From: Myxococcus eversor
GTDB taxonomy: Bacteria > Myxococcota > Myxococcia > Myxococcales > Myxococcaceae
Assembly (NCBI RefSeq): GCF_010894455.1
Contig: NZ_JAAIXY010000002.1
Coordinates: forward strand, 1 to 64,000
Reading direction: 5' to 3'
DNA length: 64,000 nucleotides
Shown piece after piece: positions 1-64,000 of the stretch (the first letter of the stretch is position 1; each line of letters starts with the position of its first letter). The notes beneath the pieces were generated by a model, which searched no databases, was not told where the DNA came from, and saw only the letters and a program-made list of their open reading frames with translations. Both the position numbers and the translations under genes were made by a program.

Positions 1-74
1 AGCCGGACAGCCTCCACCTTGAACTCGGCGGTGAAGCTGCGGCGCTTCCTTCTCTGCTTCGTATCCGTGGACAT
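1..74 (-). CDS. IS3-family transposase OrfA, N-terminus only
   Basis: Partial gene cut by the window edge. Translated leftward from the ATG at 74, the first 24 residues start MSTDTKQRRKRRSF and continue TAEFKVEAV, the characteristic beginning of the small helix-turn-helix OrfA protein of IS3-family elements. OrfA binds the element ends and is normally followed by OrfB, the DDE integrase, reached by frameshifting. Whether the element is intact cannot be judged here. Confidence 0.75.
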   Translation of the reverse strand, partial: MSTDTKQRRKRRSFTAEFKVEAVR

Positions 75-100
75 CCCTGGACCCCTTCATCACATCTCGG

Positions 101-126
101 GTGTCCACGGAACTGGGGCAGACTCA
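101..126 (-). repeat. Putative IS terminal inverted repeat
   Basis: On the minus strand this reads TGAGTCTGCCCCAGTTCCGT and continues GGACAC. It sits 27 bp outside the transposase start codon and begins with TG, as IS3-group ends do. The partner repeat is outside the window, so the exact end is inferred. Confidence 0.5.
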
Positions 127-593
127 CCAAGCTAGTTTGCAGAAAACGAGCGACCCAGTGGTTCGCGACTTGGCAAGCGACCGCCTTGCCGAATGGTTCC
201 TTAAATAGCTCCTAGAGATGCGTCCCAAACCGACCGCCGTCTTGAACCATGAGTAAGAACTCTCTGCGGGTACGACCAGGGTTCAAGCACTGAGTATTTG
301 GTCCAGAGAGAATGCCATAGCACTTGAGACTTCTAGCCCCTCCGGCTCACGCCTCCAACCACTCACAACCTATTATTTCCTCAGCAGCGGCCTAGAGTTC
401 TATTCTGGGTTGGGACGGACCCACCCAACAGGAAACAACGAAGCTTGAACGGCACCCTGCTCCCCTTAAATTTCATCCCAGGGGTCCGCAAGAAAGCCCT
501 CCAACTTCCATACACTCGAACTAGCCAGTAGGCTCCGAATACGCGCGGCGGCAGCGCATCAACAGCACCGCCAACCTCGTGGATGGGGGAGTC
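127..593. other. AT-richer intergenic stretch, no gene recognised
   Basis: About 470 bases between the IS end and tcmP. Base composition is visibly more AT-rich than the rest of the window. No convincing reading frame, tRNA, repeat array or strong promoter was found. A short open frame on the minus strand (381-668) overlaps the tcmP start and has no recognisable features. The promoter of tcmP must lie here. Confidence 0.5.
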
Positions 594-1859
594 ATGTCGA
601 CCAAAGAGTATGAGTGGGAGCCAGGACAAACGCCACCAACTCTCCATGTACACAGCGTACGCAAACACGAAGTCCTAGAAGCCTATCTCTCGCGCTACCT
701 CAAAATCCTAAACTCAAGACCACACATTGACACAGCAAGAATTACTCTTGTCGACGGCTTTGCCGGAGGTGGACTCTACCAACACGAAAAGACCGGCGAA
801 ATCACACTTGGCTCACCTTTCATTTTTCTCCAAGCCACTCAGAAAGCCCAAATAGAGATCAACCTCGAACGTCGGAAGCCATTCAAACTAGACGCACACT
901 ACATTTTCGTAGACTCCAATCCACAGAATCTCGAATTCCTACGCGATGCACTAAACGCTCGCGAATACGGAGCACTTCTAAAAGAAGACCGCATAAACCT
1001 CATTCGCGGCCAATTCACGGAACACGCACCAAAGATCATCAACTTCATTCAAAACAAAGGCCGAGGAGGCAGAGCCATCTTCCTTCTCGACCAATATGGC
1101 TACAAGGACGTCCCCTTCACACTTTTACAGAGAATCCTCCGGGAACTCCCTTCCGCCGAGATCGTATTAACATTCGCAATAGACGCTCTAGGCGATTTTC
1201 TGGGCGACAACGAAAGCTCACGCAAAATCATTGAACGCTTGGGAATCAAGCGTCCACTCGACCTGAACCAAATTGCTCAAACTCGCGGCACTAGCGATCG
1301 CAGGGCAATTATCCAGCGTCTCTTTTCGTCCATACTCAAGGAAGAAAGCGGCGCAGCCTATTACACACCATTCTTTATTTCTTCGAGAGAGAGCAATCGC
1401 GACTATTGGCTCATCCACCTCTCGATGCACTTGCGCGCTCGCGATGAGATGGCTTCACTGCACTGGCAGCTTAAGAATCACTTCAAGCATAATGGCGGTG
1501 CCGGCTTAGACATGTTCGGCTATCAACCAGACTTTGACCCACTCATCACTGGCCAAGCACATTTTCCTGACTTCAACTTCGACAATGACGACCGCGAACA
1601 GAGCATCAAACAACTTCGCGAACAACTCATGCGGATCGTATGGCAAAACCAAGCTGGGATATCGTTCCACGATCTACTGGCGAACACCTGCAATTCGACT
1701 CCCGCCAGCAGCGAAATCTACCGTGCCGCTCTTGGTAGTTTAATTGAAGCTGAAGAACTTTCTGTTTCGCACCCAGATGGCATTCGCCGACAGAAGGGCT
1801 CAAGCATCGAAAAGGTGGATCTTATCCGCCCTAGGCCCAAGCAACTCATGATGTTCTAG
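594..1859 (+). CDS. tcmP: Three-Cys-motif partner protein TcmP
   Basis: A 421-residue protein that looks like the TcmP family (TIGR04474), known as the regular genomic partner of DUF5131 three-Cys-motif proteins. The N-terminus (HSVRKHEVLEAYLSRYLKIL), an early FVDGFAGGG segment, YIFVDSNPQNLEFL near residue 100 and FLLDQYGYKDVPF near 165 resemble a degenerate Rossmann methyltransferase-like core. Its biochemical role is not established. I chose the ATG at 594 over an in-frame GTG at 579 because GGGGGA lies at the proper distance. Codon use is markedly AT-richer than in neighbouring genes, a sign of transfer. The DUF5131 partner follows at once. Confidence 0.85.
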   Translation: MSTKEYEWEPGQTPPTLHVHSVRKHEVLEAYLSRYLKILNSRPHIDTARITLVDGFAGGGLYQHEKTGEITLGSPFIFLQATQKAQIEINLERRKPFKLDAHYIFVDSNPQNLEFLRDALNAREYGALLKEDRINLIRGQFTEHAPKIINFIQNKGRGGRAIFLLDQYGYKDVPFTLLQRILRELPSAEIVLTFAIDALGDFLGDNESSRKIIERLGIKRPLDLNQIAQTRGTSDRRAIIQRLFSSILKEESGAAYYTPFFISSRESNRDYWLIHLSMHLRARDEMASLHWQLKNHFKHNGGAGLDMFGYQPDFDPLITGQAHFPDFNFDNDDREQSIKQLREQLMRIVWQNQAGISFHDLLANTCNSTPASSEIYRAALGSLIEAEELSVSHPDGIRRQKGSSIEKVDLIRPRPKQLMMF

Positions 1860-1935
1860 AACAGAAGTGCGCAAGACGACTAGGTTGCGCAGAAGGCGCC
1901 CCTGCACTAGCGTTCAGGAATCGAGTGGAACCGAC

Positions 1936-2829
1936 ATGTCCGAGCACAGCGAGATCGAGTGGACGGACGCTACGTGGAATCCCGTGCGAGGGTGCACGAA
2001 GATTTCCCCCGGCTGTAAGCACTGCTACGCCGAGACTTTTGCGGAACGCTTCCGCGGGGTCTCCGGCCATCCCTACGAGCAGGGGTTCGATCTACGCCTA
2101 GTGCCCGAAAAGCTCGCCGAGCCTCTGCGGTGGAAAACTCCGCGGATGATCTTCGTAAACTCGATGAGCGACCTGTTCCACGAACGTGTGGACGACGACT
2201 ACATCATCGACGTCGCCCAAATCATGGGACTCGCCACTTGGCACACCTTTCAAGTGCTTACCAAGCGATCACGCCGAATGCGGGACCTTCTCTCTGGCCC
2301 ACTTCAGTTTGCCGCCAAATTGCCCAACATTTGGTGGGGAGTCAGTGTTGAGGACCGTCGCTTCGGACTCCCGCGTATCGCGCATCTGAGTGAAGCTCCG
2401 GCCGTCACCCGCTTTCTCTCTATCGAGCCTTTGCTAGAGGATCTGGGCTCCCTAGACCTCGGGAATGTTCATTGGGTAATTGCTGGTGGGGAGAGTGGGC
2501 CAGGAGCTCGGCCTGTACAGAAAAGCTGGGTGACTTCGATCCGAGATCAATGTGACCAAGCAGGAGTGCCCTTCTTTTTCAAGCAGTGGGGCGGAATCCA
2601 GAAGAGCCGCGCGGGCAGGGAGTTGGATGATCGCACCTACAATGAACTCCCAGCTCCCAGGAAGAAAGCAGTAGTGCCGCATGAGGCACGTCGCTTAACG
2701 CTCCTTGCTCAGGCAGAAGATTTGTCCCTTCGGTGGCAAGCAACTTCACCAGCAAGGACGCAAGTCCCCGTCCGCCACTCGCGAGTCCTTCTCCGGCAAG
2801 GCCGGGTGTTCTCCTCTAAAGCCCCGTAG
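1936..2829 (+). CDS. DUF5131 (phage Gp37/Gp68-like) three-Cys-motif protein
   Basis: A 297-residue protein of the PF07505 family. After MSEHSEIEWTDATWNPVRGC it shows C20, C27 and C30 in GCTKISPGCKHCYAE, the three-cysteine motif that resembles the Fe-S site of radical SAM enzymes, then FVNSMSDLFHE, GVSVED and GGESGPGARP, all family landmarks. The reaction is unknown. The ATG at 1936 is preferred over an in-frame GTG at 1867 because the family begins close to it. It lies 76 bp downstream of tcmP, forming the usual pair. The last roughly 45 residues (after PHEARRL) look unlike the family core and may be a read-through extension at an island boundary. Confidence 0.85.
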   Translation: MSEHSEIEWTDATWNPVRGCTKISPGCKHCYAETFAERFRGVSGHPYEQGFDLRLVPEKLAEPLRWKTPRMIFVNSMSDLFHERVDDDYIIDVAQIMGLATWHTFQVLTKRSRRMRDLLSGPLQFAAKLPNIWWGVSVEDRRFGLPRIAHLSEAPAVTRFLSIEPLLEDLGSLDLGNVHWVIAGGESGPGARPVQKSWVTSIRDQCDQAGVPFFFKQWGGIQKSRAGRELDDRTYNELPAPRKKAVVPHEARRLTLLAQAEDLSLRWQATSPARTQVPVRHSRVLLRQGRVFSSKAP

Positions 2830-3075
2830 GTGCAGCGTCATAGAGAGCGGGCTTCAACGCCCCCTCGCCCTCCGGACAGGCGGGGCCGTCGGGCGTTTGA
2901 CGCGAGAGGACGACACGGTGAAGAGCGCTTGCCGCAATGCTGGTGACGGCTCCGTCGGTTGCGTACATTGCGCCCCGTTCGACCCGGGTTCGCGCGGTCC
3001 CCCTCCCTCTCGGCAACCGAAGAGGCGGGCGCCCGTGGGCGGCTCGGGGTGCGGGCACGCACGGAGGGTCCGGCC

Positions 3076-4518
3076 ATGGAGAAGGTGCTCAACTACATCG
3101 GTGGGGAGCTGTTGCCCGCCCGCGGTGGCCAGTGGCTGGACAAGCCGGAGCCCGCGACGGGGAAGACGTACGCCCAGGTGCCGGACTCGGACGCCACCGA
3201 CATCCAGCACTCGGTGGAGGCCGCCAGGCGCGCCTTCCCATCCTGGTCCGCCACGCCCGCCGCCGAGCGCTCCCGCCTGATTCGCCGTCTGGCCGACGCC
3301 ATCCGGGAGCGGCTGGCCGACTTCGCCCGCGCGGAGTCCATCGACTCCGGCAAGCCGCTGTCCGTGGCGGCGAACGTGGACATCCCGCGCAGCATCCTCA
3401 ACTTCGAGTTCTTCGCGGACGCGGTGACTCAGTTCGCAAGCGAGGCGCACGCCACCGACGGCGTGGCGCTCAACTACACGCTGCGCTCGCCCCTGGGCGT
3501 GGTGGGCTGCATCTCCCCGTGGAACCTGCCGCTCTATCTGCTGACGTGGAAGCTGGCGCCCGCGCTGGCCATCGGCAACTGCGTGGTGGCCAAGCCCTCC
3601 GAAGTCACGCCGATGACGGCGTATCTGCTGTCCCAGGTCTGCCGCGAGGTCGGCCTGCCGCCCGGAGTGCTCAACGTCGTCCACGGCCTGGGGCCCAAGG
3701 TGGGCGCGGCCATGAGCCAGCATCCGGACATCGCCGCCATCTCCTTCACGGGCAGCACCCGCGTGGGCTCGGAGATTGCGCGCGTGGCGGCGCCGAACTT
3801 CAAGAAGCTGTCGCTGGAGATGGGCGGGAAGAACCCGAACGTCATCTTCGAGGACTGCGACTTCGAGGAGGCGCTGGCGACGACGGTGCGCTCGTCCTTC
3901 TCCAACCAGGGGCAGATTTGTCTCTGCGGCCCGCGCATCTTCGTGCAGCGCCCCATCTACGAGCGCTTCAAGGACGCGCTGGTGGCGCGCACGCGGGCGC
4001 TCAAGGTGGGTGACCCGCTGGAGGCCAGCACCGAGCAGGGCGCGCTGGTGTCGCAGCAGCACTTCGACAAGGTGATGGGCTACATCGACCTGGCGAAGCA
4101 GGAGGGCGGGCGCGTCCTCACGGGAGGACAGCGCGCGAGCCTGTCCGGCCGCTGCGCCGAGGGCTGGTTCGTGGAGCCTACGCTCATCGAGGGCCTGGAC
4201 TCAGCGTGCCGCACGAACCAGGAGGAGATTTTCGGCCCGGTGGCCACGCTCATCCCCTTCGACAAGGAGGACGAGGTGCTCGCGTGGGCCAACTCCACGA
4301 AGTATGGCCTCGCGGCCAGCGTGTGGACGAAGGACGTGACGCGGGCGCACCGCTTCGCGTCTCGGCTGCACAGCGGCATCGTCTGGGTGAACTGCTGGAT
4401 GCTGCGCGACCTGCGCACGCCGTTCGGCGGGGTGAAGGACTCGGGCGTGGGACGCGAGGGCGGGTGGGAAGCGCTGCGCTTCTTCACCGAGCCGAAGAAC
4501 GTGTGCATCAAGCTGTGA
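3076..4518 (+). CDS. Aldehyde dehydrogenase, likely 2-aminomuconate 6-semialdehyde dehydrogenase
   Basis: A 480-residue NAD(P)-dependent aldehyde dehydrogenase. PWNLPLYLLTWK (near 150), FTGSTRVG (224-231), the general base in LEMGG (E248) and the catalytic cysteine C282 in SNQGQICLCG are all present. First gene of a kynurenine-degradation operon, so it probably oxidises 2-aminomuconate semialdehyde to 2-aminomuconate; 2-hydroxymuconate semialdehyde dehydrogenases are close relatives. The ATG at 3076 follows GGAGGGTCC. The 246 bp upstream hold no gene and should carry the operon promoter; I see only a weak TACATT-like -10 near 2965. Confidence 0.88.
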   Translation: MEKVLNYIGGELLPARGGQWLDKPEPATGKTYAQVPDSDATDIQHSVEAARRAFPSWSATPAAERSRLIRRLADAIRERLADFARAESIDSGKPLSVAANVDIPRSILNFEFFADAVTQFASEAHATDGVALNYTLRSPLGVVGCISPWNLPLYLLTWKLAPALAIGNCVVAKPSEVTPMTAYLLSQVCREVGLPPGVLNVVHGLGPKVGAAMSQHPDIAAISFTGSTRVGSEIARVAAPNFKKLSLEMGGKNPNVIFEDCDFEEALATTVRSSFSNQGQICLCGPRIFVQRPIYERFKDALVARTRALKVGDPLEASTEQGALVSQQHFDKVMGYIDLAKQEGGRVLTGGQRASLSGRCAEGWFVEPTLIEGLDSACRTNQEEIFGPVATLIPFDKEDEVLAWANSTKYGLAASVWTKDVTRAHRFASRLHSGIVWVNCWMLRDLRTPFGGVKDSGVGREGGWEALRFFTEPKNVCIKL

Positions 4519-4539
4519 CGCGCCGGACGGAGACACGAC

Positions 4540-4968
4540 GTGAGCACCAGTGAGCGAGTCGATTCCCAGAAGGCCCCGGAGCCGGTGGGCCTGTATCCCC
4601 ACGCACGGCGCGTGGGCAACTTGTTGTTCCTGTCGGGCGTGGGCCCGCGCGAGCGCGGGACGAAGAAGATTCCCGGCGTGGAGCTGGACGCCGAGGGCAA
4701 CATCACCTCGTACGACATCGAGGCGCAGTGTCACTCGGTGTTCCGCAACGTCCGCTACATCCTGGAGGACGCGGGCTCGTCCTGGGACAAGCTGGTGGAC
4801 GTCACGGTGTACCTGACGGACATGAAGAAGGATTTCCCCACCTACAACCGGCTGTGGGCGGAGTACTTCAAGGACAACCCGCCGTGCAGGACGACGCTCG
4901 AAATCAATCGGCTGCCCACGCCCATCGCCATCGAGCTCAAGTGCATCGCCACCATCGGAGACGACTGA
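4540..4968 (+). CDS. RidA-family deaminase, likely 2-aminomuconate deaminase
   Basis: A 142-residue RidA/YjgF-type protein (VGLYPHARRVGNLLFLSGVG at the start, NVRYILEDAG, VDVTVYLTDM and a late CRTTLEINRLP segment). RidA-like proteins deaminate enamines and imines, and in Pseudomonas-type kynurenine operons one serves as 2-aminomuconate deaminase (AmnD/NbaF role). Position between the semialdehyde dehydrogenase and 3-hydroxyanthranilate dioxygenase supports that role. It starts with GTG after a GGAG, 21 bp after the previous stop, and its stop is directly followed by the next ATG. Confidence 0.82.
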   Translation: MSTSERVDSQKAPEPVGLYPHARRVGNLLFLSGVGPRERGTKKIPGVELDAEGNITSYDIEAQCHSVFRNVRYILEDAGSSWDKLVDVTVYLTDMKKDFPTYNRLWAEYFKDNPPCRTTLEINRLPTPIAIELKCIATIGDD

Positions 4969-5493
4969 ATGGGCCGCCTGACCCCCATCAACTTCAAGAA
5001 GTGGATTGATGAGCACCGCCACCTGCTCAAGCCGCCCGTCGGCAACCAGCAGGTGTGGGCGGACCGCGAGTTCATGGTCACCGTGGTCGGCGGCCCCAAC
5101 TCCCGCACGGACTTCCACATCAACGAGGGCGAGGAGTTCTTCTACCAGTTGGAGGGCACCATCAACCTGCGCGTGCTCGACGACGGCAAGCCGGTGGACA
5201 TCCCCATCTCCGAGGGGGACATCTTCCTGTTGCCGCCCAAGGTGCCGCACTCGCCGCAGCGTCCCGCCGGCACGGTGGGCCTGGTGCTGGAGCGCCGCCG
5301 CCTGCCCGGAGAGCTGGATGGCTTCATGTGGCTGTGCCCCACGTGCGGCGAGAAGCTCTACGAGGAGTTCGTGCACGTCACGAATCTGGTGACGCAGCTG
5401 CCGCCCATCTTCGAGCACTTCTACGGCAACCCCGACAACTGTACCTGCAAGAAGTGCGGGACGAAGGTCACCAAGGAAGGGCCGAAGCGTTGA
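4969..5493 (+). CDS. 3-hydroxyanthranilate 3,4-dioxygenase
   Basis: A 174-residue cupin dioxygenase that opens the ring of 3-hydroxyanthranilate to 2-amino-3-carboxymuconate 6-semialdehyde. Iron ligands fit H50 and E56 (DFHINEGEEFFYQ) and H94 (KVPHSPQRP). The C-terminal rubredoxin-like metal site of the bacterial enzyme is intact: C123-P-T-C126 and C160-K-K-C163. Length matches the prokaryotic form. The gene abuts its neighbour upstream with no gap, and its TGA overlaps the TTG start of the decarboxylase. Confidence 0.93.
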   Translation: MGRLTPINFKKWIDEHRHLLKPPVGNQQVWADREFMVTVVGGPNSRTDFHINEGEEFFYQLEGTINLRVLDDGKPVDIPISEGDIFLLPPKVPHSPQRPAGTVGLVLERRRLPGELDGFMWLCPTCGEKLYEEFVHVTNLVTQLPPIFEHFYGNPDNCTCKKCGTKVTKEGPKR

Positions 5494-6506
5494 AGGTCGA
5501 CATCCACACGCACCTGTTGCCGGAGAAGATGCCGCGCTTCGCGGAGCGCTATGGCTACGGCGGCTTCATCACGCTGGACCACCACCAGCCGTGCCGCGCG
5601 CGGATGCTGCGCGACGACGGGAAGTTCTTCCGCGAGGTGGAGAGCAACTGCTGGGACCCGGTGAAGCGCATCGAGGAGTGCGACTCGGCGGGCGTCCACG
5701 TGCAGGTGATTTCCACCGTGCCGGTGATGTTCAGCTACTGGACGCAGCCGGAGCACGGGCTGGACCTGTCGCGCTTCCTGAATGACCACGTCGCCTCCGT
5801 CGTGCGTGAGCACCCCAAGCGCTTCGTGGGTCTGGGCACGGTGCCGCTGCAGTCGCCGGAGCTGGCGATTCGCGAGTTGGAGCGGTGCGTGAAGGAGCTG
5901 GGGCTTTCGGGCGTGCAGATTGGCAGCCACGTCAACGACTGGAACCTCTCCGACGAGAAGCTGTTCCCCTTCTTCGAGGCCGCGAGCGAGCTGGGCGCGT
6001 CCATCTTCGTCCACCCGTGGGACATGATGGGCGAGGCGAAGATGCAGAAGTACTGGCTGCCGTGGCTGGTGGGCATGCCCGCGGAGGTGTCGCTGGCCAT
6101 GTGCTCGCTCATCTTCGGCGGCGTGCTGGAGCGTTTGCCCAGGCTGCGCTTCGCCTTCGCGCACGGCGGCGGCTCGTTCCCCGGGACGCTGGGGCGAATC
6201 GAGCACGGCTTCGAGGCACGTCCGGACCTGGTGGCCGTGGACAACAAGGTGCCGCCGCGCGAGTACCTGGGCCGCTTCTGGGTGGACTCGCTGGTGCATG
6301 ACGCGGAGACGCTGCGCTTCATCGTCAAGCTGTTTGGCGCGGACAAGGTGGCGCTGGGCAGTGACTATCCGTTCCCCCTGGGCGAGCTGCGCCCGGGAAC
6401 TCTCATCGAATCGATGAGCGAGCTGACGCCCGACGCGCGCGAACAGCTGCTCTGGAAGAACGCCCTGGCATGGCTGGGGCGCTCCCGCGAGGACTTCGCA
6501 CCATGA
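5490..6506 (+). CDS. 2-amino-3-carboxymuconate-6-semialdehyde decarboxylase (ACMSD)
   Basis: A 338-residue amidohydrolase-family decarboxylase, removing the carboxyl group from ACMS and steering the pathway away from quinolinate toward aminomuconate. The N-terminal metal motif is KVDIHTHLLPEKMPRF (H6 and H8), followed by YWTQPEHGLDLSRFLN, FVHPWDM, FAHGGGSFPG and LGSDYPFPLGE, all ACMSD landmarks. The start is TTG at 5490, giving a TTGA overlap with the upstream stop; the family begins exactly at this KVDIH segment. Its end overlaps the kynureninase ATG by 4 bp, so the genes are translationally coupled. Confidence 0.93.
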   Translation: MKVDIHTHLLPEKMPRFAERYGYGGFITLDHHQPCRARMLRDDGKFFREVESNCWDPVKRIEECDSAGVHVQVISTVPVMFSYWTQPEHGLDLSRFLNDHVASVVREHPKRFVGLGTVPLQSPELAIRELERCVKELGLSGVQIGSHVNDWNLSDEKLFPFFEAASELGASIFVHPWDMMGEAKMQKYWLPWLVGMPAEVSLAMCSLIFGGVLERLPRLRFAFAHGGGSFPGTLGRIEHGFEARPDLVAVDNKVPPREYLGRFWVDSLVHDAETLRFIVKLFGADKVALGSDYPFPLGELRPGTLIESMSELTPDAREQLLWKNALAWLGRSREDFAP

Positions 6507-7783
6507 CGACGACGCTTCCCTACGAGGACTCCGAGGACTTCGCGCGCCGCGCCGACGCGGAGGATGCGCTGCGCTCCTTCCGCGACGCGTTCCTCTTCCC
6601 TCCCGGCCCGGACGGCAAGCCGGTGGTGTACCTGGCGGGCAACTCGCTGGGGCTCCAGCCGCGCAACGCCGCGCGCTACGTGCAGGAGGAGCTGGAGGAC
6701 TGGGCGAAGCTGGGCGTGGAGGGGCACCACCAGGGGCGACACCCGTGGCTGCACTACCACGAGCTCGTCACCGAGCAGGCCGCGCGGCTGGTGGGCGCGA
6801 AGCCGCAGGAAGTGGTGGTGATGAACACCCTCACGGTGAACCTGCACTTGATGATGGTGTCGTTCTACCGACCCACGCGCGAGCGGTTCAAAATCCTCGT
6901 CGAGGGTGGCGCGTTTCCGTCGGACCAGTACGCGGTGGCATCGCAGGCGCGCTTCCACGGGTATGACCCGCGCGAGGCGGTGCTGGAGCTGAAGCCGCGA
7001 CTTGGCGAGGAGACGCTGCGCACCGAGGACATCCTGGCCACGCTGGACCAGCACGGGCACGAGGTGGCGCTCGTGTTGCTCGGCAGCGTGAACTACCTCA
7101 CGGGCCAGGCGTTCGACCTGGCGGCGATTACGCGCACGGCGCACGCGAAGGGCTGCCTCGTCGGGTTCGACCTGGCGCACGGCGCGGGCAACTTGAAGTT
7201 GTCGCTGCATGACGACGGGCCGGACTTCGCGGTGTGGTGCTCGTACAAGTACCTCAATGGCGGCCCGGGGAGCCTGGGTGGGGTGTTCATCCACGAGCGG
7301 CACTCGCGCTCGCGAGACATCCCCCGCTTCGAGGGCTGGTGGGGGCACGACAAGACGACGCGCTTCCAGATGGGGCCCGACTTCGACCCGATTCCGGGCG
7401 CGGAGGGGTGGCAGTTGTCCAACCCGCCCATCCTCCAGCTCGCGGCGCTGCGCGCGTCGTTCGAGCTGTTCGACAAGGCGGGCATGGAGGCGCTGCGCGC
7501 GAAGAGCGAGCGGCTCACGGGGTATCTGGAGTTCCTGTTGGACAAGCTGCCGCCGTCCTTCGTGCGCATCACCACGCCGAGGGACCCCAAGCAGCGCGGC
7601 GCGCAGCTCTCCTTGCGGTTCAAGGGCGAACCGCAGGGGATGCTCAAGCGCCTGTCGGATGCGGGCATCATCTGCGACTTCCGCAAGCCGGACATCATCC
7701 GCGCGGCGCCCGCGCCGCTGTACAACTCCTTCACCGACGTCTACCGCTTCGTGAAGACGCTGGAGGTCCATGCCCGTGGGTGA
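6503..7783 (+). CDS. kynU: Kynureninase
   Basis: A 426-residue fold-type I PLP enzyme that cleaves L-kynurenine or 3-hydroxykynurenine to (3-hydroxy)anthranilate and alanine. Visible landmarks are YLAGNSLGLQP (43-53), WLHYH, VMNTLTVNLHLMM, FDLAHGAGN (D223 binds the PLP pyridine), the Schiff-base lysine K249 in WCSYKYLNGGPG, and EGWWGH. Length is typical. The gene overlaps ACMSD by 4 bp and runs 14 bp into the kmo gene. With KMO present, 3-hydroxykynurenine is the expected substrate. Confidence 0.95.
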   Translation: MTTTLPYEDSEDFARRADAEDALRSFRDAFLFPPGPDGKPVVYLAGNSLGLQPRNAARYVQEELEDWAKLGVEGHHQGRHPWLHYHELVTEQAARLVGAKPQEVVVMNTLTVNLHLMMVSFYRPTRERFKILVEGGAFPSDQYAVASQARFHGYDPREAVLELKPRLGEETLRTEDILATLDQHGHEVALVLLGSVNYLTGQAFDLAAITRTAHAKGCLVGFDLAHGAGNLKLSLHDDGPDFAVWCSYKYLNGGPGSLGGVFIHERHSRSRDIPRFEGWWGHDKTTRFQMGPDFDPIPGAEGWQLSNPPILQLAALRASFELFDKAGMEALRAKSERLTGYLEFLLDKLPPSFVRITTPRDPKQRGAQLSLRFKGEPQGMLKRLSDAGIICDFRKPDIIRAAPAPLYNSFTDVYRFVKTLEVHARG

Positions 7784-9167
7784 GCGGAACGAAGCCGTCA
7801 CCGTGGTGGGCGCGGGCCTCGTGGGTTCGCTGCTCTCCGTGTTCCTGGCGCGCCGGGGCCACTCCGTGGAGGTGCTGGAGCGCCGTCCGGACATGCGTCG
7901 GGAGGTCATCGACGCGGGCCGCTCCATCAACCTCGCCATCTCCACGCGCGGCCTGTACTCGCTGCGACAGGTGGGGTTGGAGGAGGAGGCGTTGAAGCAC
8001 GCCATCCCCATGCGCGGGCGGATGATTCACCCGCCGAAGGGGGCGCTGGCGTATCAGCCATACGGCAAGGACGACTCGCAGCACATCAACTCGCTGTCGC
8101 GGGCATGGCTGAACAAGTTCCTGATGTCGGCGGCGGAGGCCACCGGCCGCGTCAACATCCGCTTCAAACAGCGGGTGACGCAGGCGGACCTGGCGAAGGG
8201 CTCGCTCACGGTGGTGGACGAGGCCACGGGGCAGGAACGCCAGGAAGAAGGCCGGGTGTTGTTCGGCACGGACGGCTCCGGTTCAGCGGTGCGGCAGGCC
8301 ATGGAGCAGGTGCCGGGCTTCGCGGCGACGCAGGAGCAGCTCGGGCACGGCTACAAGGAGCTGACGATTCCGGCGGGCGCGGGTGGCGCGTTCCAGATGG
8401 AGAAGCACGCGCTGCACATCTGGCCGCGCGGCACGTACATGTTGATTGGGCTGCCTAATGAAGACGGCAGCTTCACGTGCACGTTGTTCCTGCCGTGGAA
8501 GGGCCCGGTGAGCTTCGAGTCACTGGACACGCCCGCGCGGCTGGAGGCGTTCTTCGAGGAGCAGTTCCCGGACGCGAAGGCGCTCATCCCGGATTTGACG
8601 GAGGCGTTCTTCGCGCGGCCCACGGGCAGCATGGTGACGGTGAAGTGCGCGCCCTGGCGCGTGGGTGACCAGGCGCTGGTGCTGGGTGACGCGGCGCACG
8701 CCATCGTCCCGTTCTTCGGTCAGGGGATGAACTGCGGCTTCGAGGACTGCACGGTGCTGGATGGGCTGCTGGAGCAGCACGGCACGTGGGCGGAGGTGTT
8801 CGGGACGTTGGAGCGGCTGCGCAAGACGAACGCGGATGCCATCGCCGACATGGCGGTGGAGAACTTCGTGGAGATGCGCGACAGCACGGGCAGCCCGCGC
8901 TTCCTGTTGGAGAAGGCGGTGGAGAAGGCGCTGCTCAATGCCTTTCCGGGCGAGTTCGTCAGTCGTTACTCGATGGTGAGCTTCAGCCGGGTGCCGTACC
9001 GGCTGGCCTATGAAGTGGGGGCGATTGCCGGTGGCATCGTCTCCGAGCTGTCCGAGGGGCTGACGCGCGCCGAGGACGTGGACCTGGGGCGGGCGAAGCA
9101 GCTCATCCAGGAGCGGCTGGTGCCATTCATGAAGGAGCACGCGGATGGATTTCGGACTCAAGGGTAG
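7770..9167 (+). CDS. kmo: Kynurenine 3-monooxygenase
   Basis: A 465-residue flavin monooxygenase that hydroxylates kynurenine with NADPH and O2. The FAD-binding fingerprint VVGAGLVGSLLSVFLARRGH is at residues 10-30, and the second flavin motif LGDAAHAIVPFFGQGMN near residue 310. RSINLAISTRG, with Arg and Asn before LA, is characteristic of KMO. The start ATG lies 14 bp inside kynU; a GTG six bases further on is an alternative. The gene runs 23 bp into the SDR gene, so the operon continues. Confidence 0.93.
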   Translation: MPVGERNEAVTVVGAGLVGSLLSVFLARRGHSVEVLERRPDMRREVIDAGRSINLAISTRGLYSLRQVGLEEEALKHAIPMRGRMIHPPKGALAYQPYGKDDSQHINSLSRAWLNKFLMSAAEATGRVNIRFKQRVTQADLAKGSLTVVDEATGQERQEEGRVLFGTDGSGSAVRQAMEQVPGFAATQEQLGHGYKELTIPAGAGGAFQMEKHALHIWPRGTYMLIGLPNEDGSFTCTLFLPWKGPVSFESLDTPARLEAFFEEQFPDAKALIPDLTEAFFARPTGSMVTVKCAPWRVGDQALVLGDAAHAIVPFFGQGMNCGFEDCTVLDGLLEQHGTWAEVFGTLERLRKTNADAIADMAVENFVEMRDSTGSPRFLLEKAVEKALLNAFPGEFVSRYSMVSFSRVPYRLAYEVGAIAGGIVSELSEGLTRAEDVDLGRAKQLIQERLVPFMKEHADGFRTQG

Positions 9168-16571: not shown

Positions 16572-18011
16572 ATGGAGACGAAGGGGCTGCGGACGTTCCT
16601 GGAGATTCCCTACGACGAGCTGGAGGAGCGCAACCTCAAGGTGAAGGAGCAGCGCATCCAGCACGTGGCCACTGACAAGGTCCGTGAGGAGCGCATCAAG
16701 TACCTCACCGACGAGCGCAACCTGAAGGCCGTCACCGTGTGCTTCACCGACCTCGAGGGTCGGCTGCACATGCTGGACTACGACAAGAAGTTCCTGCTCA
16801 AGAGCGCCGACAACCTCACCTTCGACGGCTCCTCCATCCGCGGCTTCTCCCAGCAGTCGGAGAGCGACCTGCGGCTGAACATCGACTGGGGCTCCTTCTA
16901 CTGGCTGCCCTCCGACATCTTCGGCCCCGGCAAGGTGCTGGTGTTCAGCGAAGTGCTGGAGCGCGACGGCAGCCCGTACCACGCGGACATGCGCGGCCAG
17001 CTCAAGCGCATCACCGAGGCGCTGTACCAGAAGGACGGCACCGTCTTCCACGCCGCGCCCGAAGTCGAAGGCTTCCTCTTCAAGGGCCGCGACGCCGAGC
17101 GCCACTACCACGAGACGAGCAAGTTCGACTTCATCTCCACCGGCGGCTACTACCACTCGCTGCCCGGTGACCCGCTGCGCGCCTTCATCGACAAGGCCGC
17201 CGAGGCCCAGCGCGCCATGGGCTTCCAGAACGAGAAGGACCACCCGGAAGTGGCCCCCAGCCAGTTCGAGATGAACTTCTCGTACAGCGAGGCGCTCATC
17301 TCCGCGGACCAGATTCAGCTCTACAAGCTCCTGTGCCGCCAGGTCGCCGCGCAGATGGACACCACCGCCAGCTTCCTCCCGAAGCCGGTGACGGGCGTCA
17401 ACGGCAACGGCATGCACATGAACATGTCGCTGTCGAAGAACAACAAGAACCTGTTCTACGACAAGGCCGGCGAGGACAACCTGAGCCAGATGGGCTGGGA
17501 CTTCATCGACCGGCTGCTCACCAACGCCAACGACATCTGCCTGGTCCTCAACTCCAGCGTGAACGCGTACCGCCGGTTGGATCCGCACTACGAGGCCCCG
17601 AATCAGATCAAGGCCAGCGCCAACAACCGCGGCGCCATGGTGCGCATCCCCTATGGCAACGAGCGCTCGGCGCGCGTCGAGTGCCGCTCCGTCGCCCCGG
17701 ACGCCAACCCGTACCTGGTGCTCTACTCGCTGCTGCGCACCGGCCTGGAAGGCCCGCAGCCGCAGGAGGACGCGGAGACCAAGCGCAGCCGCACCCGCTT
17801 CCTGCCGGACAACATCTTCGACGCCATCCGCCTCTTCAAGGGCAGCTCGTTCATCGCCAACATCCTGGGTGAGAACGTGCAGTCCAAGTTCGCGGAGCTG
17901 AAGACGGCCTCGGCCGAGCGCTGCCCCAAGCAGTTGGGCGCCCGGGTGAAGACGTCCGAAATCCAGTTCCACCACGAAATCACCAACCAGTACCTCTGGA
18001 GCCAGTTCTAG
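16572..18011 (+). CDS. glnA: Glutamine synthetase, type I
   Basis: A 479-residue glutamine synthetase making glutamine from glutamate, ammonia and ATP. Visible motifs: FDGSSIRGF (substrate latch), EVEGFLF, the ammonia/glutamate site PSQFEMNFSY, the ATP site KPVTGVNGNGMHMNMSLSK, NRGAMVRIPYGNERSARVECR, and a late LFKGSSFI segment. The adenylylation-site sequence NLYDLPPE of GSI-beta is not seen, so control by GlnE is unlikely. The ATG follows GGAGG. Its TAG stop shares the palindrome CTAG with the stop of the convergent permease gene. Confidence 0.95.
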   Translation: METKGLRTFLEIPYDELEERNLKVKEQRIQHVATDKVREERIKYLTDERNLKAVTVCFTDLEGRLHMLDYDKKFLLKSADNLTFDGSSIRGFSQQSESDLRLNIDWGSFYWLPSDIFGPGKVLVFSEVLERDGSPYHADMRGQLKRITEALYQKDGTVFHAAPEVEGFLFKGRDAERHYHETSKFDFISTGGYYHSLPGDPLRAFIDKAAEAQRAMGFQNEKDHPEVAPSQFEMNFSYSEALISADQIQLYKLLCRQVAAQMDTTASFLPKPVTGVNGNGMHMNMSLSKNNKNLFYDKAGEDNLSQMGWDFIDRLLTNANDICLVLNSSVNAYRRLDPHYEAPNQIKASANNRGAMVRIPYGNERSARVECRSVAPDANPYLVLYSLLRTGLEGPQPQEDAETKRSRTRFLPDNIFDAIRLFKGSSFIANILGENVQSKFAELKTASAERCPKQLGARVKTSEIQFHHEITNQYLWSQF

Positions 18012-19294
18012 GCCCTCGGCCGGGACAGCCCCAGCAGCACCAGGCCCGCCACCACCGCGACTCCGGTGGTGGCGGCCTCCCGGAGGCTCGCGCCGAACGC
18101 CACCAGCGTCAGGCCGAGCCCCAGCGTGGGCACCGCCAACACCGCGTGCACCGGCCGCAAGCCCCGCTGACGCTTGAACGAGAGCCACGCCAGCGCCGCC
18201 GCCGTGACGCCGTACTGCATCAGCACGGCGATGCTGGAGAGCGCGAAGAGCTCCGACAGGTTCCCCAGGTTGACGAAGAGCAGCACCGCGCCCCACGTGA
18301 CGGCCAGCGCCCGCAGGGGCACGCCCCGGGGTGACATGCCCTCCAGCCCCAACAGCGACCGGCCTCCCGACGCGAGCGCGGACAGGTAGCGCGGCGTCGT
18401 CACCATCATCCCCACGCAGATGCCCAGCGCGGACACGCTGGTGCCCGCCGTCACCACTCGCGCAAGCCCCGTCCCGCCCCACACGCCCGCCGCCGAGGCG
18501 AGCGGCGCGGCGGATGACGCCAGCTCCGGCAGCGCCGCGACACACGCCCAGACGAGCGCCACGTACAACACCACCGCGCCCAACAGCGAGCCCACCGTGG
18601 CCATCGGCACGCTGCGCTCCGACGAGCGCACCTGCCCGGCAATCACCGGCACGATTTCGAAGCCCTGGTACGCGAACATCACCGTGAGCCCCGCGCGCAG
18701 CCACGCGCCGTCCGAGAGCCCCGTCGTCGGCGCCACCACCGGCCCAGTCCCCGTGGCCACGGCGAACGCGATGAGCAGCGCGGCCAGCGGCAACAGCTTG
18801 AGCACCGTGAGCGCCGTCCACGTCCGCGCGGAGACGCGGATGCCCGAGGCGACGATGGCCGCCAGCGCCGTCACCAGCGCGGAGGCCAGCACGCGCTGCC
18901 CCACCGGCCCCTCCAGCCCCAGCGACGGCGCGACGGCTTGCGACAGCCCCGCCACCACCGCGGACGTGCTCAGGAACGCGCTGACGTAGGCCACCCAGCC
19001 GACGAGGAAGGCGACGCGCTCGCCAAACGCCGCCCGCGCGAAGACGACGGGCCCGCCATCCGCGTCGAAGCGGCGACCGAGCACCGCGAAGGCCAGCGCC
19101 ACCGGAATCAGCGACAGTCCGGTGAGCGCGAAGGCGAGCACCGCGCCCATCCCCGGTGCGTGCGCGGCCACCTCCGCGGGCGCGAAGAAGATGCCCACCC
19201 CGACGATGCCGTTGACGCCCAGGGCGAGGAGCTGAAACGGACCGACCGTTCGTTCCTGGGACGACGCAGTGGAAGCGGCGAGGGGTGGGGGCAC
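18008..19294 (-). CDS. APC-superfamily amino acid permease
   Basis: A 428-residue inner-membrane transporter with about 12 hydrophobic segments. The N-terminus FQLLALGVNGIVGVGIFFAP is the substrate-binding first helix of amino acid/polyamine permeases, and FAYQGFEIVPVIAGQV the sixth. The start is GTG at 19294, with no clear ribosome site. It converges on glnA with both stop codons overlapping in CTAG, so the two genes leave no room for separate terminators. Glutamine or another amino acid could be the cargo; this is a guess from position. Confidence 0.87.
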   Translation of the reverse strand: MPPPLAASTASSQERTVGPFQLLALGVNGIVGVGIFFAPAEVAAHAPGMGAVLAFALTGLSLIPVALAFAVLGRRFDADGGPVVFARAAFGERVAFLVGWVAYVSAFLSTSAVVAGLSQAVAPSLGLEGPVGQRVLASALVTALAAIVASGIRVSARTWTALTVLKLLPLAALLIAFAVATGTGPVVAPTTGLSDGAWLRAGLTVMFAYQGFEIVPVIAGQVRSSERSVPMATVGSLLGAVVLYVALVWACVAALPELASSAAPLASAAGVWGGTGLARVVTAGTSVSALGICVGMMVTTPRYLSALASGGRSLLGLEGMSPRGVPLRALAVTWGAVLLFVNLGNLSELFALSSIAVLMQYGVTAAALAWLSFKRQRGLRPVHAVLAVPTLGLGLTLVAFGASLREAATTGVAVVAGLVLLGLSRPRA

Positions 19295-19455
19295 GGTCGG
19301 CAGTTCACTACAGGGCTGGCACCGGCACCAACTCCACCCCCCGTCCTGGCGACGCGGCGGGTCGGGCGGGAGGTCGCGATATACTCGGCGGTGGCCGGGC
19401 GTTTGGCTGGGAGTGTCGCACCGGGCTCCTTCACGCGCCCGGACAGGGAGCCAGG

Positions 19456-20976
19456 ATGCGCCGGTACGGACTGCTGATGGGGTTGCTGCTCACGGGGTGC
19501 TCCACGCTCACCCGGCCGCTCGGGGCGAACATCAACCCCGAGACTGGCGAGTTCGAGACCCCCGTCGAGGAGACGGTGTACCTGGTGCCCGTCGAGGACG
19601 CGATGATGACGGCGCGGCGCATCCTGGAGTCGGAGCGCTACGACGTGCTGGAGAAGGACGGCGGGCTGGAGCTGTTCTCCTCCGCGCACGAGCCGGGGAG
19701 GAACCAGCAGAACCTGCGCACCGTCGAGCGCTACTACGTCAAGGGCGAGCGACTGGGGCCTCGCAAGACGCTCGTCCGCGTCTTCCGCCTCCGCTACAAC
19801 GAGATGGAGAACGTCGTCGAGCAGGGACCGCGCGTGGCGGGCTCGCTGAACAAGGACCTGCTCTCCGACCAGAACTCCAACCCCCTGGATGCGCGGCTGG
19901 AGGCCTTCCGGACGGAGACCAACGCCCAGGGCCACCGCCAGCAGGTGGCGCTCGCGGACCCGTTCCCGAGCGCCCCGGGCATGGAGCGCTTCCGGATGGT
20001 GCACGGCGTGCGCGATTTGGGCATCGAGCGCCAGTTGCTGGAGCGACTGGAGATGGTGCCCGCGCTGGAGCTGGTGGGCGGCAACGCGCCCGTGCCCATG
20101 CGCTCGATGATGATGGAGGGCTGGGGTGAGCAGGGCGAGGCGGGCACCGTCAACGCGGCGGAGTGCGGCGCGCCCGTCGATGGCGCGAGCCCCCTGCTGA
20201 CCGCGGGACAGGTGCTGTTCGTCGCCGACCCGCTGGGCACCCAGGAGGTGCCGTCCATGGCGCTGCGGATGCTGTGCGAGGCCACCGCCCAGGGGCTGCC
20301 GGCGACGCTGGCCCTGTCGGTGCCCGCCTCCGAGCAGCCGCTCCTGGAGCGCTACCTCGCCAGCGAGGGCAAGTCCGAGGACGCGCAGGAGCTCTTGTCG
20401 GAGAGCGCCTTCTGGCGCCGCGTATACCAGGACGGGCGCAGCAGCCGCGCCATGCTGTGGCTCGTCGAGCAGGTGCGCCGCCTGCGCGCCTCCGGCAAGG
20501 ACGTGGCCCTGGCCGCGATTGACGGAGAGAAGGTCCAGGGCAACGAGCGCGAGGCGCTGATGGCCAAGAACCTGCTCGCCTTCCAGTCCAAGCGCCCCCA
20601 GTCGTGGACGCTGGTGCTCACCGGCAGCGTGCATGCGCGCACCGCGAAGGTCGGCTGGGACGGTGACTTCGAGCCGATGGGCGCGCGCGTGTTCCGCGCC
20701 CTGCCCAGTTCCGTGCGTGCCCTGGATGTCGGCTTCAAGCGCGGCACCCAGTTCTCCTGCCGCTACAGCGTCTGGGAGGACGTGGAGTGCAACGTCTTCG
20801 CCATCAGCCCGACGAACGAGGCGCTGCAGCTCTCCAAGGTGAACCCGGGCGTCCAGCTCTTCGGCGAGACGCGGCCGGACGGCTTCCACGGGCGGCTGTA
20901 CCTGGGCGCGCTGAACGCCTCGCCTCCGGCGCTCCAGTCGCAGAGCCAGGTCGCGCTGCGCTCCACGGCGAAGTAG
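19456..20976 (+). CDS. Lipoprotein, possibly ChaN/TIKI-like
   Basis: A 506-residue protein with lipoprotein signal MRRYGLLMGLLLTGC (C15). The N-terminal 180 residues hold a mixed alpha/beta region (YLVPVEDAMMTARRIL, GLELFSSAHEP) and the second half resembles the EreA/ChaN/TIKI superfamily: LPATLALSVPASEQPLLERYL, DVALAAIDG, REALMAKNLLAF and SWTLVLTGSVHART. Known members bind haem or act as metallohydrolases; the function here is unknown. The ATG at 19456 follows GGGAGCCAGG. A strong terminator follows at 21006. Confidence 0.65.
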   Translation: MRRYGLLMGLLLTGCSTLTRPLGANINPETGEFETPVEETVYLVPVEDAMMTARRILESERYDVLEKDGGLELFSSAHEPGRNQQNLRTVERYYVKGERLGPRKTLVRVFRLRYNEMENVVEQGPRVAGSLNKDLLSDQNSNPLDARLEAFRTETNAQGHRQQVALADPFPSAPGMERFRMVHGVRDLGIERQLLERLEMVPALELVGGNAPVPMRSMMMEGWGEQGEAGTVNAAECGAPVDGASPLLTAGQVLFVADPLGTQEVPSMALRMLCEATAQGLPATLALSVPASEQPLLERYLASEGKSEDAQELLSESAFWRRVYQDGRSSRAMLWLVEQVRRLRASGKDVALAAIDGEKVQGNEREALMAKNLLAFQSKRPQSWTLVLTGSVHARTAKVGWDGDFEPMGARVFRALPSSVRALDVGFKRGTQFSCRYSVWEDVECNVFAISPTNEALQLSKVNPGVQLFGETRPDGFHGRLYLGALNASPPALQSQSQVALRSTAK

Positions 20977-21005
20977 CCCGTAAGTCAACCTGAGTCGAGA
21001 GGTCC

Positions 21006-21040
21006 GAAGCCCCGGCGCCCGTCACTTGGGCCGGGGCTTC
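21006..21040 (+). terminator. Terminator hairpin after the lipoprotein gene
   Basis: GAAGCCCCGGC (21006-21016) and GCCGGGGCTTC (21030-21040) form a perfect 11-bp GC-rich stem with a 13-nt loop, 30 bp after the stop at 20976. The following bases GTCATGTCC give only a short T content, usual for high-GC terminators. Confidence 0.75.
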
Positions 21041-21053
21041 GTCATGTCCACCC

Positions 21054-21121
21054 CGGCAAGGTTCGCCGGGGACGGCAAGCGTTGCCGTTCCGGAAACCGC
21101 GCCGCGCGGCAACTCCTGCCG
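21054..21121. promoter_or_regulatory. Cluster of CGGCAA-N3-TTGCCG palindromes (locus A)
   Basis: Three copies of one palindrome: CGGCAAGGTTCGCCG (21054-21068, one mismatch), CGGCAAGCGTTGCCG (21073-21087, perfect) and CGGCAACTCCTGCCG (21107-21121, one mismatch). They lie after the terminator and upstream of the secreted protein gene at 21260. The same element occurs in tandem upstream of the lipoprotein gene at 28639. Probably a protein-binding site or structured leader. Confidence 0.5.
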
Positions 21122-21259
21122 GAGTGGCGAGCGCCTTCGCCCGGGAGGCGGACCGCGAGGCGCTGGCATCCTCGTTGCTCTTCCCTGTCCCAAGCACGCC
21201 GCCCGGGTTTGCGCATGACGCGACATCTCGAGGGCGGCGCGCACGACAAGGAAAACCCC

Positions 21260-21751
21260 ATGATGAAGAACACGTTCAAGAAGTCGGTGGCGGCGCTCGC
21301 GCTGCTCGGTGCGCTGCCTTCCGTCGCAGGTCCGGCGACGTACGCGGGCGCGCTGTGCACGTCCGTGTCGGGCTTCAGCGCCCCCAGCATCTTCCGCAGC
21401 GGCCGGCTCATCAACCAGACCGGCGCCGCGCTCGAGGTCGTCTGCCCCGTGCAGCGCAACGTCAACACCGTGGGCTTCAACGAGACCGTCTCCCTGCTCA
21501 TCACCGCGAGAGATCCGCACCTCACCGAGAACGTCTGCTGCACCGCGACGGTGACGGAGCCCGACGGTACGGCCATCGCCGCTGACTCCGGCTGTACCTC
21601 CGGCGCCGATACCGCCAACCCCAAGAGCATCAGCCTGAGCATCCCGGCGACGTTCGCGTCCGTGAACGGCTTCATCGCGCTGCGCTGCGAGCTGCCGGCG
21701 CCGTACTCCGGCTACAACTCCGCGCTCTCCAGCTTCTACATCTCGGAGTAG
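21260..21751 (+). CDS. Small secreted Cys-containing protein
   Basis: A 163-residue exported protein not assigned to a named family. The signal peptide MMKNTFKKSVAALALLGALPSVAG is followed by a beta-rich mature part with six or seven cysteines (ALCTSVSG, VVCPVQRN, VCCTATV, SGCTSG, LRCELP), probably disulphide-bonded. Two adjacent ATG codons are possible starts; GGAAAA precedes them. Similar small secreted proteins occur in many copies in myxobacteria. It is followed 5 bp later by the next gene, so the two may share a transcript. Confidence 0.75.
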   Translation: MMKNTFKKSVAALALLGALPSVAGPATYAGALCTSVSGFSAPSIFRSGRLINQTGAALEVVCPVQRNVNTVGFNETVSLLITARDPHLTENVCCTATVTEPDGTAIAADSGCTSGADTANPKSISLSIPATFASVNGFIALRCELPAPYSGYNSALSSFYISE

Positions 21752-21756
21752 CCGCC

Positions 21757-22434
21757 ATGTCCAAGGTCCGCTGGGGAGTCCTGGGGTTGGCCGGAGCCGC
21801 CGTGGCCGCCGCCGGAGCGTGGAGTCTGAGGGGGGACGCGCCGACGCCGGGCGTGCCGACGACGACCGTCTCGGAGGTCCGCGCCGGGCCTCCAGCGGAC
21901 CTGGAGCAGGAAGTGCGCGCGCTGCGCGCGGAGCTGGAGGCCCTGCGTCGCAATCAGGGCCGCCTGGAGCAGCAGCCCCACACCTCGCCGATGCAACCGG
22001 TGGAGGGGGCCACGGCGAAGGACGCCGAGGACCCCGGCCCCGCGCGGGATGAGGAAGTCGTTCGGGCGGCGCGAGAGCAGCAGCGCCAGGAGCGTGTCGT
22101 CGAACTGGAGGCGGAGCTGGAGCTCGCCGCGAACACGGAGCCTCGGGACGCGCAGTGGGCGGCCCCCACCGAGTCGCTCGTCACCCAATCCTTCCAGGGC
22201 CCGGACTTCGTGGGCTCGCGGCTGGCGCGAATCGAGTGCCGCACGCACCTGTGCACGCTGGAGGTGGAGCACGATGACGGCGACGCCCAGGCGGAGCTGC
22301 TCACCTCGCTCCTGCGCGTGAAGGGCCTGCGCGGACAGGCCGTGGTGCGTCCCCGGAACGAAGGGGGACGTCGGACCTCGCGCGTCTACCTCTCGCGGGC
22401 CGGAGAACGCCTGCCCATGACGCTGCGCAAGTGA
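21757..22434 (+). CDS. Signal-anchored hypothetical protein with coiled coil
   Basis: A 225-residue protein starting MSKVRWGVLGLAGAAVAAAGAW, a single N-terminal signal or anchor. Residues 45-75 (DLEQEVRALRAELEALRRNQGRL split by leucines) and about 95-125 form coiled coils. The C-terminal 90 residues (SQFQGPDFVGS-like FVGSRLARIECRTHLCTLEVEHD, with two cysteines) look like a small folded domain. Similar membrane-anchored 'RIEC...CxxEV' proteins are common in myxobacteria; no function is known. It starts 5 bp after the preceding stop. Confidence 0.7.
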   Translation: MSKVRWGVLGLAGAAVAAAGAWSLRGDAPTPGVPTTTVSEVRAGPPADLEQEVRALRAELEALRRNQGRLEQQPHTSPMQPVEGATAKDAEDPGPARDEEVVRAAREQQRQERVVELEAELELAANTEPRDAQWAAPTESLVTQSFQGPDFVGSRLARIECRTHLCTLEVEHDDGDAQAELLTSLLRVKGLRGQAVVRPRNEGGRRTSRVYLSRAGERLPMTLRK

Positions 22435-22511
22435 GCATCCTCCGCTCGGGGCCCAGGCGGCTTTTTTCCAGGGTACCCCTGGGTTGCCCGATTCGGCGCG
22501 AGCGTGCCAGC

Positions 22512-28468
<5,957 letters not shown>

Positions 28469-28470
28469 CG

Positions 28471-28505
28471 CGGCAACCCAAGCCGGACCCCGGCAACCCT
28501 TGCCG
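28471..28505. promoter_or_regulatory. Tandem CGGCAA-N3-TTGCCG palindromes (locus B)
   Basis: CGGCAACCCAAGCCG (28471-28485, imperfect) and CGGCAACCCTTGCCG (28491-28505, perfect; stem extends by one more pair) lie 20 bp apart, directly after the kinase stop and 134 bp before the lipoprotein gene at 28639. The arrangement mirrors locus A at 21054-21121. Confidence 0.5.
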
Positions 28506-28638
28506 GCCGGAACCGCCGGCTTCCGCTGCTTCGCGGGGCCCCGTCCACCCTCTACCCGAGGTGTGCGCGGACGTGCCCATGGCATACGAGATGCTCTACA
28601 GGCGCCCATCTGGATTGAACGAAACCGAGGCCCCTCAC

Positions 28639-30135
28639 ATGAGCGCCATCTCGAAATTGTTGTCATTGAATCTCTGTCTTTGTCTCCTCGCCGCATGCGG
28701 GCCCCTGGCCCCCGAGGACGCGACGTCTCCCCTGGAGTCCCAGGCGTTCTCCGCTGGAAACGACGACTCCCACTCCCAGGGCACCCAGCTCCACGGTTCG
28801 CACATCCCGTCCGTCTCGTACACGGGGGCCTCCGTGATGCACGACGGCGTCCGCCGCGCCGCGACGCTGCGAATCTTCCAGGGTGAGCTGTTCGCCCGAA
28901 TCCCCCTGTCGGTGACGGGCATCACGCCCAGCCTCGCCCCATGCGTCACGCGTGGAACGGGACCCGAGCGAAGCTGTGGCTTCACCGTGGCGGGCCAGGG
29001 CATCTGTTCGCCGAACGCGCTGGTCACCGTCTCCAGTGGTGAGTGCGCGGGCACACAGGGGAGCTGCACGGGCCGCCCCATCCTGCGCGTCTGCTCGGGA
29101 GAGAAGCCCTGTGAGTTCGAGCGAACCGGCTACCTGGGCACGGACGTGGGCTCGGCGGGGCCCGACCTCCAGTGCAGCCTCACCTCGAGCTGTCCCTCCG
29201 TGAGGTTCACCTGCCCCTCGAGCGGCATCTTCACCGTGCTGACCGGGCCCTATTCGACGACCCAGACAGCGAGCGTGGCGGCGCGCGCCACCTCCGGCCG
29301 CTTCCCGGTGACGTACAAGGACCTGCGCGGCGAGCAGCTCATCGGCGCGCGGATGCTGAGCTCGTCACCGTCCGGCTACGGCACCGTCATCGAGGTCAAG
29401 GACGCGACCAACGCGGCCAACGTCGTCATCCCCGAGTCCCCTGGCATCTGGGACGCCAGCGGCGACACCTTCCTCTATCGCCTGCAGATTCGGCCCAACA
29501 CCGGGCCGACCGTGGACCTGTGCACGACGGGCGCCGACCCCGCCGTGGGCTGGGCCTGGACAGTGCCCCTGGAGGGCTCCTTCTCGAAGGCGGGCGACCG
29601 CGAGGAGAGCACCCAGATCTTCACGCTCGCGTGCGACCCGGGCGTGCTCGCCAAGTGCTACCGCTGGGGTTACAAGCCGTGGCTGGATGGCGCCAGCCCG
29701 GGCGCGGTGACGAAGGCCCACTGGGCCTGCACCCGCATGGCCCGCGCCGACTACTGCGGCGGTGGCGCGTCCTTCACCCAGGACGGCACCCTCATCCAGC
29801 CGTGGGACTCGCTGGCGCCGAACATCATCCCCCCTCCCACCCAGGGCTCGGGCCCGGCGGGCATGCAGTTCGAGGCGGGCTGGGACACCAGCGGCCCGGC
29901 GTGTCTGAGCCACTGGCGCTGGAAGCACCTGCAGGCCGGCTGCGTGACGTTGCAGAAGCCCATCGAGGACGCCAACGGCCACGTCATCAACGACTGCAGG
30001 GACCCGCACAACGTCTCGACCGCCTTCAAGTGCTCGCCCATCTGCGACAACGCCCAGGAGGCCAAGCAGCTCTTCAAGAGCGTCGTCTTCAACAACTCCA
30101 TCGCCAACGAGCAACTCACCAGGCCCCAGCCCTGA
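28639..30135 (+). CDS. ADYC-domain lipoprotein
   Basis: A 498-residue lipoprotein: MSAISKLLSLNLCLCLLAAC ends with the lipobox cysteine. The C-terminal half contains KCYRWGYKPWLDG and CTRMARADYCGGGASFTQDG, which define the ADYC domain found mainly in myxobacterial surface proteins; the function is unknown. Many paired cysteines suggest a disulphide-rich extracytoplasmic protein. The ATG at 28639 gives the signal peptide; earlier in-frame codons were rejected because they lie within the kinase gene or its spacer. The palindrome cluster upstream may control it. Confidence 0.82.
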   Translation: MSAISKLLSLNLCLCLLAACGPLAPEDATSPLESQAFSAGNDDSHSQGTQLHGSHIPSVSYTGASVMHDGVRRAATLRIFQGELFARIPLSVTGITPSLAPCVTRGTGPERSCGFTVAGQGICSPNALVTVSSGECAGTQGSCTGRPILRVCSGEKPCEFERTGYLGTDVGSAGPDLQCSLTSSCPSVRFTCPSSGIFTVLTGPYSTTQTASVAARATSGRFPVTYKDLRGEQLIGARMLSSSPSGYGTVIEVKDATNAANVVIPESPGIWDASGDTFLYRLQIRPNTGPTVDLCTTGADPAVGWAWTVPLEGSFSKAGDREESTQIFTLACDPGVLAKCYRWGYKPWLDGASPGAVTKAHWACTRMARADYCGGGASFTQDGTLIQPWDSLAPNIIPPPTQGSGPAGMQFEAGWDTSGPACLSHWRWKHLQAGCVTLQKPIEDANGHVINDCRDPHNVSTAFKCSPICDNAQEAKQLFKSVVFNNSIANEQLTRPQP

Positions 30136-30167
30136 GCTAGCCTCCCGGGCCGCGAGGAGGACGCGGC

Positions 30168-31241
30168 ATGATGACGGGAGCCATCTGGCTGGCGACGCTG
30201 TTGTCGCTGGGGAGCGCGGGCATGAAGTGGGAGCCCCAGGACAGCCACACCACCGTGCGCCTGCGAGGCGTCAGCGCCGTCGACGCACGCGTGGGCTGGG
30301 CCAGCGGGGACAAGGGGACCTTCGTCCGGACGACGGACGGAGGCGTGACGTGGAAGGCGGGCACGGTGCCCGGCGCTGAAGGCCTGGACTTCCGCGACGT
30401 GGATGCCTTCAGCGACACCACCGCGTATCTGCTCTCCATCGGCGAGGGCGACAAGTCCCGCATCTACAAGACGGTGGACGGCGGCGAGCACTGGACGCTC
30501 CAGTTCACCAGCTCGACGCCCGGCGCGTTCTTCGACGGGATGGCCTTCTGGGACGAGCAGCAGGGCCTCGCCTTCAGCGACCCGGTGGAGGGCCGCTTCC
30601 TCGTCATCGCCACTTCCGACGGCGGCGCCACCTGGGCTCCGCTTCCCGCTGAAGCGTTTCCGCCCGCGCTCCCCGGCGAGGCGGGCTTCGCGGCCAGCGG
30701 CACCAGCATCGCCGTGCGAGCCCCGAGGCAGGCGTGGTTCGGCCTGGGCGGCGCGGCGGCGCGCGTGCTCCGCACGACGGACGGAGGCAAGTCGTGGAGC
30801 GTCGCGACGACGCCCCTGGCCACCGGCGACGGCGGCGGCGTCTTCTCGCTGCTCTTCTGGAGCGACACCGACGGCATCGCCGTGGGCGGCAACCACCAGC
30901 GTCACGATGACGCCACCGGCAACCTGGCCCTCACGCGGGACGGGGGCAAGACGTGGAGCGTGCCCCCAGGCGCGAGGCCCGCGGGCTACCGCTCCTGCGT
31001 CGCGCGGTTGCCAGGAGCGCCGGGGCCCACGCTCGTCACCGTGGGGCCGTCCGGCTCGGAGCTGTCCGTGGACGGCGCGAAGCACTGGACGTCGCTGGGC
31101 ACCCCGGGCTTCCACGCCGTGTCCGCATCGCCCACGGGCAAGCGCGTGTGGGCTGTCGGAGACGCGGGCCGCATCGCGACGCTCCAGCGGGCGCCCGCGC
31201 CTAGTCCTCCAGCACCTTCGCCCAGTCGTCCTCGGCGCTGA
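30168..31241 (+). CDS. YCF48/BNR-like beta-propeller protein, exported
   Basis: A 357-residue protein with a short N-terminal signal (MMTGAIWLATLLSLGSAG) and repeated Asp-box motifs: TTDGGVTWKAG, TVDGGEHWTLQ, TSDGGATWAPL, TTDGGKSWSV, TRDGGKTWSV and SVDGAKHWTSL, with WAVGDAGRIA near the end. This is the YCF48-like/BNR-repeat seven-blade propeller fold, used for photosystem assembly in cyanobacteria and for unknown surface roles elsewhere. The last 41 bases overlap the end of the convergent carH gene; the final Pro/Arg-rich residues are therefore shared sequence. Confidence 0.85.
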   Translation: MMTGAIWLATLLSLGSAGMKWEPQDSHTTVRLRGVSAVDARVGWASGDKGTFVRTTDGGVTWKAGTVPGAEGLDFRDVDAFSDTTAYLLSIGEGDKSRIYKTVDGGEHWTLQFTSSTPGAFFDGMAFWDEQQGLAFSDPVEGRFLVIATSDGGATWAPLPAEAFPPALPGEAGFAASGTSIAVRAPRQAWFGLGGAAARVLRTTDGGKSWSVATTPLATGDGGGVFSLLFWSDTDGIAVGGNHQRHDDATGNLALTRDGGKTWSVPPGARPAGYRSCVARLPGAPGPTLVTVGPSGSELSVDGAKHWTSLGTPGFHAVSASPTGKRVWAVGDAGRIATLQRAPAPSPPAPSPSRPRR

Positions 31242-32100
31242 ACAGCCGCGCGCCCAGTCGGACGACGACGTCCGAGTGGGCCACCGCCGCCGCGCCGCCC
31301 ACCCATACGGGTACGCCCCGGGGCAGCGCCCGCATCAGCTCGGAGAGCGTGTCGCGGAACGGCCCCTCGCCCCGGTTGTGGACGGCGGACAGGCCCACCA
31401 GCTCCGGCTTCAGCTCCGCCACCGCCCGGCCCAAATCCAACGCGGGCACCCGCTGTCCCAGGAGCGTCACCCGGAAGCCCGTGTGACGCAGGCGCAGCGC
31501 CACGCCCAGCAGCCCCAGCTCGTGCTCCTCGTCCGGGAAGCACGCCAGCACCGCGTGGCGCCGCCCGCTGTCCGGCGCCGCGTGCAGCAGGTTCACCAGC
31601 CGGGCGCGCACCACCTGCGTCACCAGGTGCTCCTGCACCACGCTCAACTCTCCCGAGTGCCAGCGCTCGCCCACCTCGCGCTGGAGCGGCGCCAGCACGC
31701 CGTCGAACGCCTTGAGCGGGGGCAGCGCGGACAGCACCTCGTCCACCACGGCGGACACGCCGCCCTGGTCATACGCCTCGGCCGCGAGCAGCGCGGCGTC
31801 CCGCCAGAACTCCAGGCCCGCGCCGGAGCCCCGGACGTCGTCGGGGGCGGCGGGCACGGCGTCCAGCTCCGCGAGCAGTTGAGGCAGCAGCTTCGCCGCC
31901 TCGCTGATGGCCACGCCCTCGTCCGTCAGCTTCTTGAGCCGCTTGAGCAGCGCGATGTCCCGCTCGGTGTAGACGCGGTAGCCGGCGGGCGTGCGCAAGG
32001 GCTGGAGCACGCCATACCGACGCTCCCAGGCCCGGATGAGCTCCACCCGAACCCCTGACAGCTCCGCGGCGACGTGGATTCGGTAGGTGCGCTCGGCCAT
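31201..32100 (-). CDS. carH: CarH-type B12-dependent light-sensing MerR repressor
   Basis: A 299-residue regulator: an N-terminal MerR-type winged helix (YRIHVAAELSGVRVELIRAWERRYG) and a C-terminal cobalamin-binding unit. The photoreceptor signature W-x9-E-H is intact in ERWHSGELSVVQEHL, where Trp caps adenosylcobalamin in known CarH, and the B12 lower-ligand motif is EEHELG. Known CarH tetramers bind DNA in the dark with AdoCbl and fall apart in light. Last gene of the carotenoid operon, 12 bp after carA, as in Myxococcus xanthus. Confidence 0.9.
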   Translation of the reverse strand: MAERTYRIHVAAELSGVRVELIRAWERRYGVLQPLRTPAGYRVYTERDIALLKRLKKLTDEGVAISEAAKLLPQLLAELDAVPAAPDDVRGSGAGLEFWRDAALLAAEAYDQGGVSAVVDEVLSALPPLKAFDGVLAPLQREVGERWHSGELSVVQEHLVTQVVRARLVNLLHAAPDSGRRHAVLACFPDEEHELGLLGVALRLRHTGFRVTLLGQRVPALDLGRAVAELKPELVGLSAVHNRGEGPFRDTLSELMRALPRGVPVWVGGAAAVAHSDVVVRLGARLFSAEDDWAKVLED

Positions 32101-32112
32101 GGGCGATACGGG

Positions 32113-32979
32113 TCAGGGGCGGTTCTGCGCGGTACGCACCTGGTTCCAGAGGGCTATCAGCTCCTGAGAGGACTCCGCGTACTGCGCGCCCAGCGTGAAG
32201 GTGGCCTTCAGGTGCTCGCGAGCGCCGGGCCCTCCTACCACGACCGGCGTGGGGGCGCAGGCTCGCAGCGCATCTGATAACAGCGTCATGAATTCGTCCG
32301 GTTCGCGCCTCTGCACGAAGGACAGCGCCACCATGTCCGGGTGGAGCTGCTCGCGGGCGGAGCGCAGCGCCTCGGCCGGGGTGTCCGCCCCCAGCATCGT
32401 CACCCGCCACCCCTGGCGCTTGAGCTGCACGCCCAGGCCCAGGAGGCCCCCCTCGTGGAAGTCCTGGGGCGGGCAGGCCAGGAGCGCGCGCGGCCCGTTC
32501 GCCGGGCTCTCCACGCTCGTCAGCACCTGCCGCAGCCGCTGCCGGATGAACCCGGACGCCAGGTGCTCACGGGCGATGTCCAGCCGCGCGCTCATCTCTC
32601 GCAGCAGCGGCATCAGGAAGTCGTCGCAGTAGGTGTCCACGTCCATGGCCTCCTGCGCCTCGTCGAGCACGCGCGACACCTCGTCCCCGTCCAGCAGCAT
32701 GACGGCGGCCCAGAAGCGCTCCTGGAACCGCTCCGCGCGGGGCATCGACTTCACGGGCGTGGCGAGCACCTGGGCGATGGCCTCGCTCACCGCCAGGCCG
32801 TCCAGTTGGATGAGCCGCGCGACGCGGCGGATGGACTCCACCTCCTCGCGCGAATAGACGCGGTAGTTGTTGCCCTCCGAGCGCATCGGGCGCGGGAAGC
32901 CGTAGCGTCGCTCCCACGCGCGCAGGGTCGCCTCGCGGATGCCCGTCAGGCGGGCGATGGTGCGGATGCGCAGCATCAT
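32113..32979 (-). CDS. carA: CarA-type repressor of the carotenoid operon
   Basis: A 288-residue MerR-family regulator, the length I recall for M. xanthus CarA. The HTH reads RIRTIARLTGIREATLRAWERRYGFPRP and the C-terminal domain keeps a B12 motif DFHEGG. Unlike carH next door, the capping Trp of W-x9-EH is missing (SARLDIAREHL), fitting a repressor that works without B12-based light sensing and is relieved by the antirepressor CarS. No carS is in the window. Its start ATGATG overlaps the acyltransferase stop. Confidence 0.88.
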   Translation of the reverse strand: MMLRIRTIARLTGIREATLRAWERRYGFPRPMRSEGNNYRVYSREEVESIRRVARLIQLDGLAVSEAIAQVLATPVKSMPRAERFQERFWAAVMLLDGDEVSRVLDEAQEAMDVDTYCDDFLMPLLREMSARLDIAREHLASGFIRQRLRQVLTSVESPANGPRALLACPPQDFHEGGLLGLGVQLKRQGWRVTMLGADTPAEALRSAREQLHPDMVALSFVQRREPDEFMTLLSDALRACAPTPVVVGGPGAREHLKATFTLGAQYAESSQELIALWNQVRTAQNRP

Positions 32980-33653
32980 GGCCCCACCCCTCGGGCGGCA
33001 TCCCAGCGCTCCGCCACGCCCCGCGCGCCGGACACCTTGCGCGTGAAGCCCTCCAGGCTCGTCACCGCCATCAACCGGCGCACCACGGACTCCAGCCCCT
33101 GCTGGAAGACAGCCAGTGAGCCGGGCGGGTGCGGCGTGCCCACCTCCAGGAGGACATCCGGGCGCTCGTGCTCGAAGAAGGCGTAGCGCACGCCAATGGG
33201 CACGCACTCCACCTTGGCCACGCGCGCCAGCAGCTCCACGCCGCGCTCCAGCCGCAGCGGCAGTTCGCCGAAGGGCCGGTGCTCACCCTCGGGAAAGACA
33301 TACAGCGCCGCGCGGGGGCGCTTCAGGAGGTCCTTCGCGTAGCGCAGCGACTCCACCGACGACACGGCGTCCTTGCGGCGGATGCTGAAGGCTCCGATGC
33401 GCGCCAGGAAGGGGTAGCGGCGCAGGTTCTCCTCGTCCATCAGGCAGTAGGCGTCCCACCCCGCCACGCGCGAGAGCTGGTGCAGCATGAAGCCGTCCCA
33501 CCAGTTCGCGTGGTTCAGGTACACCAACCTCCCCGGGCCAGCGGCGGGCAGCTCCCCGCGCACCCACAGGCCTCGGAACGCCGAGCGGAACTTCCACCCG
33601 ATATACGCGTCCAGCGCCCACCCGAAGGGGCCTCCCTTGGCCGCGGGAATCAC
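32976..33653 (-). CDS. Lysophospholipid acyltransferase family protein in crt operon
   Basis: A 225-residue PlsC-like acyltransferase. The catalytic H-x4-D box is NHANWWDG and the second motif LYVFPEGEHRPFG. Myxococcus carotenoids are glycoside esters carrying fatty acids, so this enzyme is a good candidate to acylate the sugar of a carotenoid glucoside; that role is inferred from context. It overlaps crtYd and carA by 4 bp each. Confidence 0.87.
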   Translation of the reverse strand: MIPAAKGGPFGWALDAYIGWKFRSAFRGLWVRGELPAAGPGRLVYLNHANWWDGFMLHQLSRVAGWDAYCLMDEENLRRYPFLARIGAFSIRRKDAVSSVESLRYAKDLLKRPRAALYVFPEGEHRPFGELPLRLERGVELLARVAKVECVPIGVRYAFFEHERPDVLLEVGTPHPPGSLAVFQQGLESVVRRLMAVTSLEGFTRKVSGARGVAERWDAARGVGP

Positions 33654-34006
33654 GACGCCTTGGCCTCCTTCTTCGTCAAGAGCTCCACCAGGCCCGTGAA
33701 GAGGGCGAGCCCCAGCGACACGAGCACGCTGGTCAGCAGGAAGAACAGCACCTCCTCCAGGGGAACGAGCCCCACGTAGACGCCCAGGTGCAGGCCCTCG
33801 CCGAAGTTCCAGATGCCCGTGGAGATGGCCAGGTGGTCGGCCACCGCCAGGTAGATGCCGATGATGAACGCGGGCGGAAGCACCGCGCGCAGCACCGCGC
33901 CGGAGCGCTCCTTGTAATGGCGCACCAGCACCACCGTCTGCAAGAGGATGAGCGGCAGCGTCCAGCCGACCAGGTGGATGAGATAGGCCCAGCGCGTCTC
34001 CATCAT
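33650..34006 (-). CDS. crtYd: Heterodimeric lycopene cyclase subunit CrtYd
   Basis: A 118-residue membrane protein with three hydrophobic helices (AYLIHLVGWTLPLILLQTVV, AFIIGIYLAVADHLAI, LFFLLTSVLVSLGLALF) and the conserved IWNFGEG and VPLEEVLFFLL segments of small heterodimeric lycopene cyclases. Together with CrtYc it forms the beta/psi-ionone ring. It starts with ATGATG and overlaps crtYc by ATGA. The two subunits share the W.F, PLEEYLFF pattern, a sign of ancient duplication. Confidence 0.88.
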   Translation of the reverse strand: MMETRWAYLIHLVGWTLPLILLQTVVLVRHYKERSGAVLRAVLPPAFIIGIYLAVADHLAISTGIWNFGEGLHLGVYVGLVPLEEVLFFLLTSVLVSLGLALFTGLVELLTKKEAKAS

Positions 34007-34389
34007 GACGACACCTCGCTCGGGGCCAGGGCGCGCTCGGAGGGAGGCGTGGGCAACGACGTCGCGGGCCGCGCGGGCTCCGTGCGCGCCAGTGCGCGGG
34101 TGAGTCGGGCCCTCGCCCACAGCCCCACGAGGAGCGTCTGGAGGCCGAAGAACAGGTACTCCTCCAGCGGCAGGTAGCCCAGCTTGATGCCCCAGATGCG
34201 GCTCTCGTCGAAGCCCCACAGGCCCCACTTCACCGCGAGGTTGTCCCAGGGCGACGTCGCCGCGTAGACGACGATGAGCAAGAGCCCCATGGGCGCCAGA
34301 CTGCGCGCCGTGAAGGTGCGGCGGTAGCGCCACAGCAGGAAGACGATGGGCAGCACCACGAACAGCCCGAGGAAACGCGCGTAGGTCAT
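34003..34389 (-). CDS. crtYc: Heterodimeric lycopene cyclase subunit CrtYc
   Basis: A 128-residue membrane protein with three helices and the family motifs SPWDNLAVKWGLWGFDE and LPLEEYLFFGLQTLLVGL. Works with CrtYd as a two-subunit lycopene cyclase. The C-terminal 30 residues are Pro/Ala-rich and probably disordered. Overlaps both neighbours by ATGA. Confidence 0.88.
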   Translation of the reverse strand: MTYARFLGLFVVLPIVFLLWRYRRTFTARSLAPMGLLLIVVYAATSPWDNLAVKWGLWGFDESRIWGIKLGYLPLEEYLFFGLQTLLVGLWARARLTRALARTEPARPATSLPTPPSERALAPSEVSS

Positions 34390-35549
34390 CCAGGTCCTCC
34401 CGTCAGCTCCGGCGACACCCGGACCATGCGGCCTCCCGGCAAGAGCGCGTACGTGCGCCCCCGCCACGTCACCAGGCCCTGGCGGCCCAGGGAGACGATG
34501 AAGGCAGTCAGCAACAGCAACTCTCCCAGCAACCAATCCGTCAAGGCGCGCCCGAGGCCCGCGTCGCGCAAGCCCTCCACCCGAGGCGCGCCGAGCACCG
34601 CGAGTCGGAGCGCCAGCAGAGCGCGCACGCACACGAGCAATCCCACGGCGAGCCAGAGCACGGGCGAGCCCAGCAGGGCGGCCAGCACCACCAGCGGCAC
34701 GGTGGGCGTGAAGAGCAGCGGCACGGTGGGGTACAGCGCGGGACGGTGACTGGCCAGCACGCGCATCCAGCGCGTGAAGCGGGCCAGGGGAACCTCCCAA
34801 GCGCCGATGTCTCCCAACGGCACCACGGCCGGCGCGTCGCTCAGTTCGACGTCGAGGCCGAGTGCGTGCAGGCGCTTCGACAGCTCCAGGTCCTCGCCGA
34901 TGTGGTCGGCCAGGGACTTGAGCGACTCCATCGCCACTGGGGACAGACCCAGGGCCTTGCCACACACGGACTTCGCGCCCGCGCTCATCACGTGCAGCGC
35001 GAGGAAGCTGTGATGGGTGTAGCGAAGCAGCCCGGCCATGGCCCGCCCGGCGCCATCGCGCACGTCCACTGGCGTGGGGGCGGCGGTGCTCAGCGCGGCC
35101 CCACGAACCAGGGGCGCCGCGAGGCCCTCGACAAGCGCACTTGTCACCGCGACATCCGCATCCACGGCGAGGACGACGCGGCCCTCGATGGGAAGCACCT
35201 CCAGCGCGTAGAGGAGATGGCCCACCTTGCGGTTGGGCGTGAGCGGGTCGCTCGGCAGCCAGCGCACGCCGGGTGGAAGCCGGGGGCGGTAGGACGAAAC
35301 GACGACCTGTTCCAGTGTGCCCGCGTACTCGATGGGCAGGGCCAGGTTCTCCAGCTCACGAGGCGTGGGCGCATCCACCGGGCGCAGCAGCAACACCGAA
35401 GGCCGGGTGCCTTGCGCCTCGACAGACGGCTCCTGCACGGGCCGAGTCCCCGTGCCCCGACGCAGGCGCAGCAGGCGCGCGAGCGCGACGCCGCTGAAGC
35501 CCGTGGCGAGCACGGCCCAACCCAGTCCCAGGAGAACCGGAACGCTCAT
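34386..35549 (-). CDS. GT2/HpnI-like glycosyltransferase in the crt operon
   Basis: A 387-residue membrane glycosyltransferase resembling ceramide glucosyltransferase/HpnI proteins: an N-terminal anchor (VLLGLGWAVLATGFSGVALARLL), LLRPVDAP, NRKVGHLLYALE, the DxD-like VDADVAV, GEDLELSKRLHALG and a C-terminal cluster of three or four hydrophobic helices. In this operon it is the likely carotenoid glucosyltransferase making the glucoside that the acyltransferase then esterifies. Inferred from context; other lipids could be the acceptor. Confidence 0.8.
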   Translation of the reverse strand: MSVPVLLGLGWAVLATGFSGVALARLLRLRRGTGTRPVQEPSVEAQGTRPSVLLLRPVDAPTPRELENLALPIEYAGTLEQVVVSSYRPRLPPGVRWLPSDPLTPNRKVGHLLYALEVLPIEGRVVLAVDADVAVTSALVEGLAAPLVRGAALSTAAPTPVDVRDGAGRAMAGLLRYTHHSFLALHVMSAGAKSVCGKALGLSPVAMESLKSLADHIGEDLELSKRLHALGLDVELSDAPAVVPLGDIGAWEVPLARFTRWMRVLASHRPALYPTVPLLFTPTVPLVVLAALLGSPVLWLAVGLLVCVRALLALRLAVLGAPRVEGLRDAGLGRALTDWLLGELLLLTAFIVSLGRQGLVTWRGRTYALLPGGRMVRVSPELTGGPG

Positions 35550-36472
35550 GCCGCCGTCCCCAGCCGCGTGCGGAAGTGCGCCATCCAGCGGATGAAGGGC
35601 GAGTGGAAGCGACGGAAGTCCGCCACCTCGCCCATGCAATCCAGCGCGCCCTTGCGAGCCTCCATCCGCGCATAGAAGGGCGAGGACTCCAGCAACCGCG
35701 CCTGCCCCACCTCCACGTTGCCGGCCTGGAGTCGCGAGGGCACGCGCAGGCCCCAGCCGGTAATCACCGTGGGCTGCGTCCTCGGTCCCGGGCCCCGCTC
35801 GCAACGCACGCCCTGCGCACACGCCGTCATCCGCAGCGGCGCCACGCCATCCGGCAGGTGGTAGTCCACCACCGTCGTCGCGTCCTCCCGATGCGTGCGC
35901 GCCCAGTGCCAGCCCGCGAGCCGCTCGCCCAGCAGCTCCTCGCCGTGGTTCGTGTCGTGGTAGCCCAGCCCCTCCGCCTTCACCCCAAGGGAGGACACCT
36001 CCAGCCGAGCCCGCGCGCGAGGCGCCAGCGCCTGCCAGTAGTGCGGCAGCTCGGGCATCAACCGCACCACCTCGCCCACCGGCGTCAGCGGCTCCAGGGT
36101 GAGGCGCGCGCTCACGGGCCGACCCCAGGGCGCCGTCCAGTCCTCCACGTCCATGCGCACCGTGCCACCCTCTCCGTACGTCAGCGTCGAGCGGCCAATC
36201 CGCAGCCGTCCCGCCGACTCCACCTCGGCATGAGGGTACTCGCTCAGGACCCAGAGGCGGCGCACGCCCTCGTGGTACAGCGCGAAGTTCACCGCGCTGT
36301 GCTCCATGGGCCGCCCGCCCCGCCGCGCCGCCACCGAATAGCGCGGGGAGAAGAGCGAACCCAGCATGAAGATGCACACCGCGCTGTAGGGCCCCGCCGT
36401 CACGTCGGCATAGAACCAGCGATAGGCCCCCGCTTCACGGGGCAGCGGAGGAATGTCGCGCAGGCTGTTCAT
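35546..36472 (-). CDS. crtC: Carotenoid 1,2-hydratase (CrtC-like)
   Basis: A 308-residue hydroxyneurosporene synthase-type hydratase that adds water to the end of an acyclic carotenoid, creating the 1-hydroxyl needed for glycosylation. Landmarks are GAYRWFYADVTAGPYSAVCIFMLGS at the start and LGYHDTNHGEE, followed by WHWARTH, typical of CrtC. Overlaps the dehydrogenase upstream and the glycosyltransferase downstream by 4 bp. Confidence 0.9.
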   Translation of the reverse strand: MNSLRDIPPLPREAGAYRWFYADVTAGPYSAVCIFMLGSLFSPRYSVAARRGGRPMEHSAVNFALYHEGVRRLWVLSEYPHAEVESAGRLRIGRSTLTYGEGGTVRMDVEDWTAPWGRPVSARLTLEPLTPVGEVVRLMPELPHYWQALAPRARARLEVSSLGVKAEGLGYHDTNHGEELLGERLAGWHWARTHREDATTVVDYHLPDGVAPLRMTACAQGVRCERGPGPRTQPTVITGWGLRVPSRLQAGNVEVGQARLLESSPFYARMEARKGALDCMGEVADFRRFHSPFIRWMAHFRTRLGTAA

Positions 36473-37926
36473 GCGCCCCTCCGCAGATGCTCGGATGCCA
36501 TCTCCGCGGCGAAGCGCCCCGACAGCATGACGAGCGGCACCCCGCCCCCCGGATGCGTGCCACCTCCCGCGAAGAACAGGCCCGGGGTGTTTCCCCGGAT
36601 GCGCGGACGACGGAAGGGCCCCAGCTTCCCATGCGGCAGGAAGCCGTAGATGGAGCCTCCCGGCGCCCCCTGCGCGGCCAGGTCCACCGGCGAGCGCTGG
36701 CCGATGACTCGCACCCGGCCCTTCAGCTCCGGGAAGTGCGCGAAGAGCTTCTCGAACATCTGCGCCTTCACCCGCTCCGCTTGAAGCTCCCAGGCGCGCG
36801 CCGCCGCGTCCGCCTCCGCTTCATCCACCGGCAACGCGGGCGCGTTCACCATGACGAACAGGCCCGTGCGCCCAGACGGCGACATCGTCGGGTCCGTCGC
36901 GGTGGGGTTGCAGAAGTACACCGTCGGGTCCGTCGCGAGCTGCCCGCTGAACAGCTCGTCGAACTCGCGCCGGTAGTCGCCACCAAACAGCACCGCGTGG
37001 TGCGGCAGCGAGGGACGCCCCTCCACTTCCAGCAACAACACGAACCCGGAGAGCGCCAGCGGCTCGTCTCCACGACGCAGTGACTCCAGCGGGTCCGCGT
37101 TCACCACCACGCTGTCGAACGGCGCGGAGTCCTCGCCGGGCCCCACGCGGTAGCCTTCGCTCGTATGCGCGAACCGAGCGCGCGTCTTCAGGTGCACCGT
37201 GACACCGAGCCTGCGCACCGCCCGCCCCAGCGCGTCCACCAGCGCGCCCACGCCGCCCTGGGCATGGTGGACGCCGTACGCGCGCTCGATGTGCGGAATC
37301 AACGCGTAGGCCGCGCTCGCCTCGTACGGAGACGCGCCCGCGTACGTGGCGAAGCGACCCACGTACTGCTGCAGGTGCGAGGTGCGCAGGTGCTTCACCG
37401 CCAGCCCGTGCAGGGACGACAACTGCATCCCCGCCATCACCGCGCCAATCCCCCGGCGGGCCACGCGTCCCATGAACCCGGCCATGCCCTCGAAGGGCGC
37501 CTCCAGGTACGGCTCGCCCGCGGCGCCCCAGATGGCGGCGGCCTCCGCGTAGAAACCACGGATGCCCTTGCGCTCCACCGGCTTCACCTCACTCGCGCTG
37601 TCCGCGGTGCGGTCCAGGTCCTTGTACGCGGTGAAGGCGCACCCGTCCGAGAAGCGATAGGTGCACTGCGGCTCCAACTCGGTGAGCCTCGGCAACAGGT
37701 CGAGCGCACCCAGTTGCTCGAAGGTGCCACGCACCAGGTCCGGCAACGTCAGCAACGTGGGCCCGGTGTCCAGGGTGATTCCGTCCACGGTGACGGCCTG
37801 GGCCTTGCCACCCAGCGAGGGCCCGCCCTCGAAGAGCGTCACCGCGTGGCCTTCCTTCGCCAGCAGGCCCGCCGCGGTGAGTCCTCCAATGCCTCCCCCC
37901 ACGACAGCGACACGAGAGGTGCTCAT
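36469..37926 (-). CDS. crtI: Carotenoid desaturase, CrtI family (second copy)
   Basis: A 485-residue FAD-dependent desaturase: VAVVGGGIGGLTAAGLLAKEGH at the N-terminus, DTGPTLLTLPD and the C-terminal FFAGGGTHPGGGVPLVMLSG signature. M. xanthus has two CrtI proteins acting on phytoene in sequence (CrtIa, CrtIb); by order this is the CrtIa position. A CrtD-type 3,4-desaturase is an alternative I cannot exclude. There is an 81-bp gap after crtB, the only sizeable gap in the operon, with no gene in it. Confidence 0.87.
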   Translation of the reverse strand: MSTSRVAVVGGGIGGLTAAGLLAKEGHAVTLFEGGPSLGGKAQAVTVDGITLDTGPTLLTLPDLVRGTFEQLGALDLLPRLTELEPQCTYRFSDGCAFTAYKDLDRTADSASEVKPVERKGIRGFYAEAAAIWGAAGEPYLEAPFEGMAGFMGRVARRGIGAVMAGMQLSSLHGLAVKHLRTSHLQQYVGRFATYAGASPYEASAAYALIPHIERAYGVHHAQGGVGALVDALGRAVRRLGVTVHLKTRARFAHTSEGYRVGPGEDSAPFDSVVVNADPLESLRRGDEPLALSGFVLLLEVEGRPSLPHHAVLFGGDYRREFDELFSGQLATDPTVYFCNPTATDPTMSPSGRTGLFVMVNAPALPVDEAEADAAARAWELQAERVKAQMFEKLFAHFPELKGRVRVIGQRSPVDLAAQGAPGGSIYGFLPHGKLGPFRRPRIRGNTPGLFFAGGGTHPGGGVPLVMLSGRFAAEMASEHLRRGA

Positions 37927-38007
37927 GACCAGGGCCTCCGTCGCGCCACCTCGGCGTCCAGGAGCCCGCGCGTCCGTGTCTCGCCAGCCACCGACAGGCG
38001 CTTCGCT

Positions 38008-39024
38008 TCACCCATGGCGTTGTCCCCCTACTTCGCTCGGCAGCAGTGGCACGCGCGGCTCGGCCGGCGGCGCGGGAAGCACGGAGTGGGGCCGGAGGAA
38101 GGCCGAGGTGGCCAGCGACAGCTTGCGCCGCGTCGTCACATACGCCCGAGAGCTGAACACGTCGTAGTCGCGCGCTTCGATTTCACGAAGGATGTCGCCA
38201 TAGATGGCGCCCATCAGCCGAACCATCCGCTGACTGCCAAAGCCCGTGAGCGCGGGCACACCCAGGGCCGCTCTCGCGTAGTACGTCCGCGCGCGCTCGA
38301 CCTGGAAGCGCATGAAGTCGCGCCACCGCGCATCCACCTTGCCCTGCCGCAAGTCGTCCTCGGACAGGCCGAAGGCCGCCAGCTCCCGAGCGGGCAGGTA
38401 CACCCGCCCCCGCTCCAGGTCCTCGCGCACATCGCGCAGGATGTTGGTGAGCTGCATGCCCCGGCCCAGGTCCGCCGCTGGCTGCAGCGCGCCCTCGTCC
38501 GAGCACCCCAACACCGGCGTCAGCATCAACCCCACCACGCCCGCCACGCGGTAGCAGTAGAGGTCCAACTCCTCCCACGTGGCGTAGTGGTGCTTCGTCA
38601 GGTCCATCTCCATGCCGGAGATGAGGTCCTGGAAGGGCTGCTCGGGAATCCGGTAGTGGCGCACCGTGTGCGCGAGCGCGGCGAACTCCCCCGCGTCCCA
38701 CGGTGAGCTCGCCGCCACGCCCACCAGTCGTCCGCCCGGCGGCCCCAGCTCCTTCGACGCCAGCTCCGGCATGGGCACGTACAGCTCCGCCACCATGCGC
38801 CGCGCCCGCCCCAGCCGCACGGACAAGTCCTCCGTCGCCGCGCCCGCCTCGTCCACCAGGTCATCGAGCCGCCGGCAGAACGCATACAGCGCGAAGGCCG
38901 CCTTGCGACGCTGACCGAACAGCAGATACGAGGCGAAGAAGAAGCTCTTCGCGTGGTGACGCGTCACCCGCCGCGCCAGCCAATATCCCCGGCGCACCAG
39001 CGCCCTGTCGTCGGACGCGCTCAC
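38008..39024 (-). CDS. crtB: Phytoene synthase
   Basis: A 338-residue squalene/phytoene synthase joining two geranylgeranyl diphosphates. It has HAKSFFFASYLL, the first Asp-rich motif RRLDDLVDE, YCYRVAGVVGLM and the second motif NILRDVREDLERGRVYLP. The C-terminal 30 residues are Pro-rich and probably disordered. Overlaps crtI by ATGA. Confidence 0.94.
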   Translation of the reverse strand: MSASDDRALVRRGYWLARRVTRHHAKSFFFASYLLFGQRRKAAFALYAFCRRLDDLVDEAGAATEDLSVRLGRARRMVAELYVPMPELASKELGPPGGRLVGVAASSPWDAGEFAALAHTVRHYRIPEQPFQDLISGMEMDLTKHHYATWEELDLYCYRVAGVVGLMLTPVLGCSDEGALQPAADLGRGMQLTNILRDVREDLERGRVYLPARELAAFGLSEDDLRQGKVDARWRDFMRFQVERARTYYARAALGVPALTGFGSQRMVRLMGAIYGDILREIEARDYDVFSSRAYVTTRRKLSLATSAFLRPHSVLPAPPAEPRVPLLPSEVGGQRHG

Positions 39025-40577
39025 GCCGCCGCCTCCACCGCTGTCGACTTCGTCCGGCTTCCGCGCGGCGAGAGCGTCACGCCCTGCTGCCTTGCCCAGT
39101 CTCCCAGGCGCTCGGTGACGAGCCGCGCGGAGATGAGCACCGTGGGCAGCCCCGTGCCCGGCTGCGTGGAGGCCCCGACGAAGAAGAGGTTCTTCACCCG
39201 CGCGTCCTGGTTGGACGGACGGAAGGGCCCAATCTGCATGAAGTTCTGCGCCAGGCCGAAGGCGCTGCCCTTCGCCAGGTTGTACGTGCCCGCCCAGTCA
39301 TCCGGAGTGAAGACGCGCTCCACCTCGATGTCCGACTCCAGATTGGGGAAGCCCAGCTCCGCCAGCCGCGCGAAGACCTTGGCGCGCACCTTCGGCCCCT
39401 CCGTCTTCCAGTCCAGCGACGGGTGCTGGTGCGGCACGGGCACCAGCACGTAGAGCGAGTCCTTGCCCTCGGGCGCCATCGACGCGTCGGTGCGCGTGGG
39501 CGCGTTGACGTAGAAGCTCGGGTCGTCCGGCACGCGGAAGCGCTTGAAGATGTCCTCGAACGACCCCCGGTAGTCGCGCCCGAAGATGACATTGTGATGC
39601 AACAGCTCCGGCACCTTCCGGCGCATGCCCAGGTAGAGCATGTAGCCGCTGGAGGTGTAGCGCAGCGACTCGCGGCGCTTGAGCGTGGTGGCCTGGGGGT
39701 CCAACAGCTTCTCGTACGCGTAGGGCAGGTCCGCGTTGCACAGCACCGCGTCCGCCTCCAGCACCTCGCCACCCTCCAGCCGGACTCCGGTGGTGCGGTT
39801 TCCGTCCGTGAGGATGCGCTCCACCGGCGAGCCGTAGTGGAAGCGCACGCCCTCCTCGATGGCCAGCCGCTCCAGCGCCTGCGGAATGGCATACAGCCCA
39901 CCCTTGGGGAACCAGATGCCCACGCCCAGCTCGGTGAAGGGCAACAGGCCGTAGACGGCGGGCGACTCGAAGGGAGAGACGCCCAGGTACATCGTCTGGA
40001 ACGTCATCGCCGCGCGCAGCCGGTCATCGCGGAAGTAGCGGCTGACGTCCGGGTACATGCGCCGGTGGGCGCGCACCTGGAAGATGCGGGCGAGCACGCG
40101 CGGGGACAGATAGTCGGTGATGCCCGCGTAGTTGCGGCCCACCAGATGGTCCAGGCTGGTGCGGTACTGGACACGACCCTGGGCCAGGAAGGCGAGGTAG
40201 CGCGCGTAGCTGCCCGGCTCCACCCGCTCCAGCTCTCGTCCCATGGCGCACAGCTCGGAGGTGAACGTCACGTCGGAGCCGTCACGGAAGTGAACCCGAT
40301 AGTTCGGGTCGCACTTGAGCAACGTCAGGTAGTCCTCGATTCGGCGGCCGAGCGCGCGGAAGGTCTCCTCGAACACCTCCGGCATCAGCACGATGGTGGG
40401 ACCGATGTCCCAGGTGAAGCCGTCCACCCGCAGCCGGTTGCAGCGCCCGCCCGGCCCCACCGTCTTCTCGACGACCTGGACGTCGAAGCCCTGGTGCGCC
40501 AGTCGCGCCGCCGCGGCCAGACCTCCCACGCCAGCGCCCACCACCACCACGCGTCTGCCTTGTGTCCGCGGGCTCAT
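39021..40577 (-). CDS. crtI: Phytoene desaturase, CrtI family (first copy)
   Basis: A 518-residue FAD-dependent desaturase with VVVVGAGVGGLAAAARLAHQG, GGRCNRLRVDGFTWDIGPTIVLMP and the C-terminal FFVGASTQPGTGLPTVLISARL signature of CrtI. It introduces double bonds into phytoene. By position it corresponds to the CrtIb slot of the M. xanthus operon. It starts 8 bp after crtE and its stop overlaps the crtB start. Confidence 0.93.
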   Translation of the reverse strand: MSPRTQGRRVVVVGAGVGGLAAAARLAHQGFDVQVVEKTVGPGGRCNRLRVDGFTWDIGPTIVLMPEVFEETFRALGRRIEDYLTLLKCDPNYRVHFRDGSDVTFTSELCAMGRELERVEPGSYARYLAFLAQGRVQYRTSLDHLVGRNYAGITDYLSPRVLARIFQVRAHRRMYPDVSRYFRDDRLRAAMTFQTMYLGVSPFESPAVYGLLPFTELGVGIWFPKGGLYAIPQALERLAIEEGVRFHYGSPVERILTDGNRTTGVRLEGGEVLEADAVLCNADLPYAYEKLLDPQATTLKRRESLRYTSSGYMLYLGMRRKVPELLHHNVIFGRDYRGSFEDIFKRFRVPDDPSFYVNAPTRTDASMAPEGKDSLYVLVPVPHQHPSLDWKTEGPKVRAKVFARLAELGFPNLESDIEVERVFTPDDWAGTYNLAKGSAFGLAQNFMQIGPFRPSNQDARVKNLFFVGASTQPGTGLPTVLISARLVTERLGDWARQQGVTLSPRGSRTKSTAVEAAA

Positions 40578-40584
40578 GTGTTCC

Positions 40585-41685
40585 TCAGGCCGCGCGATGC
40601 GCGAGCCGGGCGATGAGGGCGTCCATCAAGTCCCTCACGCCGTTGGGGTTGGGCAACGACTGGAGGGTGCGACGAGCGGCGCGAGAGGCGCGCTCCACCA
40701 TCCGCTCGCACGCGGCTCGGCCGCCATGCGCCTCCACCAGCGCCCGGGCACGCACCAGGGCCGCCGCATCCTTCTGACATTCCGGCAGCGCCCAGAGCGC
40801 CTCCAGCTCCTCGCGTCCCTCGGGCGAGGCGCGCGCATACGCCGCGAGCAGGGGGAAGGTGCGCTTGCCTTGCGTGAAGTCGCTGGCCGACGACTTGCCC
40901 GCGACGGTGGAGTCGCCGAAGAGGCCGATGAGGTCATCGCGGAGCTGGTAGGCGAGCCCCACCTGACGGCCCACGCGCTCCAGCCCCTCCAGCAGCGCGG
41001 GGCTCGCGCCGCCCAGCATGGCGCCACAGACGAGCGGCGCGCAGAAGCCGTAGCGCGCCGTCTTGAGGTAGGCCACGCGCATCACCTGGAACAGCGACAC
41101 CTCCGACAGCGGCGCGCGCTCCAGAGACAAATCCAGATACTGCCCCGCCGCCGTGTGCCGGCACACCGCCAGGTAGTAGCGGACGACTTTCGCCACGCCC
41201 GGCAGGTCCGACTCCAGCATCGCCTCCAGGGCGCGCGCGAAGAGGTGGTCTCCCACCACCACCGCCAGGTCCTCGCCCATCCGCCCGGGCGCCAGCAGGT
41301 GGTGCAGCGCCGCGCTCCCACGTCGCAGCACCGCGCGGTCCGCCACGTCGTCATGAATCAGGAGGAAGGTGTGGAGCAGCTCCAACCCCGCGGCGAAGCG
41401 CCACAGCTCCGAGGGCACCACCGGTGTGCCCTTCGCGAGACAGTGCCCCGCCATCACCAGCGCCGGACGCACCCGCTTCGCGGGCCGCAGCGCGTACAGC
41501 CGCGCCTCCTCCAACGCCCGCGTCCACCGCGCGTCCAGGCCCGCCTCGTCCGGAAGCTCGAACAGCTCCGCCAGCGACGCCTCCACCTTCGCGTGCACCA
41601 GCATCCGCCACGCCTGCTCCAAAGGGAGTTCGCCCGGCTGCGCGGCAGAACGCGGGAGTGCCATGGGTTGATCCTCGGGGTTCAT
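40585..41685 (-). CDS. crtE: Geranylgeranyl diphosphate synthase
   Basis: A 366-residue polyprenyl synthase. The first Asp-rich motif is LLIHDDVADRAVLRRG and the second YQLRDDLIGLFGD, with GKRTFPLLAAY following as in the family. First gene of the carotenoid operon. Two starts are possible: ATG 41685 (GGAGG 11 nt upstream) or ATG 41664 (GAGG 8 nt upstream). The predicted transcript start near 41696 would cut off the first ribosome site and so favours 41664. Confidence 0.92.
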   Translation of the reverse strand: MNPEDQPMALPRSAAQPGELPLEQAWRMLVHAKVEASLAELFELPDEAGLDARWTRALEEARLYALRPAKRVRPALVMAGHCLAKGTPVVPSELWRFAAGLELLHTFLLIHDDVADRAVLRRGSAALHHLLAPGRMGEDLAVVVGDHLFARALEAMLESDLPGVAKVVRYYLAVCRHTAAGQYLDLSLERAPLSEVSLFQVMRVAYLKTARYGFCAPLVCGAMLGGASPALLEGLERVGRQVGLAYQLRDDLIGLFGDSTVAGKSSASDFTQGKRTFPLLAAYARASPEGREELEALWALPECQKDAAALVRARALVEAHGGRAACERMVERASRAARRTLQSLPNPNGVRDLMDALIARLAHRAA

Positions 41686-41702
41686 GAGGGTCCTGCCCTC
41701 CA

Positions 41703-41732
41703 GACGTAGCGTTTGCGTCGAGGGCTTGTCAA
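41703..41732 (-). promoter_or_regulatory. Predicted promoter of the carotenoid operon
   Basis: Read leftward: a perfect -35 TTGACA (41732-41727), a 17-18 bp spacer, and a weak -10 (CTACGT or TACGTC, 41709-41703). The M. xanthus counterpart (P_B) is sigma-A dependent and repressed by CarA/CarH. The -35 is itself one of the 11-bp operator repeats, so repressor binding would exclude RNA polymerase. Confidence 0.65.
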
Positions 41733-41765
41733 GGCTATGTACAGGGTTTGTAAGAACCTTGTCCA
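41727..41765. promoter_or_regulatory. CarA/CarH operator: four repeats at 11-bp spacing
   Basis: On the + strand the hexamers TGTCAA (41727), TGTACA (41738), TGTAAG (41749) and TGTCCA (41760) start exactly 11 bp apart. Known CarH DNA-binding domains contact successive 11-bp direct repeats, and the M. xanthus CarA operator also overlaps the -35. The array lies between crtE and the divergent YtfJ-like gene, 15 bp before the latter's ATG, so both may be controlled. Confidence 0.72.
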
Positions 41766-41779
41766 CCGGGGGTCACCTC

Positions 41780-42352
41780 ATGAAGTTGTGGATCACAAGC
41801 ACGCTGACGGCGGCCCTGCTGACCCAGGGTGCGCTGGCTTCCAGCCCAGCAGACGGCCCGCACGATGCGACGTTACGGAGTTCCAGCGGAGATGAGATTC
41901 GCCTCTCGAAATGGCGTGGAAAACCGGTAATTCTCTTTTATGAGGACAAGGACTCCACGACGCTCAACGCGGAGCTGAAGGAGGAGCTGTTCGCGCGTGG
42001 CAAGGAGCGGAACCTCTTGGGCTCCGCCTGGGTGGTGGCGGTGGCCAACCTGCGGAAGTTCGACTTCTTTCCCGCTCGGCAGATTGCCCTCTCCTATGTG
42101 CGGGATGAGGAGAAGAAGGTGGGCGTGCCCATCCTGGTGGATTTGGACGGGACGATGGGCTCGGCGCCGTGGGGCCTGCCGATGAAGACCTCCAACGTGC
42201 TGCTGCTGGATGCCCAGGGCGCGGTGGTCTACCGGTATTCCGGGAAGATGAAACCGGAGGAGCAGGTGGCGTTCTTCTCGGCCCTGAGCACGCTGGTGGG
42301 GGTGGACCTCAACACGCCGGCGGCGCCCAAGGCCCCGGAGGCCGCGCCGTGA
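41780..42352 (+). CDS. YtfJ-family exported protein
   Basis: A 190-residue protein with a Sec signal (MKLWITSTLTAALLTQGALA) and a thioredoxin-like fold of the YtfJ type: LSKWRGKPVILFYEDKDSTTLNAELKEEL, WVVAVANLRKFDFFPARQIA, GVPILVDLDGTMG and NVLLLDAQGAVVYRYSG. The CXXC redox motif is absent, so it is not a classical thioredoxin. It is divergent from crtE with the CarA/CarH operator between, so it may respond to light. Its end overlaps the next gene as GTGA. Confidence 0.8.
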   Translation: MKLWITSTLTAALLTQGALASSPADGPHDATLRSSSGDEIRLSKWRGKPVILFYEDKDSTTLNAELKEELFARGKERNLLGSAWVVAVANLRKFDFFPARQIALSYVRDEEKKVGVPILVDLDGTMGSAPWGLPMKTSNVLLLDAQGAVVYRYSGKMKPEEQVAFFSALSTLVGVDLNTPAAPKAPEAAP

Positions 42353-43254
42353 AGGTGGCCATCACCGGCGCCACGGGGTTTCTGGGCCCAGGAATTGTCC
42401 AGGGTTTGTTGAGCCAGGGACACACCGTGCATGTGCTGACGCGGGACGTGCCTCGGGCGCTGGAGAAGCTGCCGCCGGGGGTGACGGGTGCGCCCTTCCA
42501 TGGACGGGCGGCGGTCGCCCCGGAGGTGCTGGGGGGCGCGGACGCCGTCATTCATCTCGCGGGTGAACCGGTGGCGCAGCGGTGGACGAAGGACGCGAAG
42601 CAGCGCATCCACGACAGTCGGGTGCTGGGCACGCGGATGTTGGTGGAGGCGATGAAGGCGGCGGGGACGGTGAAGCGCTTCGTGTCCACGTCGGCCATCG
42701 GCTACTACGGCGGCGCGCGCGAGGCGGAGGCGCTCACGGAAGAGAGCCCGCCGGGGGACGACTTCCTGGCGCGGGTGTGCGTGGACTGGGAGGCGGAGGC
42801 GGGGAACGCGCGCGGCGCGGGCATCAGCACCGCGGTGGTGCGCATGGGCGTGGTGCTGCATCCGGACGGCGGCGCGCTCCACAAGATGTTGCCGCCCTTC
42901 CGCATGGGCGCGGGAGGCGCGGTGGGCAGCGGCCGGCAGTACGTGAGCTGGATTCACCGCGAGGATGCCCAGGCGATGGTGCGCTTCGTGCTCCAGGACG
43001 CGACGGTGGAGGGCCCGGTGAACGCGACGGCCCCGGAGCCGGTGACGAACGCGACACTTGCCCATGCGCTCGGCCATGCGTTGGGCCGGCCGTCGGTCAT
43101 GCACATCCCCGCGTTCATGGTGAAGGCGGCCATGGGGGAGATGGCGAAGGTCGTCCTGGAGGGTCAGCGCGTGCTGCCCGCGCGTGCCCGGCAGACAGGC
43201 TTCGCCTTCCGCTTTCCCGAACTGGAGGGAGCGCTGAGGAATCTACTGACATAG
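42349..43254 (+). CDS. TIGR01777-family NAD(P)-binding epimerase
   Basis: A 301-residue extended-SDR protein of the TIGR01777 (SDR39U1/YfcH-like) family. GATGFLGPGIVQGL is the nucleotide site; AVIHLAGEPVAQRWT, FVSTSAIGYYG, SGRQYVSWIHRED and a C-terminal VLEGQRVLPARARQTGFAFRFP-type segment are diagnostic. Substrate unknown. It starts with GTG at 42349, overlapping the YtfJ-like stop, so the two are co-translated. Confidence 0.88.
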   Translation: MKVAITGATGFLGPGIVQGLLSQGHTVHVLTRDVPRALEKLPPGVTGAPFHGRAAVAPEVLGGADAVIHLAGEPVAQRWTKDAKQRIHDSRVLGTRMLVEAMKAAGTVKRFVSTSAIGYYGGAREAEALTEESPPGDDFLARVCVDWEAEAGNARGAGISTAVVRMGVVLHPDGGALHKMLPPFRMGAGGAVGSGRQYVSWIHREDAQAMVRFVLQDATVEGPVNATAPEPVTNATLAHALGHALGRPSVMHIPAFMVKAAMGEMAKVVLEGQRVLPARARQTGFAFRFPELEGALRNLLT

Positions 43255-43264
43255 GTTGACGCGC

Positions 43265-44329
43265 ATGGAAGCCAGGGAGCTGGAAGCGCGAGCGCGAGCC
43301 GAGGGCACGCCCGTCATCATCGGAGACACGGCCACCTTCGTGTGGCGGGGGCGGGGGCCTGTCTTCGTGCAGGGTGACTTCCAGGACTGGAGGGGCGAGC
43401 CGCTTCCCCTGGAGCGCGTGGCGCCGGGCTTGTGGACTCGCTCGCTGGCGCTGCCCCGCGACGCGTACGTCGAATACGCCCTCTTCGATTCCCACGGGCA
43501 GCGGCTGAAGGACGACTTCAACGTCCGCGTCTCCGACAACGGCTTCGGCGACGTCAACCACGCCTTCTACATGCCCGACGGTGGGCCCTCGCTGCCCCTG
43601 CGCCGTCCCCGAGGCGTGCCGCGCGGCCACGTCACCCGCCACCGCGTGGACATGTCCGACGTGGGCCTGGACGGCCAGCGCACCGTGCACCTGTACGCCC
43701 CGCCGACGCGTGGGCCGGTGCCGCTGCTCGTCGTGCTCGATGGCGATGACTACCTGCGCCGCGTGCGCCTGCCGGAGCTGGTGGACACGCTGGTCGCCGA
43801 TGGCCGCATGCGGCCCGTGGCCCTCGCGCTCGTCTCCAACGGCGGCGTGACGCGCGGCGTGGAGTACGCGTGCAGCGAGTACACCGTGGCCCTCCTCCTC
43901 TGGAAGGTGCTGCCCCTGGCCCGGGAGCACCTGTCGTTGGTGGACGAACGACACAACCCGGGCGTGCACGGGGTGTTGGGCTCGTCGTTGGGCGGGTTGA
44001 TGTCGCTCTTCATCGGGCTGCGCGCGCCGGAGATTTTTGGACGGGTGCTGTCGCAGTCGGGGGCGTTCGTCGTGGAAAACCACGAGTTCGTCGTGTTCGA
44101 CCTGGCGCGGCACCTGCCTCGTCGCCCGCTGGACGTGTGGATGAGCTGTGGCCGCTTCGAGGTGTTGCTGGAGGGCAACCAGCGGCTCGTCCCCTTGCTG
44201 AAGGGCACCGGGCACCGCGTCGAGTACCGGGAGTACAGCGGAGGGCACAATTACCCGGCCTGGCGGGATGACGTGGTGCGTGGGCTGGAGGCGCTGTTCG
44301 CTCCACAGCCCGTGGCCAAGCGCCGGTAG
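43265..44329 (+). CDS. Esterase with N-terminal E-set domain (Fes/IroE-like)
   Basis: A 354-residue protein. Residues 15-95 are an E-set/CBM48-like beta-sandwich (VFVQGDFQDWRG, GLWTRSLALPRDAYVEYALF) and the rest is an esterase-D/enterochelin-esterase-like alpha/beta hydrolase: LLVVLDGDDYLRR, the nucleophile in GVHGVLGSSLGGLMSLF and the closing H of EYSGGHNYPAW. Cytoplasmic, with no signal peptide. The natural substrate is unknown. The ATG at 43265 is used; a TTG nine bases earlier is possible. A second gene of the same architecture, but exported, lies at 61059-62483. Confidence 0.85.
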   Translation: MEARELEARARAEGTPVIIGDTATFVWRGRGPVFVQGDFQDWRGEPLPLERVAPGLWTRSLALPRDAYVEYALFDSHGQRLKDDFNVRVSDNGFGDVNHAFYMPDGGPSLPLRRPRGVPRGHVTRHRVDMSDVGLDGQRTVHLYAPPTRGPVPLLVVLDGDDYLRRVRLPELVDTLVADGRMRPVALALVSNGGVTRGVEYACSEYTVALLLWKVLPLAREHLSLVDERHNPGVHGVLGSSLGGLMSLFIGLRAPEIFGRVLSQSGAFVVENHEFVVFDLARHLPRRPLDVWMSCGRFEVLLEGNQRLVPLLKGTGHRVEYREYSGGHNYPAWRDDVVRGLEALFAPQPVAKRR

Positions 44330-44495
44330 TTGCTGCATTTCTCAAGTGTCTTCTGGTGGTCATCAGCGCGGCATGGGTCCGTGTGCCACCTCACCTTCGT
44401 GCTGGACGCAACTGGCGCCCGGGGCGTCCGATAACTTCCTTGAGACTTCCCGGAGCCATGCCCGCACCGGCTCGCAGTCTTCCTGGAGCGCACTC

Positions 44496-45101
44496 ATGTC
44501 GCGCATTGATGGTGGCAACCGTTCGTCCCCGCCGAAGAGCTCCGTCTCGGAGCGCTCCAGCACGGAGCGGCCGGACTCCGCCTCCAAGAACGTGCAGCAG
44601 AGCCCCGGAAAGAAGGAAGTCCAGGCACACCGCGCGGTGAGTCCGTTCCAGGGCCGCAGCGACTTCGAGCCGGAGCGTCGGCCGACGCCGCGCGCCACGC
44701 CCGCAATCAACCCCGCGCTGGCGCCCGCTGCCAATGAGGCCTCGGCCATCGCTGGCGCGGACGCGGAGCTGGAGTTGCTTTCGGAGTTCCCCGACGCCGA
44801 CGCCCAGGGTGGGATGGCCTCCGCGATGCTGCATGCGCACGCGGACGAGCCCGCCTCGCAGGCGCGCATCGTGGAGCGGCTGAAGCAGGATGGCCGGCTG
44901 GAGTCGCTGTTCGGCGAGGTGTTCCGAGAGGGCAACCCCTACGTGGAGCAGCCGCACCGCACCGCCGTCGTCCGCGCGCTCGACACCGCGCTGGCGCGAG
45001 GCACCGTGACGAGCGACGACCTGCGCACCTTCACCCGGGGCGCCTACGCCCAGGAGTGGCAGCAGATCGGCTCGGAGCTGGCCACGCCGGACGCGAAGTA
45101 G
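44496..45101 (+). CDS. Hypothetical protein, disordered N-terminus
   Basis: A 201-residue protein I cannot assign. The first 90 residues are Ser/Pro/Arg-rich and likely disordered; residues 95-200 are helical (ADAELELLSEFPDADAQGGMASAML, QARIVERLKQDGRLESLFGEV, RTAVVRALDTALARGTVTSDDL). No signal or membrane segment. The ATG at 44496 follows TGGAGC. The 166 bp upstream hold nothing I recognise. Confidence 0.6.
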   Translation: MSRIDGGNRSSPPKSSVSERSSTERPDSASKNVQQSPGKKEVQAHRAVSPFQGRSDFEPERRPTPRATPAINPALAPAANEASAIAGADAELELLSEFPDADAQGGMASAMLHAHADEPASQARIVERLKQDGRLESLFGEVFREGNPYVEQPHRTAVVRALDTALARGTVTSDDLRTFTRGAYAQEWQQIGSELATPDAK

Positions 45102-45122
45102 CGGTTCCCTCCGCTGAGTGAG

Positions 45123-45755
45123 TCAGGAGCCGAGCCGCCCGATGAGGGCGCCGCGAACGGCCTGGGCGACGGCGCGTGAGTCAGTGGTGAGTTCCTCGGG
45201 CAGCCAGTAGTAGAGCAGCCGGCCACCGGTCTCCACCTGTGCACGGAGGAAGCGCATGCCCTGGGCTTCCGCGCGCTCGGGGCTTCGGGGGAGGCACTGC
45301 TTGCACAGACAGGGCAGCGCGGAGTGCTCCTGGTGCGCGGTGAAGTTGATGGGTCCGCCGCCCGCGCTTCCGAGCAGGAGCTCCGAGTCCGCCAAGGTGA
45401 GGACGCGAGGCGTCTGGAGGGACATGCCCAGCGCGCCCTTCGCGGCCTGGATGCCCTTGCCGGACTCGAAGCGCAGCTTGGAGATGGCGGAGGTGACGTC
45501 GGTGATGGGGACGCGGTTCTTGCGGCCAATCCACCCCTCGTCATCGGAGGACAGGCCTTCGAGCACGGCGACGAGCCAGAGAGCTTCGTCGGGGGGACGC
45601 ACGGTGACGAGGAAGAGGCGTCCGCCGTCCTCGAGTGGAGTGAGGTGCTTGCTCTGGCTGCGGTAGCGGTCCGTCGGCAACACCTGGCCGGGAGAGAGGC
45701 CAGCGGCCTCCTTCTCGAAAATCGCCTTGCTGATGATGGCCAGCATGTCGGGCAT
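45123..45755 (-). CDS. Conserved hypothetical protein
   Basis: A 210-residue cytoplasmic protein without a named family. The N-terminal 120 residues look like a beta-rich domain (GGRLFLVTVRPPDEALWLVAVLEGL, VPITDVTSAISKLRF) and a cysteine cluster CLCKQCL lies near residue 150, suggesting metal binding. It is divergent from the HEAT-AKR gene with only 36 bp between the start codons, so the promoters overlap; a link to the adjoining RT cassette is possible but unproven. Confidence 0.65.
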   Translation of the reverse strand: MPDMLAIISKAIFEKEAAGLSPGQVLPTDRYRSQSKHLTPLEDGGRLFLVTVRPPDEALWLVAVLEGLSSDDEGWIGRKNRVPITDVTSAISKLRFESGKGIQAAKGALGMSLQTPRVLTLADSELLLGSAGGGPINFTAHQEHSALPCLCKQCLPRSPERAEAQGMRFLRAQVETGGRLLYYWLPEELTTDSRAVAQAVRGALIGRLGS

Positions 45756-45791
45756 GTCCGCAGTGTAGCAGGGCGCCTAGAGTCTCCGGCG

Positions 45792-48700
45792 ATGCTCGAA
45801 CTGGACCTGGCCACCGTGCGGCTGCTCGACGAGGACGTCACGGTGCGGCGCGAGGCGGCGGGCGCGGTCGACGCCTCGGAGCTGGTGGGACGCTACGCGC
45901 TGAGGCAGGCGCTGCTCACGGATGAGGACGCGGAGGTGCGCGCAATCTCCGCGCGGCGACTCGGTGATGCGAGGGATGCGCGCTTTGCGTCCGCGCTGAT
46001 TGAAGCGCTCGATGATGCCATGCCGATGGTGCGGGATAGAGCGTGGCGCGCGCTGGCTCGGTTGGGTGTGGAGGCGCTGTTGCCTCATGCGGAGCGGGCG
46101 GTGCGGCGGGAGTCCGTGTGGTGGGTGCGCAGGGCGATGGTGCGTGCGGCGGCCTCCGTCGCGGGCTCGGGTGCGGTGGGGGTATTGCTCGCGGCGCTGG
46201 AGGACCCGTTCTGGCGCGTGCGCCATGCGGCGGTGCAGGCCCTCGCGTGGCTGGGGGCGGGGAACGAGGGACTGAGGGAGCAGGTGCGGAGGGCGGCGGA
46301 GGCGAGGGAGCAGGGACCGCTGCGTTCGGCGGTGGCGTGGCTGGAAGGTGAGTGGCGTGCCGTGGCTTCGGGTGACGTGGGGCCGCGTCCGTTTGATGCG
46401 GAGGGCAGTGCGATGGCTGCCCCCCGGGCAGAGGGCTCACGCGTCGACGATGTGGAAGCGGGACTCGCGAGTGAGGACCCCGCGGTCACCACCGCGCGAC
46501 TGGAGGCACGACCCGCCGAGTCCCTCTCCGCGCGGGAGCTGGTGGAGTGGCTGGGAGATCCACACGAGCCCCTTCGTGCCCTCGCGCGTCGGCGGCTCCG
46601 TGAACGCAAGGACGCGGAAGCACCGCGCCTCGCCATGCACTGGCTGGACGAGCCGCGCGTGCCGCATGCCCAGGACGAAGCACGCGCGTTGCTGGAGCGC
46701 CTCAACGTGGATGAGGTCGACCTCGCGACCCGCATCCTCGCGGCGCCACCCCGGCCGGGCTCACTGGCCTGGGCCACACGTGTCGCGGTGAAGCAGGGAC
46801 ACGAGGCACTCCTGGCCAGTGCGCGCGCGTTGGCGCAACACCTCGAGGCCGACATCCGCCGAGCGGTGATCTCCGCGCTCGTGTTCGACCCGGACAGTCG
46901 CGGCCTCGTGCTGAAGGCACTCGATGACGAAGACGCTTCCGTGCGCGCCGAGGTCATCGGAGCCTGGGAGCGCAGGCCTCGCTCGGCATCGGCCGTCGAG
47001 GACTTCGCCACGGCGCTGGTGGCCTTCGCTCCACGAGCCACCTCGCCGCGAGAGCGCCGGGCCGTCGCCACCGCCGCAGCGTACATGGAAGCCTCCGAGC
47101 CCCTCCTCCGTGCATCTCAAGATGAGGACCCCTCCGTGCGCGCGGTGGCGCTGCAAGCCCTCGCGTCACTGGACTGGCTCACGCAGACCGAACGAGAGCA
47201 CGCTGAGTCCCACGAGGACCCGTGGCTGAGAGCCGCCGTGCTGGACGTCGACAGCGCTGCCCGGGTCTGCCTCGATGACTCCGACCCGAGCGTGCGTCGC
47301 ATGGCGTTGCAGCTCGCCCTCTCACACGGCCGCGCGCTCGCATCCGGCGACCCGACCTACCAGTCCACGCTCGCGCTCGGCTGCGCCCTCTCCCCCGACC
47401 CGTGGATACGAGCCCGCGCCGCCGAGCAACTCCGACCCCAGAACGGTGACGCGGAGCTGCGCGCCCTGCTGCGCCTGTCACGTGACACCGAGCTGATGGT
47501 CCGCAATGCGGCGGCCTCCCCACTGGAGGCCTGCGACACGCTCGATGAACGACTGGAGGCGCTGCTGGGCCCGCCGGCCAACTCTCGACTGGACGTTCCG
47601 CCACTTCCCGACATTCACAACAAGTTGCCCACACCAGAGGCCTCGCCGCTGGAGTCCGGCGACACACGGCAGGAGCCACCACCACGCCAGCCCACCCCCG
47701 GGCACGACACCGACTTGCGCATCGCCGCATGGACGTGGCGCCTGCGCCGAGCCGATGACACCGCCTTCGCCCTGCTCCGCGACTCCCTGCGCGCCCACAC
47801 CGAGCCCGCCCGCGTCGTCACGCACCTGCAAGCGCTGACACTCACCTTCCCCGATGCGCTCTTCACCGCCGAGCCCGAGCTCGCGCGCCTCCGCCCCACC
47901 TCCGCTCCACGACAGCGCACCACCCCATCACCTCGCCCACCGCCTCCACCGCGAGCCTCGTCACGTCCCCTGGGGCGCACTGGACTGAATGTCTCGCCCC
48001 TCGTCCTCTCCGGCGCGCACCTCACCTCGCGCGAGCCCTTCTTCGAGGCGCACGAAGCCGGCATCGACACCTTCTTCTGGGAGCCCCGTTACGCCGCGTT
48101 GACGCAGTTCCTTCGCAGCGGGCGCGGCCCTCGCGAGCGCTCCGTCATCGTGGCGGGCACGTACCACTCGGGCCCTGCCGCCATTCGTCGCGACGTGGAG
48201 TCCGCGCTGCGCCGACTGCGCACCTCGTGGCTCGACGTCTTCCTGCTCTTCTGGGTCCGCGCCCCCGAGCGCCTCTCCGACGAGGACTACGCCGCCCTGG
48301 AGCGCCTGCGCACCGAAGGCAAGCTGCGCGCCTTTGGCTTCTCCACGCACCTGCGAGACCTCGCTCGCGACGCGCTCACCCGGCACCCATGGCCCGTCGT
48401 GATGACACGGCACAGCGCCGCGCACCCGGGTGCCGAGTCCGCCTTCTTCCCCGAGGCCCAGCGCCAGGGCACTGGCGTGCTCACCTTCACCACCACCTGC
48501 TACGGCCGCCTGCTGCGCCCCATCCCCGGCGTGGCCCAGGACACGCCCCTCCCCTCCGCGGTGGACTGCTACCGCTACTCCCTCTCGCAGCCCGGCGTCA
48601 GCGCGAGCCTCACCGCGCCCCGCAACCGCCGCGAGCTGCTGCACAACCTCGAAGTGCTGTCCCGCCCGTGGATGGAGCCAGAGGCCCTGTCCGTCATGCG

Positions 48701-48842
48701 CGCCCACGGCGAGCACGTGCGCGCCCAGGGACGACAGCTCGACACCCTGGTGCGTCGGGCGCCGGGAGGAAGTCGGGAAGCGCTGCTCGCCCTCCTGGAA
48801 GAAGACGGGCCCCTGGAGCTCGGCGACCTTCCTTCATCGTGA
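45792..48842 (+). CDS. HEAT-repeat protein fused to a degenerate aldo/keto-reductase domain
   Basis: A 1016-residue protein. Residues 1 to about 700 are HEAT-like helical repeats (for example LTDEDAEVRAISARRLGDA, LEDPFWRVRHAAVQALAWLG, LDDEDASVRAEVIGAWERR, LDDSDPSVRRMALQLAL). From about 723 an aldo/keto-reductase domain begins (RPLGRTGLNVSPLVLSG). Against the AKR tetrad the Asp site reads F in TFFWEPRYA (Tyr retained), the Lys site reads T in VAGTYHSG, and the His site reads F in VFLLFW, so it is probably non-catalytic. The ATG at 45792 is the first in frame after the divergent gene. The reverse transcriptase follows 202 bp later on the same strand. Confidence 0.85.
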   Translation: MLELDLATVRLLDEDVTVRREAAGAVDASELVGRYALRQALLTDEDAEVRAISARRLGDARDARFASALIEALDDAMPMVRDRAWRALARLGVEALLPHAERAVRRESVWWVRRAMVRAAASVAGSGAVGVLLAALEDPFWRVRHAAVQALAWLGAGNEGLREQVRRAAEAREQGPLRSAVAWLEGEWRAVASGDVGPRPFDAEGSAMAAPRAEGSRVDDVEAGLASEDPAVTTARLEARPAESLSARELVEWLGDPHEPLRALARRRLRERKDAEAPRLAMHWLDEPRVPHAQDEARALLERLNVDEVDLATRILAAPPRPGSLAWATRVAVKQGHEALLASARALAQHLEADIRRAVISALVFDPDSRGLVLKALDDEDASVRAEVIGAWERRPRSASAVEDFATALVAFAPRATSPRERRAVATAAAYMEASEPLLRASQDEDPSVRAVALQALASLDWLTQTEREHAESHEDPWLRAAVLDVDSAARVCLDDSDPSVRRMALQLALSHGRALASGDPTYQSTLALGCALSPDPWIRARAAEQLRPQNGDAELRALLRLSRDTELMVRNAAASPLEACDTLDERLEALLGPPANSRLDVPPLPDIHNKLPTPEASPLESGDTRQEPPPRQPTPGHDTDLRIAAWTWRLRRADDTAFALLRDSLRAHTEPARVVTHLQALTLTFPDALFTAEPELARLRPTSAPRQRTTPSPRPPPPPRASSRPLGRTGLNVSPLVLSGAHLTSREPFFEAHEAGIDTFFWEPRYAALTQFLRSGRGPRERSVIVAGTYHSGPAAIRRDVESALRRLRTSWLDVFLLFWVRAPERLSDEDYAALERLRTEGKLRAFGFSTHLRDLARDALTRHPWPVVMTRHSAAHPGAESAFFPEAQRQGTGVLTFTTTCYGRLLRPIPGVAQDTPLPSAVDCYRYSLSQPGVSASLTAPRNRRELLHNLEVLSRPWMEPEALSVMRAHGEHVRAQGRQLDTLVRRAPGGSREALLALLEEDGPLELGDLPSS

Positions 48843-49044
48843 AGGATGTGGTGAGCTTCGGCCCGCTCCTGGGGCCGCGTGCAGCCAGCCTTTCGTCCGC
48901 GATGTCACGTCGCGGCTGCCGATGACACCCATTGAAGGACGACGCGGTACGAGGTCCGCCTGGCGGGCTTCCCCGACCTCGTCCGCCTCTGCCGTGCAGG
49001 TGGCGGCGTCCCCAGGAGCACGCGGTTCCGCCTGGAGCGCCTGA
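48830..49044 (+). ncRNA. Hairpin-rich spacer, candidate retron msr-msd RNA
   Basis: The spacer before the RT gene is unusually rich in inverted repeats: TCCTTCA/TGAAGGA (48830-48846, loop TCG), CGGCCC/GGGCCG (48859-48877) right after an AGC at 48854, GCAGCC/GGCTGC (48881-48919) enclosing GCGA/TCGC, and ACGAGGTC/GACCTCGT extended by GCGG/CCGC (48944-48986). Retron RNAs are encoded just upstream of the RT, contain a branching G often within AGC, and fold into such hairpins. I did not find the long a1/a2 flanking repeat expected of a retron, so this remains a candidate. Confidence 0.35.
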
Positions 49045-50463
49045 ATGGACCTGGTCTCACTCCTCCTCGAGCTCAAGCCCTTGATGGAGGACCCCGAGGC
49101 GCACTTCAGCCGCATCACCGAACTGCTGGAGCGCCACCAGGGCCTCGCCGAATACGAAGTCGCCCGCTTCTACGTCAGCCGACACTGGAGCGAGGTCGTC
49201 ACGAAGCGCCTGGGCAGCGTGGACCCGCGCGAGCGCATCCAGGCCGTGCGCCTCATCCCCCTGCTCTTCCCCCGAGTCACCGCCGCCGGCCACCTGCGCC
49301 GCCGCGTGAAGGACGCCGACTCCCGCGTGGCCTCCGCCGCGCGCGCCGCCGTGCGCAAGCTGGGGCTCGCCGACGTGTCGCTGCCCGACAGCCGCGAGGA
49401 GCCGCCCCGCCGCCCGAGCCCCCACGCCCTCGGAGGCTGGAACCCCACCGGCTGGCACTTCGGCCTCTACCCCAGGCGTCGCGAAGACCTGGTGAAGCGC
49501 AAGCCCTCCGTCACCGCGAAGCTGCCCAAGCTCCAATCCCGCGATGACGTGGCGAAGCTGGTGGGCGTGGACGTCGCGGAGCTGGACGCGCTGATGCGCC
49601 CCGGCTCCGGCGCGGGCTCAGGCTACGTGGAGTTCGAGACGCCCAAGCGCTCCGGCGGCATGCGCCGCATCTGCGCACCACGCGCGAAGCTCAAGGCCGC
49701 GCAGCGCAACCTGCTCGAAGGACTGCTCACACACCTGCCCACGCACCCCGCCGTGCACGGCTTCGTGCCCGGCCGCTCCACGGTGACGAACGCGGAGGTC
49801 CACGTCGGCGCCCACGTCGTGGTGCGCGTGGACCTGGAGGACTTCTTCCCCACGGTGCACTACCGCCGCGTGAAGGGCTTCTTCGAGGCCCATGGCTACA
49901 ACGATGAGGTGTCCTCCACCCTCGCGGGCCTCACCACCTGGCGGCCCAAGCTCCCGGACGGCACCGTGGTGTGGCCCGGCGTGCTGCCCCAGGGCGCGCC
50001 CACCTCGCCCGCCATCGCCAACCTCGTCTGCCGCCGCATGGACGCGCGCCTGCACGCGCTGGCGAAGAAGGCGGGCGCTTCGTACACGCGCTACGCGGAT
50101 GACCTCTCCTTCTCCTTCGTCAAACCTCCGGAGCGACTGGGCCGCTTCCTCTGGTGGGTGAACGCCATCCTCCAGCAGGAGGGCTTCTCGGAGAACGCCG
50201 CCAAGCGCCGCGTCATGCGCCAGGGCGGACGCCAGCGGGTGACGGGCCTCACCGTCAATCAACGCGTGTCCATCCCTCGCGAGGAGCGCCGTCGCTTCAA
50301 GGCCATCCTCGCCAACTGTCGCAAGCACGGCGTGGAGTCGCAGGCCCGGGGCCGTCCCAACTTCCCCGCCTGGCTCGAGGGCTACGCCGCCTACGTGCGC
50401 ATGGTGCATCCGGAGCTGGGCACGCGCTGGCAGCGCGAGGTGAAGGAGCTGCTGAACCCATGA
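49045..50463 (+). CDS. Retron-type reverse transcriptase with HEAT-like N-terminus
   Basis: A 472-residue reverse transcriptase. RT motifs: NAEVH (249-253, the retron NAxxH), VDLEDFF (262-268), LPQGAPTSPAIANL (314-327), the catalytic YADD (350-353) and VTGL (399-402, the retron VTG). The first 110 residues (SVDPRERIQAVRLIPLLFPRV, VKDADSRVASAARAAVRKLG) resemble a HEAT repeat pair, matching the HEAT protein upstream. The sequence diverges from the M. xanthus Mx162 RT as I recall it. The ATG has GGAG 7 nt upstream, and the stop overlaps the next gene (ATGA). Confidence 0.9.
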   Translation: MDLVSLLLELKPLMEDPEAHFSRITELLERHQGLAEYEVARFYVSRHWSEVVTKRLGSVDPRERIQAVRLIPLLFPRVTAAGHLRRRVKDADSRVASAARAAVRKLGLADVSLPDSREEPPRRPSPHALGGWNPTGWHFGLYPRRREDLVKRKPSVTAKLPKLQSRDDVAKLVGVDVAELDALMRPGSGAGSGYVEFETPKRSGGMRRICAPRAKLKAAQRNLLEGLLTHLPTHPAVHGFVPGRSTVTNAEVHVGAHVVVRVDLEDFFPTVHYRRVKGFFEAHGYNDEVSSTLAGLTTWRPKLPDGTVVWPGVLPQGAPTSPAIANLVCRRMDARLHALAKKAGASYTRYADDLSFSFVKPPERLGRFLWWVNAILQQEGFSENAAKRRVMRQGGRQRVTGLTVNQRVSIPREERRRFKAILANCRKHGVESQARGRPNFPAWLEGYAAYVRMVHPELGTRWQREVKELLNP

Positions 50464-51434
50464 GCCACTTCGAGGCACTGCTGGCGAAAGTCGTCGAGGA
50501 CCCCGCCAACGACGCGCCGAGACTCGCGTGCGCGGAGGCGCTGCAGTCCGTGGACGCCGCGCGCGCCGAGTTCATCCGCGTGCAGCTCGCCCTGCCCGGC
50601 CGCATGGACCCGGCCCGACGCCGCTCACTCCACCTGCGCGCGCGGGAGCTGATGGACGCGCACGGCCGCGACTGGCTCAAGCCGCTGCGCGACGCGAAAG
50701 TGCACGAGCCGCGCTACCACCGGGGCTTCATCGAGGAGCTGAACCTCGCCGAAGACAAGCTCGCGAAGCACGGCCCGGAGCTGTTCGCGTTGGAGCCCGT
50801 GTCCCGGCTGTGCGTGGACACGCGCGATGGCAAGGGCCTGGAGCGCGCCGCCGAGCAGCCCTGGTTCTCCCAGGTCCATTGGCTGCGATTGGAAGGCTCG
50901 GGGGTCGACGCGGCGACGAAGGCGCTGGCCTCCTCCCCTCGGGCCGGACACCTGACCGGCCTGGTGCTGTCGGGCGCGACGGACGCGGCGGTCCGCGCCC
51001 TCGTCGAGAGCAATGTCCTGCCCAAGCTGCGCTCCGTCAGCTTCTCCAGCGGCGCGCTGACGAACGCCAGCGCGGGGCTCCTCTCGAAGGCGACCCTTCC
51101 ATGGGGGCGGCTGTATCTGTCCGGCTCCGGCCTGTCCGACGAAGGCGTGGAGACTCTGGCGGGCGCGAAGGGACTGGGCGCGCTCCAATGGCTGACGCTC
51201 AACCGCAACGAACTGAGCGACGAAGCCGCGGAGGCCCTCGCGAAGAGCAAGGGCCTCACGGGCCTGGAACGACTGGAGCTGTCGAAGAACGACTTGAGCG
51301 AGGAAGGCGCGCTCGCGTTCCGCACCGCCAAGGCCCTGCCGAAGCTGCGGCGCCTGGAGCTGCTGGAGATGGGCCTGGACCGGGATGAGCTGGGCCCACT
51401 CGTCAAGCGACTGGGTGCGGGCCTGCGGCTCTGA
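50460..51434 (+). CDS. TIGR02996-domain leucine-rich-repeat protein
   Basis: A 324-residue cytoplasmic protein. Residues 1-50 (FEALLAKVVEDPANDAPRLACAEALQS, AEFIRVQLAL) are the repeat-companion domain TIGR02996, common in myxobacteria and planctomycetes next to LRR or HEAT arrays. Residues 130-320 are leucine-rich repeats of the ribonuclease-inhibitor type (LQWLTLNRNELSDEAAEALA, LERLELSKNDLSEEGALAF). Translation is coupled to the RT by ATGA, so it is very likely part of the same system, possibly as a sensor or partner. Confidence 0.85.
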   Translation: MSHFEALLAKVVEDPANDAPRLACAEALQSVDAARAEFIRVQLALPGRMDPARRRSLHLRARELMDAHGRDWLKPLRDAKVHEPRYHRGFIEELNLAEDKLAKHGPELFALEPVSRLCVDTRDGKGLERAAEQPWFSQVHWLRLEGSGVDAATKALASSPRAGHLTGLVLSGATDAAVRALVESNVLPKLRSVSFSSGALTNASAGLLSKATLPWGRLYLSGSGLSDEGVETLAGAKGLGALQWLTLNRNELSDEAAEALAKSKGLTGLERLELSKNDLSEEGALAFRTAKALPKLRRLELLEMGLDRDELGPLVKRLGAGLRL

Positions 51435-51504
51435 GCGGCTTCACACCTGGAGCCTTCCGGGGCGACGACGCAATCGCCGTCATCGCCCCGGCACCAGCGA
51501 CGGC

Positions 51505-54500
51505 TCAGGGCATCGCGACAACACCCGGCACGGCGCGCTGCCCAGGAACCCCCAGGCCCAGCGTCCCGTGGAAGTTGGTACCCCAGCTCACCGCCGCCCC
51601 GTCACGATTGAGGGCGATGGAGAAGTCCCCTCCGGCGGAGACCGTCTTCGCGCCTCGGAGCCCCTTCACCAACGTGGGCTCCAACCGGTGAGAGCTGTCT
51701 CCGGTGCCCAGCTGCCCGTGCGAGTTTCGCCCCCAGGCCCAGACGTCGGAGCCCACGGCGAAGGTGTGATTGGCGCCAACGCCCAGGGACTCCACCTCCG
51801 CCAGGCCCGGCACGGGAGACGGGTAGATGCGCGTGGACAGCCCGCCGTCCCCCAACTGCCCATGGCTGTTGGAGCCCCAGGTCCAGACGGTGCCGTCAGC
51901 TCGCAGCGCCACCGAGTGATAACCGCCCGCATCCATGGACTTCACCCCTTCGAGTCCCATCACCTGGAACAGTGACTTGCGGTCGGTGGCGGTCCCTTCT
52001 CCGAGCTGGCCATACGCATTGTTGCCACAGGCCCACAACGTCCCGTCCGCGCGCAGCACCAGCGAGTGGTATTCGCCGCCCGCCACCGCCACCGCGCCCT
52101 TCAGCTCCTTCATGGGCGTGGGAATCCAACGCGCCTCCAGCGTGCCGTCACCGAGCTGCCCGAAGACGTTGTAGCCCCAGCTCCAGACGGTGCCGTCCTC
52201 CGTCACCGCCAGCGAGTGGTAGCTGCCCGCGGCGATGGACACCACGTGGCCCAGGCCCACCACCTGGACGGGCCTCAAGCTCTGCGTCGTGGTGCCATCA
52301 CCGAGCTGCCCGAAGACGTTGTTGCCCCACGCCCACACCGTTCCGTCCTCGGCCAGCGCCAGCGTGTGCCACGCGCCAGGAGCCACCGCCCGAATCTTCG
52401 GCAACTCCTCCACCGTCGTCGGCAGGGACTCGTCCTCGGTGGTGCCGTTGCCGAGCTGCCCGTACCCGTTGCCACCCCACGTCTGCACGGTGCCATCCGA
52501 GAGGAGCGCCACCGCGTGCTGGTACCACGCCCGCAGCGAGACGACAGGCGCCAGGTCCTTCGACGTCGGCAGCTTGATGTCCACCGGCGCCGTCCTCGGC
52601 CCCGACTCCACTTCGCCGAGCTGGCCATACTCGTGGCTGCCCCAGGCTCGCACTCCGCTGTCCTCCAGCAGCGCCAGCGAGTGCTGCTCGCCCGCGGCCA
52701 CCTCGGCGACCGCGGTGAGCCCCACCACCTGCACCGGCTTGAAGCGCAGGAAGCGGGTGCTGTCGCCCACCTGCCCGTAGCCGTTGTCTCCCCAGCCCCA
52801 CGTCGTGCCGTCGTGAAGCACGGCCACCGCGTGGTGAGAGCCCGCGGCCACCGCCTTGACGCTCTTGAGCAGGAGCACCGGCTTCGGCGTTCCCCTCGGG
52901 CTGTTGGTGCCATCACCGAGCTGCCCGGCGCTGTTCGCACCCCAGCTCCACACCGTGCCGTCATGCAGCACCGCCAGCGAGAAGGCGCGGCCGACACTCA
53001 CGCTCGCGACGGCCTCCAGCCCCGACACGCGCAGCGGCGTCGCGCTCGCGCTCGTGGTGCCATCACCGAGCTGGCCGGAGCCGTTCGCGCCCCAGGACCA
53101 CACCGCGCCGTCCTGTCCCACCGCGAGCGCATGGGCCTCGCCCATCACCACGGAGGCGATGCCCGACAAGGCCTTCACCTCCATCGGCGTGGCCCGGTCT
53201 CCCTTGGAGCCATCCCCCAGTTGTCCGCTGTCATTCGAGCCCCACGTCCACACCGTGCCGTCGGCGCGCAGGGCCATGGAGGAATCCCCCCCCGCCGCCA
53301 CGGCCACCACGCCCCACAGCCCCTCCAGCATCATGGGCGTCAGGCGTGGCTTGACGGTGCCATCACCGAGCTGCCCGCGCGCATTCGCGCCCCACGTCCA
53401 CACCGTGCCGTCGCAGGAGAGGACCAGCGAGTGCTGCCCTCCCGTCGCGATGGAGCGGGCACACGGCAGGCCCTGCGCTGGCACGGGCGACGCGCGGTAG
53501 GTGGTGGTGCCATCGCCGAGCTGCCCCGAGGCGTTCTGCCCCCACGCGAGCACGGTGCCATCACCACGCACGAGCATCGAGTGCGACGTCCCCGCAACCA
53601 GCCTGCGTCCCTGCCCCAGACCGCGCACCTGCACCGGCACCGCGCTCCAACCCACGGCCCCCAGGCCCAGCTGTCCGAAGCGGTTGTAGCCCCACGCCAG
53701 CACCGTGCGGTCCTGACGCACCGCCAGCACATGAAGGTAGCTGCCACCGAGCAGCGTGACGCCGGAGGCCCCCGGCACCACGCCGGGCACCACGCGCGAG
53801 GTGACGCCTCCATCCCCAAGCTGGCCATACGTATTGGAGCCCCACGCGCGCAGCGTTCCATCCAGGCCCAGCGCCATGGAGTGGTACAGCCCGCCCGCCA
53901 CGGAGCGCACGCCCGTGAGTCCGGGCACCTGCACGGGACGGAACCGGTCCGCCCACGAGCCATCGCCGAGCTGCCCCTCCGCGTTGTCGCCCCACGCCCA
54001 CACGGTGCCGTTCTCGAGCACGGCCAGCGCATGCGCCGCGCCCGCGCTCACGCTCCGCACGCCCACAAGCCCCAGCACCTGCACCGGCGTCTCGCGCTGG
54101 ACGCCGCCGCCATCGCCCAGCTGTCCCTCGAAGCCATCGCCCCACGCCCTCACCGTGCCGTCGGTGAGCAACGCGAGCGAGAAGTAGGTCCCCGCCGCCA
54201 CGGCCACCGCCCTCGGGAGCGCCTTCACCTGCACCGGCGTGAGGCGGTCCTTCGTGGAGCCATCACCCAGTTGGCCCACGCCGTTGTAGCCCCACGTCCA
54301 CACCGTGCCATCGCTCCGCAGCGCCACCACGTGGCTGCCACCCGCGGCCAGCGACGTCACGCCACTCAGGCCCACCACCTGCACCGGCGTGATGCGGTCT
54401 CGCGTGGAGCCGTCGCCGAGCTGCCCGTTGGCATTGCGGCCCCAACCCCACACGGTGCCATCCGAGCGCAGCGCGAGCGAGTGATGTCCGGACGCGCTGA

Positions 54501-55872
54501 CGGCGCGCACGTCACCCAGGCCGAGCACCCGCACCGGCGCGTGACGCTCGGCGGCGGTTCCGTCACCCAGTTGCCCGTAGTAGTTGCGCCCCCAGCTCCA
54601 CACCGAGCCATCCGACAGCGAGGCCAGCGAGTGGAAGCTGCCCGAGGCCACCGCCGTGACGCCGGACAGGCGCGTCACCACCTCTGGAGAGAGCAGGCGC
54701 TCGGAGCTGCCATGGCCGAGCTGGCCGGAGGTGCCATTGCCCCAGGACCACAGCGTCCCATCCGCGCGCAGCGCCACCGCGTGCTGCGTCCCCGCGGCCA
54801 CCGCCGCCACCGAGCCCAGCCCGCGCACCAGCACGGGGAAGGGGCTGTCGGTGGTGGTGCCGTCGCCGAGCTGTCCGTTGGTGTTGCGGCCCCAGGTGAA
54901 CACCGTGCCGTCGTCAATCAACACCAGCGAGCCGGCGTCCTGCGCGGCCAGGGCCTTCACGCGCGAGAGGCCCGCGACCTGCACCGGTGAGGGCCGGTCG
55001 GACCAGGTCCCATCGCCGAGCTGGCTGGAGGCATTGCTGCCCCAGGCCCACACGGTGCCGTCGGAGCGCAGCGCGAGCGAGTGGTAGAGGCCCGCGGCCA
55101 CGGCGGTGACGTTCTTGATTTCAATCACCTGCGTCGGCGCCAGCCGCTGGGTGAAGGTGCCGTCGCCCAACTGGCCGTAGCTGTTGGCGCCCCAGGCCCA
55201 CACGGTGCCATCCGCGCGCACGGCCAGGGAGAAGTCGAAGCCCGCGCCCAGGGCCACCACGTTCGTGAGGCCCGTGACCTGGACAGGCGTGGGCCCTGGC
55301 TGGGTGTTGCCCCGGCCGAGCTGGCCATAGAAGTTGCTGCCCCAGGCCCACACGGTGCCGTCGGAGCGCAGCGCGAGCGAGTGGAACTCGCCGGCCGCCA
55401 CGCTCACCACCTCGGTGAGCCCGGCCACCTGGCGCGGCGTGGCCCGGTCCGTGGTGGTGCCGTCACCGAGCTGGCCGGAGGAGTTGCTGCCCCACGTCCA
55501 CACCGTCCGGTCCGAGCGCACCGCGAGCGAGTGGGAGTCCCCCGCCGCCACGCCGGTGATGTCCTTCAGGCCCGGAACTTGTTGAGCGAGGACGCGCTGG
55601 AAGGACATCGCTCCGGAGCCGAGCTGACCCGAGGCATTGCCACCCCAGGCCCACACGGTGCCCAGGGGTGTGACGTAGAGCGAGTGCTGTGCACCCGCGG
55701 CGACCTTGGGGGCGGACGCCACCGCGAGGGCCTGGGAGCGCGTGGCTCCCGACTCCGACGGGATTCGCGCCGCGACGGGCGCAGAGAGGTCATCGCACCC
55801 CGCGGCGAGCAGAACGCTCAGCACCAATACCAGCGGGAAACACGGGCCCGCCTTCAGGTTGTCCATCCGCAT
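51505..55872 (-). CDS. Lipoprotein with 28 RCC1 repeats
   Basis: A 1455-residue lipoprotein (signal ending LLAAGC, then DDLS). The rest is a continuous array of RCC1 repeats of about 50 residues with the unit GTVWAWGSNxxGQLGDGT. Counting the W-x-W/C-G-x-N/D core I find 28 units, which would make four seven-bladed propellers. RCC1-repeat surface proteins are frequent in myxobacteria; function unknown, probably protein or glycan binding. I chose ATG 55872, with GGAGG 7 nt upstream, over the GTG one codon earlier. The DNA is a tandem repeat of about 150-bp units. Confidence 0.9.
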   Translation of the reverse strand: MRMDNLKAGPCFPLVLVLSVLLAAGCDDLSAPVAARIPSESGATRSQALAVASAPKVAAGAQHSLYVTPLGTVWAWGGNASGQLGSGAMSFQRVLAQQVPGLKDITGVAAGDSHSLAVRSDRTVWTWGSNSSGQLGDGTTTDRATPRQVAGLTEVVSVAAGEFHSLALRSDGTVWAWGSNFYGQLGRGNTQPGPTPVQVTGLTNVVALGAGFDFSLAVRADGTVWAWGANSYGQLGDGTFTQRLAPTQVIEIKNVTAVAAGLYHSLALRSDGTVWAWGSNASSQLGDGTWSDRPSPVQVAGLSRVKALAAQDAGSLVLIDDGTVFTWGRNTNGQLGDGTTTDSPFPVLVRGLGSVAAVAAGTQHAVALRADGTLWSWGNGTSGQLGHGSSERLLSPEVVTRLSGVTAVASGSFHSLASLSDGSVWSWGRNYYGQLGDGTAAERHAPVRVLGLGDVRAVSASGHHSLALRSDGTVWGWGRNANGQLGDGSTRDRITPVQVVGLSGVTSLAAGGSHVVALRSDGTVWTWGYNGVGQLGDGSTKDRLTPVQVKALPRAVAVAAGTYFSLALLTDGTVRAWGDGFEGQLGDGGGVQRETPVQVLGLVGVRSVSAGAAHALAVLENGTVWAWGDNAEGQLGDGSWADRFRPVQVPGLTGVRSVAGGLYHSMALGLDGTLRAWGSNTYGQLGDGGVTSRVVPGVVPGASGVTLLGGSYLHVLAVRQDRTVLAWGYNRFGQLGLGAVGWSAVPVQVRGLGQGRRLVAGTSHSMLVRGDGTVLAWGQNASGQLGDGTTTYRASPVPAQGLPCARSIATGGQHSLVLSCDGTVWTWGANARGQLGDGTVKPRLTPMMLEGLWGVVAVAAGGDSSMALRADGTVWTWGSNDSGQLGDGSKGDRATPMEVKALSGIASVVMGEAHALAVGQDGAVWSWGANGSGQLGDGTTSASATPLRVSGLEAVASVSVGRAFSLAVLHDGTVWSWGANSAGQLGDGTNSPRGTPKPVLLLKSVKAVAAGSHHAVAVLHDGTTWGWGDNGYGQVGDSTRFLRFKPVQVVGLTAVAEVAAGEQHSLALLEDSGVRAWGSHEYGQLGEVESGPRTAPVDIKLPTSKDLAPVVSLRAWYQHAVALLSDGTVQTWGGNGYGQLGNGTTEDESLPTTVEELPKIRAVAPGAWHTLALAEDGTVWAWGNNVFGQLGDGTTTQSLRPVQVVGLGHVVSIAAGSYHSLAVTEDGTVWSWGYNVFGQLGDGTLEARWIPTPMKELKGAVAVAGGEYHSLVLRADGTLWACGNNAYGQLGEGTATDRKSLFQVMGLEGVKSMDAGGYHSVALRADGTVWTWGSNSHGQLGDGGLSTRIYPSPVPGLAEVESLGVGANHTFAVGSDVWAWGRNSHGQLGTGDSSHRLEPTLVKGLRGAKTVSAGGDFSIALNRDGAAVSWGTNFHGTLGLGVPGQRAVPGVVAMP

Positions 55873-56123
55873 CACTTCGCCTCCAGCGCGAGAAGCGGCC
55901 GTCCATACCTCGTGTCCTTGGCGGATGAGAAGCGTCGTGCGCGGGCACGCTTGCCAGGAGGAGGACGGCGCGTCGGGAAGACCCCGCCCAGGGCAACGGA
56001 GTCACACCCGTCCCAGGAGCTTCCTCCACGGGCAGGCAGGCGGAACACAGTCGCTGGGTGATTCACGTTTCTTCACGAGGAATGCGTTGCGGTGCGTCGA
56101 AGCCAGGAGAGGATTGGGAGCCC

Positions 56124-57422
56124 ATGGACTCACCAGCGCGCTTCATCATCTTCGCGGTCCTCACGAGCCTCATCACCGTGGGGGTCCACATCTACCTGTA
56201 TCGGCGCCTGTTCGCGGACACGTCGGAGGACCGCTGGTGGCGGCGGGTGGGCATGGGGGTGATGACGGTGCTGGGCACGCTGCTGGTGCTGTCCTGGTCC
56301 GTGACGCGCTTCCTGCCGTTGGACGCGACCTTCGCCGTGGCCACGGCGGTGTGGATGTGGATGGGCGCGGCGATATACCTGTTGTTCGCGCTGTGGGGCA
56401 TTGGCGGCGCGAGGGCGCTGTCGCGGCGGTGGGGACGACGGGCCGCCGTGGCGCGGGCCGATGACGTGGGCCTCGTCACGTCGCTGGCGGGCGCGGGCGC
56501 CTCCGTGGCGATGACGGAGGTCGCCGATGGCCCTGGCGACGTGAGCCTGTCCGGTGGAAGTGCGCGCGAGGCGCCGGAAGTGAACGTGGAGCGGCGGCGA
56601 TTCCTGGCGCGAGCCACGGCGGGAGGCGCGCTGCTCGCGTCGGGGAGCCTGACGAGCTACGGGATGTGGAGCGCGTTCCATCCGCCGGTGGTGAATGAAG
56701 TGGCGGTGCGGTTGCCGGGGCTGCCCAAGGCGATGGATGGCTTCAGCATCGTGCACTTGAGCGACATCCACGTGGGGCCGGTCATCCAGCGCAAGTTCAT
56801 GGATGAGCTGGTGGCGCGGTGCAATGCATTGCGCCCGGACCTGGTGGCCATCACGGGAGACCTGGTGGATGGCAAGGTCGCGTCATTGGGGCCCTCGGTG
56901 GCGGCGCTGCGGGAGCTGCGCTCCGGGCACGGGACGTACTTCGTGACGGGGAACCACGAGTACTACTGGGACCATGCGGCGTGGGCGGGAGCGTTGGAGG
57001 GGATGGGGGTGCAGGTGCTGCGCAACCGGCATGTGCGGATTGGAGACGCGGGGGCCTCGTTCGACCTGGTGGGCGTGGATGACTGGTCGGCGGGGCACAC
57101 GGGGGCGAAGCAGGGCTACGATTTGACGGCGGCGGTGGCGGGGCGGGAGCCGGAGCGCGCGGCGGTGTTGCTGGCGCACCAGCCATCGAACTGGCGCGTG
57201 GCGGCGCGGGCGGGGATGGGCTTGCAGCTCTCCGGTCACACGCATGGGGGACAGTTCTTCCCGTTCACGCTCGCGGTGTCCGCCATCTGGGAGCACGACG
57301 CGGGACACTTCGAGGAGGGCGGCAAGCACCTCTACGTCAGCCGGGGCACGGGCTTCTGGGGGCCACCCCTGCGCGTGGGAGCGCCTCCGGAAATCGTCAA
57401 GGTGACGCTGCTGGCGGCGTGA
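56124..57422 (+). CDS. Membrane-anchored metallophosphoesterase
   Basis: A 432-residue YaeI/YkuE-like calcineurin-type phosphoesterase. The N-terminal 110 residues hold three or four membrane helices; a Tat-like RRRFLARATAGGALLASG stretch follows a linker near residue 155. The catalytic domain has LSDIHVG, ITGDLVDG, TGNHEYYWD and LSGHTHGGQ, the dimetal site motifs. Related proteins hydrolyse UDP-diacylglucosamine or other phospho-lipids. The ATG at 56124 follows GGGAG. Divergent from the RCC1 gene. Confidence 0.9.
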   Translation: MDSPARFIIFAVLTSLITVGVHIYLYRRLFADTSEDRWWRRVGMGVMTVLGTLLVLSWSVTRFLPLDATFAVATAVWMWMGAAIYLLFALWGIGGARALSRRWGRRAAVARADDVGLVTSLAGAGASVAMTEVADGPGDVSLSGGSAREAPEVNVERRRFLARATAGGALLASGSLTSYGMWSAFHPPVVNEVAVRLPGLPKAMDGFSIVHLSDIHVGPVIQRKFMDELVARCNALRPDLVAITGDLVDGKVASLGPSVAALRELRSGHGTYFVTGNHEYYWDHAAWAGALEGMGVQVLRNRHVRIGDAGASFDLVGVDDWSAGHTGAKQGYDLTAAVAGREPERAAVLLAHQPSNWRVAARAGMGLQLSGHTHGGQFFPFTLAVSAIWEHDAGHFEEGGKHLYVSRGTGFWGPPLRVGAPPEIVKVTLLAA

Positions 57423-57517
57423 AGGCAGCCGAGCCGGAAGCCCGCGCGTCGAGAGTTCCTCCGTCCAGCGAACGAACCCGAGCCTGGCGGCGGGCCTGGG
57501 GTATGGTTTTCCGCGCC

Positions 57518-58159
57518 ATGAGCAAGGAACCGGCGAAGAGAGAGCTCAAGCAGGAACGCTCGGCACGCACGCGCGTGGACATCCTCGAAGCCGCCATCAC
57601 CCTGTTCGCGAAGCGGGGCTTCCTGGCGACGACGATGGCGGACCTGGCGCGCGCCATCCGGATGACCCCCGGCGCGCTGTACTGGCACTTCCCCACGAAG
57701 GAGGACCTGCTCCTCGCGGCGATTGATGAACTGCACCAGCGCTACCAGACCGCCTTCGTGGACCTCATCAACGAGTACCGCACCCTGTCCGCACGCGAGC
57801 AACTCCAGGCCTTCACCCGCCGCACCCACCACTTCCTGGGCGCGAATCGCGAGTACGGCATCTTCTTCGGCATGCTCGCGGCCGAGGCGGCGGACTCGAA
57901 CGAGCGGGTGGCCGAGGCCATCCGCGAGAAGCTGGGCCTGTACGCCAAGGTGCTGGGAGGCATCCTCCGCCACGGCCAGAAGACCGGCGAGTTCCGTCAG
58001 GACATCGACACCGAGCAGGCCGCCCACGGCGTCTTTGGCGGATACCTGGGCGCCCTGATGTACCAGAACCTCTTCCGCGCCACGCTCGGCTATGACCCGC
58101 TCGCCAACGCGCTGGACCTCCTGCTGACGGACGGCACCCTCGCGCGCACCAAGCCGTAG
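57518..58159 (+). CDS. TetR-family transcriptional regulator
   Basis: A 213-residue repressor. The HTH covers RVDILEAAITLFAKRGFLATTMADLARAIRMTPGALYWHFPTKEDLL; the C-terminal ligand domain ends with an AcrR/KstR-like HGVFGGYLGALMYQNL segment. The ATG at 57518 gives the usual short N-terminal arm; in-frame starts further up (57419, 57503) are less likely. It follows the phosphoesterase by 95 bp. Target and ligand unknown. Confidence 0.88.
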   Translation: MSKEPAKRELKQERSARTRVDILEAAITLFAKRGFLATTMADLARAIRMTPGALYWHFPTKEDLLLAAIDELHQRYQTAFVDLINEYRTLSAREQLQAFTRRTHHFLGANREYGIFFGMLAAEAADSNERVAEAIREKLGLYAKVLGGILRHGQKTGEFRQDIDTEQAAHGVFGGYLGALMYQNLFRATLGYDPLANALDLLLTDGTLARTKP

Positions 58160-58492
58160 CGCCCGGCGCGAGCCCCACCAGCATGTCGAACCTCTTCGTG
58201 TTCGCCACGCCGCTGAGGGTGGCCCGCGGCACCGGCCCCTCGCAGGCGAGCGAATCGCTGACCGCGGCCAGCAGCAGACAAGGGGGCTTTCGCCTCTCGT
58301 GGACGCCAGCCCGCGGTGTGGCGGCGGGTCCTCGACGGGCGCGGAGAGCAGTCCGTGTAACATGCGGGTGACAGCCCCCCTGGGGCCCCTTCCTGAAATC
58401 CCGTGGCCGGGCCGGTCCCTCCGACGGGGAAGCGGGCTGGCGGCCCTGGGAGGACGTGTCGGGTTCCCAGGTTTTGTAGAGTGGGAGAACCG
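58160..58492. other. Intergenic region without a recognised gene
   Basis: About 330 bases between the TetR gene and the kinase. Coding frames on either strand here lack recognisable domains or start sites. A GTTTTGTAGAGTGGGAG stretch just before the kinase ATG provides its ribosome site. The rest may be a promoter region or a decayed gene remnant. Confidence 0.4.
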
Positions 58493-60112
58493 ATGACCCC
58501 GCACACCCTGACCAGCCCCGTCACCCGCTTCCTCGACGGCCACCTACGACGCGATGCGCAGGCGCGGGAGTTGTCGGTGGCGCGCTTCATGGCGGGCCTG
58601 TCGGGCGCCTCGGTGCTGGTGGCCGCCGCGCTGGGGCCCTCGATTGGCTGGGGCCTGACGCAGGCCCTGATGGGGTTGTCCGCCGTCCTGGCCCTCTACT
58701 ACACGGCGCTGTGGCGCGTGCTGCGCTCGGGCGCGTTCCACCCGGCGATTCCGTGGCTCAACGTGGCGATTGAGGTCAGCATCCCCGCGGTGGTTCTGGC
58801 GTTCGACTTGCGCTTCCAGGGGCCCATCTACGCGCTCACCGCGCCCACGCTGGTCATCTGGCCCACGCTGATTACGCTCGCGACGTTGCGCAGCAACCCC
58901 CGGCTGGCACTGGCGGCGGGCATCCTCGTGGCGGCCGAGTACCTGGGCATCTACTTCCTCTTCGTCCAGCCGCTCTTGCCGGAGTCAGCGCTCATCACGC
59001 TGACGCCGCGCTTCATCGCCACTCGGGCGTTCTTCTTCGTGGCCGCGGGCGTCTTCACGGCGACGCTGGCGCGGCACTTCCTCCAGCTCACGCGCGGGGC
59101 GCTGTCCGCGCTGCGCGAGCAGGAGGTCATGGGCAAGTACGTGCTGCACGAGCGCGTGGGCGCGGGCGGCATGGCGGAGGTGTACAGGGCCACGTACTGC
59201 CCGGAGGGTGGCTTCCAGAAGCAGGTGGCCCTCAAGCGAATCCTCCCCTCGTTCGCGGACGACGACGAGTTCGTCACCATGTTCCGCCGGGAGGCGGAGC
59301 TGTGCTCGTCGCTCAACCACCCCAACATCGTCCAGGTGTTCGACCTGGGGCGGCATGGCGGCACGTACTTCCTCGCGATGGAGTTCGTGGACGGGATGCC
59401 GCTCAGCACGCTGATGCGGGGCCTGGCTCGCAAGCCGCTGCCGGTGGCGGCGGTGACGTTCCTGGGCGCGGAGCTGGCATCGGCGCTCGACTACCTGCAT
59501 CGGCGCACGGGCCCGGATGGGCAGCCGCTGCGACTGGTCCACCGGGACCTCAACCCGCCCAACGTGCTGGTGTCGCGCTTCGGCGACGTGAAGCTGTCGG
59601 ACTTCGGGATTGCGCGGGACTCGGCGCGCTCGCAGCTCACCGCCGCGGGCAGTGTGCGCGGCAAGCTGGGCTACATGGCGCCCGAGCAGGCGGCGGGCCG
59701 TCCGTTCGATGGGCGCGCGGACCTCTTCGCGCTGGGGCTGACGCTGCACGAGGCCCTCACGGGGCGACGCGCGCTGCAGGGCTCCACGCAGGAGGCGCTG
59801 CTGCGCGCGACGTTGGACCAGGAGCTGGCGCCGCCCTCGCACTTCAACCCGGAGGTGTCGCCGGCGCTGGACGCGGCGGTGATGGGGTTGCTCGAGAAGC
59901 GGCCGGAGCAGCGCACCGCCAGCGGCGCGCTCTTGCGACAGCAACTGCTCGCGGTGGATGGCGAAGGCGCGCCGTATCCTCGAGGCCAGGCGCTGCTCGC
60001 GAACGCGCTGCGCGAGGCCCACGCGCGCAACCAGCAGGACAAGGCGGACAAGGTCGGAGAGGCCTCGGGACAGGCGCCTCCCCGGGCCCCCGCCACCGCT
60101 CGCCCGGCCTGA
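58493..60112 (+). CDS. Multi-TM Ser/Thr protein kinase, kinase domain at the C-terminus
   Basis: A 539-residue kinase. Residues 30-195 contain about five or six membrane helices, then a Hanks-type kinase from about 214 (YVLHERVGAGGMAEVYRAT, K248) to about 475. The catalytic loop reads HRDLNPPNV, with Asn where many kinases have Lys (a common myxobacterial variant), then SDFGIARD and GKLGYMAPEQ. Most bacterial STKs are the other way round, kinase first and TM after. The membrane part has no recognised ligand domain. The ATG at 58493 follows GGGAG. Confidence 0.9.
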   Translation: MTPHTLTSPVTRFLDGHLRRDAQARELSVARFMAGLSGASVLVAAALGPSIGWGLTQALMGLSAVLALYYTALWRVLRSGAFHPAIPWLNVAIEVSIPAVVLAFDLRFQGPIYALTAPTLVIWPTLITLATLRSNPRLALAAGILVAAEYLGIYFLFVQPLLPESALITLTPRFIATRAFFFVAAGVFTATLARHFLQLTRGALSALREQEVMGKYVLHERVGAGGMAEVYRATYCPEGGFQKQVALKRILPSFADDDEFVTMFRREAELCSSLNHPNIVQVFDLGRHGGTYFLAMEFVDGMPLSTLMRGLARKPLPVAAVTFLGAELASALDYLHRRTGPDGQPLRLVHRDLNPPNVLVSRFGDVKLSDFGIARDSARSQLTAAGSVRGKLGYMAPEQAAGRPFDGRADLFALGLTLHEALTGRRALQGSTQEALLRATLDQELAPPSHFNPEVSPALDAAVMGLLEKRPEQRTASGALLRQQLLAVDGEGAPYPRGQALLANALREAHARNQQDKADKVGEASGQAPPRAPATARPA

Positions 60113-60194
60113 CGCGAGCCCCATTCAAAACCCCTGCACCCGTGACGCCTTCGCGCTAATCAGGGCGCGCACGCCTCACCGGGAGCGACACACC

Positions 60195-61046
60195 ATGGAC
60201 GTGGCCGTCCTCACCTTTGCCGACCTGCCGGAGCTGGACGCCTACGATGCTCCCCTGCTCCCCGCGCTCAAGGCGCTCGGACTGGATGCGCGGCCCGTCG
60301 TGTGGGACGACCCGACGGTGGACTTCCGCACCGTGCGCCTGGCCGTCGTGCGCACCACCTGGGACAGCCACCTGCGCCGCGACACCTTCGTCGCCTGGGC
60401 CCAGAAAGTGGGCCGCCTCACCAAGCTCCACAACCCCGCCGACGTGCTGCGCTGGAACACGCACAAGTTCTACCTGCGCGAGCTGGAGGCCAGGGGCATC
60501 CCCGTGACGCCCACCGTCTGGGTGGAGCGCGGTGGCACCCTGGACGTCGGAGCGCTCATGAAGTCGCGCGGCTGGGACACCGTCGTCCTCAAGCCCGCCG
60601 TGTCCGCGGGCGCGCTCAAGACGCACATCCTCCCGCGCTCGGAAGCCGCCACCGCCACCGCGCTCGTCACGGAGCTGGCCGCCGCGTGCGAGCTGATGGT
60701 GCAGCCCTACCTCACCGCCTTCGAGACGGAAGGCGAGCGCAGCTACATCTCCTTCGACGGCGCCTTCAGCCACGCGGTGCGCCGTCCTCCCACGCTCAAG
60801 TCCGCGCCTCGAGGCTTCGCGCAGCCCTCCGTCTTCTCACCCGACAACCGCGAGGAAATCCGGCTGGCGGAGCGCGTGCTGGAGGCCATGGGCGCGCCAC
60901 TGCTCTACGCGCGCGTGGACCTGGCCACGGACAACGAGGGCATCACGCGCCTGCAGGAAGTGGAAGTCACCGAGCCCTCCCTCTTCCTGTCCCTGGACCC
61001 CGAGGCCTCGGGCCGACTGGCCCGCGCCATCGCAGCCAGGCTCTGA
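60195..61046 (+). CDS. ATP-grasp domain protein (RimK/DcsG-like)
   Basis: A 283-residue ATP-grasp-fold protein. After an N-terminal Rossmann part (VAVLTFADLPELDAYDAPLL, VRTTWDSHLRR) come NTHKFYLRELEARGIPVTPTVWV, VVLKPAVSAGALKTHIL (ATP-binding Lys), LMVQPYLTAFETEGERSYISFDG and LQEVEVTEPSLFL, typical of RimK and of cycloserine-biosynthesis DcsG-like ligases. The substrate is unknown; carboxylate-amine ligation is the usual chemistry. The gene stands alone, with GGGAGC ahead of its ATG. Confidence 0.82.
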   Translation: MDVAVLTFADLPELDAYDAPLLPALKALGLDARPVVWDDPTVDFRTVRLAVVRTTWDSHLRRDTFVAWAQKVGRLTKLHNPADVLRWNTHKFYLRELEARGIPVTPTVWVERGGTLDVGALMKSRGWDTVVLKPAVSAGALKTHILPRSEAATATALVTELAAACELMVQPYLTAFETEGERSYISFDGAFSHAVRRPPTLKSAPRGFAQPSVFSPDNREEIRLAERVLEAMGAPLLYARVDLATDNEGITRLQEVEVTEPSLFLSLDPEASGRLARAIAARL

Positions 61047-61058
61047 GGCCGTGAAGCC

Positions 61059-62483
61059 CTAGAGCGCGCACACCCGCGTGTCCGTGTTGCGGAACACGCA
61101 CAGCAGCTTCGGCAGGCGCTTCTTCCAGAAGAACCAGTCGTGCTGCCCGCTCGGCTCATGGACGTAGGCCACGTCGTAGCCCCGGCTCCTCAGCGCCGCG
61201 AGGAACTGGATGTTGGACTGACAGTCGTCGGAGCCCTGCTCTCCGTCGTCCGTGCAGCCCGTCGCGGGCGAGCCATGGTCCACGTAGAAGCGCACCGGCA
61301 CCACCGGCTCCTGCCCCGCGCGCACCACCATGGCGTTGCCGTCGTCCCGGTCCACCTCGCCGTCGTGCGGCCAGAACAGCGTCCCCGACTGCGTGCCCAC
61401 GAAGCCGAACCTCTCCGGGAACTGGAAGCCCGCGTACACGGAGATGAGCCCGCCCAGCGACGCGCCGAAGATGCCCGTGTCCCGCGGCCCCGTCTTCACC
61501 CGGAAGCCCGCCTCCACGCGCGGCATCAGGTCATCCTTCAGGAAGGCCAGGTACTCGTCACCCTTGGGCGCGGGCCAGCCCGGCGCGCGCGCGGGCGGGA
61601 AGGTGTACTGCGCCAGCCGCACGTCCTGGGTGGGCAGCGCCACGAAGACGAGCACCGCCGCGTCCTGGGGCCGCGCCTTGTAGTGCGCGTCCGCCGCGTC
61701 CACGAAGGACTCGCGGGTGATGCTCTCGTTGCCGTCGTGCACGTACATCACCGGCAGCGTCGGGCACTCCGGGCCGTCGTACGAAGGCGGCATGTAGACG
61801 TACACGTCGCGCGCATCGCCGAGCACCGTGGCGTGCACGCCGTACCAGGCGGTGAGCCGCCCCTTCGTCGCGTCCTGCGCGTCCGGATACACGAGCGAAT
61901 TGAACTGGCCCACCGCGTTGCGGTTGAGGCGGTCCCACACCACGTTCTTCGCGCGGGGGTCCTCGAAGAAGCTCCCAGCCTTCACCAGCTTGTAGGGGTG
62001 TGGCCCCGTGCGTGGGATGTCCACCTCCGCGACGAACAGGTCCGTGTCGCGCACCTGCGCGAGCTGCGTGGCGGTGGGCGACCATTCGTTGAAGTCGCCG
62101 GCCACGTACGTGTCGCGCGCGGCATCACCCCGGACGAAGAAGACCACCCGCTGCCGGCCTGAGCTCGCGTCGCTCACCAGCGGCGTGCCGCCCTGCGCCG
62201 CCACGTCCGCGACGAACTGGTCGATGGCCGCGGTGCGGACCTCGGGCGAGGTGGCCCGGCTCATCGCGAGTTGCAAGCCCACCCACAGGGAGATGGGGGC
62301 GCCGCGCACGACGGACGAGCGCTGACAGGCCCAGCTCTCCGGTCCCGAGCCGCCATCCGGTGAGACGCCCCCATCCGGGTACGACTGGGTGAAGGGCGGG
62401 GGCCGCACGTACACCGAGCCCTCGGAGTCATCACACGCGGACAGCAGCGTCGCGCACAGCAGGACGGCGGACAGACGGCGCAT
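61059..62483 (-). CDS. Exported esterase lipoprotein with E-set domain
   Basis: A 474-residue lipoprotein: MRRLSAVLLCATLLSAC, then Pro/Gly-rich linker with two PDGG units. Residues 110-200 are an E-set/CBM48-like module (VVFFVRGDAARDTYVAGDFNEWS); the rest is an esterase-D type hydrolase (LPVMYVHDGNES, the nucleophile in GIFGASLGGLISVYAG, SGQHDWFFW). Resembles enterochelin/feruloyl esterases; being on the outer membrane or periplasm it could attack external esters. ATG 62483 preferred over TTG 62495. Same domain plan as 43265-44329. Confidence 0.85.
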   Translation of the reverse strand: MRRLSAVLLCATLLSACDDSEGSVYVRPPPFTQSYPDGGVSPDGGSGPESWACQRSSVVRGAPISLWVGLQLAMSRATSPEVRTAAIDQFVADVAAQGGTPLVSDASSGRQRVVFFVRGDAARDTYVAGDFNEWSPTATQLAQVRDTDLFVAEVDIPRTGPHPYKLVKAGSFFEDPRAKNVVWDRLNRNAVGQFNSLVYPDAQDATKGRLTAWYGVHATVLGDARDVYVYMPPSYDGPECPTLPVMYVHDGNESITRESFVDAADAHYKARPQDAAVLVFVALPTQDVRLAQYTFPPARAPGWPAPKGDEYLAFLKDDLMPRVEAGFRVKTGPRDTGIFGASLGGLISVYAGFQFPERFGFVGTQSGTLFWPHDGEVDRDDGNAMVVRAGQEPVVPVRFYVDHGSPATGCTDDGEQGSDDCQSNIQFLAALRSRGYDVAYVHEPSGQHDWFFWKKRLPKLLCVFRNTDTRVCAL

Positions 62484-62513
62484 CAAGGTCTCCAACGGCT
62501 GGAGGGAACCGAC

Positions 62514-63059
62514 CTACGGCTGGGGCTTGGTGGCGGTGGCGGTCCCCGGCACCGTGAACTCGCGGCCCCACAGCCGGACCTTCGCGGCCTTGTCCGCCTC
62601 GCCATCGAAGAAGACGCTCGCCTTCACCTTCACCGAGGGCGGCACCTTGATGGAGTCCGCCGCCTGTCCCGGAGAGCGCGCCTGGAGCGACGTGGCGAAG
62701 CCATCCTTGTCCAGGAGCTGCGCGCCTCCTCCCTCCTGGAGTCCGAGCAGGTGCAGCGGCTCGGCCGTCTTGTTCGTCACGGCCAGCACCACCTCCACCC
62801 CTCCTCCACTGGACGCCTTCACCTCCAGCACGGACAGCTCCGTGTTGGCGTGGACCTCGTCGGCCGCGGACAGCGTGCGCGAGCCATCCGTGCTCACCGC
62901 GCCCTTGCGGCCTTCCTTCAGGCCCTCCACCACGCCACTGCTGGCGCCCTTGGCCACTTCCACCGTCTTGCCCACCACCGCGGCCGTGACGTCCTTCGCG
63001 GTTTCGCCCTGGCAGGCGGGGACGAGGAGCAACAACGGAGCGAGCAGCAGGCGGCGCAT
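62514..63059 (-). CDS. Small lipoprotein, unknown function
   Basis: A 181-residue lipoprotein (MRRLLLAPLLLLVPAC). The mature part contains a helical KDVTAAVVGKTVEVAKGASSGVVEGLKEG stretch and a beta-sandwich region (LSVLEVKASSGGGVEVVLAVTNKTAEPLHLLG) such as is seen in periplasmic DUF4352-like folds. Codirectional with the esterase gene 30 bp downstream, so they may form an operon. The 150 bp upstream are shared with the divergent FHA gene. Confidence 0.75.
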   Translation of the reverse strand: MRRLLLAPLLLLVPACQGETAKDVTAAVVGKTVEVAKGASSGVVEGLKEGRKGAVSTDGSRTLSAADEVHANTELSVLEVKASSGGGVEVVLAVTNKTAEPLHLLGLQEGGGAQLLDKDGFATSLQARSPGQAADSIKVPPSVKVKASVFFDGEADKAAKVRLWGREFTVPGTATATKPQP

Positions 63060-63208
63060 GGGACCTCCAGACGAATGTGGGCGCGGGTGTACTACAGGCC
63101 CCCGCCTGGGCGCGAGAGGGGCCTCCCCCGCCTGGCTTCCGACCATTCGTGGACACCTGGACGCACCTTCTCGCGCCCGGCGGGCTCCGAAGAGGTTATG
63201 AGTCACCC

Positions 63209-63742
63209 ATGGCTCGCGCTCTGCTGCTCTCGCTGCTGGTGAGGCAGCACATGGCTCTGAAGGAAAAGTTTCGCGCCAAGTACCCACACCCCTGGTTGGT
63301 GTGGGAGGCGGGCGCGTGGAACGTCCCCGAGACGACGGAGGGGAACGTGGGTGCCACCCGCCTGCCCTTGACGGACCTGCGGGACTGTCTGCCCGCCGGG
63401 GACGCCATGTGCTTCGAGTTGGTGGCCCTGGCGGAGCGAGGCCCCATGCGGTTGGGCCGCGCCTCGAACAACGCCTTGGTCGTCAACGACGCCACGGTGT
63501 CGAGGGAGCAGCTCATCCTCACGCCCCGGCCCCACGCGGGCTGGCATGTGGCGAAGGTGGCGGATGCCCGGCCGGTGAAGCTGGATGGCCAGGAGCTCAC
63601 CGAGGACGGCGCGGAGCTGAGCCCCGGCGCGAAGCTGGAGGTGGGCGACGTGCGCTTCACCTTCCACGACGCGGACGGCTTCGACGAGCGCATCTCCCGC
63701 ATCGCCGCGCAGGTCCTGGCGCAGACGGCCGCCTCGCGCTGA
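63209..63742 (+). CDS. FHA-domain protein
   Basis: A 177-residue protein with an FHA phosphopeptide-binding domain at about residues 70-155: MRLGRASNNALVVNDATVSREQLIL and GAKLEVGDVRFTFHD. The N-terminal 50 residues (VRQHMALKEKFRAKYPHPWLVWEAG) are an unrecognised helical lead. It lacks an effector domain, so it probably acts as an adaptor for a Ser/Thr kinase. The ATG at 63209 is used; the ATG at 63251 is an alternative. Confidence 0.82.
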   Translation: MARALLLSLLVRQHMALKEKFRAKYPHPWLVWEAGAWNVPETTEGNVGATRLPLTDLRDCLPAGDAMCFELVALAERGPMRLGRASNNALVVNDATVSREQLILTPRPHAGWHVAKVADARPVKLDGQELTEDGAELSPGAKLEVGDVRFTFHDADGFDERISRIAAQVLAQTAASR

Positions 63743-63871
63743 GGCGGGAAGGCCCGACGCTCCCACGAGCAGCGCGGCGAGATTGCCCTTCACGCAACGA
63801 AGGAGCGGCGCTCGCCACGAGCAGCCTGCCCGTCCCGAAGGAGTCCTCGCTCTCGGCGGGGCTGCCTGCTC

Positions 63872-64000
63872 CTACCGTGAAGCCGGGTCAGCGCTCGCCG
63901 CGCGAGTGCCCCTGCGAGGCGCGGGAGCGTTCCGGGTGCCCTTCTTCGCGCTCGTCTTCGCGGTGAGGGACTTGGCCAGCGGCACCTCCAGCTCGGCGTG
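63872..64000 (-). CDS. C-terminal end of an unknown gene
   Basis: The minus strand from the window edge reads a 42-residue Lys/Ala/Arg-rich tail (VPLAKSLTAKTSAKKGTRNA and following) ending in TAG at 63872. Such basic tails are common at the ends of myxobacterial proteins. The body is outside the window, so identity cannot be given. Confidence 0.4.
   Translation of the reverse strand, partial: HAELEVPLAKSLTAKTSAKKGTRNAPAPRRGTRAASADPASR

Follow-up and report, generated by a model that had tools for sequence, protein, structure and literature searches.

Retrons are bacterial systems that reverse-transcribe a small RNA of their own, usually against viruses. They were discovered in myxobacteria, where type XIII retrons (Mx162/Mx65) are common and most effectors are unstudied. 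A retron reverse transcriptase (RT) is defined by YADD, the NAXXH motif of region X and the VTG motif of region Y, and the priming guanosine lies in a conserved AGC 3′ of the a1 arm (PMC6868368). In Ec86, Ec83 and Eco8, release of the effector is controlled by the msDNA (PMC13158370). Here we describe a locus of Myxococcus eversor (GCF_010894455.1, NZ_JAAIXY010000002.1), found in a 64,000 nt stretch of DNA (positions 1 to 64,000), hereafter called the window. The locus is likely (probability about 0.72) a complete retron of a type missing from the annotation sets searched, and hence a candidate new type, although neither msDNA nor defence nor effector action has yet been put to experimental test.

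Architecture and limits of the cassette

The first-pass annotation had described three co-directional genes, encoding a fusion of HEAT repeats to an aldo-keto reductase (AKR) domain, an RT and a TIGR02996/leucine-rich-repeat (LRR) protein, the last two overlapping by ATGA, and had read them as a retron-like cassette. The open reading frames, coordinates and domains all held, and the cassette reading is supported. The three-gene composition was incomplete, as it left out a divergent EVE/YTH-like gene upstream (Table 1).

Table 1. Features of the candidate retron cassette in the M. eversor window
Feature	Positions	Strand	Evidence or remark
Whole retron cassette	45102..51504		Stretch missing from empty sites; 6.4-kb gene block
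Divergent EVE/YTH-like gene, 210 aa	45123..45755	-	AlphaFold, VIA-align, genome counts
HEAT-repeat/AKR-fold protein, 1016 aa, putative effector or sensor	45792..48842	+	Pfam, AlphaFold, Foldseek
AKR-fold TIM barrel, aa ~723-990	47958..48761	+	Catalytic Lys and His replaced
Retron ncRNA (msr-msd)	48865..49019	+	Conservation across genomes, compensatory changes
a1 arm	48865..48878	+	Pairs with 49006-49019
CAGC with candidate priming G at 48888	48886..48889	+	A and G identical in all 31 RNAs
msr hairpin CCGCGATG-TCA-CGTCGCGG	48897..48915	+	8 pairs
msd stem-loop, template of predicted msDNA	48944..48986	+	12 pairs
a2 arm	49006..49019	+	Pairs with a1 arm
Retron reverse transcriptase, 472 aa	49045..50463	+	Pfam, PADLOC, PDB matches, motifs, tree
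TIGR02996/leucine-rich-repeat protein, 324 aa	50460..51434	+	Domain matches; ATGA overlap with RT

Empty sites delimit the cassette as a single unit. The flanking genes, g4 and an RCC1 gene, are direct neighbours in two genomes that carry the cassette elsewhere (G060 and G071) and in two that lack it (G077 and G062), and the gap between them at the empty site is 72 bp in L068. The cassette remains intact against several different flanks and has been moved or lost as a whole, leaving empty sites behind, with relocations or losses in groups g1, g3 and g8. Direct repeats were looked for at the cassette borders and none was found; therefore, there is no sign of site-specific insertion. Scanning the region for promoter and terminator consensus sequences gave no hits. 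Many of the genes around the cassette are unremarkable.

The reverse transcriptase and its upstream RNA

The RT contains an RVT_1 domain (Pfam, 9e-20) preceded by an N-terminal extension of ~155 aa. The first-pass annotation had assigned it the retron motifs, and these are present as NAxxH at aa 249-253 (49789-49803), YADD at 350-353 (50092-50103) and VTG at 399-401 (50239-50247), none of them varying in an alignment of 29 RTs. Ec67, Ec86 and Ec78 head the 18 PDB matches at E<=0.001, which together with NAxxH and VTG places the protein among retron RTs and not in a non-retron lineage. The RTs linked to the HEAT-AKR system form one clade (SH-aLRT 99), which stands apart from the type XIII retrons of the same genome.

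The 202 nt spacer before the RT, previously noted only as rich in hairpins, contains a structured RNA with retron-like anatomy: an a1/a2 stem, an invariant AGC, an msr hairpin and an msd stem. Its folding energy was -86.6 kcal/mol versus -68.9 for dinucleotide shuffles (z -4.0), and it outperformed 199 of 200 shuffles. Across species, 20 pairs were changed on both sides in alignment A6 versus 6.6 after shuffling, supporting the a1/a2 and msd helices, and 12 versus 3.1 in alignment A1. As folding beats the shuffles and the RNA is conserved and covarying, the structure is far beyond chance. Ten of the 13 pairs of the a1/a2 stem (A6) and 9 of the 12 pairs of the msd stem-loop (helices 3 and 4) were changed on both sides; in the msr hairpin, 6 of the 8 pairs never vary and pairing is 100%. 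The candidate priming guanosine, within the AGC, lies ~9 nt beyond the well-paired part of a1; A48887 does not vary, nor does G48888, while the CAGC becomes TAGC in L063, L065 and L108. No Rfam family reaches its gathering threshold in the window. Thus, a conserved, covarying msr-msd RNA lies immediately 5′ of a retron-type RT with intact motifs. That the retron produces msDNA is very likely but inferred, as there are no msDNA or expression data; when the predicted msDNA was folded as DNA, its z was no more than modest (-2.1).

Among 96 genomes of the family (Myxococcaceae), 31 carry the RT, and 30 of these also have the ncRNA; the 65 that lack the RT all lack the RNA as well. In the single exception, the RNA is truncated by a contig end. 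The ncRNA also occurs in Polyangium and others outside the family, where a phylum-wide RNA search returned no further copies.

The cassette might be another type XIII retron, of the Mx162/Mx65 kind, whose HEAT protein has diverged. In favor of this, the best PADLOC model for the RT is RT_XIII (376 bits), the HEAT protein scores 33 bits against HEAT-ARM_XIII, and in both systems a large HEAT protein is encoded upstream of the ncRNA and RT. However, no SWIM_XIII match was obtained with any of the three proteins, whereas the other two retrons of this genome have SWIM_XIII at 485-521 bits and RTs at 431-510 bits. In the tree, the RT belongs to neither the Mx162 nor the Mx65 clade, the HEAT-ARM match is limited to generic HEAT repeats, type XIII is without an AKR barrel, and our RNA model R1 had no convincing match at type XIII loci, where its highest score was 19 bits (E 0.02). 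Type XIII membership, already weakened and now very improbable, was rejected on the partners and the tree.

The partner proteins and their distribution

The HEAT-AKR protein matches HEAT_2 (1.3e-22) and Aldo_ket_red (4e-9) in Pfam, and AlphaFold and Foldseek resolve it into an alpha solenoid plus an AKR barrel. The barrel meets the criterion of an AKR TIM-barrel fold (Foldseek match 1ynp, E 1.5e-8) and does not meet that of the catalytic Asp-Tyr-Lys-His set. Aligned to 6cia, it carries Gly and Phe at the positions of the catalytic Lys and His, as do relatives; the Asp is Asn in most, and the Tyr position falls within FFWEP. The term pseudo-AKR used in the first-pass annotation was thus correct only in part: the barrel has lost the catalytic residues of AKRs, but another set, found in the motifs FFWEP, S[TS]H, RHSxAHxxAE, YGR and DCYRY, is kept across two phyla, and the pocket therefore looks retooled rather than dead. 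HEAT solenoids vary in length between 898 and 1170 aa.

The LRR protein was confirmed to contain TIGR02996 (9e-9) and LRRs. It had been proposed as an accessory or effector part, which we amend: its gene is the least constant component, present in 26 of the 31 retron genomes and absent in five. The divergent gene is full-length in 30 of the 31, and the last has a C-terminal homologue beside the RT. Its product has no Pfam match; its AlphaFold model (pLDDT 85) suggests a PUA/EVE/YTH/ASCH-like N-terminal domain (aa 1-135) followed by a CxCxxC C-terminal domain, in which C149, C151 and C154 are invariant. VIA-align gave Z 10.1 to PH1033 over 116 residues, followed by YTH and ASCH domains. All listed VIA matches are in the PUA-like superfamily, but the Foldseek E values are only 0.04-0.1.

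RT, ncRNA, HEAT-AKR and divergent gene share their pattern of presence and absence across the 96 genomes, although such co-occurrence counts are not phylogenetically independent. Of the 31 retron genomes, 30 encode HEAT-AKR. Searching with the C-terminal part of the protein, we found no ortholog elsewhere in the family, the best match (1e-34) being to generic AKRs. Outside the family, HEAT-AKR was located in Polyangium, in two further myxobacterial genomes and in two Gemmataceae (Planctomycetota), either adjoining the RT or sharing another contig with the RNA. HEAT-AKR, ncRNA and RT lie together in L107 and L108. In L110, no ncRNA lies beside the RT, and it was found on a different contig beside HEAT-AKR; in G197, HEAT-AKR and ncRNA share one contig while RT and LRR share another. 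In the two Gemmataceae, HEAT-AKR adjoins the RT in divergent orientation, and model R1 gave no match beside these RTs. Their intergenic spaces, with a long inverted repeat in L134 and only an 8-bp one in L111, are not interpretable. The association of HEAT-AKR with RT and RNA thus extends beyond single genera and families and into two phyla. This linkage satisfies the criterion that a retron has an accessory or effector protein, with effector action untested.

Alternatively, the ncRNA and RT alone might be the retron, with HEAT-AKR, LRR and divergent genes as unrelated neighbours in a conserved block. Indeed, the flanking genes are also conserved in the window's own lineage, LRR is missing in five of the 31 genomes and HEAT-AKR in one, and in the g3 genomes ordinary metabolic genes separate HEAT-AKR from the RT, at a distance of 10-14 kb. 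Against this stand the intact block in different flanks and its clean absence from empty sites, the joint presence and absence in the 96 genomes, the adjacency of HEAT-AKR and RT in opposite orientation in Planctomycetota, and that of HEAT-AKR and ncRNA without the RT in G197. We consider this alternative very unlikely; it is disfavored for HEAT-AKR and least so for LRR. HEAT-AKR is, in all likelihood, the obligate protein partner of the retron, with the reservation that G090 has divergent gene, ncRNA, RT and LRR without it, so that it is not strictly obligatory.

Possible function and relation to known systems

If the locus is a retron, the RT would prime from G48888 and use the msd as template for a short msDNA, ~65-70 nt in length. 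RT and msDNA would bind the large HEAT solenoid and keep the C-terminal AKR-fold barrel inactive. Phage infection would change the msDNA or RT, as in Ec86, Ec83 and Eco8, freeing the barrel to act as effector or as a ligand sensor switching the complex. Modified bases may be what the divergent protein recognises, and the TIGR02996-LRR protein would be a coupled adaptor lost in some lineages. We lean slightly toward an anti-phage role, for which there are no phage data. Whether HEAT-AKR is the toxic part could go either way, its effector action being untested.

A real retron with these partners might instead serve host physiology, with msDNA and HEAT-AKR, perhaps a nucleotide sensor like SmbA, acting in regulation. 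Inheritance inside Myxococcus is mostly vertical, which fits a non-defence role as well and counts against our reading; myxobacterial retrons have been described as vertically inherited (PMC6868368). SmbA, a ligand-switched protein sensing c-di-GMP and ppGpp (PMC9944927), is among the closest AKR-fold structures, and the ordinary nature of many nearby genes also agrees. However, the patchy presence, the whole-unit losses and relocations and the size range of the HEAT solenoid look more defence-like. Retrons of known function are anti-phage, and to our knowledge none is known to do otherwise. We regard the physiological role as unlikely and retain the candidate defence retron.

A bolder version is rather unlikely but not excluded: the AKR-fold barrel would be a new class of retron effector with a rebuilt NAD(P)-type active site, possibly formed by the Glu of FFWEP, the His of STH, the Arg and HxxxHxxxE set in RHSxAHxxAE, YGR and DCYRY, and the partner from the base-modification-reader superfamily would couple it to modified DNA. 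If true, this retron would sense base modification and kill or arrest via an unprecedented enzyme. Whether or not that version holds, the cassette adds a HEAT solenoid with a retooled AKR barrel to the partners of retrons, and because this protein is kept with RT or RNA over two phyla, both the effector and the surface to be tested are specific ones. The conserved pocket offers immediate point mutants, and retron-less relatives offer clean hosts; laboratory M. xanthus, too, is without the cassette. The RNA is compact and could be put to use in myxobacterial genome editing.

The combination of HEAT repeats and remodelled AKR barrel is absent from every retron type that could be checked. No paper joining retrons with aldo-keto reductases was found in the literature searched; published retron-classification clades were outside the comparison. 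Type XIII (Mx162/Mx65; RT_XIII, SWIM_XIII, HEAT-ARM_XIII) shares the N-terminally extended RT, the upstream HEAT-repeat protein, the ncRNA between partner genes and RT, and the CAGC priming context of Mx162. In contrast, the cassette has no SWIM protein, fuses HEAT to an AKR barrel, adds a downstream LRR gene and a divergent EVE/YTH-like gene, and has an RT in a separate clade and an RNA model that does not recognise type XIII loci. Ec86/Eco1 (type II) shares the RT motifs and msr-msd anatomy, and its RT domain is alignable (E 3e-34), but its effector is nucleoside deoxyribosyltransferase-like (NDT). Unclassified myxobacterial RTs (PADLOC RT_other), such as L076 in a retron-less relative, lie near the sister group of the RT clade, but the L076 RT stands alone, without HEAT-AKR, LRR or divergent gene. 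SmbA of Caulobacter uses an AKR-fold barrel as a ligand switch but has neither HEAT repeats nor a retron, and the resemblance is one of fold only.

Composition, boundaries and distribution of the cassette

The positions at which the first-pass annotation had placed the HEAT-aldo/keto reductase (HEAT-AKR), reverse transcriptase (RT) and TIGR02996/leucine-rich-repeat (LRR) genes held, as did its domain calls. Domain searches found HEAT repeats and an AKR domain in one protein, a reverse transcriptase, and TIGR02996 with leucine-rich repeats. The proposed retron RT motifs, NAxxH, YADD and VTG, were likewise confirmed and are invariant across 29 aligned orthologs. The RT matched structurally characterized retron RTs, namely Ec67, Ec86 and Ec78, and its gene is joined to the LRR gene through an ATGA overlap.

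Features of the cassette, in window positions
Feature	Position	Strand	Remark
Divergent gene	45123-45755	-	
HEAT-AKR gene	45792-48842	+	
RNA	48865-49019	+	
a1 arm	48865-48878	+	pairs with a2
a2 arm	49006-49019	+	pairs with a1
RT gene	49045-50463	+	
LRR gene	50460-51434	+	

The flanking genes are directly adjacent in retron-less G077 and G062, and also in G060 (72 bp gap) and G071, whose cassette sits elsewhere; thus the inserted unit spans approximately 45102-51504, which is exactly the divergent gene, HEAT-AKR, RNA, RT and LRR. The intact block was found against several different flanks, and the cassette showed neither an integrase nor border repeats. The neighboring gene at 51505-55875 (-) encodes a 1456-aa protein with some 26 RCC1 repeats, which is not part of the cassette because it is found without the retron too.

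Full-length RTs of the cassette lineage are present in 31 of 96 Myxococcaceae genomes, one of them cut by a contig end. A search of these 96 genomes with an RNA model built from the RNA alignment detected the ncRNA in 30 of the 31 RT-bearing genomes and nowhere in the remaining 65; the sole exception is G056, the contig-end case, in which the N-terminal part of HEAT-AKR is present at a contig end. The C-terminal part of HEAT-AKR was matched at 1e-76 or better in 29/31, and the protein is absent only from G090 among the RT-bearing genomes; in the rest of the family, the best match (1e-34) is to ordinary AKRs. The divergent 210-aa gene occurs in 30/31, its C-terminal part adjoining the RT in G090, and retron-less genomes of the family contain only partial, N-terminal relatives (best 4.6e-44). 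The LRR gene, found in 26/31 and truly missing from five, is the most dispensable part. The genomes behind these counts are not independent of one another. As presence or absence varies inside each of three genome groups (g1, g3 and g8), several gains or losses of the whole unit are implied.

Outside the family, Polyangium sp. 6x1 encodes HEAT-AKR at 50% identity followed directly by two RNA copies, with the RT 3.5 kb farther on. In a Myxococcales MAG (L108), HEAT-AKR, RNA and RT are in direct succession, and in two Gemmataceae (L111 and L134) a shorter HEAT-AKR lies just upstream of the RT, its gene in divergent orientation. One contig of G197 carries an RT with an apparent frameshift and the LRR, and another carries a relative of the C-terminal part of the divergent gene, HEAT-AKR and the RNA (69 bits, E 7e-14). 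G197 links the RNA to HEAT-AKR without the RT, with the caution that it is a metagenome assembly. These results show that RNA, RT and HEAT-AKR belong together. The RT gene of G197, at L110:8001-9448, has its apparent frameshift near codon 370, from sequencing error or decay.

Structure of the ncRNA

No other non-coding part of the locus is as conserved as the region 5′ of the RT. The folding energy of this region is -86.6 kcal/mol versus -68.9 for shuffles (z -4.0). Compensatory changes were counted on a structure made up of the a1/a2 stem, the msr hairpin and the msd stem; both sides had changed with pairing kept in 12 pairs, compared with 3.1 in shuffles and 1-5 when slid. Adding more distant relatives gave 20 such pairs (6.6 in shuffles, 5-9 when slid). 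The msr hairpin is nearly invariant and therefore offers little evidence for or against the structure.

The AGC with G at 48888 is the only AGC common to all 31 RNAs. Its context is CAGC in the window, as in the priming context of Mx162 and Sa163 (PMC6868368), and TAGC in L063, L065 and L108. This candidate priming G lies about 9 bases beyond the well-paired part of a1, and weaker pairing spans the gap in the RNAalifold structure.

A second ncRNA copy, scoring 147 bits and lacking an RT, was found at L070:8235-8406 (-) (G043:C1:1238235-1238406); none of the cassette genes lies within 8 kb of it. Two tandem copies lie at L063:10942-11314 (-), and likewise at L107:4154-4548 (+) in Polyangium.

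The HEAT-AKR and divergent proteins

HEAT-AKR is predicted to contain a long alpha solenoid as well as an AKR barrel. AKR11C1 and related proteins have the most similar barrels, and the nucleotide receptor SmbA is among the first ten matches. In place of the AKR catalytic Lys and His there are Gly and Phe; the Asp has mostly become Asn, and FFWEP takes in the Tyr position. Conserved from Myxococcus to Gemmata, exactly or in closely similar form, are FFWEP, G[TS][FY], S[TS]H, R[HY]SxAHxxAE, YG[RQ] and CYRY. Such conservation despite catalytic loss is more readily explained by a retooled AKR pocket than by decay. Among relatives (L036-L063), length ranges from 898 to 1170 aa, mostly through solenoid differences, possibly by changing repeat number. 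At L052 (G015) and L053 (G014), the protein is seemingly split into an N-terminal 195 aa, two other genes and then 754 aa.

Over its N-terminal 135 residues, the divergent protein shows similarity to the PUA-like superfamily, to which EVE, YTH and ASCH belong (Z up to 10.1), on the basis of a predicted model alone and with weak Foldseek scores. Many members of this superfamily bind modified bases.

Proposed mechanism and relation to known retrons

The RT would make msDNA, and RT and msDNA together may restrain HEAT-AKR until phage action on the msDNA frees it, by analogy to Ec86, Ec83 and Eco8, whose effectors are freed in this way (PMC13158370). A regulatory, non-defence role is a reasonable alternative. 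The AKR barrel may be either the toxin or a sensor.

The cassette meets every retron sequence criterion tested, its msDNA product being inferred; it is therefore a candidate new retron type, not something other than a retron. PADLOC, the source of the retron protein models, has none for HEAT-AKR or the LRR protein beyond generic HEAT, and no paper joining retrons and AKRs was found in the literature searched, which did not include the 2020 classification paper. The first-pass statement that no described retron type has this composition held, only within these models and this literature.

In a tree of 122 RTs, a single branch (SH-aLRT 99) sets off those of the cassette. Unclassified RTs such as L076 lie close to them, and RTs of 485 and 427 aa, which from these lengths we take to be Mx162-like and Mx65-like, fall elsewhere. 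The sister group is unsettled because the tree is quick and its deeper branches are weak. The cassette, without a SWIM_XIII match, differs from the two type XIII retrons (the kind of Mx162 and Mx65) that the same genome also carries at L034 (G000:C43) and L035 (G000:C30), each with a SWIM_XIII partner.
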